Shown: piece after piece, positions 1 to 64,000 of the stretch
How the letters are laid out: every line of letters starts with the position of its first letter
Position numbering within the stretch: position 1 is the stretch's first letter
Assembly: GCF_020906515.1 (NCBI RefSeq)
Contig: NC_085853.1
Coordinates: 744,001-808,000, forward strand
From: Vanrija pseudolonga
Lineage: Eukaryota > Basidiomycota > Tremellomycetes > Trichosporonales > Trichosporonaceae
Direction of reading: 5' to 3'
DNA: 64,000 nucleotides
Position numbers and translations under genes: made by a program
The notes under the pieces: model-generated
The model's input: the letters and a program-made list of their open reading frames with translations, nothing else
Databases searched by the model: none
Told to the model about the DNA's origin: nothing

Positions 1-1840
1 AGCCGGCTTGAAGATCAACGTATGCCCTTTCGGAGGCAACCAGCTTGTCGCGAAGGGCAATTAGCTCGTGGCCATCCTGGCTGGGGTCATTGAGCCGTTG
101 GTGCAGACTTGCGATGGTTTCTTCTCGCTCTTGGAGCTCGCTCTCCATATCGCGTAGCCGCTCGTTGAGGGTAGAGGTGTCGATGGACGGAAGCTCCAAG
201 CTGTCATCCCTCGGCTTGAGATTGCGTCGACGCTGGCCAGGAATGCCAATAATGGCGCCGTCCTCGTCAACTTCAACTTCTATCCCCGCTTCCTGGATCA
301 GGCTTTGGAGGCGGTTACACTCTTCACGCCATTCCTCAGCCTCACGAGCGAGCTCTGTGTTTCCTTCCAAGAGTTGCTTGTTCATGAGGTTCAGATGCTT
401 TTGGACCTTGATAGCATCAGGTCGGCCGTCGAGGTTTAAAGAGACGCCCGGGGTGTTTGTGTTTGTGAGCAGAATGTTGGGGACCGAGGTGTTGCCACGT
501 TGAAGGCGATGGAGGCGAGACCCGCGACGGTCGGTCATGAGGTCATCAGACGACGCGATGGAGACGAACGAGTCATTCTGCGTCCTCTCCGTATGTTGCG
601 TTACACTTGTGGCGTCGGATTCCTCGGCAATGGAAGATCCTTCCGGTGCCATGGAGACTTGACGCAAGCGGTGGTGGGGGGTTCCTCGTGGTCGTATCCG
701 AGGCGCGGATGCAGAGGCCAATACAGAGAGTACATGGCTCTTGCGCCTCTCTGCATCATTGAGAGGGGGGCGAGGTGTCTTCAGGCCGTCCGATGACGGC
801 ACCAGTGTGGACTTTGGAGTGGTCGGCGTTCCGTTGCGGTGAGACGGCGTGACATCGCGAAGGGGACCGCCGTATGCACCAGCACCGAAGGGCGTAGCAG
901 CAGCGCGTGCTGCTGTTGAAGGCGAGTCCATGTAGCGTATAGCCACTGGGGTCGCTGTCGCTTGGCTTGACGGGGAGGCAGTTTTCGCCGGAGAGTCAAA
1001 GTTTGGCGCACCGCTCACGTCCTCTTCCGTCTCCTCAAGGTCGTAATTGTGAGTCATGCTTCCGAGGGTATCGATGTCGTCTCCAACCACAGAAGGATCC
1101 AGCACACGACCTCGGCCTTCTGGGGTAGAAGCTTCGGTATCGGTGACTGAAATCTCGCTGCGACTAAGACTTGGGATGCGCGGCCGGTCGCTCGATCCGG
1201 ACAGGTTGGCTCGACCCAAGTGACGGGGAATCGGAGTGTCGGCAATTTCAGACTCGTACGAAGGGTCATACGAGTAGAGAGGGATTTCACTGCGAGATCC
1301 AAACTCCTGGCCAGCAGATGGAGGGAAGAGCCGTTCGGAGGAATCGCCGTGGTCGGAATCGGCGCGTTGCGATGCGTCTGGGTGGCGAACAGATTGTGAT
1401 TGATCGAGGTAGGCCGATGAACTCTCAAGCGTATCAGAGTAAGGAATGGTGGGGAACGTGGTCTCCGAGTATCGGACTGGCGAAGTCACAGGCTTTACGG
1501 TGGCGGATGAAGAGAGGGCTGGCGAGCGAAAGGGCCTAGGAATGGGGCCGGGAACAGCTGTGGATGAACTCTGCGGAGACGCTGAGCGGACGCGAGAGCG
1601 TGATGTAAAAGAAGCCTATCCATAAGCGAGTGCAATGTGAATGGAACTCACATCTCCGTTCGAAGTGAGCGACGGCTCATGGGCCTTGGTGATGGCATAG
1701 CTGTCCGAGACGATAGAATGGTCGCTGTCCATGTCGTCGAGGTCGTGTTGGAAGCTTGGAAGGGACGGGAGCTCCATGTCCTCGTACTGCTGAACACGTC
1801 TGAGCACCCTTGAAGGGGTGTCGAGAAGGAGAGCAGCCAT
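1..1840 (-). CDS. Coiled-coil protein, 3' part beyond the left edge
   Basis: Minus-strand gene whose start codon is at 1840 (protein begins MAALLLDTPSRVLRRV). A GTGAGT donor near 1662 and a CCGCAG acceptor near 1588 define one small intron; from there a single frame stays open to base 1, so the 3' end is missing. The first ~430 residues are Ser/Thr/Pro-rich and probably disordered. From about base 440 leftwards the sequence becomes a heptad-rich helix containing HLNLMNKQLLEGNTELA and, further on, LNERLRDMESELQEREE. Disordered head followed by coiled coil is common in spindle-pole and microtubule-organising-centre proteins of the Cnn/Pcp1/Mto1 kind, but no diagnostic domain is visible, so function is not assigned. 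It is divergent with FZO1, sharing a 630-bp promoter. Confidence 0.75.
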
Positions 1841-2470
1841 GGCTGGAGACCTCTGCGAGCGAGGATGTGTAGATGTGAGTCAGTCAGACAAGTGATGCCT
1901 GCTGGCCTTGTTGTTATTGTTGGGCCATGATGCATCTGCGGGGCAACGGAGTCAAAAGTCAAAGACAGGCGCGCTCGGGGATCGCCAACCACGTGGACCA
2001 CGTGGCAATTTCCGTGTGTTTGGCCGCAAGTGGCGGTGGGGCCACTCGGGTGCGCACGGATGTCAAGTTGGCGAGAGGGCTGGTTAAGGTGACGGGATCA
2101 AATTTGGCCCACGGGCGGCCAACGTCCCCCAAGTCAAACAAGTTCCGTCGTCTCCGAGCCCGGCCTGTGCACCACACCACCACCGGACACCGCAACACAA
2201 ACACACCCACCACACAGACACCTGACAAACGGCGACGAGAGCTTTCGACGACGACAACTCCAACACCCTCCCTCCTCCTCCTCTTACCCCCCATCTTCAC
2301 CCTACTTGCTTCACATTCTCCTCACTTGCGCGACGACCTCGGCACAGCATATTGCATCGACCGCATACATCGGCCCGATTTTCATTTCCAGTTCGACTTT
2401 CGTTTTCTTCGCATCGGATCACTGTTAAACCTTCATCGCCCAGTGGCGACCCACCGCCCTTGCTCCCATC
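1841..2470. promoter_or_regulatory. Divergent promoter with two CACGTG E-boxes
   Basis: This spacer separates the divergent coiled-coil gene and FZO1. It contains two CACGTG palindromes at 1990-1995 and 1999-2004, nine bases apart start to start, about 150 bp upstream of the minus-strand start and 470 bp upstream of FZO1. CACGTG is the core site of bHLH regulators such as Cbf1; use here is inferred. The FZO1-proximal half is rich in CCTCC and CACCAC stretches, typical of a fungal 5' leader. No gene is supported inside. Confidence 0.5.
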
Positions 2471-5098
2471 ATGCAGCCCTACATCCCTCCCTCCTCCCCG
2501 GCGTTCGAGAAGGAGTCGCACATTGGTAATGAGCCTGCATCTATCCAGGCTCGTATTGCCGGTGATGCGGTCGTTCGAGACTACGAGAACAAGCAGCACC
2601 AGTAAGTAGTCCCCGTGGCGGCTCCCGTCCTGTCACGCGTCTAACTAGTCAGGCTCTCCGAGGCTATCGATGCGACCAAGCACCTCGTCGCCGACCTGAA
2701 GAACTTCAACACCGAGGAGTGGAAGATTCGTTACCCCCACTTCAACCAGCCTTCTGACACGGCAACACCCGGTGTGGGCAGACGTGCTCTGACTTTCGCC
2801 GATGAGCCCTCATCGTCGACGAATGTCATTGTCAACTCGGTGTCCAACGAGAGACGACAGATGAAGCGTTCGGTCACCCTCCTGGACGAGTCATCCTTGA
2901 CTGAGGAGCCTGCCAGTGTCGCGTCCTCGGAGTCTGAAGACTTCTCCATCCTTCAGCTGGACCTCAACCTTGGCGCCACACGGCACGCCAAGGCTCTGAT
3001 CTCTAACCTCGAACGCTCGTCCATCTCGGCTCTGCTGGACAACCGTCTGTCAGCAGCATTGGACCATCTCAACCTCCTGCACGCTCGTATCCATGACGCC
3101 CACTCGCGAGTTTTGGTTACTGGCGACTTGAACGCTGGCAAGTCGACCTTCGTCAATGCTCTTCTCCGCCACTCCGAGGTTATGCCTACGGACCAGCAGC
3201 CTTTGACCACTCGCTTTGTCGAGGTTGTCAGTGCGCGCGAAAACAATGATGTCGAGGAAGTTCACGTCCTCGAGCCAAACGTCAAGTACGATCCAGCCGA
3301 CCCTTCGACCCACACAGTCGTTCCGCTGGACCAGCTTGAGAAGCTTGCTACCGACATTGACAACGACCCCTCAGCGCCGCCTCTCCGAGTGTTCCTCCGC
3401 GAGAACAGCATTGGCAGCTCCAACCCATCAATCCTGCACAATGGTGTTGTGGACATTTCGCTGATTGACGCTCCTGGCCTCAACCGCGACTCGATCAAGA
3501 CAACCGCCAACTTTGCTCGCCAGGAGGAGATTGATGTTGTCGTGTTTGTCGTCTCAGCGGCCAACCACTTTACGCTTTCGGCCAAGGAGTTCATCTGGCA
3601 GGCTGGCCACGAGAAGGCCCACCTCTTCATCGTTGTCAACCGCTTCGACCAGATCAAGGACAAGGAGCGCTGCCGCCGTGCTGTCATGGAGCAGATCAAG
3701 CAATTGAGCCCTGACACCTATGCCGACGCCAAGGACCTCGCCCACTTCGTCGACTCTGCCAAGGTTGCTATGGGTTTCGAGGACAGTGACGAAGACGACA
3801 GCGCCGACGACATGGACGCCGCGTTCTCTTACCTGGAGCAGTCCCTCCGCTCCTTTGTCCTCGTCAACCGCGCCAAGTCCAAGCTTGGCCCGGCCCAGAA
3901 CTACACTACGCACCTACTGGCGGACGTCGAGCTCCTCGCCTCGGCCAATTCCGTGGTCGCCAACCAGGAGCGCGATGTCGCTCTCAAGGAGATCTCGCGT
4001 GTCAAGCCCGAGCTCGACCGCATGAAGCGCGGCAAGGACTCTCTCGAGGACGGTCTTGTCACGGAGGAGGAATCTGTCACTGCTTCGGCCACCACCAATG
4101 CCAAGCAATCCCTCCGTGCCGCCCTCGACCGCGTTGGTCGCGGCGAGCTGGCGGAAGGTGTGCCTGTGCCCGTGTATCCTGGCCTCCTCGGAGCATGGGA
4201 CTATGCTCACGAGGTTCGCCGTGCTCTCCTTTCGTCCCTCGACATTGCTGTCCGCTCGGTCGAGGACTCGTCTCGCGACATCACCACTGGTGCTGTCAAG
4301 ACCATTGGTGGCCTCGGTGACAAGCACCTCCCCGCTGATGTAGAGCGCTCGAAGCGAGTCTTCAACGCCAACGCCATGTTCTTCAACCACTCCAATGCCA
4401 AGGGCCGCCGTGTCTCTGGCCGCCAGTATGTTGGCCTTGGATTGGCTGGCAACTCTGCTCTTTCAAACGTTTCCGTTTCCGACATCTTCGACTTGCAATA
4501 CCACCTGTTCCTCACCGACTCGGTCCCGTCAGAGTCCCCCAAGCTCTCACCACTCAAGGACCTGATCCCCGCTTCCATGAACAACGAAGTGTCGGGCATC
4601 GGTGCGGCGTCTCTGGCTCTCGGTGCCTTCTCCATGGCCGGCGGCAAGACGGTTGCTCTCCGCTCGCTCCTCGAGGGCATTGTTCAACTTTCAGAGCTCG
4701 CTTCCAACCCCGTTGTCCGCAAGTGGGCTGGCCCTGCCTTCGGTGTGATTGTCGCCGGTGCCATCGCCTACGTGGTCTACGAGCTGCCCCGCACTATCCC
4801 CCGCAACGTTGGGCGTCACATTCGTGCCCAGCTCCTCGTCACCTCTGGCGGACAAGAAGAGGACGAGACTCCGTTCTGCGAGGCCGAATCCGAGCGCATC
4901 GGCCGCGAGGTGCGCAAAGTCATGCGCCTCGCTGCTTGGGACCTTCGTGAGCGCTTCCGTGCTGCTTTGGAGGTTCGCAACGAGATTGTCCGCCAAAGCG
5001 AGGAGACTGCCGAGCGAGCAACTCGTGCGCTGGAGTGGTTCACCGAGGTCGAACAACGCGTGGACTTGATCCGCGGGCAGTTGGGCCTGAAGCTCTAG
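2471..5098 (+). CDS. FZO1: Mitofusin, outer mitochondrial membrane fusion GTPase
   Basis: Dynamin-family GTPase that fuses mitochondrial outer membranes. Two exons, 2471-2601 and 2653-5098, flank a 51-nt intron with GTAAGT donor and a CTAAC branch site. The 858-residue product matches the length of yeast Fzo1 (855). GTPase motifs are visible: G1 GDLNAGKST (about residue 201), G3 DAPG (about 316) and G4 NRFD (about 373). The ELMPTDQQP-type switch region (here VMPTDQQPLTTRF) is characteristic of fungal mitofusins. A hydrophobic segment near residues 735-760 (FGVIVAGAIAYVVYEL) is the membrane anchor, flanked by predicted coiled coils. The start at 2471 is the first ATG in frame and follows a CCATC context. 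Family assignment is firm. Confidence 0.95.
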
Positions 5099-5283
5099 AC
5101 ACACAGCAGCCACAGATTTGGGATCGGATATGAAGGGCACTTCGGTTTTTCTTTTGTTGTTTTACATTGTAGATTAGTGACCTTCCCTCAAAGAGACGAA
5201 TATATGAATGAAGTGACATCTTCGCCTTGGTCGTCTACAAACTGCAGTTGAGATCGTCGATTGGTCTGTGCTGAATGAGGCGC

Positions 5284-7145
5284 CTACTTGGTGAAAATGC
5301 TGACAACATCCTCGTCCTGGACGTGGTGGGTCAAACCGACCTTTTGAGGCTGGGGGTTGAACTTGCTCGACTTGCCCCAAACGAGAGCATACTTGAAGTG
5401 CGAAGCCAGGCTGCGGTGGATACCGTGACAAACCGTCTCGACGGTAGCGCCTGCCCTCAAGCAGATGGGGTCGCCGAGGTCTGGCTGCTCTCCACGCTTC
5501 TTTGTGTAGACCCTGGGGAAGAAGAAGATTAGCATCTGGGAAGCGCGGGTAGCTGTGACGACTCACTTCACCAGGCCCAGCTCCTGCAGAAGGTTAGCAA
5601 GTCTGTCATGCTTTTGCACTCTTGCTACTCACCTTCCAAACAGCCTCCAGGAGCCAGTCAATGCCGAGATCAAGCTCACAGCTGATCATGACTGTCCGTC
5701 CATCGCCCTCGCGTGCCATGCGATCCAGCGTCTCCATGGAGACGCCATCGATCTTGTTGATAACAGTCAGGGATGGGATGTACTTGCGTGTTCCGAGCAG
5801 GACGTCGATAAACTCGTCAGTGGTAATCTGGCAACATTAGTAACAATGTTACGCTACAGGCTGCAACAGCCGTCACGCACGTCCTCGCGGATCATCACGT
5901 CGCAGTTGTGGACTGTAAAGCTGTCAGACTCGCAAACCTGGTCCCAGCTCACTCCTGTACGTCTGCAGAATCGAGCGAATCGTGCGCTCGTCGATCTTGG
6001 TCAACTTGACAGTGTTGTTGATCGTGATCTTTGAGAGTGGGTCAGGCTGCGCACTCTTACTCGCCACCTACACCACCGGCAGTCTTCTGCTTGAACACGA
6101 CATCTGGGGGTGCGGTGTTGAGACGGATTCCAACGGCCTCGAGTTCTGCGTAAAGCATCGCCTTCTGCTCGTCCGATTTGGTGGCGTCAACTGCCCAGGT
6201 CAGCCATTGAAGAACGTTCAGCACCAGGGCGCTATCTCACGCACTCATAATGAGAATCAGGTCGGCCGTCTTGGCGACTGAGACGACCTGTCGTCCACGT
6301 CCGCGACCTGTTGTGTAAGTTTGTCACTTCAAGACCAGGCAGACAGTCGCCTCACCCTTGGCGGCATCCTGCACAATACCGGGCAGATCGAGAAGCTGAA
6401 TGCGGGCTCCCTCATACTCAAGAACACCGGGAATAGCCTACGCCGCGTTCAGTTTACCGTCACACTCGCGACTCACTGTGAGCGTCGTGAACTCGTACGC
6501 TCCGACCACCGACTCGGTCTTGGTCGTCTTGGACAGAAGAGTCGACTTGCCGACGGAGGGGAATCCGATCAAACACACACGGGCATCTGGCAACCGGCGT
6601 CAGTCTCACCCACATGGTCAATGAGACCACTCACCGCCCGACTTCATAACATCAAAGCCTTCTCCCTTGGGGCCCTTCTTCTCGGGCTCCAGCAGCTGAG
6701 CGCGGTACTTGGCCACTGGAATGGTCAGCCCTGTCCGTCTGGTGCATCTCGCGCCTCACATTTTGCCTAGCATTGCAAACGCATGGTTAGTAACACTTCC
6801 GCGAGCAAGTCGAGAGCCCCTCTCACTTTGAGAAGACCCAGGTGATACTCCGTCGCTGCCAGTGTCAGCTTTGACACCCTGGAGCCGCACGAGCTTCTTA
6901 CCCTTGCTGCAGTTGTTGAAGAGAGAAGCCATGTCAGTAAAAGCAAGCTCCGTTGGGATCGACGCGTATCACGAACTTCTTCTGCGCTGCACGATGCCGT
7001 TAGCAAAGGACAGCTTATGGGGCATGTCTCCAACTTACTCCTCGCCATCTCCTCTGCGGGGCAACTGATCAGCTTCTGCCATTGCTGGGTCTGCCTCATG
7101 GCCATACGCACTCTCGATATCCTCAATCTTTTGAAGGACACCCAT
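5284..7145 (-). CDS. RBG2: DRG2-type developmentally regulated GTPase (Rbg2), 16 exons with microexons
   Basis: TRAFAC GTPase that with a DFRP partner (Gir2 in yeast) acts on ribosomes during translation. Exons run from 7145 down: 7112-7145, 7039-7053 (15 nt), 6977-6986 (10 nt), 6902-6906 (5 nt), 6827-6855, 6760-6766 (7 nt), 6635-6715, 6477-6586, 6356-6437, 6245-6307, 6072-6190, 5953-6028, 5881-5912, 5633-5827, 5567-5583 (17 nt), 5284-5512. They sum to 1,104 nt, a 367-residue protein (human DRG2 364, yeast Rbg2 368). The joined N-terminus reads [20 protein letters not shown], the near-invariant DRG2 signature; G1 is [10 protein letters not shown]3 DLPG, and a C-terminal TGS domain follows. 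All introns are GT-AG and 40-70 nt. Tail-to-tail with FZO1 (185 bp apart). Confidence 0.93.
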
Positions 7146-7428
7146 TTTGAATACGTCTCTCCTTGCCGGGCTGGTGCTCGAGTAGTTGCAGTAGAGTCAG
7201 TCGTTGAAGAGTATCGATACACGGATCTCTTGAGTTACGTCCCAGTCAAATGTCTGTTGCCTGCAATCTCGCTGCCGCCCGCCCTCCACTTTGATTTCAT
7301 CTTGTGGACATTAGATTCCGCCAGAGTGTATTACCATCACGCTCAGTGTCAACAATAAGATTTCGTAGACACATTGGCCGAGTTCGCCTACAAATGCTTA
7401 TCACTCGACGATCCATATGCATATGCTC

Positions 7429-10400
7429 CTACTTTGCTTCTCCTGCAGCCTTCACCAAGTCGGGGAGGCCTACAGCACGGTACACATCGTCGTCCCCTCG
7501 CACAAATACCGCGTCCTCGCCAAAGTAGATGGTTGCCCCCTTGCCCTCGATTGTCGATCCGACGCGGAAGAGAGGCTTGCCAGTTGTCGAATGCGACTTG
7601 TGAAGAGGCAGCAACAGCAAGTCGTTGGAGGCGATAAACTCGTCTGCAATAGTGCGGAACGTGATGTCCGGAGGGGCGTGATGAGCGTCCGCTCGCCCAT
7701 TGCCAGTTTTCTTGCTTGATTTAACGTCCGACCTTCTGTCTTGGCGGCTGAGGGGCTGGAAGTTGGGCTTCTGCAGCTTGGTTGGGGCACTTGCGCCAAG
7801 CTCCATGGCCTGGTTCATGAGTTGGAGACCTGCGGTGAAGCCGTGCATGATCGAGCTGTTGGACAAGAGCTCAAGAGGGAAGACGCCCTTCCACATCTCA
7901 AACCTGAGGGTGTCAGCTCTGCGTCGCTTAATTGTCACTCACCATTGGGCGACTTCATCTCCATTGTACCCAGGGTGAGTGAGCCAGAGGTAGAGCACGT
8001 TCAACCACTTCGGGAAGAACTCTAACTCGAATAGCCTGGCAAAAGTGGAAGGGCGGATGAGAGACGCCCACGGGAAGACCCAGTCCACGAGGGGCTTCAT
8101 GTCCTGGTGGCGTGGGTTGATGACCAAATCGTCGCGTAGGCACGCGCCCAGCTTCCCAAGGACATGCTCGCCAATAAGCTTGTCCCACTCGCTGGAGGTG
8201 TAAATCTGGGTATGTTAGCCAGGCACCGCACCTCGGGCGATCACAACTTACGTCCTTCTTCCAAAGCTGAAGTTCGTCCAAGACGCCATCTGTAACGCTC
8301 CATTTACGAAGGACAGAGCGAATACGTCGCTTAGCCTCTTCCAGAACATCGCCGATTCGTTCGCCCAAGAGTGGGAGCCAGGGGAAAATAATCGACGCAA
8401 GAGAGGGAGTCTTGCCGTTTCTCCCCCCCCGTCCGGTCCAGTCTTGCACGGCGGTCCTAACTTTCGGGAGAATGAGCTGGTCGACAATATTGTCACGCAA
8501 GAAAGCAGGAAGGAGGGGCCCCCAGGATTCGAGGAGGTGAACTGCTGGCTGCGGCGACGTGGGGTCCCACTCGTTGCTGGGAACGTCAGCATGGGAACAT
8601 GGGTGGAACGACTAGGGCACTTACTTGATAGCTGATCGCACTTTGGGGAGCCATCGATTCCAAAGGAGGGACTCCCAAGCAGTCATCTGCCGTTCAGAAG
8701 AAGGCTCATCATCAAGGGTGCTGTCGACATTGAGCTTGAATGCCATTCGCCATGGCTTGAGTGTCGCCAGAAGCACGTCCGAAGTCTCATCGAATGGGTG
8801 CCAGTTGGCAAACGGGTGACGAAGCTGAGGGTGTCAGCAGTGAAACATAGCAGTCAACTACTCACAACAACATCGATCGACCCCACAATCACGTCGTCAA
8901 GCGACAGCTGGATGTACTGATCCTTGAAGTCGACTACGAGCGAGGTGAATGCAGTCTCCAAACCCTCCAAGGATGGCTTCTCATTTGAAGAGTACTTTTG
9001 GCTCAGTTCTCCAACCTCCTTAATTTTACGTTGAACTTGCTCGAGGGTCGCGATCTCTGTGAGGCGTCAGCGCATGTCTTCCAAACTCCAATGACTCACC
9101 GCTCGCTGCCTCGTCGACCTTTTGCTGCGCACGCTCCTCCCCTTTTGTGCCCCATCGTCGTCGCTCGTTGATTGACTTGCCGTCCTTGACAAGGTTGGCA
9201 ACATCGCCCTTGGCAACGTCCAGAATCAGGCGAAGGTTGTGTCGCAGCTCAGGAAGTTGGGTCGCTTCGCCTGTCGGAGTCCAAGTCGATAGTGAGAGTT
9301 CAGACAGCGACTCGACAGCCTTCAACTCCCCGCTTCGAGCGTCCAGTACCAGTCCCACGCCGGAAGCGGTTGATGTGTCCTTTTCTTCGGCAAGGAGTTG
9401 ATCAACAGAGATGTGCGCGACCTTGTTCTTCACTCGCTTTTGGCGTTTCCATTCGTCACGGGGCGGTCGTGGCTCATTCGAGCGAGGTGCCTTCTTCCTT
9501 CCTCGGGTAGGCGGCTCCGGGTCATCAAGCTCGCCTCGTCGACGGGCCTCCCTCTTCGATTCTTCCGTTCGATCTCCGGCTTGAATGCCCTCCTTGTTCC
9601 TAACCTTGGCCGCTTGAACCGGCACCGCTCGTCCATCCTCATTGACGCCCAGACCTTTGCCTGCAGACCAACCCATGTTGGCCAGCAACTTCGCACCAAT
9701 GCTTTCGCGGAAATAGCTGGAGCTGAAATGGGCCTTGTCTTCACGGCTGAGTTCTGCCTGCTTGACCTCGGGCCTGGGTACTGGGGTGGACGACCGACTG
9801 GGTTGGAAGCTGCTCCGTTCGTTCGATGTCTCGGCGATATGCTGTTTAAAGGCTGCCGCTTTGCGCCCGAAAGCTGAGGGTGCTTCAGCTGCTGGAGCTT
9901 CTGGGGTTGCTGGAGCTGCTGGATCCGCTGCTGCGGCTTCTTTGTCGGGCTTTGTGTTCTGGTCCTGGTCGGAGACGGCTCCACGGAAGCTTGCCATGAA
10001 GCTCGACTGGGGCTGCCCGCCGATTCCGGCTCGTCCTCCGATCCCTGCCCGGCCTCCAATCCCTGCCCGACCTCCAATGCCACGATGGGAGGTCTCTTCT
10101 TCTTCTTCTTCCTCGTCTTCATCAACAACCCTGCGGGGCGAGGGACGACGCGAGGGTTCGGATTCGTCTGACGAGGAGTCAGATTCGTCGTTGTCGGAAT
10201 CGGTACCGTTCTTGCTGTCGTTTCCAGGACGGTCTGTCGACGATGGGTCTTGAGAATCGGCACCCGCGTTTGAACTTTTCGCAAAGGCTGGTGCTCTGTA
10301 TGGCATCAGCATAGCTCTTCCTGTTGCGCTTGAGACGTACTTTGTCCAGTCGACCCTCGAGCTGCCGGAACGGCCACCGCGGCCTCCTCTCCCGCCGAGG

Positions 10401-10630
10401 CCACCTCTGGGATGGCTACTACCAGAGGCGTCATCTTCTCCAAAGATTCCCTCCCAGGCGGCTGCCTTGCCATTCCCATCGGTCCGTCGACGTTTCGACT
10501 TCCTCTCGAACAGAGCTCGCTCGGCACGAGAGTCGTTGTCTTCTTGCGAGTTGAACCCGCCCTCTGAGCCTGAGGCCGCCGAATCAGAGTCGGAACCGTC
10601 GGATAGGAGTCCCGTCTTTCGCCTGGCCAT
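7429..10630 (-). CDS. NTR1: TFIP11/NTR1 G-patch spliceosome disassembly factor
   Basis: G-patch protein that recruits and activates the DEAH helicase Prp43 to release the lariat spliceosome. Seven exons: 10341-10630, 9100-10295, 8866-9056, 8625-8824, 8252-8576, 7943-8205 and 7429-7903, giving 979 residues. The first intron (10296-10340) is 45 nt and stop-free, so the two first exons also read as one frame. N-terminal acidic/Ser-rich region, then the G-patch (SIGAKLLANMGWSAGKGLG), then the large GCFC/TFP11 C-terminal domain (for example HPFANWHPFDE and TFARLFELEFFPKWL). Head-to-head with the kinase gene at 11134. A Gly/Arg hexapeptide repeat precedes the G-patch. Identity is clear from domain order; the symbol follows the yeast orthologue (SPP382/NTR1). 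Confidence 0.92.
10018..10085 (-). repeat. 18-bp tandem repeat coding RAGIGG in NTR1
   Basis: About three and a half near-identical 18-bp units encode the hexapeptide RAGIGG three times, preceded and followed by partial units (GRAGIGG and GIGGQ). It lies just downstream of a run of Asp/Glu codons (DEDEEEEEE), in a region expected to be disordered. In-frame unit length suggests copy number can vary without breaking the protein. Confidence 0.8.
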
Positions 10631-11133
10631 GGCTACTGCTGGAAGGGTGAGGAACGGGTTAAAGGTCTAACTGGTGGCAACAGTCGCAACCTTGGGAAGT
10701 TGTGGTCCTGTTGTGGATGGTTGGTGGCGACTGCTGATAGTAGTTGGCGTGCCTAAAAAGGGTGGAGGTTGGAGTGGCAGGCCTGCCTCGGGCTTGGAGG
10801 GCCTTTTTTCGCCCTGTTGTTGTCGGGACCCGGCCCAGGCAGCGCCGGATCCACTCACCCGTGTCACGTGATTGTGATCCGACCTTGCGCTCGCCCGCCG
10901 GCGCGCCCGTGTTGTGATTGATTCATAAAGTGGTATTACTGTCGATCCTGGGTTCATTCTAACTTCCCTGTCACTCTCATCTTTGGTCCCACCCACCACC
11001 ACCACCACTCACCTACCACCACCACCACTCACCTACCACCACCACCACTCACCTACCACCGTATCCTGGACAGCATGCGATAACCGCAAACACTCTCATT
11101 GTTGAGCTCTCCTGAAGCTATGGCTTCCATCGC
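10631..11133. promoter_or_regulatory. Divergent promoter NTR1 / SAP-kinase with TCACGTGA and 20-bp repeat
   Basis: This 503-bp spacer drives two divergent genes. It contains the 8-bp palindrome TCACGTGA at 10864-10871, an E-box of Cbf1 type, and a tandem repeat just upstream of the plus-strand gene. An ATG at 11120 opens a short frame to 11308 that overlaps the kinase start in another frame and could act as an upstream ORF. No other gene is seen. Confidence 0.5.
10985..11061. repeat. 20-bp tandem repeat, about 3.5 units
   Basis: The unit TACCACCACCACCACTCACC recurs with nearly perfect copies, ending in a partial ACCTACCACC unit. It is placed 75-150 bp upstream of the likely start of the SAP-kinase gene, in the 5' leader or core promoter. 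Simple CAC-rich minisatellites like this are common in this genome's promoters (compare 21.8 and 24.6 kb). Confidence 0.85.
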
Positions 11134-14100
11134 ATGGCATCGTCACGCTTCATCGCCCATCACAACCTTCATCACACCTCCACTTCTCAACACTTGTCCG
11201 TCCAGCCGTCGCGTCCCCTTGGCGCGCTCAAACCAAACATGTTCCGCACCACTCGAACCCGCTCTAGAGCGTACCTTGACCCTCCCGCCAAACCCGGCAC
11301 TCCATTAAAGCACAAGCATGCAGTCACGCCAGTCCGTCGGCCGCCAAAGCGACGTCGACTCGGCGTGTCGGCCCTGTCTACAAATAGACTTGGGCAGTCC
11401 TCCGATTCTGATGATTCAGATTTCGAAGTCTACCGGTCTAGAGGACGATTAATCCCCCCTGGTAGCCCGCTCCTGTTAAACCGAGGCCGAAGGGCAGGAG
11501 CTAGACTTCGTTCTAAGCTTGCGGAAGAGGAGGATACGGCAGCGCAGAGCCCTCGGAAGAGGAAGCGCCACGGCCCTGGGTCTGGTTCAAGTGCGGGCTC
11601 TGATAGCTGGGTGGAGACGGAGGATGATGAGGCACCCGAGTTGATTGGTGAAGGTGAGTTGCGACCTTGGGGTGCATGGCTAAGCCCCGACTAGACGACC
11701 AACATCTCCTTCAGGACGCTCCAGCGGCTTCACTTCATCGGTTGCGTAAGACGGAGCTCGTTCGACTCTGGAAGGTGGCTGGAATGTGGCTGTCAGAGGA
11801 AGACGAAATGGATGAAGGCGGCGAGGACGCTCGTGATTTAGGCAAGTCTGAGCTGGTTGAGGGCTTGATCAAAGCGGTATGTCTTTGCCGTGAAGAACCG
11901 CGTTCTGAGACCTCTTGTAGCGGAAACAGTTTGTCGATCCCTCGCCTGGCCTTTCGTCACCCTCACTTGAACGAGGCTTCTCCCCGATGGTCTTGCGAAG
12001 TCGCTCCAATTCAACTTTGACTTCGCCACCCTCGTCGTCGTCAGAGAACAGTCCGCATCCTCTGGAAATGGACATTGATTCCACACCCAAAGCTGTGCTC
12101 AAGAGATCACGACTCCGAGACAACCAGAGGTCTTCACACCGTCGAAAAGGAGTCACAAAGCAAGGTGACCATGTGCCAAAACCCAAGGGCAAAGTGAACC
12201 GGCGCCCTCGAGTCCGGATAGCCTCTACGCTCCCAGTTGAACATACACCGCGGTTCAAGCGCCGCTCGTCTACTCTTTCATCCGCGTACACGACTACATC
12301 TGATGGATCAGCCGACGAGGAGCAACCATCACGTACTGCTGTTCGAAAGTCCCCACATATCAAGTCTAGCCGTTCACGAGCCGCCGCCATTCAAATCGAT
12401 GGCTCCTCCAGTGGTGTCCGTGCCACACCAGTGATTCAGCGATTGCGACCGCGCCGTGGACCAAGCATCAGGTCGAACAATTCGACGAACAATTCGACAG
12501 AGGTCGATGCTGATGCCGAGGATAATGGTGATGACGAGGGACCTGCATCGTCTAGTTCCAGCATTTACAGGCAACGATCTGAACCTGAACCATGGCTCAA
12601 ACGCGACAAGCATGACCGCCAAGCGAAGAGTGAAGCTCTTAAGGCTTTGAACACGAGCAGTGACAATGTTCAGCATGGTGGTCCTTCCCAGCAGGCGTCC
12701 ACGAGCGACGGCGAGAATGGTAAGTGATTGAGGAACCCTACATTCGCTGACAGTGAAAGCCGTCCTGGCAAACCGTTCCCCCGTCCGAACATCACCTAGG
12801 CGCAAGTCATCGTCGTCACGGCGTGCGTCAGTGAAAGGCGTCAAGCCCCATGACTCACTCGACATCGACGTGGAACCTGAGTCGGCGTCTTTGGAAGAGA
12901 TTGGTACACGTACGACTCGCTCAGGCAAGCCCTTCGGCGATCTGGAACCCCGTGAACACACTTATTTCGAGTACGATGATGATGACGAGGACATGGACGC
13001 CGATGATGGCGAACTGTCGTCACAATGGGTGGCAAGTGAGTGCACTCCGTCGACGACGACTGACATTGAGACTTTGACTTCACCACGGCCACGGTCTCGT
13101 CCTTGACTAGGCTCCGACGCGAGGAGCTTGTGCGGCTTTGTGAAACCAACCACCTGGAAGTTGGTGGGACGAAATTACAGCTGGCGCGGGTGTTGTTGGA
13201 TTGGGTCAGTGGCTCTATCGTCTTGGCAAACGTGTCTGATAAGCCACAGTACGCCGAGCAGCAAGAGCAGCTGGAGCGCACCTCGACAAGTTCCCAAAGC
13301 ACAGCTCGGCCAGAATCACCTCAACTGGTACACGCCATCGCGAGCAACAGCCGTACCGATGGTGTGGCTACACCAGTTCTACTTCGCGATCACATACACG
13401 CAACTGATCCTGCCACGCCGCCAAGATCAGACGATGATTTAGCCCGCTCGACCGAGAACGACTTAAACTTCGACTTGCAGGAACTGGGACTGGAGGACTT
13501 TACCATCAAGCCCGAGCACCTAGTGAAACTTGAGAAGATTGGCAGTGGTGGCTTCAAAGAGTGCGTGCTAGTTGTCGTCACTTCTTCTCACCGTGCAGCG
13601 TGTATGTCGGCAAGCTTCGTGGTCGCAAGGTGGCGATTTCAGAGTTTCGCAGCCATCTTAGTGAGAGTAAGTTGTGCTGAAGGTGTGGCATATCCTGGAG
13701 GAGCTGACGCGCCACCAGTGGACATTCGTGAGCTCAAGTTGCTTGCCGAGTTCCGCCATCCCAACATTGTGCGATTCGTAAGTCCGAACGGCCTCGGCGC
13801 AGAGCACAGATGCTAAAGCCGCCCAGAGAGGTATCTGCATCCCTGAGGACTCATCTCAGGTGCCTTGCATGTTGATCAGTGAGCTCTGTGAAAACGGTGA
13901 CCTCTTCGATTACATTGTGCGTGGTGAACCTCAATGGCGGCCGGGTGCTGACCACTGTAGCGCAATGTCCCACCCCAGCCACTGAAACGTGTCCTTCAAC
14001 TCATGCTGGACATTGCGCATGGGCTCGAGTATTTGCATCTTCGTCAGCCAGCAATTATTCACCGCGACGTAAGTTGGGCAGGACCTATGAAGGTTCTTTG

Positions 14101-14594
14101 CTGAGCTCCCCCTCTCCTCAGTGCAAGTCTACGAATATCCTCATCACTCGCCAAGGTGTTGCCAAAGTTGGCGACTTCGGCCTGGCGCGCGTCAAGCATA
14201 GCACACGTTCAATGATCCGAAGTCTAGTTGGCACTGTGAATTGGCAGGCGCCCGAGCTTTGGCACCCTATGCCAAGGTACGACTACAAGGTGGACGTCTT
14301 TTCCGCCGCATTGGTCTTTTGGGAGATGCTGTCGGGCTGGTTTGGCGAGCAAGTGAGTGAAGATGGTTTAGCGATGCTAATGGGCAGAAATATCCTTGGG
14401 AAGGACACAATGAGCATTACATTTACGACGCGGTGGGACAAAAGCACAAGCGTCCACCACTTGCAGGCCTGCGAAAGCATTGGGGAGCAGAGCCTGTCAA
14501 TCTCGTTGAACGCATGTGGCACCAGGATCCGGCTGAACGACCGACCATGAGCGACGTTGTGGCCGATTTGGAGGCCCTCATCGCAGACTGCTGA
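11134..14594 (+). CDS. SAP-like motif and protein kinase fusion (TKL-like kinase)
   Basis: Twelve exons: 11134-11653, 11695-11876, 11921-12719, 12754-13035, 13071-13204, 13250-13560, 13599-13666, 13719-13777, 13827-13916, 13961-14068, 14122-14352 and 14388-14594, totalling 996 codons. A later ATG at 11239 (MFRTTRTRSR) is an equally good start. The basic Ser/Arg-rich N-terminal part carries two SAP-like helix-hairpin motifs (LHRLRKTELVRLWKVAGM; LTRLRREELVRLCETNHLEV), suggesting DNA or chromatin binding. The C-terminal ~265 residues form a kinase: IGSGGFKDVYVG loop, HRDCKSTN, DFG, APE and a C-lobe ending WHQDPAERPTMSDVV. The usual VAIK lysine is replaced (VAIS). It resembles the expanded TKL-type kinases of basidiomycetes. 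Substrate is unknown. Confidence 0.85.
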
Positions 14595-14868
14595 GAAAAA
14601 GAAGGAAGATATAGAAGTACATAGCGCTGCATTGGGCGAGAGCATGCCTGGGTGGAGAAAGAAATACCTGCAAATGTAACACATGTCATGATACGAGGCA
14701 GCGGAGTTGTGAGTGGAATGATCTAAACGCACATTGACGGCCCAGGGTCGGTGACGAAAGAAGGCACGCACGGTCGTCCCATGTCCGCCAGCTTTGTGTT
14801 TTGAACACCCTCGTTCGTTCTCGTCCGCTCTCCATTGTCCAGCACACGTCCGGCACACGTTCAACACA

Positions 14869-15603
14869 ATGTCACGATTCCAAGGCCGTACTCTCGACCT
14901 GATCTGGTTCATCTTCCTCGTCGTAAGCCTCATTGCGCGCGAAATCCGCTGACACGCCCAGGCTCACATCGTTCGTCCTTGTCCGCAACCCAACTAACTG
15001 ACCGCAGCCGACGACACTGTTCATCGACCTGCAGGTCTTCTACCCGGCCTGGCTGCTCGAGGCGACCCCCTTTCCCGCCGTGCTCGACTGGTACGTGTCG
15101 CGCTCGCGCGACCCCATCCTCCTGGGCGTCGTGTCGGGCCGCGACGAGTGGGCTTGGCTGCGTACCTTTTTCTGGCTCGAGGCCCTCTTCCAGCTCCCGA
15201 GCTTTATTATTGGCGCCATTGGCCTCTGGAACAGTGCGTGTCGTGTCGTCTTGATGAGCATGATGCTTGTGATGGTCGCTGACGGGCATAATCGCAGATG
15301 ACCCCCGTGTCTACCGTACGTGTCTCGCGCACATTCTGGCCCCTGCCATTCCATCTACTAATCCCTCCTTTAGCCCTCCTGGTGGCGTACGGCGCGTCGA
15401 CAGCCACGACCCTCGCTCCAGTGCTCAACGCCGTTCTCACGCACCCCTACTCCAAGCCGCCTCTCACGGTCGCCGAGCTGGGCATGCTGCTCAGCAGCTA
15501 CATCCCGTTCCTCGTATTTCCCCTCGGCATGGCTCTCGACTTCGGTCTCCGCTTGGTCAAGATCGCGGGCCGCAGCGTGTCCCACGAGCGCAAGAGCTCG
15601 TAA
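14869..15603 (+). CDS. EXPERA-domain membrane protein, TMEM97/sigma-2 receptor-like
   Basis: Four exons: 14869-14922, 15008-15233, 15298-15315 (18 nt) and 15374-15603, giving 175 residues, the usual size of the TMEM6/97 family. Four hydrophobic segments are visible, starting with TLDLIWFIFLV. The motifs FIDLQVFYP and RDEWAWLRTFFWLEALFQLP match the conserved ligand-pocket acidic residues of sigma-2/TMEM97, an ER membrane protein that binds sterols and affects cholesterol trafficking. In fungi its role is little known. The tiny third exon codes DPRVY, joining TM2 to TM3. It starts 274 bp after the kinase gene on the same strand; the gap shows no further gene. Confidence 0.88.
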
Positions 15604-15639
15604 CATCTCACTGGTACATCTAGGCTAATTTACATGTCA

Positions 15640-17059
15640 TCAATGCACGAGAGCTCGAGTGTAGGCGTAGGAGCCCGTGGCGGCGGCGCCGGCAAGTGCA
15701 ACCCAGCCGACGAGGTCCCGGATGGGTAGCGATGCTGGTGGAGAGAGTGTAATGTTCGAGGACGGGCGGGGCTTGTCCACAGTCCTCAACAGTTTCGTGT
15801 CGCGATTGCTCTTCTGCTGCTCGCTTGACGCTGCTGTCCAACCCCGGCCGCCGTTTGTGCTCTTTCGGGCGGCGGACGCCACTTCCACTCCCGCGACACC
15901 GCCAAAGAAGTCTGTCACCAGAATATGCGAAGGCGGCACTCTTGAGAGATCTGTTGACACTCCGGGGTGCGACAAGATAGCAGCGGGGTCATATGAATCA
16001 AACTGCCGCGTCAGCAGTGAAGGTCTCGTCGCGACTCACCAAGTCCTGGAGCGTCATCTGTGACGACTTGTTCACAGGCTCAAACTTGTCCAAGATGAAG
16101 TGGGTAAAGCCGTCGATGACAGCCACCCCGATGTCCATGTCGTTGTGGTGCTGCCAAGGGTTAGCACAGTTGGACAGTGTAGCTAGGGTTACGCACCGAT
16201 AAGGAGCTCTCACCAAGCTCTGATGATCCGGTCGCAATGATGTTTGGCGAGTAGAACTTGGAGTACATGGTGTTCGCCTGGCACGTGTCGATCATGAACA
16301 AGAGTTTGTTGTACCTGGATCATCTGTGAGCTCTTCTGCAGTTCGCACAGCGACGACTTGACGCACCTCCTCTTCTCCCACATCTGCTCGACAGCGTCGG
16401 CGATGTCGAAGGCTGACACCTCTTCATTGTCCTGGAACTTCAAGAACTCGTTTCCACCGTGCCCGGTCATGTAGATGAAGACGTTTGAAGACGCGTCGGA
16501 CAACAAACGCTTATTTGGCGGGACATGGTGGTCAAGGCGGCCTGTGTATGTTAGCCTACACTGCAGCCCAACTGCTGAGTAAAGGTTATCGCACCCGTCA
16601 ACAGCCGAAGGAAGTTCTCCACGGTAACGTCGTAGCCTCCGTAGTCGACCTCGACACTGTCTCCGTACAGGTCCAGCCTCCGGTCATTGTTGCCGTACAC
16701 GGTCGCTGGGAACAGGTTGCGAGCGTTACAAGCGACGTCGTCGGCGAGCATGAGGATGATGTTCGAGTCTGGGATGCCAAGGCGCTTAATGGTCCTATAC
16801 ATTGCCAGGGTGTTGGCCATGTGCTGGAAACATATTAGCACGGGGTACAGCAATATATGCGCATCTGGGCAGCACGTACGCGATAGTTGAACCAATACCG
16901 AGATGAGCAGACCAGCACAGCCCAGTTGTTGGTATGCCTCGACTCATTACTGCCGGTTTCGAAGAAGGCCTGAACCTGTTCACCGGCAGAGGCTGAGGCC
17001 AAGGACAACAACGGTCCTATGAGGAGCAACAGCCAAGTACACCAGCTTGGCAATCGCAT
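15640..17059 (-). CDS. GPI8: GPI8/PIG-K catalytic subunit of GPI transamidase
   Basis: Caspase-like (C13) cysteine protease that cuts the GPI-attachment signal and transfers the anchor in the ER. Six exons: 16880-17059, 16595-16823, 16367-16541, 16197-16314, 16040-16150 and 15640-16002, giving 391 residues. An N-terminal signal peptide ([17 protein letters not shown]) precedes the core [18 protein letters not shown], the hallmark of the family. The catalytic His is in YMTGHGG and the Cys in MIDTCQA. A C-terminal membrane segment ([17 protein letters not shown]) follows a linker, as in yeast Gpi8. The gene is convergent with the TMEM97 gene (36 bp apart) and divergent from RTF1 (290-bp spacer). 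Confidence 0.95.
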
Positions 17060-17349
17060 TGCTGAAGGTTGTGAATAGCGAGAAGGGTGTCGTCGAGAGT
17101 GAGATGTGGATGAGTGATGACCAAACGCGCGCACTTGGCAGCAGCACCAAGGTTGGTGGCACGCGTCATGCAACGTGGGGTGGTGGTTGAATATTTGGCT
17201 CCGCCCAGCCTGACTTTGAATGCCATCCGTCCGCCTACTCCATCCATCCACACACCATTGTTATCGTCTTCTCGCTTCACTTTCTACCTGCAACATCACT
17301 TTGCCACCCTTTGCACTTACTCTCGTCGCGCCTTCCCCAACGATTCAGC

Positions 17350-19335
17350 ATGTCCGACTTGGAAAACGAGCTCCTTGGCCTGGCTGAGGACGATCCGAGC
17401 CAGAACAAGAGGCGTCACTCCAACAACGGATCGCGCAAGCCCAAGAACCACGCCTAGTGGGTCCTTGACTGAGCAAGAAACAAACAGCCTCTCTAACCTC
17501 ACTTGCAGTGTTGAAGAGTCGGACAATGACACTGAGGCGTCGATGGACCTTGACTCGGATGACGACGATGGAGGCCGTCCAAGCGGCTCAGCCGCAGCTG
17601 CTCCTCGCCCTCGTCCGGCGTCGAACCCGTACCCACTGGAAGGCAAATATGTGGACGAGGATGACCGCGACCAGTGAGGCTTGATCGATTCCTTTGAAGC
17701 AGTTACTGAGATTCGTGTCAGCCTCGACAATCTTCCAGAGATTGAAAGGGAAAACATTCTCGCGTCTCGCCAGGAAGAGATCCAGAAGTTCAAGGACTCG
17801 ATGGCTTTGGATGCCATGTTCCGGGCTGCGAACGACGACGCCGACGACGATGACGCTCCTTCAAGGAAACGCCGTGAGTATTGCTACTCAATCACACCTC
17901 CTGGCTCTAATGCTGATGATTCCTAGGCAAGCACACCAGTGTTACGACCGAGGCGTCGCGGGCGATGGCAGAGCTCAAGAATCGGCGAAAGGCCAAGGAT
18001 GAGCGTGTGCAGCGTCGAGTAAGCATTTGCTCTGAAGACCATCCCCATTCTAACAGCGTCCAGGCTGCCCGTCGCGAGCGCAGGGCTCGGTCATCATCGA
18101 TTGTGTCTCAAGATGAGGCTTCATCGGAGGAGGGAGAGATTTCCAACCGTGATTCGTGGCGCCAGGCTTCACCGTCCCGACCGCGTCCTGCTGGGGATGA
18201 CAGGCGCCAGGACCGATCCCCAGATCTTGACTCGCGTCCCGCCAATGCCCAAGAGCTTAACGCGGCCAGGCTGAGCCGCTACGAGCTCGTGGACATGATG
18301 TACAAGGACCAGTTTGAGAGCGTGATCACCGGTGCGTGGCTTGTTCCCAGGCGATAGCTTACCATTCACAGGTGCCTATGTCCGCGTCATGTCCGGCGAT
18401 GCTGGTGAGAATGGGCAGCCAAAGTACCGCATCCAACGTGTCAATGGTCAGTCAACTCGGTTGCTTGTGGCGAGGTTGATCTAACCAAGGGATTAGGGCT
18501 GGAATCTGGCCACTCTCATGGTCGATACTCTATCGAGTACAAGGGCAACAAGGTTTCTGACGATCGGGCACTTCTCTGCCAGTATGGCAAGCTTGTACGC
18601 CTGTTCCGCATTGCGGACGTGTCAAACGGTGACCTCGACGAGGTAGGTGGTTGTTCCTTCTACCTGAGCACCAAGCTGATCTCGATAGGACGAGTTTGTA
18701 CGCTTCACCCGCACAAGTCAGGCCGACGAAGTTAGGCTACCTAGACGGTCGGAGTTGAAGCGCAAGCATGAGCAAATCGCTGCTCTTCGCGACCGCCCCA
18801 TGACGGAGGACGAGGTTAACCGCCAAGTGGAAGCACGGAAGCGCGCCAACCCCGGAGCTCACCGTCAAAAGACCCAGCTCCAAATCACATCCTTGATGGG
18901 TTCAAAGAATCTGGCTCTGCGTCGCAACGACCTAAAGGAGGCAGAGTTCATTAGTCAGCAGATCGAGGAGCTCGGCGGTGATCCTGCGACAGGCCAGCTC
19001 CTTGGTGTCGACGACAACAAGACGGAGCACGAGAGGAGGATCGAGCGCATCAACCAGAACAACTTGCGCAAGACTCGTGAAAATATGGCCAAGGCTCACG
19101 ACGCTCTTCTTGCCAAGAAGAAGGCCGAGGACGCTATTGTCAAGGCGAAAGCAGCGTGCGTGTTCAACCTGACATTCCCACAGAAGGCACACTAACGTCT
19201 CTCAGTGCCGCTGCCCAGAATGCCGCCCAGAGCAGTGCCGCCCCTGCCCCGCCACCTATCTCTGGTGTTAAGAAGGGAGAAACTCCTCAGCAATATGTCG
19301 CGAGGACCGTCGACCTGGACTTGGGTGACTTTTAG
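17350..19335 (+). CDS. RTF1: RTF1, Plus-3 domain subunit of the Paf1 complex
   Basis: Elongation factor that links RNA polymerase II to histone H2B ubiquitylation. Nine exons from 17350 (17350-17456, 17509-17673, 17722-17873, 17927-18018, 18064-18331, 18372-18446, 18497-18642, 18689-19155, 19206-19335) give 533 residues. The N-terminus is acidic with the EREEI-type histone modification region (PEIERENILASRQEE), followed by an Arg/Ser-rich stretch. The Plus-3 domain spans roughly residues 240-370: LSRYELVDMMYKDQFE, GAYVRVMSG, YRIQRV and FVRFTRTSQ. The C-terminal half is a charged coiled coil (NNLRKTRENMAKAHDALLAK), as in Rtf1 orthologues. Length and order match the family well. Confidence 0.94.
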
Positions 19336-19451
19336 CAGTGTTGGTAGCACATTCGTTGTCTCATAGCATCATGTAGGGCCGCTATCGTCGTCCTCTAGCT
19401 CCACAGAGACTCATTGCATCACAGGCTTCTATGTACAAGTTCCGCCATTGT

Positions 19452-20916
19452 TCACGAAGCAGGTGCAGCTGGCTCAGTAGCTGCGGCTGGCGGCTGCTCG
19501 GCCACCGGAGTCTGTTGTGCCGCCACTGATGGCTTGAGGCCCATGCGAGTAGACACATACTGAAGGGTTTAGCAAAGCGACCAAACAGAACAGATGACAC
19601 TTACGTCTTGAGCGATCACCTCAGTACCGGTCTTGAGAACGTCGACAAGGCGCTCCTCGACCCAGTCGCTCTTCTCATACTCGACGTCGAGCCAGTCGCC
19701 TGGGACAGGCTGAGTGACCGTGCTGAACTGAAGGCCGTGCGAGGGATCGCGGAGCGACACGATAAAGTACAGGTGCTGAGGTGGTGACTTCTTGTCCTCC
19801 GAGTCCTTGATGAGCAAGCTAGGCTCTGCGAAAGGGAGGGGAGCCAGAACGGGCTGGAACTGAAGGAAGACGGGTACAGTCGTCACGGGAACATCGGCTA
19901 TGATGGTCAGCATAGATTCCATCTGCCATTGCTCACCGTTGTCCTCTTCCGGCTTGCGCTGCTTCTTTGCCTCACGACCCTGAACGGCTTCCACTTCCTC
20001 CTTGGCTGCCTTCCATGCGTCCTCCCAACCGGTGATGGGGTTGAGACTCCGCTCCGACGGGAGCTCCTTTTCTGGCTTGGACCAGACAATGACCAGCTCG
20101 CCCGACTCTGTCTGCTCCAAGATGCGGAGCCAAGCACGGTAAACAACGCCCTCGACACCATCGTATCCCACCAGCGGGTGGGTGAGCCAAAGCTCAATCG
20201 TCTCGTGGGCCGAGATAGGAGGCGCGACCGTGTTGATGAAAGTAGTGAATGTCGAGTTGGCTTGCGTCAAGATGTCATGGCCTGTTGGCAAAAGTTAGGA
20301 CAGTGCTAGCGTCACAGCGCGGGGCCAACTCACGGAGCTTGTCCAGGTCGACGTTGCCAACACCCTTGGCGAGGGCCCCGATGCGCTCCTCGGCCTCCTT
20401 CCTCAACTTTGCAATGTCGACGCCACCGACGTTGAGGTGCTCGAGGGAGCCAGTGACACCAGCAACGCCTTCCGCCCGGACCTTCTTGTACTGCTCGTCG
20501 GCTACGCGCTGAGCCGATTGGAGAGCAGAGCTTGCCGACGACCAGAACGACGACATGCCCCAGCCCGAAGAGGCAGCGGGGGGCGACGACGAGGCTACCG
20601 GATCGGCCGCTTTGGCTGCCGTAGTGGGCGTCGCTGTACGCGGGGTCGAGCCCGCGCCGGCGGGGACGCTGAGCGGTGCACGCTTTTGGTTGATCTGCGC
20701 CTCGAGGAAAGCCAAAGCTGAAGCTGCCTCGGCGTCAGCCTCTGCTTGAGGAGGTCCCTCTGCTTCTGGCTTTGCTGCACTCTCGGTTGATGGGCGGGCC
20801 GAGCCAGTTGTGGGAGGTGCCGACGCGTCCGCGTTAGGGGCTGGCTCGAGGTTGTCGAGATCGTCGAGGAAGGCGAGAGCCTCCTCGGCCTTTGACTTCT
20901 TTCCCTTTGGTGGCAT
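19452..20916 (-). CDS. MTC1: MTC1-like protein (DUF5427)
   Basis: Four exons (20334-20916, 19937-20281, 19605-19897, 19452-19559) encode 442 residues. The protein opens with MPPKGKKSKAEEALAFLDDL, the conserved motif of the Mtc1 family, followed by an Ala/Pro/Ser-rich linker and a region of amphipathic helices (SGWGMSSFWSSASSALQSAQ). The C-terminal globular part includes ISAHETIELWLTHPLVGYDG and PVTTVPVFLQFQPV. Yeast MTC1 was named from a telomere-capping screen, and its product associates with COPI vesicles; its molecular function is not settled. It is convergent with RTF1 (116 bp apart). Head-to-head with CDC55 across a 1.3-kb spacer. Confidence 0.88.
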
Positions 20917-22208
20917 TTGGGATGGATGTCACGAGGGGGTGGGATGCAAGTCGTGGTGACAAGGGAAGGGGGAGGTTGATGTGGTGGTTGTTGACGTTGT
21001 CTGGGCTGGCGAGTGAGTGGCAATGGGAACCCGAGGCGCGCAGATGACGTGCAGGTGGGTGCAACAGACGGACCAAGGGCGGATAAGGGCCAGTCAGTGG
21101 GCAAGCAATAGGCCAGCCACTCATTAGGCGTGCTCTGCGGTTGCTCTTGCTCAAATGCCAGATTAGGCACGGACAACCAGAGAGCCATTGCGTCACAAGT
21201 GCCACCACCCACGATTGTCGCCAGTTTCCGACTGAGAGGCCCGGTGCGCCGCCCTCTCCTGCTGGCGAGCTCTGGCTGGGCCGCTGGGCCAGTGCGTGCT
21301 CGCATGCTCTCCTTGTCGCCTTTTGTTTCGGTCAGGCAGGCAAGGTTAAGACCTGACCTTGTCCAGGGTGGCAACAAGGGCAACAAATGCAAGGGCTTTT
21401 GTGCTTTTCGATGCAGGCAACGGGCAGTGACGCCCATGGAGCCAAGGCTTTTTTGGCCATTTTGATTGAGTTGAGCGACCTGGCCGGCTGGTTGGCTGGT
21501 TGGTTGGATGAGCGGCAACTCTCTCTGTCCTCGTGCCCGCCGCCCAGCCAGCCAGCCAGCGGGCCAGGCAGCCAGCAGCAGCCAGCTCCGCCATACCTCA
21601 TCATCCACCCACCCAAAATTTGCTTCCGTGGGCCAACACTTGGCCCTTGTGCTGTCGTCACGGCCTGGCTGCTGCTGGCTGCTGGCTGCTGGCTGCTGGC
21701 TGGCGCCTGGCTGGCTGTCTGCCCAGATTCTTCTCCACCCCACCCAGCCCCGCCCGCCAGGTGCTCACTCGCTCGCTCGCTCACCACCGTGCTCGCACCT
21801 GACAGACCGACCACCACACCACCACCACCCACTCACCACCACCCACCCACCCACCATCATCATCATCATCATCCAATCCACAACACCCTTCACATCAAAC
21901 CCTTTCAACCACTCGTCGCTACACCAACCTCTCACTTCGGTGTAGCCCATCTGGCGCCAACTCGTCAACTGGCCCTGCGTGGTTAATCACACACACACAC
22001 GACCCCCGTTCATCGGCATCTTTAACCGTTGCGCAAATTGTCGTCGTCGCATCGACCCCACCCACCCATCTAGTTCTTTCGCTCGCTCTCTCACCACAGA
22101 GAACCTGCAACCACTCTTCAAAACACTCTAGGATCTTGCTTTGAGCTCGATCCACCCTTCACCTGCCAGCTTCGCCATCTAACGGCCGCGTCAGCAAGCC
22201 CGCCTGGC
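20917..22208. other. 1.3-kb divergent spacer rich in low-complexity DNA
   Basis: The spacer between MTC1 and CDC55 carries no supported gene. It holds many short repeats: CAGC/CCAG runs at about 21540-21590, GGCTGCT units at about 21668-21716, CTCG at about 21768-21783, CAC and ACC runs at about 21808-21856, CAT at 21857-21874 and CA at 21988-22002. A 382-codon antisense frame spans 20595-21743, but its content is entirely composition-driven (strings of Ala, Gln, Pro) and overlaps MTC1 exon 1. Confidence 0.7.
21660..21716. repeat. GGCTGCT/CTGGCTG tandem repeat
   Basis: About six units of the 7-base word GGCTGCT and its variant CTGGCTG run without interruption, flanked on the left by CCAGCCAGC repeats on the opposite phase. 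Such CTG-rich blocks can form hairpins. They lie in the shared MTC1/CDC55 upstream region. Confidence 0.75.
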
Positions 22209-24054
22209 ATGGATACAGAGGCACCATCAAACCAATGGCGGTTCGCCCAGTGTTTTGGAGACAAAGGGGAGGTGGAAGACATTACTGAAGGTTGGTCTGC
22301 GCGTTCACTCTGTCTCGGGGCCATCCCTACCTTTTAATCGCTGTGCTGACTTGTCGTTTCAGCCGACATCATCTCCACTGTCGAGTTTGACCACACTGGT
22401 GATTACTTGGCCACTGGAGACAAGGGCGGCCGCGTTGTCCTTTTCGAACGCAACGAGCAGGTATGTCTGTGCTGCAACTCGTAGTGCGTGCCTCGACACA
22501 AAGCTAACACCTCCAGAAAAAGGGATGCGAGTACAAGTTTTACACCGAGGTGGGTTGATCACAGCTGGCCTCTCCTACCCAGCAAACTTGCGATGGAAGT
22601 CGATCGGCCATCCTAACATCTGCACAGTTCCAGTCGCACGAGCCCGAGTTTGACTACCTCAAGTCACTCGAGATCGAGGAAAAGATCAACCGCATCCGAT
22701 GGTGCAAAAGGCAAAATGCTGCTCACTTCCTGCTGAGCACTAACGGTGGGTCGTAAATGCGAGGTGGTGCTAACATGGGCAGACAAGACTATCAAGCTGT
22801 GGAAGGTGTTCGACAAGCAGATCAAGGTGGTTGCGGAGAACAACCATTCCGAGGGTTATGGCTCCAGCGGGCCTGTTCCGAACCAGCAGCTGCTTCGCCT
22901 CCCTCGCATGTCCACGCACGACACTATCACTGCCGCTGTTCCTCGCAAGGTTTACGCCAACGCACACGCCTATCATATCAACTCGATCTCTGTCAACTCG
23001 GACGGAGAGACCTACATTTCGGCCGATGACCTGCGCATCAACCTCTGGAACCTCGATATCAGTGACCAGAGTTTCAGTCAGTCCACCGCTTGTCGTACGA
23101 ACTCGAGTTGACACGGTGCAGACATTGTTGACATCAAGCCTGTCAACATGGAGGAGCTAACCGAGGTCATTACTGCTGCCGAGTTCCACCCCATTCACTG
23201 CAACCTCTTCATGTACTCGAGCTCGAAGGGTACCATCAAGCTCGCCGACATGAGAGAGTCGGCTCTCTGCGATCAACACGCGAAGCGTAAGCGTCTTGGT
23301 GTCGGCCTTACTGACAGCCAACAGTGTTCGAGGAAGAGGAGGACCCTTCGCAGAAGTCGTTCTTTTCTGAGATCATCTCCTCCATCTCCGATGTCAAGTT
23401 CTCCCAGGATGGACGGTACATTCTGTCCAGGGATTACTTGACACTAAAGATCTGGGACATCGCCATGGAGAACAAGCCAGTGAAGACGATCAACATCCAC
23501 GACCACCTGCGCCAGAAGCTGTGCGATCTCTACGAGAACGACTGCATCTTCGACAAGTTTGAGTGCACATTCAGCGGCGATGGCCAGTGAGTCCGCCCGT
23601 TGTTGTCCCTATCAGTGATGTCGAGCCTGACAATATACCCAGACATGTGATGACTGGCTCGTACCACAACTACTTCCGCATCTACGACGTCAATGGTGAC
23701 AACGACGTTGTCCTTCAAGCGGACAAGTCTGCTTTCAAGGCTAAGAAGATTGGTGGCGCCCGTGGCAAGGTTCCTGGCAAGAAGGAGGGTTTGCAGACTG
23801 AGGGCATCGACTTTGCGAAGAAGATCGTACGTGGCTTGGCCTTCGAGCCCAGTGCCTTGCTAACGCAACCACAGCTTCATGGCAGTTGGCATCCTCGGGA
23901 AAACACGATTGCTGTACGTTACGACCCACTTGATTACAGGACCAATGCTGACACCTTCCTAGATTGCAGCTACAAACAATCTGTTGGTGGCCCCTTGCGG
24001 ACGTGAGAGATTCAGGCTAACTGGTACAGATTCCTTTACTCGACCCTCTCATAA
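22209..24054 (+). CDS. CDC55: PP2A regulatory B subunit (Cdc55/PPP2R2), WD40
   Basis: B/PR55 subunit that directs protein phosphatase 2A in mitotic entry, exit and checkpoint control. Eleven exons: 22209-22290, 22363-22460, 22517-22549, 22628-22745, 22783-23076, 23122-23286, 23325-23586, 23643-23826, 23875-23913, 23963-23982 (20 nt) and 24030-24054 (25 nt), giving 439 residues. It is a seven-bladed propeller with family landmarks: [67 protein letters not shown] and [13 protein letters not shown]. The last exons read IAATNNLFLYSTLS, matching the conserved C-terminus, and show that the final donor is GTTGGT after AACAATCT. Identity is firm. Confidence 0.95.
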
Positions 24055-24585
24055 GCATCTCCCATTACCGTCACGATACCCCGGTCCACTATCTCCCGCA
24101 TTTCTGCCATGTTCGGGATCGCCAATGTCCCGCTCACCCTTCGCACAACTCCACTACCCTTTCTCGGTCGCTCCGCCCTTATTATTTGGTCATTGCACCA
24201 AGCGACCATATTCCCCGTCTCCCCAATCCCCCACAACAACATCCAAACCCCCGTCGCTCCCCCCATCCCCGACACAAGCTCCTATGACTCCTGTTGGCTC
24301 CCTCACTCTGCAGCATGTCGATGAGGGCCAGAGGCATGATTGTGTTGGACCTGCAACAACAAGAAAACCCATCCGCCGCCGCCGTTGGCGCAACGTCATC
24401 ATCCCCCTAGCAGCTTGGTCTCTTTTATTACATTAGATTTCACCATTACGTCCCCGAGGATTTCGCGACGTCCTACTGGGGCGTCGTCTAGGTATTGAGG
24501 GTCGCGCGGACGATGATCCACCCTCTAACGGTGTAGAGAGAACAGAACAGACAGAAGAAGCCGTGATGAAACAAGTGTAGTAGAA

Positions 24586-24621
24586 GTGGTGGTGGTGGTG
24601 GTGGTGGTGGTGGTGGTGGTG
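24586..24621. repeat. GTG trinucleotide microsatellite
   Basis: Twelve uninterrupted GTG units. Read on the minus strand they give a His run, which accounts for apparent His-rich frames here; these are not genes. Confidence 0.95.
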
Positions 24622-25038
24622 CACTATGGTTGGAATTTGCTTCCGTCGGCCATGTCTGGCTGGCGTGGGCGGGGCCAGTGAATGTAAACAAAGGCTGATG
24701 GAGTCACGTGACGCAAGATGGACCTAGTCGCGCCTGCTCTTTCGACACGAATGCACAGTGACCGGCCACCACCCACCCAGGCCAGGCCAGGCCACTGTCA
24801 CATCCCCTGTTTTGAACATTCAACCCCAACAACATTGACACCAACATCCCGCAGCATCCCACCACGGCCACCACCACACACACTCGACAACAACGACAAC
24901 AACACCCTACTCTAACCGACTCGACTTACTCGACCTTGTACCACAATTTCGACGGCAAACCTGGCCCTGTGGACGTAAACACACCGGGGAGTGCACACCG
25001 ATCCTCACCTCTTCGTCGCCCATTCACCTTCACCGGGT

Positions 25039-25077
25039 ATGGTCAAACGTCGACTGCTCCTCGCAAGACTCGCATAA
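25039..25077 (+). promoter_or_regulatory. 12-codon uORF before MPS1
   Basis: ATG at 25039 opens the peptide MVKRRLLLARLA and stops at 25077, 34 bp before the MPS1 start codon at 25112. Its length and spacing are compatible with ribosome reinitiation or repression of MPS1. Whether it lies inside the mRNA leader cannot be read from the sequence. Confidence 0.45.
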
Positions 25078-25111
25078 CGTCAAGATCGCAGCAGCCGCAG
25101 CCTTCCCACCA

Positions 25112-27843
25112 ATGATGACACAAGCATCTCCATCGACCCCTATAGCCGTAAACGGCATGGGTGGTCAAGCCCTTGGAAAACCCATCTGGGACAATGAAGG
25201 CGACGAAGACGAGTCGTTCGAGGTCCAAGTCCCAGACTTCCACTTTGACTGGGGAGTGGAAGACCCCTCGTCTGCATCCAAGAACAACTCCGAGTCCTCG
25301 GGTGGCGCGCGCAGCACACACGTAACCCAACACTCGCTGTCATCGCTGGCCCAGGCGTCCCCCTCCAACGTCTCCTCATCGTCCTCAAATCGCTTCCTCA
25401 CCCGTGTTGCTGATCACTCGATCTCGTCCGCATCATCGGCTCTCCCCACTCCTCCTCATACGGGCACAAGTGTCTTGGGAGGTCTGGGACGAAGGACCGA
25501 TCAAATCTCAACCCTGGCCAGCGTAGACGACATTGACATGGACCGCCCAGACCGCCCACTCCGCACACTTCCGGGTCGCAGCTTCCAAAGGGTGGTGTCC
25601 GCCCCAGTAAGCAGTGCCAAAGCGATCGATGAAGGGGTGCAAGTGGTGAGCCTCTCGCGCTGTGGAATGTAACTCACCAAACAGCCACGCATCGCGGACG
25701 ATGGTTCGAAGGCCACTCTGCGTTCGAATATGGTCACGCCTGGTTTATCTCAGCGAACATTGGCCACTACTGCCAATTCGACAGCTCGACGCATTGCAGG
25801 GCTGTCGCGATTCGGTGGCCCAGCCCGAAGAGGCGTTGCTGCTCCTCAACCCGAGTTTCAGGAGGAGCAGGAGACTGCGGGCGCGGAGTTGGCAGGTGAG
25901 CTCACGCATGTTGATGCAATCTTCTGATTCTAACGTGTAGCAGCATCGCCTGAACGCCAAGACGACGGAACATTGCAGTCGGCAGCAGAAACACCCAACT
26001 CCACTGTCGCATCGTCCACCATACGTGGGTACGGTGCTGCTACACCGCCTGCTCGCCCAGAGGCACAAGGTATGATCTTTAGGGACGGGCGGCCGGATTC
26101 TCTTCAATTGGGCCAGTCTCCTCAGCTCCGACCACGATCACCGGTGGCGATAAAGTCACCAGTACCTCTGCAGGTCTCAGGGAGGGAGAATCAGCCACAG
26201 GCCTCGACTCACCAGGACCTGATCCCCAAGAGCTCGGGCACGCCGAAGAGGCGCGACTTCGGGGTTCCGAGTCATCAACGCGTTGATCACCCCCGACCAG
26301 ATAAACACATCGTTGAGGCGGAGCTTAGGCATCCGCTACGCGCTACACGACCGGCTCCGGTTCAGCCACAGCCCACCACAGGGGCCAGAGTCTCGTCTTG
26401 GTCCGGGCAACCTTCCCCTCGGGCGGAGGTTCAGCCACTTCCGGCCCCGCAGCCTCTACCGCAGGCCGTGCGACGATCGTTCGTAGTAAGTGGAAACCTA
26501 AGCAGCCCCCGGGTGTCTCTGACTTGGTATCCAGGTCAATCATGCTCCGTACGAGCGTCTTGGCCTCCTTGGAAAGGGTGGCTCATCCAAAGTGTACTCA
26601 GTGCTCTGCCCAACGAAGCGCGCTGTTTTCGCTTTGAAGCGAGTGTCTCTGGAACACGCCGATCCTGAAACGTACCAAAGCTATACCAACGAGATCGAGC
26701 TTCTGCGCCGCCTACGTGGACATGACCGTATCATTCAACTTATCGACCATCAAATTACCTTCAGCGAGGGAAATCGGCCCAGGACTCTTCTGATGGTACG
26801 GACCTTAGTCTGGAGACGACTGCTAACTGTCCAGGTTATGGAATGTGGCGAGATTGATTTTGCGGCCCTTCTGGATGATCAGCGAGGCAAGCCGTTGAAT
26901 CTGAACTTCGTCGGCCTCTATTGGCAGCAAGTGAGCAGAGATTGCCCTGGACATATGCTGAAGCCCTACACAGATGCTGGAGGCAGTTCACGCAGTCCAT
27001 GCTGAAAACGTTGTTCACACGGACCTCAAGCCTGCCAACTTTGTTCTCGTGAAGGGCCGTCTGAAGATCATCGACTTCGGAATCGCGAAGGCTATCGCAA
27101 ACGACACCGTCAACATTCAGCGGGAGCAGCAGGTGAGCATCCAGCCAATGCAATCAATACTAATGCTGCAGATTGGCACAGTCAACTACATGTCACCTGA
27201 GGCCATCCAACGCATGAACAACCAGAAGGTGCTCAAGGTATGTACCGAATCAAAGCCTGCTCATGCTAACCCGGCTAGCTGTCATATCCCAGCGACGTCT
27301 GGTCGCTTGGTTGCATCCTGTATCAGATGATCTACGGCAGCCCGCCCTTCCATCACATTACAGCTGGGCCCCTTGCCAAGATGAACGCTATTGCGGACCC
27401 CTCATATCGCATAACGTATCCCCCAACGGCCATCGCAAAGACGTCGAGTTTACCGGGACAACCGTCGCCCACGTCCGTACCGGTCGTTGTACCCACGACA
27501 GCAATCTCTACCATGCGCAGCTGTCTGGCATACAACAAGGACAACCGTTTAACGATCCCGAAGCTACTCCAGCATGACTTCTTAACACGAAATGGTGAGG
27601 TATGCAGCAAGGGCGTGAACTGATGGCAGAACCCACCGTCCCAAGCCTCCCACCAAACTCGACTTCAATAACAGAAAGTCAAATGGCCATGCTTGTCAAC
27701 TTTGTTCTCCGCGAGAATGGTCTGCCCACGTTAGCCGGTAATGACCGGACGGCAGAGGTGGGTGTCCAAGCCGCAATGGCTGCTAACGCGACCAGGATCT
27801 GTTCTCTCAACTGCAGTCGCAAAACGCATTGTCTCAATCATAG
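25112..27843 (+). CDS. MPS1: MPS1/TTK dual-specificity spindle checkpoint kinase
   Basis: Kinase that starts the spindle assembly checkpoint at kinetochores and, in yeasts, spindle-pole duplication. Ten exons: 25112-25645, 25685-25895, 25941-26485, 26535-26795, 26835-26930, 26974-27132, 27172-27237, 27279-27594, 27630-27757 and 27796-27843, totalling 787 residues. The first ~430 residues are Ser/Pro-rich and disordered. The kinase domain spans about 435-700: [14 protein letters not shown] loop, FALKRV lysine, [12 protein letters not shown] catalytic loop, DFG, and [12 protein letters not shown] activation segment, which together are diagnostic for Mps1. The last two exons add a short tail ending [12 protein letters not shown] 12-codon uORF precedes the start. 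Confidence 0.94.
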
Positions 27844-28178
27844 TAACGACGAATCAACGGCACGGCACAACGACACGGCGTGGTCGCGAGTGCCATTTAT
27901 ATTGCACTATAGTAGCCTGTTCATTGTACCCAATGCATACGGCGGTGATTAGACAGGATATGTGGACATGGCGGCGGTCGTCCATCGTAGTGAGGGGGGG
28001 CATAGGTACACCAGAAGAGTTAGTCCAAGGTGGTGTCAAAGTCTCCATGAGGAAGTTATCCGCAGCCGCCCGCCCATCTCATACATATACATCTTCACCA
28101 GTTGTGTCGCCCATGATATGCTGCGTACTATGCTGCGTGCGCAGCTGGTCTAGCTGCGGAACCCAAGAGACCATCGCA

Positions 28179-28838
28179 CTATGCCGCTGGGGGTGCAGGC
28201 AAAGGGCGATGCGGGGAGAAACCACTGTTGTCCTGTTCTGGCGATCGCCTTGGCGACGCCGCGGCGGGTGGTAAGAGGTGTCCGTCGGCCGAGAGTAATG
28301 GGAAGTGGAAGCGCTCGGAGGTCGGTTGAGAATAGTGTGAGTGCGAGCTGTCTGACAGGGCAGCCTCCTGCTCCAGATAATCCGCCGTGACCGAGGCAGG
28401 CGATGACGGGGCCGAGGGGGAGAAGAACGAGGCGGGCGACTGCGACCTCCCGACCGTGATGAGCGGGGCCCGCGCCGTCATGGGCTCTTGTGCTTTCCGG
28501 GCCTTGATGCTCTTCCTGTACCACCTTCCCGTGGCGAGCCCGACCGTGACGAGGAGAATGAGCGCGCCTGAGAGAGAGGAAGAGCGCGTTAGCCACGCTG
28601 CAACCGACAGTGCTGCTCTTCCAACCACGACCCACATAGTCCAAGACCAGCACCGATGGTGGTGCGGTCCCCGCTCGTCAGTGTGGTGCACACATTGCCG
28701 TCCGAGTCAAAGGCAGAGCCTCCCTGCGGAGCATGAGTCGTCCGTCTGATGTTGGCACATGAGCAACTTACGCCGCAGGATCGTTTGGAAGGTAGCCACA
28801 TGGTGATGGAGGTAGCTGGAGAACCGTCGGACCGTTGT
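28179..28838 (-). CDS. Putative single-pass membrane protein with Pro/Ser-rich tail (5' end unclear)
   Basis: The 3' exon encodes a hydrophobic segment (ALILLVTVGLATG) followed at once by basic RWYRKSIKARK, a stop-transfer pattern, then a Ser/Pro-rich cytoplasmic tail (QSPASFFSPSAPSSPASV; PRRSPEQDNSGF) ending at 28179. Upstream, GTGGGT donor and CTCTCAG acceptor join it to an exon coding GSAFDSDGNVCTTLTSGDR, which looks extracellular. A further exon near 28766-28838 may be connected by a GTAAGT donor. I cannot fix the start codon or signal peptide: further upstream is the GA-rich repeat tract. No family is recognised. Such type I proteins with a disordered tail are frequent in Tremellomycetes. 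Confidence 0.45.
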
Positions 28839-30954
28839 CTGAGATGAGTGTTTGGATGACAACAAAGCCAAGAAGACGTTGCTCTTTCCTTCGTCCGGTG
28901 TGTTGTTACTCGCGCCGCGACTCTGCAGCATACCTCCCTCTGCAGCCCGCACGCCAATGTCCAGTGTCCCTCCCTCTCCAGCCTGCAAGCCACGCCCAGA
29001 ATCCCTCTCCAGACCACGCAGCATTGCCCAGTGTCCTTCTCCAGCCCCCACCCCTCGTCGACAGCCGCGTCCCTCTTCAGCCCACGCCAGCGAAGTGTCC
29101 CTCTCCAGGCCATGTTGACCAGTCCTGAACGGTCAATAGTGTAGATGGCGGAGAACACACCCACATCAACAACAACTCGAGCGCCGCATCAGGGAACACC
29201 AGGAACCACCCATGTTGCTGGAACCTGACATGCCTCGTTCGACGCGTCGTGTCTTGGAGGATCTGGGTCGACTAGGTCTATTCAACGCGATACGTCGCGG
29301 GCGCCACAGGGAGCGAGTCCCTGCGACAACAATTTGGTCCCAAGCTTTAAGTTGGGGCCAATTGGTTATTCACTGGCTCTCTTTTCAGCCAAGAAGGCCT
29401 GGAGTTGGCAATGCATCCACGTTCACGGCCGACTCTAGGCGCACCTCCCTCTGCATACGCCCACGTTGCTGCTGGTTGTAGTGGGAGCGGTTGTTTGGTT
29501 CCACCACAACTACCACCCACCACCAGCAGCAGCAGCAGCAGCCGTGGTTACTGCGCAATCGGCATTTGAAGCTCCAAACAACGTGGCTCCATTCGCCGCA
29601 ATCCTCTGCCCGCTGGTGTTTTTCACTGAGCACAGCTCACTCGGACTCGGGATCGGGCTGCTTCTTGATGATGGCATGTGCTACGTCGTTGGAGCATAGC
29701 TGGGTGCTGCTTGCAAGGCGCACTTGCACGCGCCCGCAAAGAGTAAAGTGACAAAGCCAATGACGAGGTTCCACTCGACCGACTCGCGCCCGACTCGAGC
29801 GGCGAGCGGCGAGCGGCCGCTGTGTGCGGAAGGTGACGACACTGTCTCTGCGCCTCGGCGGCATTTTCGAGAGCCAAGATGCAAGAGCCGCATTCGCCCC
29901 CGCCAAATGCCCAGCGTCTGCCGTTTGCTGCAATATTTTCTTCGCACGGCGGTGTTCTGCAAGATGATTCGGTGCTGATAAGGGCGACCAAGGCCGTGGG
30001 GAACGGAGCCAATCTCGGCGATCCCCCGAAACACACACTCGCGGGTGGCTGTCATGTTGCCCGCGGTCGTAGCTCATCCATTGAGTGATACTCGCGACGC
30101 AAGTGCTGCACACTCGAGTCACACAGGGTTGTGCTGCGCCCGAGCGCCGGAGAGCACGCCGTCTAAAGGAAGGCATTTTCAAGGCAATGACGAAATTGGC
30201 GCTGTGCAGAAAGTGCACTATTACTGGTGACGTCGGAAGTCAGACATTGCCGCCCCCTCCTGTTGTCGTTTCAAGGGGGAATGGAGAGTGCTTGGGTCTT
30301 GTCTGCCAGTGTAAGCCGCCGCATACAAGTCAGCCGGTGCTGCAACAGCGCATGCTCAACATGTCAGCGTCGTCTGGCTCGACGAGATGGCTACGGTTAA
30401 CATGCCCAGTCGGTTTACCGGCGGCAGTTGCTGTGGAGCTCCAGCGGTGGCGCCGTTGCCGGCGGCAATGGCTCAAGAGTCTAGTCCACGTCATTTTTCT
30501 CGAGGGATTCCGTACGGCAGTGGCTCGCTGTCCAATCACAAGCGTGGATTACCCACTGTGGGCCAGGGGCCAAGGGATTGGGTGCGAGTGTCCACCAGAG
30601 TGACAGATTGGGGGTGCGCGCAGGAGGACTGGCGAGGTCATTCAGGGTCGTCGTGGGCGCGGCGCTGACAACGCAGCACGGTTGGTCCTTTCGGTTCCCA
30701 CCGCCCACGGTGTCGCGCCGCCCTGCCATGACAGCGCCCAGCTTCCATCCACCCACCCATCCACCCACCCACCGGCAAACCCCCCCAACCAACCCACCGA
30801 CTGCCCCCCCCCCCCTCCCCCCAATCTCTCTCCTGCCTCTCCCGCCCCACCCTGCCCACTTCTATATCATTCCTACTCGTTCTCTCTTTCTTTCACTTCA
30901 TCTCCTTCTCTCATCTCCCAAAAAACCAACCAACCCCCAACAACTAAACTCAAA
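28839..30954. other. Gene-poor spacer and GAPDH promoter
   Basis: No gene is firmly supported. 28920-29120 is an imperfect repeat of CCCTCTCCAG-type words about 30-40 bp apart. 29690-30220 has minus-strand frames with a hydrophobic segment (VEWNLVIGFVTLLFAGACK) that might be part of a small membrane protein, but I could not build a gene. The 200 bp before GAPDH is a strong fungal core promoter: ACCC/CCAC repeats, a C-run at about 30807-30823, TATATCA near 30862, a long CT-rich block, then A/C-rich leader to the ATG at 30955. Confidence 0.5.
30740..30954 (+). promoter_or_regulatory. GAPDH core promoter, CT-rich block and A/C leader
   Basis: CCACC repeats (30750-30775), a C-rich run, TATATCA near 30862, then about 60 bp of almost pure pyrimidine, then CAACAACTAAACTCAAA directly before the ATG. 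This architecture is typical of highly expressed fungal glycolytic genes, with transcription starting just after the pyrimidine block. Exact start sites are inferred. Confidence 0.6.
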
Positions 30955-32464
<1,510 letters not shown>

Positions 32465-33421
32465 GCGTGTGCGGTAGAGGCTTGGAGTTCATATTATGAA
32501 GTACTGAATGCAAAGTGTTTAGACGAGCGGTGCTGTGTAACTAAGCGCTCTATGCAGCGAAACGCCTGTCATGTCCATCTGCGGAGCAGCGCTTGCATCA
32601 CGACATCGGAACGGCCATGGGCGCTTTCGGATCGTCATGACACGTCGACACTTGAACGCGTCTGTGCAATACGCGATCTGTCAACCCTAACTTGGCCAAG
32701 GTAGACGCTGGACTTCCGGCAGCCCTTGAGGCAAGGCGGAACATGCACCGACGGCCTGCCCGTCTATGCACTCCGCACTCCGAAAGACGGAACATGGCCC
32801 GTGCCGCCATGCACGCCGCCGAGAAGCGGAACATGCAAGCTAGACCGCTTAACTGGACGCGCGGAGCATCACGGAGGTGGTGACGTTCCGGTCAAGTAGT
32901 AACCGTGGAGCCCCATCGGGGATCAGCGGTCCAACGACCGACCACCATACAATCAGTCAGTTGCCGATGCTCGGACAATCGCGGATCTACTGCTGCACTC
33001 GGATCAACACGGATCAACTTGTGCAGCGATCATGGAAGCAAGGTTATCAATGTCGGAGCAGCAGGGCAAGGGTCTGGTAAGGGAGACGATCACATGTTCA
33101 GGATGAAAGCAAATCTAAAGAGATCAACCTCGCGGCTCGTGTCGGGGAGGCACTTGGCGCATTTTGGGCGGGTTACACCCGCCGCCAGGTCACTGGCGAT
33201 GGTCTCCTGACCACGCGCAGCCTTAGACGGCATCGGGTCCTCAAGTATCGACTATCCAATGTGTATCCTCTCAGTGGGACACAGTGACTGCCGCCGAAGA
33301 ACCGAGTATCCTGCGGCGCCCAAGGACCAGCCCGTCATGGAACACAATAGCACAATGAGACGACGACCGCCGATGACCTCGGCTACATGCAAATGATATC
33401 TAAATAATGCGATGTGGGCTT
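32465..33421. other. Spacer GAPDH-BST1 with repeated CGGAACATG word
   Basis: The spacer between the GAPDH stop and the BST1 stop (convergent genes) is 957 bp. Three copies of CGGAACATG occur at about 32738, 32785 and 32826, each in a GC-rich context. No ORF with family resemblance, no tRNA and no clear repeat element was found; much of it is presumably 3' UTR and filler. Confidence 0.5.
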
Positions 33422-36400
33422 CTATGTTCCGTATCCGGAAAAGAGGCCAGACATTGTAATATACAGGACATTGACAAAAGGTTGGAGTAGCCACGGCCTG
33501 CGAGGCGCGACGACAAATCCGACGACGGCGAGGATGAGTGCCGCGGATGCAGCTGCCTGCAAGAGCCTGTTACTGTCAGCGAGTGCCAATACAGACGAAT
33601 GATACCTCGTGTTTGACGACAGCGGCCGCCCTATGCTAGACAATTCAACCAAAACAAGAAGTGGAAAGAAGGGGAGGAGAGCGTGATCCTCGCTGAACTG
33701 ATGTCTGTTGGTCACCCAAACGTTACGGCCCCAGACTGCGATAGCTGGAGCAAGCAAGGGAAGGATGAAGAACGTGACCAGGAGGGCGGAGACCTGGAGG
33801 TAGCTGCGGGGACTCTATGTGCAAGTAAGCTAGGTGCTGTGGCGCAAAGAGCATACCTGTTCACGCCCATGAGGCAACGTCAACACCAGTTGGACAACGA
33901 ACAACATGACGGATGCCATTCGGTAGGGGATAATGAACTTGACAAGAAGGCTGAGGAGCAGCCCTCCCCCAATGCGAGGCAGTACACTCCACCGCTTGCT
34001 GGTCGAGGGGCTGCCCAAGTAATCAGCATCTACCGACAACGACCCCGATGGCGGAACGTACGGCGTTTTGGAGGGGGAAGGTGAGAGCACTTTCCCACCA
34101 ACATTGAGGAGTTGCTCGAGGAGTAGCTCTCCTACCACGACAGCTCCGTACGACCAAAATGCGGCCACAAGTGAGAAAGGGGCGAGGTAGAGGTGAGTAA
34201 AGCCGAGGAGGAGCTCATGTCCTGGCAGGCCTGCCAACGACATCAGAGACTGCACAAGAGACAATGCCAAGGGGACGACCGTGCCCAAAGCCGCGTGTTG
34301 CTTCCATCGTCGACTGATGATCGCAGTGAGTGACGACCATCGTCCTGTACAGGTCAGTTAGGATGAGGTAGAGACATCTGAGGGCGACATACCTGAAGAT
34401 TGAGCCTCGTGCAATTGTTGGAACACCAAAATACCGACCCACCCGAGGCACCACCCGAGCATGGCAATCCTCAGGCGGAGCACTGCTTTGGCCAATGACG
34501 CGATTAAATCCAGCTTTACCGTTACTCGTTGAACAGGGCAGTCTGGATTCTGATAGATGCGAACATCAAGGCCCTGGGTGGATTGGCTGTGTCCAATAAA
34601 CGGAGCTCCGGAAATGTGCGAATGGATCACGACCGAGGAGTTACCAACGGGAAAGTATCGAGATTCGTATGAAGCTTGATATTCCCAGGAAGGAGGCTTC
34701 GATAGGTGCTGGATAACTGGTCTGTGGTCTGTATCGTCAGCATGGCCTACATATGTCGTGCTCTAGAGTCCCAATCACAACCCACTTGTGCAATAGCTCG
34801 TCCTCACATCCAGCCGCCACGCCAGAAGTGACGATACAACCGGTTTGTTGAAATGCAAGGTGGCATAAACCGGTACGTCGCCTCCTGGATTGAAGTCTAT
34901 GAATCAGCGGGGCGCTTCGCCTTATCAGACTTACCCCAACCCGATTTGACGTGCCGCCCTTCAAACCTTGGTCCTCCAGAAGCGAATAGCGTCCCAAAAG
35001 GTGTAGCCACATCCAAGTAGCCCAGGATGGGCAACACATCATGGACGATAATGGCCAGAGCGGATTCATCCGGGTAAACGCCTTCACCTTTCAATGGAAA
35101 GGGCAGGTCCTCATTCTTAACCCAAGGGATAGCCCTCACCGAAAGGTTAAGTCCTCGACATTGATCGTCCGCTTCACAGTACAGCACGTCGACGGGAGGC
35201 TGGGCTATTGTTCGAGGGGACGTATGATGTAGGCGGAGGATAATCGACATGTTTCGGGAGGTGACGGGGAGCTTCTCATGCTTCCAAGTCTCCTTCGCAG
35301 GCCATCCAGCACCGGTTGCGGCCACGGTGACCGAAGGCAGCATGGGTTCGAGAAGCCATCGCTTTGCAGCATCGAGCTTCGCCTCCCTCGAATCTGTGGC
35401 AGTCATGTCGAGCAAAGCTCGGGCAACCCTCCAGCGGACTTGAACACACCAAACCATGGCTTGGTGATCAACCCCGGTCCAGGCGCCTGGCATGCCTGTA
35501 GAAAAGCTTGCAAAGCCGCCATCGACACCAATCATGTGCTGGGACAAAGCACAGCTGTCAGACACGATCTGGGTATCGGAATCGCCTCCACAAATGGAGA
35601 CTAGGAGCGGCTGCTCTGATCCAGGCGTGGGGTTGTTGATTGTCGAGTATATCCTCTCCAGGTCGTAGTCGATTGCAACTGGGGGAAACTGATGTGGCGT
35701 AGACATCGTCACTATCGAATCAATGACATTTGAAGGCAGCTGAGAAGCGGCGAGACGTGAGGCGATCCCTCCCATCGAGTGTCCTAGGAGAACAACGCGA
35801 GTCGGCCTCTCATTTGTGGGGAGATGATGGTAGGACGACAGAATGTGAGGGACGATGGCCGCGATATAGTTCGCCTGATCGCGCAGAGTGGGTGCATGGA
35901 ATGCTGAGAAGTCTTCGTTGAAGTCGACTGCGGCAACATTAGCCGCGTCAAAGGTCATGACTCTCACTGCTGAAGAAATCAAGTGGCTTCGACCACACCT
36001 GACGGTCGGTCGCATCATCGCCATCGAACTGCCGCTCGGCCGACGACGCGATGGAGCGGACTTGGCCAAAGAACCCCGCGTTCCCTGGAACAAAGATGAC
36101 GGGCTGACCGGACGGCTGAGGGAGATAAGTCAGACCATGGCCAGACGGCATCTCAGCTTCATACCTTGTTTGACAGCGGCCAGGTCTCGCGGTAGAGGTA
36201 GACTTTGTATTTTGAATGGGACAATCCAGCATAGGTCTGTTCTTGAAAGTTGACCCACATGCGAGGCATTTCGCATCCCCATGCCCCAGAGACTTTCTGG
36301 TCCTCTGTGAAGGCCCAGAACGCGCCAAAGGTCAAGGCGCACCAAAGCAAGGTTATCCAGGTCATGGGTGAGGTCATGACGGTAGAGCCCAGCAGTTGAG

Positions 36401-36437
36401 CTCCATTTGGACGCTTATGATGCCGAGGGACATTCAT
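33422..36437 (-). CDS. BST1: GPI inositol-deacylase (Bst1/PGAP1)
   Basis: ER lipase that removes the inositol-linked acyl chain from GPI anchors so that GPI proteins can leave the ER. Start ATG at 36437 (MNVPRHHKRPNGAQ). First exons are 36165-36437, 35968-36115 and one from 35927 to about 34935. A signal anchor (ITLLWCALTFGAFWAF) precedes CEMPRMWVNF and the family core VIFVPGNAGFFGQVRS, SIDFNEDFSAFH and the lipase motif LLGHSMGGIASR with the nucleophile Ser. The C-terminal third, 33422-34890, is intron-split and carries several hydrophobic helices (for example LLPFFPLLVLVELS and ASAALILAVVGFVV), the multi-spanning part of PGAP1. Downstream exon ends were not all resolved. With GPI8 at 15.6 kb it is the second GPI-pathway gene here. 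Confidence 0.88.
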
Positions 36438-36677
36438 TGATCCCTGGTGATCCTCGTTTGTCAACAGAGTGTGGCGAGCGAGAGACGGAGATGGTAGGTG
36501 GGTGATGTAGGGTGGGTGAGGCCAGATACTGCTCGACGTCGTCTCACGAAAGTGGAGGTTGGTTGCCCATCATCGTAGTAATGTTGTAATCTGGTCCCGT
36601 CCCTTATTTCCGTCGTTTCAAACACGTCATCGTCATCTTGGTTTCTTCCTTCAATCCTCTTTCACTCGACGACAGTC

Positions 36678-37614
36678 ATGGCGACAGATCCATACGTAGA
36701 TGCCAAAGGGTTCGTCTATCCTGACTGGGGAGATACCAGGCTGACAGCGAGGCAGAGAGGTTGAGGCTAGCATCCGCAACGTCAACACACTTCTCAACTC
36801 ATATGCCCGCATACGGTCAACCTCGACAGACTCAGCCAGCTTGACCGAGACGATCGAAGAGCTTCAAACCACACTGGGGTTGCTCGAGACCGATTTGGAC
36901 GATTTGGAGGAGTCGGTCAGTGCAGTAGAAGAAAATGGCGACCGTTGGGGAATCAGCGACTCTGAGGTCCGACAACGACGAGCCTTCGTCAATCGCGTGA
37001 CAACAGAAGTGCAGGTGAGCTGGCTGCCTCCCATGTTCTGCGCAACGCTATTAACCACCGGCTATAGGCACTACAGAGGCGTGTGCACCAAATAACAGGA
37101 ACAACATCTGGTTCCTCTTATAGGGATTATGCCGAACCGGCCTCTGACGCCCAGTTTGAAGAAGCAGAGCAGTGGGAGCGGGAGGAGCAGCAGGTAAGTC
37201 AGGCCGCTGGTAAGGTGACTGATGGTCAGGTCTTGATACGCCGGCAAGACGACACCTTGGGGGTGATCTCTGGTACTCTCAATACAATCGCATCCCAGGC
37301 TGGACTCATCGGACAAGAAGTGGTGGAGCATAGCGAGTGCGTGACCGGCTGCGCTGGCTGAGCCAGTGGACACGTCTAACTCTTCACAGAATGTTGGACG
37401 ACCTGTCCAGCCGCGTAGATGGCACCCAATCGAGGTTGTCCAAAGTCACCAAAACGATGCAGAACTTTATCACCAAGAACGAAGGTCAGTTGCTAGCGGT
37501 GCCTCCCTCAACGAGTTGTCAGCTGAGACTGGTCCAGACACTCGCAGCTCTTGGTGTATCGGCATCCTTGTGGTCGTTCTCATCATTCTGCTGATCGCAG
37601 TCATCCTTGTCTGA
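36678..37614 (+). CDS. TLG1: Qc-SNARE of the Tlg1/syntaxin-6 family
   Basis: Tail-anchored SNARE for endosome-to-Golgi membrane fusion. Six exons: 36678-36709, 36756-37014, 37068-37193, 37230-37336, 37390-37484 and 37523-37614, giving 236 residues. Exon 1 joined to exon 2 reads DPYVDAKGEVEASIRNV, matching the syntaxin-6 start (DPF..VKGEV). The N-terminal three-helix domain contains ETIEELQTTLGLLETDLDDLEESV. The SNARE helix has VLIRRQDDTLGVISGTL, with central-layer Gln in the second half, and the C-terminus is a 17-residue membrane anchor (IGILVVVLIILLIAVIL) ending two residues later. It is divergent from BST1 (240 bp) and convergent with BMT2. Confidence 0.92.
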
Positions 37615-37685
37615 TGGCCGATGCTCCCTCCCAGCATACTCTGTCGCAGCTCATCAATGTACATACAATCGGCATGCTACCGGCT

Positions 37686-38642
37686 CTACTCAACCAAGAT
37701 CGTGAAGTTGTTCCTCTTCTTCCCGTCGTTCAGCAGCTTCTTGCTTCGGAACTCGGGCAGAATGCCGCTGTCCTCTCTCCACCGCCAAAGCCAGCAAGCA
37801 ACCTTCCCGCTCTCACGCCACTGCTCCTCGACCAGCGTAAAGCCGATCGATCCTACCAATCGCTTGAAGTGGTCATGAGTCATGTATCGAGAGTTTGCGA
37901 CACATGGGAGTGGAAGGGTAATGAACAGCAGCGACGATGGTCGTGATCGTAGATGGGCATGACACAACTTCAACATTCGTCCTGCGCCGGTTAGCCTCTG
38001 ATGCTAACTACTGGCTCACCTCTATCCGCGGGGTCTCCAACAAAGTTGAGCACAAGGCTGCAACTGATGATGTCAAATTGGTCTTGCTCAGTCGCGGGAA
38101 TGGGGCGCTGAAGGAAGTCTTGCTCGAGGATGTCCGGGTGGCGCGAGTTGAGGTCCATAGGGGAGTTCTCAATCCAGCTGGAGCAGCTTTGGTAGTTGTC
38201 CGGAGTGAGAGCACCAATTTCTAGCATCCTTGGCTCTGTCAGATATCACGCAGTGACTCGGGCGAACTCACCTGAGCTTGGTTTGCTCACTGGCACTGGG
38301 GCCGGGGGTGTTCAACCCCAGCTGATTGAGCCAACTGATCAAAACTCGTGATGTGTCGCCCCCACGTTGGGAGGACTGGCCTAGGGAGCTTGCATGTTGG
38401 TACGCTTCGATGCCTCCGAGAGATTCGAGTTGTGCGTCGATTTTGCCAAGGCGAGTTTGGAGATCAATGTCTGCGGTGCCAGCGGCCTTTGAAAGCTGTC
38501 GGCGGAGGGCGCTTCGCTGCTTGAGCAAAGTGTGGTAAGAGGAGATGGTGGCTTGGGCGACCTTGTGAGAGATGGTGGCGGACCCTGCCTTTGCTGAAGC
38601 CGATGATGCGATGGGTCGCTTCCTAGGCCGCTTGGCGGGCAT
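37686..38642 (-). CDS. BMT2: 25S rRNA adenine-N1 methyltransferase Bmt2
   Basis: SAM-dependent nucleolar enzyme; yeast Bmt2 makes m1A2142 in 25S rRNA. Three exons (38272-38642, 38020-38228, 37686-37981) encode 291 residues. After a basic N-terminus (MPAKRPRKRPIASS, a likely nucleolar signal) comes the region ISSYHTLLKQRSALRRQL conserved in this family, then MLEIGALTPDNY (SAM binding), DLNSRHPDILEQDFLQRP, and FDIISCSLVLNFVGDPADRG, the most characteristic stretch. The end contains ANSRYMTHDHFKRLVGSIGF. Start chosen at the ATG at 38642 because the upstream extension begins only with TTG. It is head-to-head with OXR1 (537-bp spacer). Confidence 0.93.
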
Positions 38643-39179
38643 CTTGCCAGTTTGACTTGCGCCCAAGCTGCGTGCAATGCTGGCCGACTGTCGACGGTTT
38701 GACGACGTTTTGTTGGATTGTTGGTGATCATCATGCAGTCAAAAGATAATGGTTCCTAACCCCTGCTGCCGACGAGATAAAAAATTGATCCCGCCGGAGC
38801 CTGCCTGGCGGCGTCGCGGCACTGATCAAAGACGGCATATGTAGAAGCCAAGTCGCCTGTGCCCGCCCGCCCGCCCAAGGGTGGAGGAAGCGATCACTGG
38901 CCCGAATCGACGAATCGACGTCACTTGGTGTCTGTCCGCTCGCCTTGTCACCTGTGCACTTCTCATCTTCTCGCACATCGTCTTCGTCGTGACTCCCTCC
39001 CTCGCTCTCAAGGTTGCTAGCAATCTGTCGGTCCCTCAGTCTACACGTCATCCAACCCGTCCGTCTGTTGATGTAGCCTCCCTCGCGAGGTATACAGTGT
39101 CCGGTAAGAACTCACCCACATGCCGCCCTGGAGCTTTCCTCGAGATGTCCTCTCCAACTGACACGCCCCCTTCCAGATC
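38643..39179. promoter_or_regulatory. Divergent promoter BMT2 / OXR1
   Basis: 537-bp spacer between divergent genes. It contains a CCCGCCCGCCCGCCC tract near 38864, CT-rich stretches at 38930-39010 that probably belong to the OXR1 leader, and no E-box or gene. A possible leader intron of OXR1 may lie just before the start: GGTAAGAACTC donor at about 39103 and a CTTCCAG acceptor at 39176-39178, immediately before the ATG at 39180. Confidence 0.4.
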
Positions 39180-40844
39180 ATGTCCGACTTTCGCTCAGTT
39201 CCGGCTGATGCCCAACGTGCGACGCCTAATTCACACAGGCAGACGTCCTCCAACGACTTTGGAGACTTCCATTCGGCTCCACTTTCGGGCAACAACGGGC
39301 CGGACTTCTCTCCATTGATGGGAACATCGAGCCAGCCCCCGCTTTCCTCATCCCCCGTAGCGGCGCACTTCGCCCTCGAGGACAATGACCTTCTGGGGTC
39401 ATTTGACGATTTAGATGAGCGGGGCCGGTCGTTGTCTACAGCTCCCGCAGCTGGACGCTCATCGCGCCCGACGCAGCTTCTGGATCTCACAGACGACGAC
39501 CCGCTAGTCGTCCCGGCACCATCGACCGCTACACTTCAAACTTCATCGCGTCAGACACCCACTTCACTCAGATTTCCAGACGCTGCAGGCTCATCTCCAA
39601 CACGGTTGAGATACATGCACCCGACGAAAGACTACTCGGGTCCCAGTTCACCCCCAAAACTGACAGATGTGGGTGCCGACATCGTCTTCCACGCGCCGCC
39701 CATTCTTGGGAAGGAAAACGCAGCTCGGCGCATGCGTCGCATGTCCAACGAATATCTCGTGAATCCCCGAGGCAGTTTGTCAAGAGCCAGCAGTGAAGGC
39801 TCTCGAGCGCACCATCACCAATCGCATTCACTTGCCGACGCCTTGGCAGCAACCAAGCTGGCCGGAAGATGGAAGCGATCCGTTCTCAACCCTACGCCTG
39901 TCGGTGAAGCAGAACCGCCCAGTAAGACAGCCATTCCCATCGACGTGAGCCATACGTCTCCTTTCGCCTCCATCGAGCAAATCGCTGGGAGCTATACAGC
40001 GCCGACCGGGACCCCCGGTTTCCGCCCCTCGGGTCCAACATCTCACACATCTGAGCCTGAATCCGAGTGGCTGGATACCCGATTATCTGGAAGAAGGGAC
40101 CTCACTACACCGGTTCTTGATATCACTCAAGCCCAAGCTGTACGTTTGGGTTCTGCAGCGTATTATTACGTGACCGGTGTCTAACTACAGCAGCTGCGCG
40201 GTAATTTGCCACCCCGACAGCGCATAGGGGACACTTGGTCTCTCCTCTGTAAGCAAGCGCTGATACTTGCACTCCTTCTTGTCACTGACCTATCGTAGTC
40301 TCTTTGGATCAGCATGGTGCCTCATTGTCGACACTCTACCGTTTGGTCGAGGCGTACGCTAAGGATCACCGAACCGCCGGGAATGTCCTGGTGGTCCGCG
40401 ACGCTGAAGGTCATACATTTGGGGTCTATTTGAATGAGCCGATTGTGAAGCGCGAGGGAACTTACTATGGTTCGGGGGAATCGTACGTGGCACAACCTCC
40501 ACAACCTCCTCATTCGCCCGCCCTGCTGACGGCCTAGGTTCATGTTCAAGTTTGTGGAAGGCGAGAGCCAGCCGCGAATCTTCCGATGGACCGGTCGGAA
40601 TCAATACGTCGCCCTCTGCGAAACAGGTTTCATCTCCTTCGGGGGAGGGTGAGTTTGCTACTTCTCGCTTCTGCTCACGCGGCACAGCGGAACGTCTTAT
40701 GGTTTGCTGCTCGACTCGACGTTTAGTCGGAACTCGTCTGCAACCTCCCCAGCCTTCCAGAATGAGATCCTGTGTGGGGCAGGTTTCAGTGACAAGGGAG
40801 AGCCCTTCGATTGCATCGGCCTGGAGGTCTGGGCCACATCGTGA
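39180..40844 (+). CDS. OXR1: OXR1-type TLDc domain protein
   Basis: Oxidation-resistance protein; TLDc proteins protect from oxidative stress and in yeast Oxr1 also promotes V-ATPase disassembly. Five exons: 39180-40139, 40191-40248, 40299-40482, 40538-40648 and 40688-40844, giving 489 residues. The first ~300 are Ser/Pro-rich and disordered. The TLDc domain fills the rest: WSLLFSLDQHGASLSTLYRL, VLVVRDAEGHTFGVYLNEP, GSGESFMFKF, FRWTGRNQYVALCETGFISF, GLLLDSTFSRNSS and the C-terminal CIGLEVWAT, all expected for Oxr1/NCOA7. The acceptor at 40188-40190 could equally be three bases later (CAGCAG), a NAGNAG site. Confidence 0.93.
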
Positions 40845-41581
40845 TAGGCATCTGCTCTACTCGGCCACGTACACACAGCACATTAGTACTTTTGATAGGC
40901 GCGTTCACAAGAACAACATTCATGCACTCTTCAACTCCTGCCCACCTCCGATACTCTGAAATCACTTTTCCCTTCTTTCGTTCTCTGAAGCAGCACCGTC
41001 TCTCGGCCTGTCGCGACAGTGACCGCTGTATAACCGCATGCGGAGGGGGTCCAAGGCTTTTAATGGGGCTCTCACACTGGCCTAGGTACCAGATAGACTT
41101 TGCCAGAGCCTCAAGTGAGGAGCCTCGAGGCGGACGGTGGTAGCTAGCTTTTTGAAGCTCGCGCCACAGGCAACCGTTCGTCTCGCTGTGCGAAGTGGGG
41201 ATAGTGGCAGCGACCTGATAATGTGGCCGGCTCCATGGGATAAAGCTTCCTTTAAACTTGTATTGCCGACGAGCAGGCATACCTGGCCTGGCCCAAACTT
41301 TGAAAGCGATCGTTGCAAGCCAACTTGAACAACCGAACAAGCTGCACCGTGAACATGGTCATCATTCACTGCGTGTGAACCTCCCTGATGCGTTTCATAA
41401 AACAGGAAGGGTATCGTTCGGCCAGTTCAGCTCCCCTATCTTCCAGAGATGGGAGTGAAGCGCACTGTCACTATTAATTAAACCCACCAACATTGGCCGT
41501 GAGGCGCACTGCCACTATCGAACTCACCAACATACCGAGCCGGGCACAACAAGGAGTGAGGAGTTGATCCGGCATCTATGT

Positions 41582-42178
41582 CTAGCTCGGCTCGAGCCAT
41601 TCATCATGCATAGGCAGGTCTACTACTCTCCGGCCCCCCCGTACCACCTGCCTTATCCATCCTACTAAAATCAGTTCCAGCTCGCTCTCCCGGAGTTGGT
41701 GTCCGATAGGTGTGTGCGCAACTACGTTGTCTGTGACGACCGGAACATTGCGGCTCAGATTGTTGCGAACATGAATTCGGGTGCACGATGCTGACTGATA
41801 GGCCTTTGACGTGACCACAGCCGATACCGAACTGCCACTATCTGTTAGAAGCAACCAACCCCTCTCCAAGTCCCATGCCTGATGTTCTCAGCGCATGAAA
41901 ATGATCTCTCCAACGAACTCTACATAGCCTTCATCCCAGATGTCAACGCTTCTGTCATTTTCTAACAGTGCCACCATGTCCCCGGCATGTCTGTGGCACC
42001 TGTGCCACAGACATTGGAACGAGTAAGTCTCTAGCAAACTTGGAAGCCCCGCGTTGTGGAGATGCCCTGGCTTCTTCAAATCGGTGCTCACCTTGAACTC
42101 GCAGAGTGAATCATAAACGAAGCTGGCCTTGGTTTGCACCCTTCTGGGATGGCCAACCCACCGAGATGGTGATTTCAA
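41582..42178 (-). CDS. Doubtful hypothetical gene, possibly a fragment
   Basis: Two adjacent minus-strand frames have protein-like composition. The upstream one includes LLETYSFQCLWHRCHRHAG and NDRSVDIWDEGYVEF; the downstream one begins WDLERGWLLLTDSGSSVSAV and ends DLPMHDEWLEPS at 41582. A 36-nt GTTGGA...CATCAG segment near 41880-41915 could be an intron joining them in frame. No start exon could be fixed and no family is recognised. It may be a decayed member of a lineage-specific (F-box-like) family. Low confidence. Confidence 0.3.
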
Positions 42179-43977
42179 CCAGACACCAGGAGAATCTGCT
42201 CGGTTGTCTCAAGTGTAGGACCTTGAGGAGCTCCTCCGTCACCGGAGTGTTTCATTGTTGCTCGTGGTGTTGTGAGCCAATTCTTTGGACTGCCGAGCTC
42301 TAGCCAGCTGCCTGGTCTGACCTGCAAGGTTTGGGGTGGGTGCACTGTGTTCGAGGGCCCTCAATTGCCCATTTTGCCGTGTAAATCTTAAGCACAGACC
42401 TTCGCGCAAAAGGGCAGCGAATCCAAGAGGGAGTGGGGACAGCTAGCGATGAATCAACCAATTGCCACGATTGTCTTAGTGAGAGTACGTTGTTGATGAG
42501 AGTTCGTTCATCTCAGTGAGATGTGTTCATTACATCTTTGTGGTTTTGGTGGAACTTCCGGAGAAGTGTGCCTTGATAGCCAGTTTCGGACGCGTATATA
42601 AAAAGACATACGTGCATATATACAAAGACAGACGTACACATGCAGAGACATGCTAGCCGTGTAGGTTTATGCCTGTCAAGAACCGCAATGTAAAAGGGTA
42701 ACCGGTAATTGTCAGGAGGCGGCTTCATTATATATATGCCAACAATGCCAACAACGGGTTGAAGGTCCGTCCTTACAGCTAAGGATATATTCAATGGCCC
42801 ATCCTTTCTTGACTCTTTGATGACGGAGAGGACTTCCTTAATTCATGCCTACAATGAATAGTGATCATTCGTGGCGTGGTTGCACAAGTACAGAGGAAAG
42901 AAGAGATCCAACACGGGAAGTGTCCTGTACCTTGACATAGAGCAGTCCGGCGCACTTTAGGCTGCCCACCATTCTGACTCATTTCCACAGAGATAGTTAT
43001 TGACACTGTGTCCTTCCAACAACTGTGAGTGGTACTTCTTTGCTTGCGATATGGAGGTTGGTGAAGCATTCAAGAGTGGCGGTGGTTAGCAGACCTAACT
43101 AAAACCTGTCCCGTACAAGCTCTTAGCGATTTGAGGACGAATACTTACATCCCATGACACTTGACACTCAAGACTCGATTTAGTCTGAAAGCATAGCTCT
43201 CGGCCCAGACATATATGTTACCATGTTGAGAATGGAAACGACAATTGCCATGCGGTGGCTTCAGTATATCCACCAACACATCAACGACTCCATCACCAGG
43301 ATCGAAAGGCGTCCAAAACGTGAGTGGACAGGCGATCATGCTCTCAGAATGAGTTTAAACGAGTATGGCAACTACATCTCCTTGGTATTAACCTCGGGGC
43401 ATGAGTTTGATGCTGGCTCGGCCGGACGCTGAAGCGATAGGCATAGCTGCTGAGACCAATGTTGACACAAAGGCGCATCAGGCTGCTCTGACCTCAATAC
43501 CTGGGAGGATAACGACTGACAGCCGACTAGACAGCACTGTCGAGCTGATTCTGCTGGAAGGGCTGCACAGCGAACATATGCTGCGTGCAGTAGGCTTGCG
43601 AAGGCTAGACGAGGCTGCTATGATGCGACCACTGCCCAATCTTATGACTATGTGCTCTAAATAGGCGTCAGCGGATCGATAATGCATTGCTTTATAGTTT
43701 TTGGACAGGAACTGATTCCAGCTACCAATGCGCTACGTTTAATCGTAGTGTTGGTAAATATAACATGGGCGGAGTGCCCTCTATCGTCATTGTTGGTAAA
43801 AGTAAACATTTGAACTAAAACCCTTGGCTTATGAAGGTGGTTTGGGTGGGAGAGTCTCATCCTGCTGGGGTGATCGTCACCATCACAGAAGCAGTGTGTG
43901 GCAATTGTAAGGTTAGTGTTAGAAAACCTTAATGGACCATTCTTGACGGGTTTTGTGTGAAGATGGCCGATGTATGG

Positions 43978-44345
43978 TATACCGTGTCCTGGATGTTTCT
44001 GGACTTTTGAACATAACAGATTCAATTGAACACTTTGACAATTCTTCAATTATTCCACTTTCGAAGTCCTACATTAATTCATGGTGTAAACATACAGAAG
44101 ATTCTGTACGGGGCAGGTCTGCCCACATCATAGGACTATCATCCCACGAAACATCAGCCGAATCTGATAAGAATTCAACAAGATTTATTAGAACTCAAAA
44201 ATCATTAGACTTTCCTAATGAAAATTCAACAATTATTGAACTTGCTCTTACGGCCTGGGAATCGGCTGTAATCAATTTAAAACGCCCGGGTGAAACCAAA
44301 TCACTCGTTTGCGAAACTGTATGTGCAGTATTACCCCGCAAAACA
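43978..44345. repeat. AT-rich dispersed repeat, copy 1
   Basis: Aligns with 45727-46090 over about 360 bp with roughly 60-65% identity by eye and only one or two small gaps. Shared blocks include GTGTCCTGGA, GAATTCTTCAATT-like (here CAATTCTTCAATTATTCCACTT), TTTATTAG and TTTCCTAATG. Both copies lie in direct orientation 1.75 kb apart. Old unclassified repeat; it could be a dispersed or terminal repeat of a decayed element, but no element family can be named. Confidence 0.65.
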
Positions 44346-44829
44346 ACTTTAAATGTGCTATTTTTGAGGAACAAAACACCAATTGGGTTGTTTCAACACT
44401 TTAAGACCAAACATTGGATTTTGACCAACTTACAACGTTTTCACAACCAGAATGCGCAGGCGGAATTGGGATCGCTGAGAGCCTGACTCGCGTCGACGAT
44501 CCGACGTGCCCACTTGTGCAGGTGAACGTCGATGGCGTGTTTATGCTTGTCTTTGGGGCCCTTACAACCCTGACAACAGCGTTGCAAGTCGCGAACTGTC
44601 TCTTCTGTGTGCCGTGGCGAATGCAGTAAAGGTGCGGCAAAGGAATCAAGTGCGTCAAGTCATTCGACGTGATCGCACTGTATCGGCTTCTCGTCGACGT
44701 CGTTATCGAGCAAGGTTACCTACAACACCTTGGATTCGTGGGTCTGCTGGACACACTGACGGGTCTTCCTCTTTCTTTCTCTGGTGACACTGGGCACCCC
44801 CTTGCCGCTTCACTCACAAGTCACCGCAG

Positions 44830-45700
44830 TCACGGAGTGCAGTTCGAGTCGAGCAACTTCTGCACGGAGTTGCGCTCCCTCAACTAATTTCGCGGCTGGC
44901 TGAGCGTGTGGTGCCTCACTCCTCGTTACTCACAAGATGCTCGAGCCGCAAGTTGCTCGAGTTGCGACTGCTCTGTAGCACCATGGCTTGCTGCCCCATG
45001 ACATGGCCCCTCCGCGATTGCATGACCTGAGTCTCGCCGAAGTATGGGCAGAGTGCGGTAGCAATGTCCCGTATCCATTCGAAACCCTTCTCGATTCGCA
45101 GCACACGCAACTCGCAGTTGTGAAGTCCGTTCAGGTTTGCAACTTGACGTACGCGACTCGTGACGCATGCGAGTTGAAGCTTCGCCACACGGGCGACCTG
45201 CAAAAGGTTCTGGTTATGACGAGCGGCGTCTGGGCGGTATCCGACGACTTTCCCGGGGTTTGTACAACCCACGGGTCTGATCTCCCACAGCTCCTCCTAT
45301 CCAGCGTGACCCAGCAGTCCGAGTATCTTTGGCATGGTCTGTGCCACCATGGCGCCACTCGAATATGACTTACGACTTACGAGTGACGCCCGAGTCAAAT
45401 GGCAAGTCCTACTCACCGCCCGGTTCCAGAGGAGACTTCGAGTCACAACAGGAGGGAACCGTTGCTGCGAGCGCAAGCAGTCCAGTCCGCACAATCACGC
45501 CAAGGGCGAAGACAGGCGAATCTGCCACAAATGCTACCAGCAACAGTTGGGCGAGTCACGAGTTGGACGTGTTGCAGGTGCAACACCGAGGAATCGCAGG
45601 CCAACTGGTACTACACTGATGTGGAACAGTCGAAGATTAGTCGTTAATCGGGCGAGTCATGATTCACGGCGAATCGGGACGAGTTGTGAATCAAGTTCAG
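44830..45700. repeat. Region enriched in GAGTC/ACTCG words
   Basis: Words such as CGAGTCG, GAGTCACGAGT, ACTCGTGAC, TACGAGTGACGCCCGAGTC and GCGAGTCATGATTC recur irregularly every 20-60 bp. They do not form a strict tandem array. Comparable ACTCGTGAC-like words are, as far as I recall, common in intergenic DNA of Tremellomycetes; function unknown. No gene is supported here. Confidence 0.45.
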
Positions 45701-45726
45701 GCTCAGGGGTTCGGTGCCGACCAGCC

Positions 45727-46090
45727 AAACTACTGTGTCCTGGACATTCTGGACTTCTGAACCCAAAAGTGACAATCGGAGGATATGAGAATTCTTCAAT
45801 TTCTCCACTTTTGAGGGCTGATATCAATTTGTGGGTCATCCACACAATGAATATCCCAGGCCAGGAATGCGTAAGCGTCACAGGAGTATCACAAGACCAC
45901 ATAGTAGTACAGTCGGATCAAAACTCATCAAAATTTATTAGGATGCAAAATTCATTAGGTTTTCCTAATGGGAATTCGACAATTCTTGGAATTGGTTATA
46001 GGGCCTCGGAATAGATTGAAATCGATACAGGACGTCCTGACGAAGCCGAATCACCAACAACGCAGCCGTATCTGCAGGTCTACCTGTGGA
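45727..46090. repeat. AT-rich dispersed repeat, copy 2
   Basis: Direct-orientation partner of 43978-44345. The strongest shared segment is near 45925-45985 (AAATTTATTAG, TTTTCCTAATG, AATTCGACAATT), where identity is visibly higher than at the ends. Surrounded by GAGTC-word-rich DNA on the left. Confidence 0.65.
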
Positions 46091-47377
46091 GAAGTGCCAA
46101 ACCACGTGCGAGAGAGCGATGCAGAGTAGTTGTGGACGCGTACGCGGTATAAAGCGAAATCTGAGATGGCAAGCATCGAATGCTCAAGGAGCACGCTGCG
46201 AGATTTGCTCCAAATCGACCCGAAAAGGTTGTATTCGGTTGATTTCGAGAGCTTCGTCTGGGACGCAGATATGTCTTGTGCATGATAAGCAAATGCAAAT
46301 CCGGAAATGCACTCCGCAGCGGGTCGGTCTCAGAGGACCTTCCTGCAATGGCCATAATTTGGCGTTCCTTCCACAACTGTCACGTGGTCTATAGTGGGGT
46401 GACGGTTCCGTGGTAGGTTTGTGGATCATGCCTGCCATGTAAAGCAAGTTACTCACTACCTTGGACAAGGGGATCGATCACCTTGCACAGCAGGGGAGAG
46501 AAGGTCGGCAGACTGCGGCCCCACCACACATACCAGTCAACATGGCACTCCCAGAGTTTGTCTTAGTTGCGGATAATTGCTCTCCAATTCCTCCTTAACT
46601 TGCCTAGGAATTAAATCAATAGTATTCGATATGATGAACTCGACGGACGGCTTTCTCCGGCAGACGCCACCTGAAACGTGAATGAGAAAGTCAATACCTC
46701 CGTCCTGCAGTACCCTTCACTACTCGTAGCCGACCTTGAAGAGCAGGAGCCAATAATTGCCAAGGGGAGCTCTCTGATGCTCTATTTCAGCCATAAGAAA
46801 TTTTGATGGTCACATTTAGTAAGGAGGTGAAGATCTCACCTCCGTTCTGTTGTGCTTTTCAAATAGCAACAGGAGATAGATAGCTCGAATGGTGTGCGGA
46901 GATACGCCGAGGGATCGGCAGTGGACTCAGTTTTGGTAAAGACGGTGTAAAGTGTAATATGGGGACTTTTGCAGGCAATTAGTTCACAAGACATACAAGT
47001 ATTTTACTATGGACTTGACTACTCAGCACTTTTTGGCCTCGAGACAAGAACGTGCACTCCTACGCGGCGCATAATGGCGGCCACCGCACGCCTCCGCCAC
47101 ACAACTCTTTCCCGCTGCCTGCTCTATCCATCCTCAGGCCCTCCGGCCGGAAGAGGCGGTCAGATACGTGGAAGAGAGGGGGCTTCCAATTGTGTCGAGT
47201 TTTCCTCAGGCCGAGCAGTACCTTACAGGTCCTTTATGCGCGAAGATGCCACTAGTGCTACATATACTCTTTGACGGTCTGGAAGCGCATCGTGCATCAA
47301 TCATGAATGAAGTGACGTCGGTTATCCATTGCGCACATTATGAATTGAGCACATTCCTCGAAATCGGTCCTGTTCAA

Positions 47378-49056
47378 CTACCAGCCATATCGCCACACAT
47401 CGTCTTCGCCCGTCTTCTGCTGCTGCACCTTCTTGAGCGCTCTCCTCCGAGACTTCCAGTCGTCGGCGCCAACATAAGCACCACACATGCGGCGCTGTCC
47501 CGTGAAGGCGGCTCGGCCGTGCATGACGCGCCAGTTGTCAATGACTAAAGGGTTAGCGCGCACCCGGTGTGTGAATGATGCGACTTACCGACAACGGTTC
47601 CTGGTTTCAACTTCACCCAATACTCAGCCTCTGGGCTGGTGCAGATGCTCTCGAAAAGTCGAGCCGCATCATACCACTGTGTGATATCCTGTGGTGTCCA
47701 TTTGTCTCCCAGGACGCAGCGGTCTTCATTGTTCCAGCGGGCCTGCGCAAGTAGGCCGTGTTGGTCGAGCCGCAAGACCGGTTGGTCGATTGGGGGACGC
47801 AAGATCGTGCCTTCGTTTCCAGAGGCGTGGAATGGAACGGGCAGACGGGCCAGAGTTTCAAAAGCCTCCGGGTTACGCTCCCGAAGCTGGGACGCAACGT
47901 AGAATGCGTCTACGAGGAGGGTCTCGCCTCCTGTTCCCGGCGGCGACAGGTGCGACAGGCAGTGGAAGATTTGAAGACCGGCTGGATCCGTAAAGTAAGC
48001 AGTGTCAGTGTGGGCAGGCAGCGCCAGATTGCTGTAAGCGAGGTCGCCTTTCGACATGTCTGCTGTGAAGTCCCAGAATCCGCCGTCTTGCCTGGTGAGT
48101 GTCGGTTCGCCTCAGAATGCCACTTACAATGTGTTTCGCGGATGTGCCCCATTCGACGAATGAGCTCCTCGGTAGCCTCGCCGGTGGCTGGGACACCCGT
48201 CACAAAGCAGAAGCCGAACTCATACTGGGGACTCAGTATAACAGCTCAGTCTCAATATTTCAGAGTACGCACCACTTTGTTTAACCAGTCCAAGACTCCA
48301 TTCTCAGCAACGTCCTCGCCGGCAATATTCGGCATGACTGAGTCATAGGTGACGGTCGGGGGCTTGGCGGCGATGGTTGAACCCCAGAAGGTCTGCCTGT
48401 GACATGATTAGAGGCGAGAGGGCCTTGCCTGTCTGCACCCACGGAGTCTGGTCGAGAAGACCAAAGCGATCGGCGAGGGGAGGATCATACGAGGCTTGAC
48501 GGAGGAAGGAAAGAGGGAACGACGACTCATGTCCCGGAGCCGTGTTCCACGAGACATGGAGCTGACCGTCCTTGACCTCTATCGCGGAGACGGCAACATC
48601 TGAGGCCACCTAAGGCACGTTTAGCCTCGCCTCGCGCTCGCAGACCACCAATGCCGCTCACCGGTCCCAGAGTCTTCAGTCTCTGTTTGGTCTTGGGGTG
48701 AAAGCATGATGGGCAGCGGCAGTGGTCGTACAGATACTGCGTGTCACTGGTCGTTAGATATTGAACGGTCCGGGGTGGGCATACAAGGTGGAGGCTGGTC
48801 CGTCTGCCCAGTTGATCACGATTTGCGGGGAACCCGAAGTGCCAGAGAGAGAAGCGGTGGCTCCCCAGATGGCATCCTGAGCTTTGTTCTTTGACGGGGT
48901 TGTGGAGTGGAGGAGGCGAACGCTTGGACTCTGCGAGGCCATACGGACGGGGACGGAAGGGACCAGAGGCTGTTGTGCATTCCGCAGCAGACGGCCGGGA
49001 GCTCGAGCTCGGAGGGCAGTGTTGCCAGCTGCCTTGAGGATTCGGGTCGGTAGCAT
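47378..49056 (-). CDS. Trimethyllysine dioxygenase, carnitine biosynthesis
   Basis: Fe(II)/2-oxoglutarate dioxygenase (TauD/TfdA fold) that hydroxylates N6-trimethyllysine, the first step to carnitine. Start at 49056 gives a mitochondrial-type leader rich in Arg and Ala (MLPTRILKAAGNTALRARAP). An N-terminal GBBH-like domain has the zinc-type motif YLYDHCRCPSCFHPKTKQR. The catalytic domain includes FGFCFVTGVPATGEATEEL, LALPAHTDTAYFTDPAG with the iron-binding H-x-D, GGETLLVDAFY, and the distal DNWRVMHGRAAFTGQRRM with the second His and the 2-oxoglutarate Arg. The end MCGAYVGADDWKSRRRAL fits TMLHE better than gamma-butyrobetaine hydroxylase, although the two are close. Several introns of 45-70 nt interrupt it. 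Confidence 0.85.
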
Positions 49057-49822
49057 TGTCAAAAGGGTGACAACTGGGTGGGAGTGGGGGTGAGTGCAAA
49101 GCGTGGGCCTTTGTTGGGGTCCCGCCTCTGCGACTCGACCTTTAAAGAGTGACGAGGAGGCCAAGAACGAACGCAGTCGACGACGACGACGACGAGGTAG
49201 GAGCGTCAACAAGCCAGATAGATCCAGGACCTTTAGCCGGAACGCGGCAATTCGTTACCGACCAAGCCAAATGGGCCGCCGCCAAATGGGTATCCCTTCC
49301 TCACGGCACCCACTCTACCCACTTCTCCAACTATGTCACTCTCTCGCACAGGGCACGCGCCAAGCAAGGCAGAGCAAGCAACCCGCCGACGCGTTCCACT
49401 GCGCGCCCGCCGCCCTGCGCCTTAGCGCGCACAAGCCACGCGCGATGCAACGCCTCCAACGCGTCCTCTCAATCACAATCACCATGCAACATCCATGTCT
49501 CCTTCCCATGGCAATAAGACTTGTCGCACTAAGACGGCCCGAATCAGCAAGTGCAACTTCCGGATGCCTGCAACGTTGACACGGCAATTGTAAACCGTCT
49601 GAGACGGACGAGGTCCCCGCGGACGGTGAACCGACCACAATACGATCTGTCAGTGCTAGCCAGTATGATACCATGGACATGGCATGGCTTCGATGCACTC
49701 CAAACGAGAGCGCTCTGCTCCAGCATACTAGGAATGCAGTGTCCATGCTAGATTCTATGCGACATGAATTGTTCGTGGATAATGTTCGTGGGTCCGCGTT
49801 GACTGTGTCAGACGGTGGCGCC
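49057..49822. other. Spacer upstream of the dioxygenase gene
   Basis: 766-bp spacer between the dioxygenase start and the GNA1 stop (both genes on the minus strand). It holds a CGACGACGACGACGAGG run near 49178-49196, a CCAAATGGGCCGCCGCCAAATGG inexact repeat near 49265, and no gene with recognisable similarity. The right part is probably the GNA1 3' UTR. Confidence 0.5.
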
Positions 49823-50634
49823 TTAGAGGCGGGGGGCAGGGGTGGCCGCGGCGAGCGCGGGCGGGCTGTCGAGGTACATGACCATCTCGTACTCCTTGTG
49901 CTTGAATCTGTAATAGTGTTAGTCAGAACAGCAGTACTCCAGATTCCAAGATACTCGCCCGCACTTCTCGTAGAATGCTGAAGAGAGTTAGAGAGAGTAG
50001 CCAGATGAAGCGGTAAACTCACCGATATTCTCCTTGCTGCAGTCGAGAATGACCTTGTAGCAGCCAGCCTGGCGACCAAGCTCCTCGAGCGTCTTGATGA
50101 TCAGAAGGCCGAGCTTACGACCCTGCATCTTCTTGGAAACCGCGATGTCCTCGATATGAGCAACAAGGCCACCGGAGCGGGTGAACTTGCGCTCGACGAA
50201 GACAGTACCGACAGCAACCAGCTTGGGTGCGTGTCAGTACAAGCCACACCATGCTTGTTTCACCTACCTGGTCGGTTGCCTTGTGAACAATGACCACAGT
50301 GTAGTATGTGTTGGGGCAGGACCTCAAGTACTCGAAGCGATCTGCCGTAGTGTCAGTTTTGAAAATGCGGACCGTGCTGGTTACTGACCAATGTAGGCAT
50401 CCTTGCCAATGTTCGGAGCGGCCGTCAGGACGGTGAGGAGCTCGAAGTGACCACGCGCATGGTCGGAGATTGCGAGGGGGCGGAGCTGTGAGCCTTAGCC
50501 TTGGATCACAACTGCAGTGGGCGAAGGCTCAGGTGGCCAACCTAACCTACCTCAAGGTCGTCACCGAGAGCGGCCTTGACCGAGGCGGGAATGTCACTGG
50601 CGGGGAAGAGAAACTCGTCGGGCCTGGCGGGCAT
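49823..50634 (-). CDS. GNA1: Glucosamine-6-phosphate N-acetyltransferase
   Basis: GNAT enzyme making N-acetylglucosamine 6-phosphate on the way to UDP-GlcNAc for chitin, N-glycans and GPI anchors. Six exons: 50551-50634, 50389-50485, 50268-50341, 50023-50221, 49959-49977 (19 nt) and 49823-49907; 185 residues. Landmarks are LRPLAISDHARGHFELLTVL, VAVGTVFVERKF, HIEDIAVSKKMQGRKLG (acetyl-CoA loop), YKVILDCSKEN and AFYEKCGFKHKEYEMV. The intron after the 19-nt exon starts with GC rather than GT (GCGAGT): only this position yields the conserved KCGFK junction and keeps the frame. The N-terminal exon (MPARPDEFLFPASDI) is typical of fungal Gna1. Confidence 0.95.
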
Positions 50635-51557
50635 GATGGGTAGTATGCAGTTCCGAGAAGAATGAGAGACTGAAGCGAGAGTGATCGTTGCAGTATTAAG
50701 TATGGGAGAGGGGGGGGGGAAGGGGGTATGGGTATGAGAACGAGGGGACGGCTGTTTGTGGTGGCTGGATCTGGGCTGGCCTGGCGAGGGGAGGAGGCAG
50801 GGCAAGGGCAAGCGAGGGTTGGAAGGGGTTGGCCGTGGTGGTGGTGGTGGTGGTGGTTGGTGTGCGACGCGACTGGCGGGCGGGCGGGCGGGCGGGCGGG
50901 CGGCGCGGGGGCGCAGCGCAAGTGCACTGCTGCTGCTGCACTGCACTGCTCGGCCGCACTGCACCAGTTTCAAACGGCCAAGATTGTGTGAGATTGTCAC
51001 ATTCCACTCGGCACAGCCCCCTCCCCGCTGGCTGCTCCTGCCCCCCCGCGCCCCGTTGCGCCCCTAGTCAACAGCCGCGCCGCGCTTCCGAGTTCATGAT
51101 TGCACGATATGAGCTAGCCTGTTCGTCTGTTCCCAGTCTGCCCACGCCGCCGGAGCACCTCTGTACGTCGTCCGCCGTTGAGCCCTTGTATTTTTATGCA
51201 CGCCTAGATGCGCACATACCCCCCCACGCACGTCGTCGCGTCGATCAATCACAATCGCGGTCAACGACCAACCCCCGTCTGTTTACCCCTGAATCCCATT
51301 TTCAAAACAACAAACAATGAGGTGGATATTAGGGGTATATAGGGCAATCCGGATCCTAATTCAACGGCGAGGGTTATCAACACGTGGTAGATAACAACAA
51401 GGAAGCAGTCAAGCAGTGACGCAGTGACTTCATCTTGAACAGCTTGATAGACCTTGACGACCGCCAATATCCCATCAAGCGGCCTTCAACACTGCCCCCT
51501 TCGATCGCAGACGGTTCTATTCAGTCGCTCAGCCTTGTGCCCGTCACCAGCAGGACT
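50635..51557. other. Divergent spacer GNA1 / CUS2 with GTG and GGGC repeats
   Basis: 923-bp spacer between divergent genes. It has a G-run at about 50711-50720, a GTG/GGT microsatellite at 50835-50857, a GGGC/GGCG repeat at about 50875-50903 and CTGCTG repeats at 50926-50945. Purine/pyrimidine-biased frames on both strands here are composition artefacts. No gene is supported. Confidence 0.6.
50835..50903. repeat. GTG and GGGC microsatellites
   Basis: About seven GTG units (50835-50857) are followed within 20 bp by about seven GGGC units (50875-50903). The G-rich strand could form quadruplex-like structures; it lies about 200-270 bp upstream of the GNA1 start. Confidence 0.85.
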
Positions 51558-52940
51558 ATGCCCCCAACAGCCCCTATCCCGGGAAAGTTTGAGGAGGACC
51601 CCCGCGTCCACTTTGATAAAACATCCGGAAAATGGCAATACGAGGACGAGCAGACCGGCAGCGAGTATGAGTGGTCCGGCCAGGCTTGGTTACCAATCGT
51701 GAGCCACAACAAGCTGCCTGATTACTGACAATGGCTCTCAGCTTGATCAGAGCCTAATCGAAGCACAACAAGCAGCGTATTCTGTCCAAGGCGTTGACGA
51801 GAATGTAGGTGGTAGCCTGATTCTCCCTCCGGCTGACGTCGCGCAGGTTCCTGCGGCCCCTGCCCTCGCCAGGGAGGAGCGCATTCAAAAGCGGAAGCAA
51901 GGCCAAAAGGTCGCGAAGGCCGACGCCCGTACTGGCAAGTCAGGTCAAGGTCCGTCTGCACCAAAGCGAACAGCCGTCTGGGTCAGCAACCTTCCACCCA
52001 ATACGACTCCCGAGCTTCTCGCCAGTGTCTTCTCCAAAGCTGGTGTCCTGCTGGTTGGTGATGATGGCAAGCCAAGGGTCAAGCTTTATTACGACGACGA
52101 CGGCAAGTTCAAAGGGGAAGCTCTGGTCATGTACTTCAAGGAAGGCAGTGTCGACCTTGCCATTACACTCTTGGACGACACCGAGTTGGAACTGGGTGCT
52201 GGCTATGGCAACCTCCGCGTCCGCGAAGCAGAGTACGACAAATCCAAGAGCAATGAATCCAAGAAGGAGGGGGGGCAGCTCCAGGAGAAGCGCAAGTTGA
52301 CAGCCGAAGACAAGCACCGGATGTCAAAGCGGATGCGTTCTCTTGAAAAGTAAGTCCCATCGTGGGCTGAGGTGGAGTGATCCTCACACTCTCGCAACAG
52401 CAAGCTCGCATGGCACTCAGACTCGGCCTCTGAGGACGAAAATGAGGAAACGAGCAACAATCAACCTATTCCGTCTCGATTCAGCCGCATCGTGGTGCTC
52501 AAAGGCATGTTCAAGCTCGAAGACCTGGAAAAGGAACCAGAACTTCTGCTGGAGCTGAAGGAGGATGTCCGAGATGAAGCCGAGTCATTGGGGACTGTGA
52601 CGAACGTTGTTCTCTACGACGTGAGTAGCGCAGGGTGTACCACCCACTGACTCGGACAGAAAGAAGCGGACGGCGTTATGACCATCAAGTTTAAGGATGG
52701 CACAGCCGCCCAAGCCTGCGTGCTAAAGATGGATGGCCGTTTCTTCGATGGACGGAGGGTATGTCTGGTGGAACGAGCGTTGACGCTAATGTCACAAAGA
52801 TATCAGCATCTCTCTACAGTGGAAGGGAGAGGTATCAGAAGTCTGGGGGAGGTCAAGCCTCAGCTGAAGACGAGGAGGCCGATGAGCAAAACAGGTTGGA
52901 CAAGTTTGCAGACTGGCTGGCCGATGGGGATGACACATAG
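51558..52940 (+). CDS. CUS2: CUS2/HTATSF1-type U2 snRNP splicing factor
   Basis: RNA-binding factor that binds SF3B1 and is displaced by Prp5 when the U2 snRNP becomes active. Six exons: 51558-51698, 51742-51804, 51847-52349, 52401-52620, 52660-52758 and 52800-52940, giving 388 residues. An N-terminal segment resembles the OCRE-like start of TatSF1 (DPRVHFDKTSGKWQYEDE). Two RRMs follow: TAVWVSNLPPNTTPELLASV with RNP1-like GKFKGEALVMYF, then RIVVLKGMFKLEDLEKEPE with VVLYDKEADGVMTIKF, the second being the UHM-type RRM. The RRM-to-RRM linker contains KRKLTAEDKHRMSKRMRSLE. Stop codons of CUS2 and ECM15 are only 30 bp apart, so the 3' ends probably overlap. Confidence 0.92.
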
Positions 52941-52970
52941 CGCTCTGTACCCGATGCATAGATGAGCAGA

Positions 52971-53553
52971 CTACTTGTCCGAGGAGAGGATCTCCTCCAC
53001 GCGCTTCACTTTGCCCTCGTTACCGCCGGCAACAATCGCCCTGTCAGTCCTGGTGCCAATGCGGATGTCCGTCTGTCCTGCTCAGCGCGGGCTGCTGTCA
53101 GTGTACCCACCGCAATGCGAGGCGTTCCAAGTCGGTGAACTGCCTTATGGCACTCTCCGATGACCTTGCATTTCAGGGCTCTTGCCAGCGTATGGGTCAC
53201 GCACCTCCATCACCTTGTCCCAAGGGCCTTCAAGGTTCGTTCCGTATCCACTATTGGCGTTAGGGTGATGCGTAAACGGCGTGTGCCTACTGAAGCTACG
53301 AGTTGTTAGCTAATGTTCACGCAGCTCTACGGCGGGATGAACACACACCTTGTATTCCAGTCCGCTCTTCTCCAGGACTCGCTGACACTCAGCAATCTGG
53401 GGTCCAACCGACGGGGTTGGAAGTCCCATGGGGATCAGGCAAACTGGAGAGGATCAGCCATCAGTCACACTGTGAATGGCACTGACAGTCTGCGACGGCG
53501 TACAGTGTACCATCTGTAACCGCGTTCTGAGGGGCCGAGGTCGTGTTGGACAT
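52971..53553 (-). CDS. ECM15: ECM15-like UPF0045/DUF77 protein
   Basis: Small thiamine-binding-like (UPF0045, MTH1187) protein; the family forms ferredoxin-like dimers and tetramers, and its role in fungi is unclear. Six exons: 53487-53553, 53349-53443, 53291-53295 (5 nt), 53205-53250, 53111-53164 and 52971-53072, in total 369 nt and 122 residues. Conserved family stretches are VADFCLIPMGLPTPSVG, LHGYGTNLEGPWDKVMEVIG and TDIRIGTRTD. The 5-nt exon CTTCA supplies Leu and the first two bases of His in YKLHGYGTNLEG; without it the intron pair could not be read in frame. The neighbour CUS2 is convergent. Confidence 0.9.
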
Positions 53554-54499
53554 GGTGTGCTGGAGGGAAATGACTTGACAAGTCAGCGTTGACATGGACT
53601 ATTGATTCAACAACCGGAGTTCCGTGCCGTAGAAGGAGGGGCCCCAGTGGCGTCATCCGTCAGTCTCCACTTCTCTGGTCCACCAGCAGATTATCAACGA
53701 CATCTCGTCCAGCTCGTGCACGCGCGAACGCAAGGAGCAAGGCCTAGACGGGAGGCACATTGACATAGCATGGGCCTTGTCCGTAGTTCTTCGCACCGAA
53801 CACCTCCTGAGGGTGTGGAACTCGGTCTCTTGCTTCGGAGCTACCCTGCCCTTGGCCTGCCTCGTCTATCGACGGGCGGCCCCTTGGGGCGATGGATCAG
53901 ACAATAGTAAGTCTGATGGACCATCATGCGTCCCCCATTCCACTAACAGCTGTCACTCCGGCACGTCCACGGCAAAGGAAGGATGTGATCCGCCCACACT
54001 AGTGGCGAATCTCCTTCTGCCACTTGCCCTTCAGGACAAGATCACACGGCCACTGCACTAGTCGATGACGATAGCTGCACTCCTATCATGTCAACCAGGT
54101 GTATCCTCACTGGGGTTGAGTGTTTGAGCATCCTAGCCAGCTGGATGACTTGCAGACGCCTGAACATGACAGCACCCTTGGGTAGCTGAGCTCGACTGCC
54201 TGACGCGCCACGCCCTAAATACCGAAATTCTCCGGAGGCCTATCCACCAGATTTGCTTCCGTTATTGCCTGCGTATGGTGTCGGCATAGTGGTCCGCGAT
54301 CCTCCGTGCGTGAGCCAATGCGTGAAGCCGTGATGGAGTGCAGGCAGTGAGCGGCAGCCAGGCATCCAGCCAGCCAGGGACGTATGCTGCAACTGTCAAC
54401 GACGAACCCGACAAGCCGCAGTGAACAGTTGGTTGCACACTCACATACATCTCGCCGTTCTCGACCTCACCCCTCTACCCCCAACAATCTCGATTCACG
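53554..54499. other. Spacer ECM15-QCR6
   Basis: 946 bp between divergent genes. No conserved ORF; a 94-codon frame at 53777-54061 (+) has no family-like motif. Near 54350-54380 there are CCAGCCAGCCAGG repeats. The last 80 bp before QCR6 is CT-rich and likely its leader. Confidence 0.5.
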
Positions 54500-55259
54500 A
54501 TGGCCATCGAGGAGACTTCCACTTCCCTCTTCTCCACCTTCACCTCCTTCTTCCTCCCCACGTATGTTTCCGACCATCCCGCTCGCCAGCTCTGCTCAAA
54601 ATGTTCTCCGACCGCTTAACTGACGAACCGCAGGGCTCACGCCGAGGAGCCAAGCCCCGAGGCTTCGGAGGAGGTCCCTGCTGCGGAGCCTGAGGCCGAG
54701 GCTGAGGAGCCCGCCGAGGAGCCCGCCGAGGAGGAGGAGGAGGAGGAGGAGGAGCCCGAGGACGTAAGTTGCGCATTTGTTGTGAACCTTGGGCGAGATG
54801 GGGTTGCGGACACGCGCAACCCCCAGTCGGCACTCAAGCAGTCTCTTGATAGGCGCCTATCTACCGCCTCGACCACGCTCGGGCCGGACGCGCTGACACG
54901 AATCAATCGCAGCAAGCGCCTGCCATCCGCGAGGACTGCGAGCAGAACGAGTGCAAGGAGCCCGCCAAGCACTTCAAGCACTGCGCCGACAAGGTAAGGG
55001 GCACTGTTGTTCTGAGGCCCAACTGCTCCGAGCTAATCAATGCAGGTCGAGGCTGGCAAGGGCTGGCACGGCGAGGACTGCGTTGAGGAGGTTAGTCGCG
55101 ACGGCCACATCCGTGAAGAGCACCTGCTGACATTTCCTCCCCACAGCTCTTCCACCTCATGCACTGCGTCGACGTGAGAAGACCGACTTGGATTTTCGAA
55201 CCTCGTACTGACATGCACAGGCCTGCGCAGCCCCCAAGCTCTTCAAGAAGCTGGCTTAA
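54500..55259 (+). CDS. QCR6: Cytochrome bc1 complex hinge subunit
   Basis: Acidic hinge protein of ubiquinol-cytochrome c reductase (complex III) in the mitochondrial intermembrane space, helping cytochrome c docking. Six exons: 54500-54561, 54634-54763, 54913-54993, 55046-55090, 55147-55173 (27 nt) and 55221-55259, in all 127 residues. The N-terminus is followed by a Glu-rich acidic stretch of ten or more acidic residues in a row, then four conserved cysteines in DCEQNECKEPAKHFKHC and CVEELFHLMHCVDACAAPK, the twin disulfide pairs of Qcr6/UQCRH. The end KLFKKLA is canonical. Intron density (5 in 380 coding bases) is high even here. Confidence 0.95.
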
Positions 55260-55498
55260 GTGTAGCATAGAATCCCACTCGACGGGCGTAGCCACTTCAC
55301 AACCTCCGAAGCTGTTAGAGTTTGGAGAACCAAAACCGGATGCAACAATCTCGAATATACCATATTGTCCACTATGCTGCAGACGTACAGGACCCCCTCA
55401 CTTATTTGGATATGAGCACTTGGGCATGGGCGATGCTTGAGAGGAGTGCTGCTGTCGAGTTCGGCATACGGAGTGTCACTCGCCCTCCACTCACGATA

Positions 55499-55506
55499 TC
55501 ACGTGA
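55499..55506. promoter_or_regulatory. TCACGTGA palindrome before IPI3
   Basis: Perfect 8-bp palindrome 98 bp upstream of the IPI3 start codon, matching sites before NTR1/kinase (10864) and MPS1 (24704). Cbf1-type or other bHLH recognition is the standard reading; binding is inferred. Confidence 0.5.
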
Positions 55507-55603
55507 CCTGACAAAAGTCAGTGAAGTTGGGAGCGAGATCATCTGCGCAATATCTGTGTTGTATCTGCTGTTGACTTTGAGTGCCATCGCCATCCCAGCC
55601 ACA

Positions 55604-57164
55604 ATGGCAACACAAGAGCTTGTTCTGTCGGCCTCTTCAGCTTCTGGAAGCTCGTCTTCTCGCTCTGGCGGGTCAACTTCAACGCCCGCGATCCACCTCC
55701 ACGACCTTGCAACCTCATCACACGTCCAGGCCTTCAAGACCTCGAGTAATGGGCCCAACTCGTTGGCTACCGTCAGGAGCCAAGACGGCGTCGGTGGAAC
55801 CGTCTGGGCCATCCAAGAGGGAAAGGCTATCGCAGGCGTGTGGGCGTGGCAGAAGGTGAGCTCACGGCACGGAACAAGGCCGTTACAGACTGACACACGC
55901 AGGACCAGCAACACCTGAAGCTCCATCTGCCGGAGCGCTTGACTTGCTTCTCTATCTCGCCTAACGGACTGTGGGCTGCAGGAGGCTCGCCAAATGGACA
56001 AGTTTATGTCTGGGAGGTCCGTATGAATATTTTGGAACGCGTGCTTACCATATCCAGATCGCGTCTGGGGCCCTCCAAGCATCCTGGACAGCTCATTATC
56101 GTACAGTCAACAGTCTGACGTTCACCCCGGATAGTGCTCTCTTGATCTCATCCTCGGCAGATGCCTCGGTTCACGTCTTTGTGGTCGCACACTTGCTGGA
56201 TCCCGATACCCCTGGAACATACAGCCAGCCCTACGGAACGCTCGGAGACCACACCCTTGCCATCACGGCCGTGGCTGTGGGTAGAACGGCGAATGCCAAT
56301 GGCGGACGGTGCTGGACTGCGGCAGAGGACGGGACAGTCAAGGTGAGGCCTTTGTCGAATTCACAGTCTGACGCTTCTCAGATGTGGTCCTTGAGCCCAC
56401 CGTTCGACTTGTTGGCGACATTCTCCTTGCCTTCCGCGGCCAAGCCTACGTCGTTGGTTGTCGATTCGGCAGAACGATTCGTCTACGTGGGATCGGGTGA
56501 AGGCAATGTCTACCTCATTCCCCTTTTCAAGCGCAAGGGTGCTGTTGGAGGAGCTGAAGCTATCGAAGGCGATGGTCTTGGAGCTCCTTCCATCAAAGCG
56601 GATCTCGCCTGTCTTACTGTCGAGTTCGTATCACGGCAGTCCGAAACGACCCCTCAACTGACGTATCTCAGATCACCAGTTACATGCCTCGCTCTGTCGC
56701 ACGGCGAGAGTCAGCTGCTTGTGGGCACGCGAAGCGGAGAGATTCACATCCACTCGCTCCCTTCGCACCAGCAGCTGCGAACGATCACCGCCCACTCTGG
56801 CCCCATCACGCATCTGTCCACACTTGTTCGGCCCGCCGACCTCTCCAACTCTGCAAGCCGTAACGACCCTTGGCCCATCATGGAAATTCGGAACCTTGAA
56901 CGGACCCGGGTCAATGTTTCCAGCAAGCACGCGCAAACAGTTGGCATCTCATTGCGCCCTTCGATAGGCTCAAGCCGACTGGACCGGCTGCGACGCGCTT
57001 CACCCCAGGCCCAGCTTGTTAGCGCACAGCATGTGACAAACCAAGGGGAGGATAACTCGGCAGCACTGTCTCAGGAAGTGCGAGAACTGCGAGCTGCGCT
57101 CGACCGAGCAGTGAAGCTGAATGAGAAGATGTGGAACGGCGTGGTCGACCTCAAGCTCGCTTAG
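55604..57164 (+). CDS. IPI3: Ipi3/WDR18 WD40 protein of the Rix1 complex
   Basis: Subunit of the Rix1-Ipi1-Ipi3 (PELP1-TEX10-WDR18) complex for ITS2 processing and pre-60S maturation. Four exons: 55604-55855, 55903-56016, 56058-56342 and 56382-57164, giving 477 residues. WD40 blades are visible: LTCFSISPNGLWAAGGSPNG, WTAHYRTVNSLTFTPDSALL, GDHTLAITAVAV, FVYVGSGEGNVYLIPLF and VTCLALSHGESQLLVGTRSG. A C-terminal helix (LSQEVRELRAALDRAVKLN) corresponds to the conserved coiled coil of Ipi3. The third intron (56343-56381) is only 39 nt, divisible by three and without stop. The stop is 52 bp from the U2SURP stop. Confidence 0.9.
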
Positions 57165-57215
57165 ACGTGTTGTCGTAGACGAATAGACTTGAAGTGTACT
57201 GTAAAGACTATGCAT

Positions 57216-60026
57216 TTAGGGATCTATGGCTTCCCCGTCCAGATCATCTTTTATGGAGTCGCCGTCAAAGTCCTCTCCGTCAACGTCCTCCCCATCAATA
57301 TCTTCTGGGTTAAGCCCACCGCCTCCGTCGCTCTCCATCTCTTCCCCGTCTAAATCGACATTGACGTCGCCAGGAGCAACGCCTTGTAGGGGCTTGGGTT
57401 CCGTGTCGAGCCTCGAGTTGATGGTAACTGTGACTTGTGGGGCAGGAACAGAGGTAATGCGTTTGAACGACGACTTGAAACCCGCGGACTTTGGTCGGCT
57501 CTCGTTGTCCTGTTGCGGCTCTGGCTCGGGTGCTGCTGCTGCAGACAAAGATTCCAACGTTGCCTGTCCATGGAGAAGGTCCCGCAAAATCTTGTGGAAG
57601 TCGGCGGTGAACACCATCCTGTGGGAAGTGTCAGTTCTAAGGCCCCCGGATTATGCAAGCGTACCATCCCTCCCAGATTGTGAGAACGGCGTCGACCTGC
57701 TTCTCAAAGACATCTGCGGCAACAGTCCCCACTAAGTCCAGGAGTCTCTGATGGACAGTGGCAAAGTGGGCAAAGGTCGTAGGCAGTCGACTCTCAAACA
57801 CCTGGCGATATCGCCAAACGTTTGCCATTGGCGATGCCTGCTCAAGTCAGTACATGTCACGGACCATCGTGACCAGTACTTACAGAGTTGTGGAGGATAT
57901 CTGAAACGAGATAAAGACGGGCAATCTTGCGAGGAATAGGAGTCTCCTCAATCTGGAGACTCTGACAAACAATATCCGCCACCAACGTCGTCAGCCTCTC
58001 TGAAGAAAAGTTGGGCCATACCTCATCAGCCGCTTCTGCTCGTTTCATGGCGAACTCCATAGTCCGCGCTATTTCTACGCGTTTCCCAGACATGGCGCGC
58101 AGTAGCGACTCAAAGCGCTTTCGACCAAGAGTACCGAGTGACCTCTTAGGGACGCGGCCGCGCTCCGATTCCTCCTCTGAATCCGAGGAGTAGATCGAGG
58201 CATATCCCTGAATGTGAGCGAAGCGCAGATGGGAAGAGAAGCTCACCTCGTCATCAAATTGCACTGCTGGAGGCGCGGGGAACATGTAGTTCGGGTCCAG
58301 AAATGACTGGAAAACATGATGACTTGCAGCCTGGTGGGTGTGAGTATGAAAGAGATCGCCGATGTAGAGAACACGAACCTCTTGGTCAAAGAAGAACACA
58401 AATCGGGGGTTGTTCTTTTCACGCTCCAGCAGCATGTCCTTGAAGTCGGAGCCATGCGTTTTAATGCGCTCAGCAACAGCTTTGATGAAGTCCAACGTTT
58501 CAGGGTCAACTTGGTTCACCCAGAACGATTTGTGTTCGTTGGCATCTGGTGATGCACTGCGCCGTCTCTTGACCCCACTCGGCTCGGGAGCCAGTGCAGA
58601 CCGACCAACGGTCTGCGATGATCTGTAGGAATCATCTGTGATGGGATCAGCTGATGTGGCACATCCAGTTACTTACCATAGAGTGCCTTGCGGGGAATTG
58701 GGACCGGTTTGCTCCAGCTAACGCGCAGAACGCTGCCGTTCCACTCATATCCATCGAACTCGCCGACCGCTCTTTCCGCATCACGACGGGTCATGTAGCA
58801 GACGAACCCTGTCAAACCAGGCTTGGCCCGGCGGACTGTCGGATTGTTGCGCAGGTCCTCTCCACGGGCTTGGGCGGTTCAGCATTCTGACGCCAACTGC
58901 TAGATCCTTACGCCACATGATCTTGACTGTTCCGACTGGGCCTATAGACGCGAACAGGCGTCCCAACGAATCTTCCGATACTACACTTGGCAGATTGACC
59001 TAGGTTGGTCAGTAGAGGCCTCGTTGTGGCTGCTCTCACAATGAAGAGGTTGGTGCTGCTCTGTATTGTCAGTATTGTGGACCGACCAAAAACCCCCTAC
59101 CTCAGAGTCGGCGGGACCTCCGTATCCTGGTGTCTCAAAGGCTTTATACAGGTCAACTTACGTCCACGCAACGAACATTCTCCACTCACCCGCGAGTGCT
59201 GAGACAGATGAACCATCTCCTGAACACGCCGTCAGCACCTCACTTGGGAATATCAATGGTACCAACGTTGGGCATTCTTGCCAAGTGTAGCTTCGCGGGC
59301 TTCCTGGTTTCTGGAGAGAGGAAGCCCTGTGTCAGCCTATTGAAGCGTGCTCCGCCTATCAAACACACCGCTTGATCTCGTCCAAGAACGAATCCATGGC
59401 TCGCTTCCCTCGTGACTTCGGGGCTATGGACGGAGTCGGCACCTCCGACAATGCAGACTGTGCAGGCTGTCGGTTCAGTCTAGTTATCTGAAGAAGCGCG
59501 GCCAATCCCATCACCACTCACAGAACGTAAACTCGGAGTTGCTGCATGGTGCAAAGACGAAGCCGGGTATGGCGCTTGAACGTCGTAAGCCTTCCATTGA
59601 CCTCTGCCCAACGCACCTTCCCCGGCTCTGACGAACGAGCGGCCTTGGCCTCTGTGTCCTGCTCTTCCCACGAATGAAGGCCCTTCCCTGGCGTTCCCTT
59701 CAAACACTTGTGAGAACTCCTCAAGTGCGCGTCTTGTAGCTCTGGATCTCCCTTCAGCCTCGGATCGACGGGTAGTTGGTGTTGAAGGGCTCTTACTCTT
59801 CTTCCTCGATGCGCTTCTTCTCCTCTGCCTCGCGTTCCAAGTCCTTCTTGGTCTTCTTGGTCACACCATGCGAGAAGGTTTTAGACTTGAGCGTATCCAA
59901 CTTAGGCCCCTGCAGCTCGTGTCAGCAGCTTCAAGACAGGCAGTGCGGCACCTTTGCAATGGCCAGATCATTCTCGTCGTCGGAAGAGTCGTCACGGAAT
60001 TGAGATAGGTCGAGTCTTTTCGACAT
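57216..60026 (-). CDS. U2SURP/SR140 splicing factor (RRM-SURP-CID)
   Basis: U2 snRNP-associated protein. The start at 60026 (MSKRLDLSQFRDDSSDDEND) is followed by a basic coiled region (GVTKKTKKDLEREAEEKKRI), then TRRALEEFSQVFEG, several short exons, and an RRM beginning STNLFIVNLPSVVSEDSLG with GTVKIMW and GFVCYMTRRDAERAVGEFDG. The SURP module follows (FIKAVAERIKTHGSDFKDML ... FVFFFD), then a CID with the diagnostic PRKIARLYLVSDILHNS and a C-terminal acidic tail of DGED-like repeats to 57216. Domain order equals human U2SURP; budding yeast lacks an orthologue. At least ten exons; the small exons at 58.97-59.48 kb were placed by frame and splice signals only. At least two introns are stop-free and of length divisible by three. 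Confidence 0.9.
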
Positions 60027-60476
60027 GCTGAGGAAGGTCGATATGCTGACCGTCAGACCGCGTGATATCTTAGATCGTGGAGCTGTCAGACGGCGTGTTA
60101 AGGCTGGTGATTGAGAGTAGCTGATAACAACAAGGTCTCTTTACCTCCCTTGCCCATCTCATCGCAATGATGACATTGTGGGCCAGGTGGAGGCACGTGA
60201 CTTGCACGTGGGGGCCATCACCACTACAACCATTTGGCCATTTGGAGACCTTGGTGATGTCCGAGCCTTGTTGATCTTTACCATTCACCACCTGCACTCA
60301 GCCGTTCGTGTTTACGCCAGCCAGACGACTCTTCCCGCGGATAGTAGTAGCTTTGTCATACACTGAGAGAGACTCTGCAACAACAGCATTGCGTTCCCCC
60401 CTCAGCTCCTTGCCCCTTCGTCCTTGGGCCCAACTTCACCAACCCTTGAGGTCAGCACGAAAGCCCGGCCGTCACC
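60027..60476. promoter_or_regulatory. Divergent promoter U2SURP / FAM192A with paired E-boxes
   Basis: 450-bp shared promoter. Two CACGTG sites at 60194-60199 and 60205-60210, 11 bp apart start to start, resemble the paired sites at 1990/1999. Between these and FAM192A is CT-rich leader with CCACC-type words. No gene inside. Confidence 0.5.
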
Positions 60477-61291
60477 ATGGAGCAGCAGCTCGAAACCTCG
60501 GGTTCGGCCCTCGCCACTGGCAGTATTGCTGCCAGGTTCGTATCCCAGAACGCCCTCGACGAGGCCACCGCCAGGAGAGAGCAGGAATGGAAGGAAGCGT
60601 ACGAGAGGTGAGAGCTACGTTTTGGCTGCCTGTGGTCGGAATGCTCAACCAGATTAGGATAGGACAGGAGCCGCCCCCTCAAATGCTCGAACAGCCGGAT
60701 GACGGCAGGACACTGTATGAAGTAGGTGTGCAGACGGGCAATGTCGCTGACAGTAACAGAGGCTTGAGGAGCAACGCGTAAGTCAATGATGGACCTCCTC
60801 GCCCTAATCTGACTGACGTCTGCAGATTCTCAAGCAGGAGGAATGGGATGACAAGATGAAACTTTCGAACCAGTATCGTGGCCTTCAAACAGACGAGCTA
60901 GACTTTCTGGCCGAAAAGATCAAGGAAAAGCGAGCCCATGAGCAAAAGGTGGCAGAGGAAGACGACGCTGAAGTGATGGGGTACAAAGAGTAGGCGCCGT
61001 CGATTGTGAAGAAAGGAGCCAACTGACTGGTTCTCTAGAGCGCTGGCCAAACGCCAAGCGACTGCATTGGCTGCCGCCGAGCCACAGGTTGCCACTGCGA
61101 AGCCAGCACCGCCAGTGAAGCGCATTCCGCCAAAACCTGCCAAGAAGGACATCAAGTCTCTGATGAAGGGTGTGGTCGTCAAGAAGAAGCCCAAGCCACC
61201 AACAGCCAGTGCCTCCAAGCCTGCTGTGGAGAGTTCAAAACGACCACTTGAAGGGGGTGACGAGCCAAGTGACAAGAAGCATAAACCATGA
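60477..61291 (+). CDS. FAM192A/PIP30 (NIP30) nuclear protein
   Basis: Nuclear protein of the NIP30 family; human FAM192A/PIP30 binds the proteasome activator PA28gamma. Four exons (60477-60607, 60658-60721, 60826-60989, 61039-61291) encode 203 residues. The conserved family block is visible: SIAARFVSQNALDEATARRE, REQEWKEAYERIGQEPPPQ and, most characteristically, YDGRTLYE-like (here DDGRTLYEILKQEEWDDKMK), then LDEDEIDFL-like (TDELDFLAEKIKEKR). The C-terminus is Lys/Pro-rich with a likely nuclear signal (VVVKKKPKPP). The start lies in an excellent GTCACCATGG context. The first intron's acceptor is the second of two AGs (ATTAG), fixed by frame. Confidence 0.88.
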
Positions 61292-61390
61292 TATGAGTGT
61301 CGATTATGCGACTAGAGACGGTTCAGATTCAATTCATTTCCAGCAACAATATCTTTTATCTTGTATCGCCTACGGCGTGAAAGGACGCCA

Positions 61391-64000
61391 CTAGTTCTCA
61401 GGAACCGGGTCGGGCTCGATGGACCAGATCTGTGGGATGGTCAGCAGGGACGCTTTCGTGCCAGGCCTACCGAGTCCGCGTAGTCCTGGACTGAACGATC
61501 GGAAGTGAACGAGCCCATGGCGAACGCAGTCCTGATCGACTTCTTAGTCCACTCCTCCTGGTCAGCCCAGAGCTCGTCGACGAGGTTCTCGGCAGCAAGG
61601 TACGATCCGAAGTCATTAGAGACCTAAACCGATGTTAGTACAATTTCCAGCTTAGAACTCAGGGCTCACCAGGTAGTAGTCGTGGTCGTAGATCTTGTTG
61701 TTAGCCGCGACGCCTCAGAGGTACTCACAGTCTTAAGAAGGGGCTCGTACACGTGTCCGTCACCGAACGTGCCGGCCTCGATAGCCTTGAAGACAGCAGC
61801 CAGCTCAGGAGAGCGCTCCTCCAGGGAGGTGGGGTTGTAGGAGTTGGAGTAGCGGACAGCTGTGAATTGGTCAGCAATGTGTCGGTTCTCGGTCCTAGCC
61901 GTTGCACATACCCTCGACATCCGCTGCCAGGTGGCCGAGCAGGAAGGCGTTGTCCTCTCCCACATCTTCCGCAATTTCTGATCGTGTTAGCCGTTTTGCC
62001 TACCAAAAGATTTAAGAGTCGGACTCACCAACGTTGGCGCCATCAACAGTGCCCAGGAGCAGGGCACCGTTAAGACCCAGCTTCATGTTACTCTGGTCAT
62101 TTGTCAACTGCTTATTCGTACCGCCATGCTCAACTCACAGTTCCAGAGGCCTCAGTACCAGCGGTACTGATCTGCACACTGACGTCCGCGGCGGGAATCA
62201 GGACCTCGGCAACCGAAACACTATGTTTTAGCTTGCCTGCTCGAGAAGGAATGCTCACCTGTAGTCGGGGATGAAGACAACGCGGAGGAGATCGCCAACA
62301 TCAGGGTCGTGGTTCTTGTATCAGCGACCAACTGCTACTCCAGCACTCACGACAATCTTCGCCACGTTGACGATGAGGCGAATGACCAGCTTGGCGATGT
62401 AGTAGCCTTGGTTGTCAGCTGCTCTCAGGGGTATTAGACTTACCAGGCGCAGCCTTGCCGGCGAAGATGGCCGTGTGCTTGGCGATCTTCTTACGCTCCT
62501 GCGGCGTGGCCTTCTTGATGCGAAGGTAGCGGTGAATGATACCGAAGAGGTTAAGCGTCTGGCGCTTGTACTGCATCGCTGTCAGCGCGTGATTTGGGTG
62601 GAAACTCGCCACGCACCTCGTGAAGACGCTTGATCTGGCAGGTGAAGATGCTGTCCACGTCGACGCTGAGACCGAGCTCGCTGTGGAGGACGTCGGCAAG
62701 CTAAGGCATGGTTAGCCATCGGCATGAACCTGAAACAAAAAAAACGTACGCGAGCCTTGTTCTCAATCTTGATTTCGCGGAAAGCGTGGCGGAACTCGGC
62801 ATTGTCGGCCATTGGCAGAAGCTGAGAGATCTGCTTCAGGTTGACGAGCCAGTGCTCCGAGCCGAGGGTGTCCGTAATCAGCTGAGCAAGGCGAGGGTTG
62901 CACTGCAGGAGCCAGCTGGTTGATGTGTCAAAAAACAGGCGCGTAAAGCTGTGGAAGCAGCGCTCTTACCGGCGAGGAGTGACACCGTTGGTGACCTGGC
63001 AGATGAGTTAGACGTTGTAACGGTAGATAACGGTAAAACACAGTTCGGGACTCACGTTGGTAAAGCCATCACGTCCCTTTCTAGTCAGCATAGCCCATTG
63101 TAGCAACTAGTCACCTTGAACTCGACGCTGCAAGAATTAGCTTATGAAGCCTATTTAGGGGTTTAGGGGACTCACAAGTCACGGAAGATGGTCGACTGCA
63201 GGAGCTGGCTGTGAAGGCTGAGGGGTCAGAAAAGAAGCAGCTGTTAACTTCGGCTTACGCGGCAACACCATTAACCTATTGCTGTTAGCTGGTCGAAAGG
63301 AAACGTAGCTGCGCAGCAGTTAAACTCACCTTGAACGAGCCGACAATCGCCAGGTGACTGCACGGGTCAGCTCCGAGTCTGTCCCCCTGCCAAAAGCGAA
63401 CTCACGCCATGCGAACAAACTTGGGAGTACCCTCTGTACGGTCAGCGCAGCTCTAGAGACGATGGACGTACCCTCGATGATGCTCATGCGGCGAATGCGG
63501 TCCATGTCGCCAGGGAAACGCTTGGCAACCTCGTTAAGGAAGTTCCTATACGAGTTAGCTCCGTCTAGGCAATGACGCTCACATGTTGATCGTGTAAATG
63601 ATCTGCAAGTGGCGCGGGAGGAGGTTCTCAAAGAGCGGAAGGGGCCACTTCTCGAGCGCCTATCGCATTTAGCACTTGCTCAAGACAACTGCGGCGTACC
63701 TCGGGGAGAACCGTGTGGTTGGTGTACGCGAAGACCTTGGTTGTGATTCCCCAGGCAACGTCGTAGGGCACCTCCTCCTCGTCGATGAGGATGCGCATGA
63801 GCTCGACAATGGAGATGGTGGGGTGGGTGTCGTTCACTAATTGGTCAGCGACACGTACACACCTGAACGAGAAGCCCACTTACTCTGAATAACGACGTAG
63901 TCTGGAAGCTGGTCCCAGGGGAGGTTGAGCTTCTGGTAGCGGCGAAGGATGTCCTGGAGCGACGCCGAGCACCAAAGGTACTGCTGCTTGAGACGCAGCT
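61391..64000 (-). CDS. GPH1: Glycogen phosphorylase (5' part beyond the right edge)
   Basis: PLP enzyme releasing glucose 1-phosphate from glycogen. The C-terminal two thirds are in the window, split by many introns of about 45-60 nt; the 5' end lies past 64000. Conserved stretches in order: [93 protein letters not shown], and [19 protein letters not shown] with the PLP-binding lysine. It ends [14 protein letters not shown] at 61391. All match GT35 phosphorylases. The stop is 99 bp from FAM192A's stop (convergent). Confidence 0.95.

What the first reader, a model, noticed from the sequence alone, without database searches (positions are those of the whole stretch)
6716..7145. Four microexons (15, 10, 5 and 7 nt) at the 5' end of DRG2
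The first 100 coding bases of this GTPase gene are spread over six exons, four of them 15, 10, 5 and 7 nt (7039-7053, 6977-6986, 6902-6906, 6760-6766). Every intron has GT-AG ends and 44-70 nt length, and only this combination rebuilds the near-invariant DRG2 signature [20 protein letters not shown]; total length is divisible by three. A 5-nt exon between two introns is at the lower limit of what spliceosomes define and ordinary gene finders will miss it, giving a wrong or absent N-terminus in automatic annotation.
Basis: partly seen in the sequence, partly recalled or inferred. Interest (0 to 1): 0.75.

Follow-up and report, generated by a model that had tools for sequence, protein, structure and literature searches.

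The report
Tiny-exon cluster starting a DRG2 gene
In the yeast Vanrija pseudolonga, the start of a conserved ribosome-associated GTPase gene is cut into six small coding pieces, one only five bases long, and the public annotation of this very gene skips five of them; similar tiny exons are already known in fungi, so it is a clear new example and not a new kind of thing.

Summary
Minus strand 7145-5284 encodes a complete 367-aa DRG2/Rbg2 GTPase in 16 exons. Its first 100 coding bases lie in exons of 34, 15, 10, 5, 29 and 7 nt, as described; a 17-nt exon (5583-5567) was missed. Spliced alignment to four homologues recovers all 15 introns; 0 of 500 shuffles match the N-terminal score. DRG1 of the same genome carries the joined exon sequence uninterrupted, 88% over 57 nt. 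Annotation faults in relatives suggest that introns 1 and 2 are shared across Agaricomycotina and intron 4 within Tremellomycetes; 9 of 28 faulty records were not explained this way, and intron 3, which creates the 5-nt exon, has one ambiguous relative behind it. The 5-nt exon holds the codon of Lys-21, hydroxylated by JMJD7 in human DRG2. No transcript of this gene was found. Exons of 1 nt are published in Cryptococcus, Fusarium and Arabidopsis, so this is a new member of a known kind.

The parts
7112..7145 (-). DRG2 exon 1, coding part from ATG, 34 nt, ends phase 1 in codon 12
   Evidence: spliced alignments
7054..7111 (-). intron 1, 58 nt, GTGCGT..GCAG, branch-point-like CTGAT 15 nt from the 3' end
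7039..7053 (-). exon 2, microexon of 15 nt (rest of K12, E M A R, first base of T17)
   Evidence: exon-2-skip faults in relatives
6987..7038 (-). intron 2, 52 nt, GTAAGT..GCAG, CTAAC 13 nt from the 3' end
6977..6986 (-). exon 3, microexon of 10 nt (rest of T17, Q K, first two bases of N20)
6907..6976 (-). intron 3, 70 nt, weak donor GTTCGT, CTGAC 27 nt from the 3' end
6902..6906 (-). exon 4, microexon of 5 nt, CAAGG: last base of N20, whole codon of K21, first base of A22
   Evidence: K21 numbering
6856..6901 (-). intron 4, 46 nt, GTAAGA..GCAG, CTGAC 9 nt from the 3' end
   Evidence: donor at the same codon phase read through in Cutaneotrichosporon annotations
6827..6855 (-). exon 5, 29 nt ([10 protein letters not shown])
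6767..6826 (-). intron 5, 60 nt, GTGAGA..CTAG, CTAAC 20 nt from the 3' end
6760..6766 (-). exon 6, microexon of 7 nt (A K, first base of L34)
6716..6759 (-). intron 6, 44 nt, GTGAGG..CCAG, CTGAC 9 nt from the 3' end
6635..6715 (-). exon 7, 81 nt; the public annotation joins exon 1 straight to this exon
5633..6586 (-). exons 8-14 (110, 82, 63, 119, 76, 32, 195 nt) with short GT-AG introns: G domain and its C-terminal extension
   Evidence: this place is garbled in V. humicola, V. albida and Kwoniella bestiolae annotations
5284..5512 (-). exon 16, 229 nt with stop codon (most of the TGS domain)

Best explanation
This is the intact DRG2/RBG2 gene of Vanrija pseudolonga. Its N-terminal helix-turn-helix segment is encoded by a run of constitutive microexons. 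Each of the 15 introns is short (39-70 nt) with its own donor and acceptor, so each can be recognised as a unit across the intron (intron definition), and exon length hardly matters. The introns on either side of a 5- or 7-nt exon probably have to be removed one after the other, because U1 on the downstream donor and U2AF/U2 on the upstream acceptor would overlap on so short an exon. Introns 1 and 2 look old within Agaricomycotina and intron 4 at least within Tremellomycetes. The 5-nt exon most simply arose when a further intron (intron 3) split an older 15-nt exon into 10 + 5. Gene finders that require longer exons skip the run, which happens to stay in frame (30 or 66 nt), so the wrong proteins look plausible. 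Shown: the sequence, frame, splice signals, homology and the annotation error. Inferred: inclusion in the mRNA, order of intron removal, intron age and the origin of the 5-nt exon.
For: Full model without stop, 367 aa. Four homologues (Kwoniella, Cryptococcus, Dioszegia, Infundibulicybe) each give all 15 introns and no other, at two intron penalties. Shuffle controls. CTRAY branch-point motif 9-27 nt from the acceptor in 6 of 6 cluster introns against 461 of 4271 background AG-ended segments. The joined exons match a contiguous stretch of DRG1 in the same genome at 88% over 57 nt across four junctions. P0005 equals the model minus exons 2-6 and lies on a contig of the same length, 2,724,646. 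Twenty faulty records (one of them P0005 itself) fit the same intron positions and phases. Unnamed 367-aa ORFs on contigs of 1.2-1.4 kb (P0007, P0008, P0021), probably spliced transcripts of other species, carry the corresponding motif. In C. neoformans exons down to 1 bp were found in an RNA-seq-based annotation, with median intron 56 nt (PMC3990503 section 9).
Against: No transcript of this species was seen among the 120 best listed; both lists are capped and the database is clustered at 90% identity. The donors of introns 3 and 4, on either side of the 5-nt exon, are weak: GTTCGT and GTAAGA rank in the top 9.0% and 14.2% of all window GTs, against 1.0-4.0% for 11 of the other 13 introns (intron 5: 6.0%, intron 11: 9.3%; introns 7-15 were in the training set). 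Intron 3 is supported in relatives only by one ambiguous record (C. depauperatus). Nine of 28 faulty records in the list do not show one of the predicted patterns. Genomic DNA of relatives could not be read, so conservation rests on annotated proteins.
Confidence: 0.93

Rival explanations
1. The microexons are a regulated cassette: besides the full-length mRNA, an in-frame skip of exons 2-4 (30 nt) or 2-6 (66 nt) makes a DRG2 with a damaged N-terminal helix-turn-helix and no Lys-21.
For: Contiguous skips {2}, {3,4}, {5,6}, {2,3,4}, {3-6} and {2-6} stay in frame (6 of 15 contiguous skips). The 2-6 product is exactly the public protein P0005. The 2-4 product has the same shape as annotations in five other records.
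Against: Gene finders choose in-frame joins by construction, so the annotations are no evidence of real isoforms. The skip in P0005 needs a 396-nt intron where all introns of the full model are 39-70 nt. In yeast Rbg1 deletion of the HTH abrogates activity (PMC3510508, passages seen).
Confidence: 0.05
2. Exon 4 is not an exon: introns 3 and 4 form one nested (twin) intron and the 5 nt are removed.
For: The two introns lie 5 nt apart and intron 3 has a weak donor.
Against: Without the 5 nt the frame shifts and a stop follows at residue 53. The 5 nt supply Lys-21, conserved in yeast Rbg2 and Rbg1, human DRG2 and DRG1 of the same genome.
Confidence: 0.01
3. The N-terminus is really different, as in the deposited annotation (exon 1 joined to exon 7), and the apparent microexons are chance.
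For: It is the deposited protein.
Against: Shuffles (0 of 500), branch-point motifs in 6 of 6 introns, and the uninterrupted DRG1 copy of the same peptide.
Confidence: 0.01

Closest known systems
Very small exons of Cryptococcus neoformans var. grubii (Janbon et al. 2014, PMC3990503, section 9 read, otherwise passages)
   Same: Same class (Tremellomycetes), intron-rich genes with short introns (median 56 nt), exons down to 1 bp, hard for automatic annotation.
   Different: That section reports such exons in general; the present case is a run of four in one conserved gene, with the annotation error of that gene demonstrated.
Conserved microexon clusters of land plants (Yu et al. 2022, PMC8831610, abstract, outline and passages seen)
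   Same: 1-15-nt exons in conserved proteins, widely misannotated; flanking introns reported to be removed one after the other.
   Different: Plants, RNA-seq based; here a fungus and no reads.
1-nt exon of Fusarium CYP621A (PMC12940212, passages seen) and of Arabidopsis APC11 (PMC4674806, abstract, introduction and outline seen)
   Same: In Fusarium, as here, the tiny exon is deduced from a conserved motif that cannot be encoded otherwise.
   Different: Even smaller (1 nt) and with experimental or transcript support.
Xlr2 microexon switch of Trichoderma virens (PMC11121469, passages seen)
   Same: Microexon in a fungal gene.
   Different: A regulated inclusion switch; no sign of regulation was tested here.

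Membership tests
DRG2/Rbg2 GTPase | OBG-type G domain, C-terminal extension of that domain and TGS domain, full length | tested here: met
   PF01926, PF16897 and PF02824 all above cut-off; best solved chain is yeast Rbg2 (7nrc), ahead of Rbg1
DRG2/Rbg2 GTPase | N-terminal motif E-K-E-M-A-R-T-Q-K-N-K-A-T-E-Y-H-L-G in the HTH | tested here: met
   only when the microexons are included
Constitutive microexon (internal coding exon of at most 15 nt) | Size and canonical GT-AG introns on both sides | tested here: met
   15, 10, 5 and 7 nt
Constitutive microexon (internal coding exon of at most 15 nt) | Needed for frame or conserved residues | tested here: met
   loss of exon 3, 4 or 6 alone shifts the frame; loss of exon 2 keeps the frame but removes conserved residues
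Constitutive microexon (internal coding exon of at most 15 nt) | Present in the mature mRNA | not testable with these tools
   no reads held; no transcript fragment of the species among the listed hits
Constitutive microexon (internal coding exon of at most 15 nt) | Intron positions conserved in relatives | tested here: inconclusive
   indirect support for introns 1, 2 and 4 (19 of 28 faulty records in the list fit, 9 do not); intron 3 rests on one ambiguous record
Twin (nested) intron | Sequence between the two splice units is not coding | tested here: not met
   the 5 nt encode Lys-21 and keep the frame

The most novel reading that the evidence does not exclude
The microexon run is a conserved in-frame cassette of Agaricomycotina (blocks 15, 10+5 and 29+7 nt) through which splicing can remove the Lys-21 hydroxylation site or much of the first helix pair of DRG2, tuning a ribosome-associated GTPase.
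Probability: 0.05. Interest if true: 0.7.

Novelty: new member of a known kind. Interest (0 to 1): 0.4.

Why it matters
It is a worked case of how a conserved protein segment can be split into pieces as short as 5 nt, and of how that corrupts databases: none of the 8 Trichosporonales DRG2 records in the listing has the intact N-terminal motif (the listing is capped and clustered at 90% identity, so a correct record may be hidden in another cluster). It gives a ready test gene for microexon-aware annotation and for ordered intron removal in fungi. The 5-nt exon carries the codon for the lysine whose human counterpart (DRG2 K21) is hydroxylated by JMJD7 (PMC9001643, passages seen), and the deposited V. 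pseudolonga protein lacks that residue.

Tried and rejected
A transcript of this species: a search with words from residues 1-62 only (best 120 of 2660 listed) and a search with the first 89 residues for short fragments (best 120 of 2202 listed) showed no Vanrija sequence; the best-scoring fragment was 82% identical and the highest identity listed was 86%. A retrocopy of the spliced gene in the own genome: the joined-exon query hit only the gene itself and DRG1. Origin of intron 1 by local duplication of exon 2: a 16-nt, 13-match resemblance scores as well in 38 of 2000 shuffles, too weak to use. Whether the organism has a JMJD7-like hydroxylase: five Cupin_8 matches at about four places, none assigned. 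The nested-intron reading was rejected because the 5 nt are coding. A genome-wide census of microexons was not done: the genome gives no file and no gene set was at hand, so how unusual the cluster is within this genome is unknown. Papers: searches for microexon + Trichosporon and DRG2 + microexon returned 0 papers each, so I found no print report of these exons in DRG2; the library does not hold most subscription journals.

Full report
WHAT IS THERE. The stretch lies at the 5' end of a minus-strand gene. Reading 7145 down to 5284 with 15 GT-AG introns gives 1104 nt and 367 residues without a stop. Pfam finds the G domain, its C-terminal extension and the TGS domain, and the nearest solved protein is yeast Rbg2 (7nrc, E 3.4e-125), ahead of Rbg1. 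The gene is therefore DRG2/RBG2. A search of the own genome with this protein finds, besides the window's own exons, DRG1 on contig C1 and one weak match (33% identity) to another GTPase, so no second DRG2 at that sensitivity.

WHICH ORGANISM. The contig C5 that holds the window is 2,724,646 bases long. The database protein P0005, 'Developmentally-regulated GTP-binding protein 2 [Vanrija pseudolonga]', comes from a contig of the same length. Its 345 residues equal, letter for letter, the translation of this gene without exons 2-6 (sequence). V. pseudolonga belongs to the Trichosporonales in the Tremellomycetes.

IS THE CHAIN REAL OR CHANCE. I wrote a spliced alignment that allows any GT-AG intron of 30-200 nt and has no minimum exon length. 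Forbidding each of the six introns in turn gives 223, 239, 243, 237, 236 and 236. Over the whole gene four homologues at two intron penalties give all 15 model introns and none besides. When the 396 nt between exon 1 and exon 7 are shuffled with dinucleotides kept, 0 of 500 reach 257 (mean 167.1, SD 12.1, max 193). Shuffling only the block round one exon gives 257 or more in 0 of 400 for exons 2, 3, 5 and 6, but in 14 of 400 for the 5-nt exon; my reading is that with a cheap intron penalty a single-intron solution with other residues can tie. A candidate for exactly the needed residues arises in 18 of 20000 shuffles for exon 4 and 5 of 20000 for exon 6, and in 0 of 20000 for either when a CTRAY motif in both introns and a donor consensus are also asked for. 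The real sequence has exactly one candidate in each case.

SPLICE SIGNALS. All six cluster introns have CTRAY 9-27 nt before the 3' end; in AG-ended 60-mers of the window's minus strand a CTRAY within 7-40 nt occurs in 461 of 4271. If independent, 6 of 6 has a probability near 1.6e-6 (my arithmetic). Two of the other nine introns of the gene (8 and 9) and two of five DRG1 introns lack the motif in that range, so it is common but not universal. Donors were scored with a matrix from 14 introns outside the cluster (introns 7-15 and five of DRG1). Cluster donors rank in the top 1.4, 2.5, 9.0, 14.2, 6.0 and 4.0% of all window GTs. The two around the 5-nt exon are the weakest of the cluster, which counts somewhat against efficient splicing there; intron 11, beside long exons, is as weak as intron 3 (9.3%).

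AN INTERNAL CONTROL. The joined exons of DRG2, used as a DNA query in the own genome, match DRG1 on contig C1 at 88% over 57 nt, query positions 17-73, which spans the joins 1/2, 2/3, 3/4 and 4/5. In the DRG1 model this peptide lies in one 53-nt exon. The same genome thus holds an uninterrupted copy of the sequence that the microexons rebuild. DRG1 itself has a 23-nt exon.

RELATIVES. Genomic DNA of other fungi was not available, but mistakes in annotated proteins tell where introns lie. Of the 120 proteins listed (of 7981 matches, clustered at 90% identity), 24 bear names that I place in the Tremellomycetes, partly by look-up and otherwise from knowledge of the genera: 8 of 24 have the intact N-terminal motif, and 0 of the 8 from Trichosporonales. 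Of the other 96, 79 have it; by eye, 5 of the 17 failures (P0037, P0068, P0076, P0088, P0104) are plain substitutions. That leaves 28 faulty records. Of these, 19 show a pattern that the Vanrija exon borders and phases predict, as does one more (P0137), 20 in all, one of them this gene's own record. The patterns were written down after seeing the sequences, so this is a description and not a blind test. The other 9 (P0016, P0058, P0067, P0099, P0108, P0110, P0117, P0118, P0120) I did not explain.

The patterns. V. humicola, C. oleaginosum and Tremellales sp. Uapishka_1 read IE-T-TEYHL (skip of exons 2-4, hybrid codon A|CN). Two Saitozyma records read IE-P-TEYHL, which fits the same skip if residue 12 is Gln there. 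Naganishia albida reads IE-T-QKNK, and Schizophyllum, Trametopsis and Sanghuangporus read IE-A-QKNK (skip of exon 2, with K12 or E12). Reads into a donor appear at intron 1 in V. albida and C. depauperatus, at intron 2 in Heliocybe, Pleurotus and Ganoderma, and at intron 4 in Apiotrichum and four Cutaneotrichosporon records. Introns 1 and 2 thus appear to be shared across Agaricomycotina, and intron 4 by Trichosporonales and Tremellales. Intron 3, which splits a 15-nt unit into 10 + 5, is supported only by C. depauperatus (DKATEYHL, which fits GA|C AAG G), and that is ambiguous. The place of the 17-nt exon 15 is also garbled in V. humicola, V. albida and K. bestiolae.

HOW IT WORKS. Short introns that each carry all their signals can be recognised one by one, and then a 5-nt exon is simply what is left between two of them. 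U1 at the downstream donor and U2AF at the upstream acceptor would collide on it (general knowledge of the spliceosome), so the two introns probably leave in turn. In plants reads indicate that introns flanking microexons go one after the other, more often the downstream one first (PMC8831610, passage seen). That the same holds here is inference. Loss of exon 3, 4, 5 or 6 alone shifts the frame, and retention of any one of the 15 introns brings a stop before the normal end. Skips of {2}, {3,4}, {5,6}, {2,3,4}, {3-6} and {2-6} stay in frame, which is why wrong gene models look sound.

WHAT THE SEGMENT DOES. In yeast Rbg1 residues 1-44 form a helix-turn-helix domain; its deletion abrogates Rbg1 activity, though not binding to Tma46 or the polysome distribution (PMC3510508, passages seen). 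The 5-nt exon supplies the whole codon of Lys-21; numbering is identical in human DRG2. Human DRG2 K21 is hydroxylated by JMJD7 (PMC9001643, passages seen). Whether Vanrija modifies it is unknown; the genome has five Cupin_8 matches, unassigned.

NOVELTY. C. neoformans, same class, has exons as small as 1 bp and a median intron of 56 nt (PMC3990503 section 9). One-nucleotide exons are reported with transcript or experimental support in Fusarium and Arabidopsis (passages and abstract). Searches for microexon with Trichosporon and for DRG2 with microexon found no paper. So it is a new and well-marked member of a known kind; the clustering, the Lys-21 codon and the demonstrated database error make it worth a note.

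Noticed in passing
window 5567-5583 (-): A fifth very small exon (17 nt) in the same gene; annotations of V. humicola, V. albida and Kwoniella bestiolae are garbled at this place.
   Followed up: yes
window about 3107-3640 (+), in a gene from about 2472 to 5097: Convergent neighbour with a GTPase match and an 817-aa open frame, looks like a mitofusin-type dynamin GTPase by eye (recalled, not tested); by eye it ends under 200 nt from the DRG2 stop.
   Followed up: no
L009 (DRG1 paralogue, contig C1): DRG1 has a 23-nt exon and a 426-nt intron rich in CCCACC repeats, longer than the other introns seen here.
   Followed up: partly
window 7090-7105 (-), intron 1: 16-nt resemblance (13 of 16) between intron 1 and the joined exons 2-3; 38 of 2000 shuffles do as well, so probably chance.
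   Followed up: partly
P0005 (public V. pseudolonga DRG2): The deposited protein lacks 22 residues, including Lys-21.
   Followed up: yes
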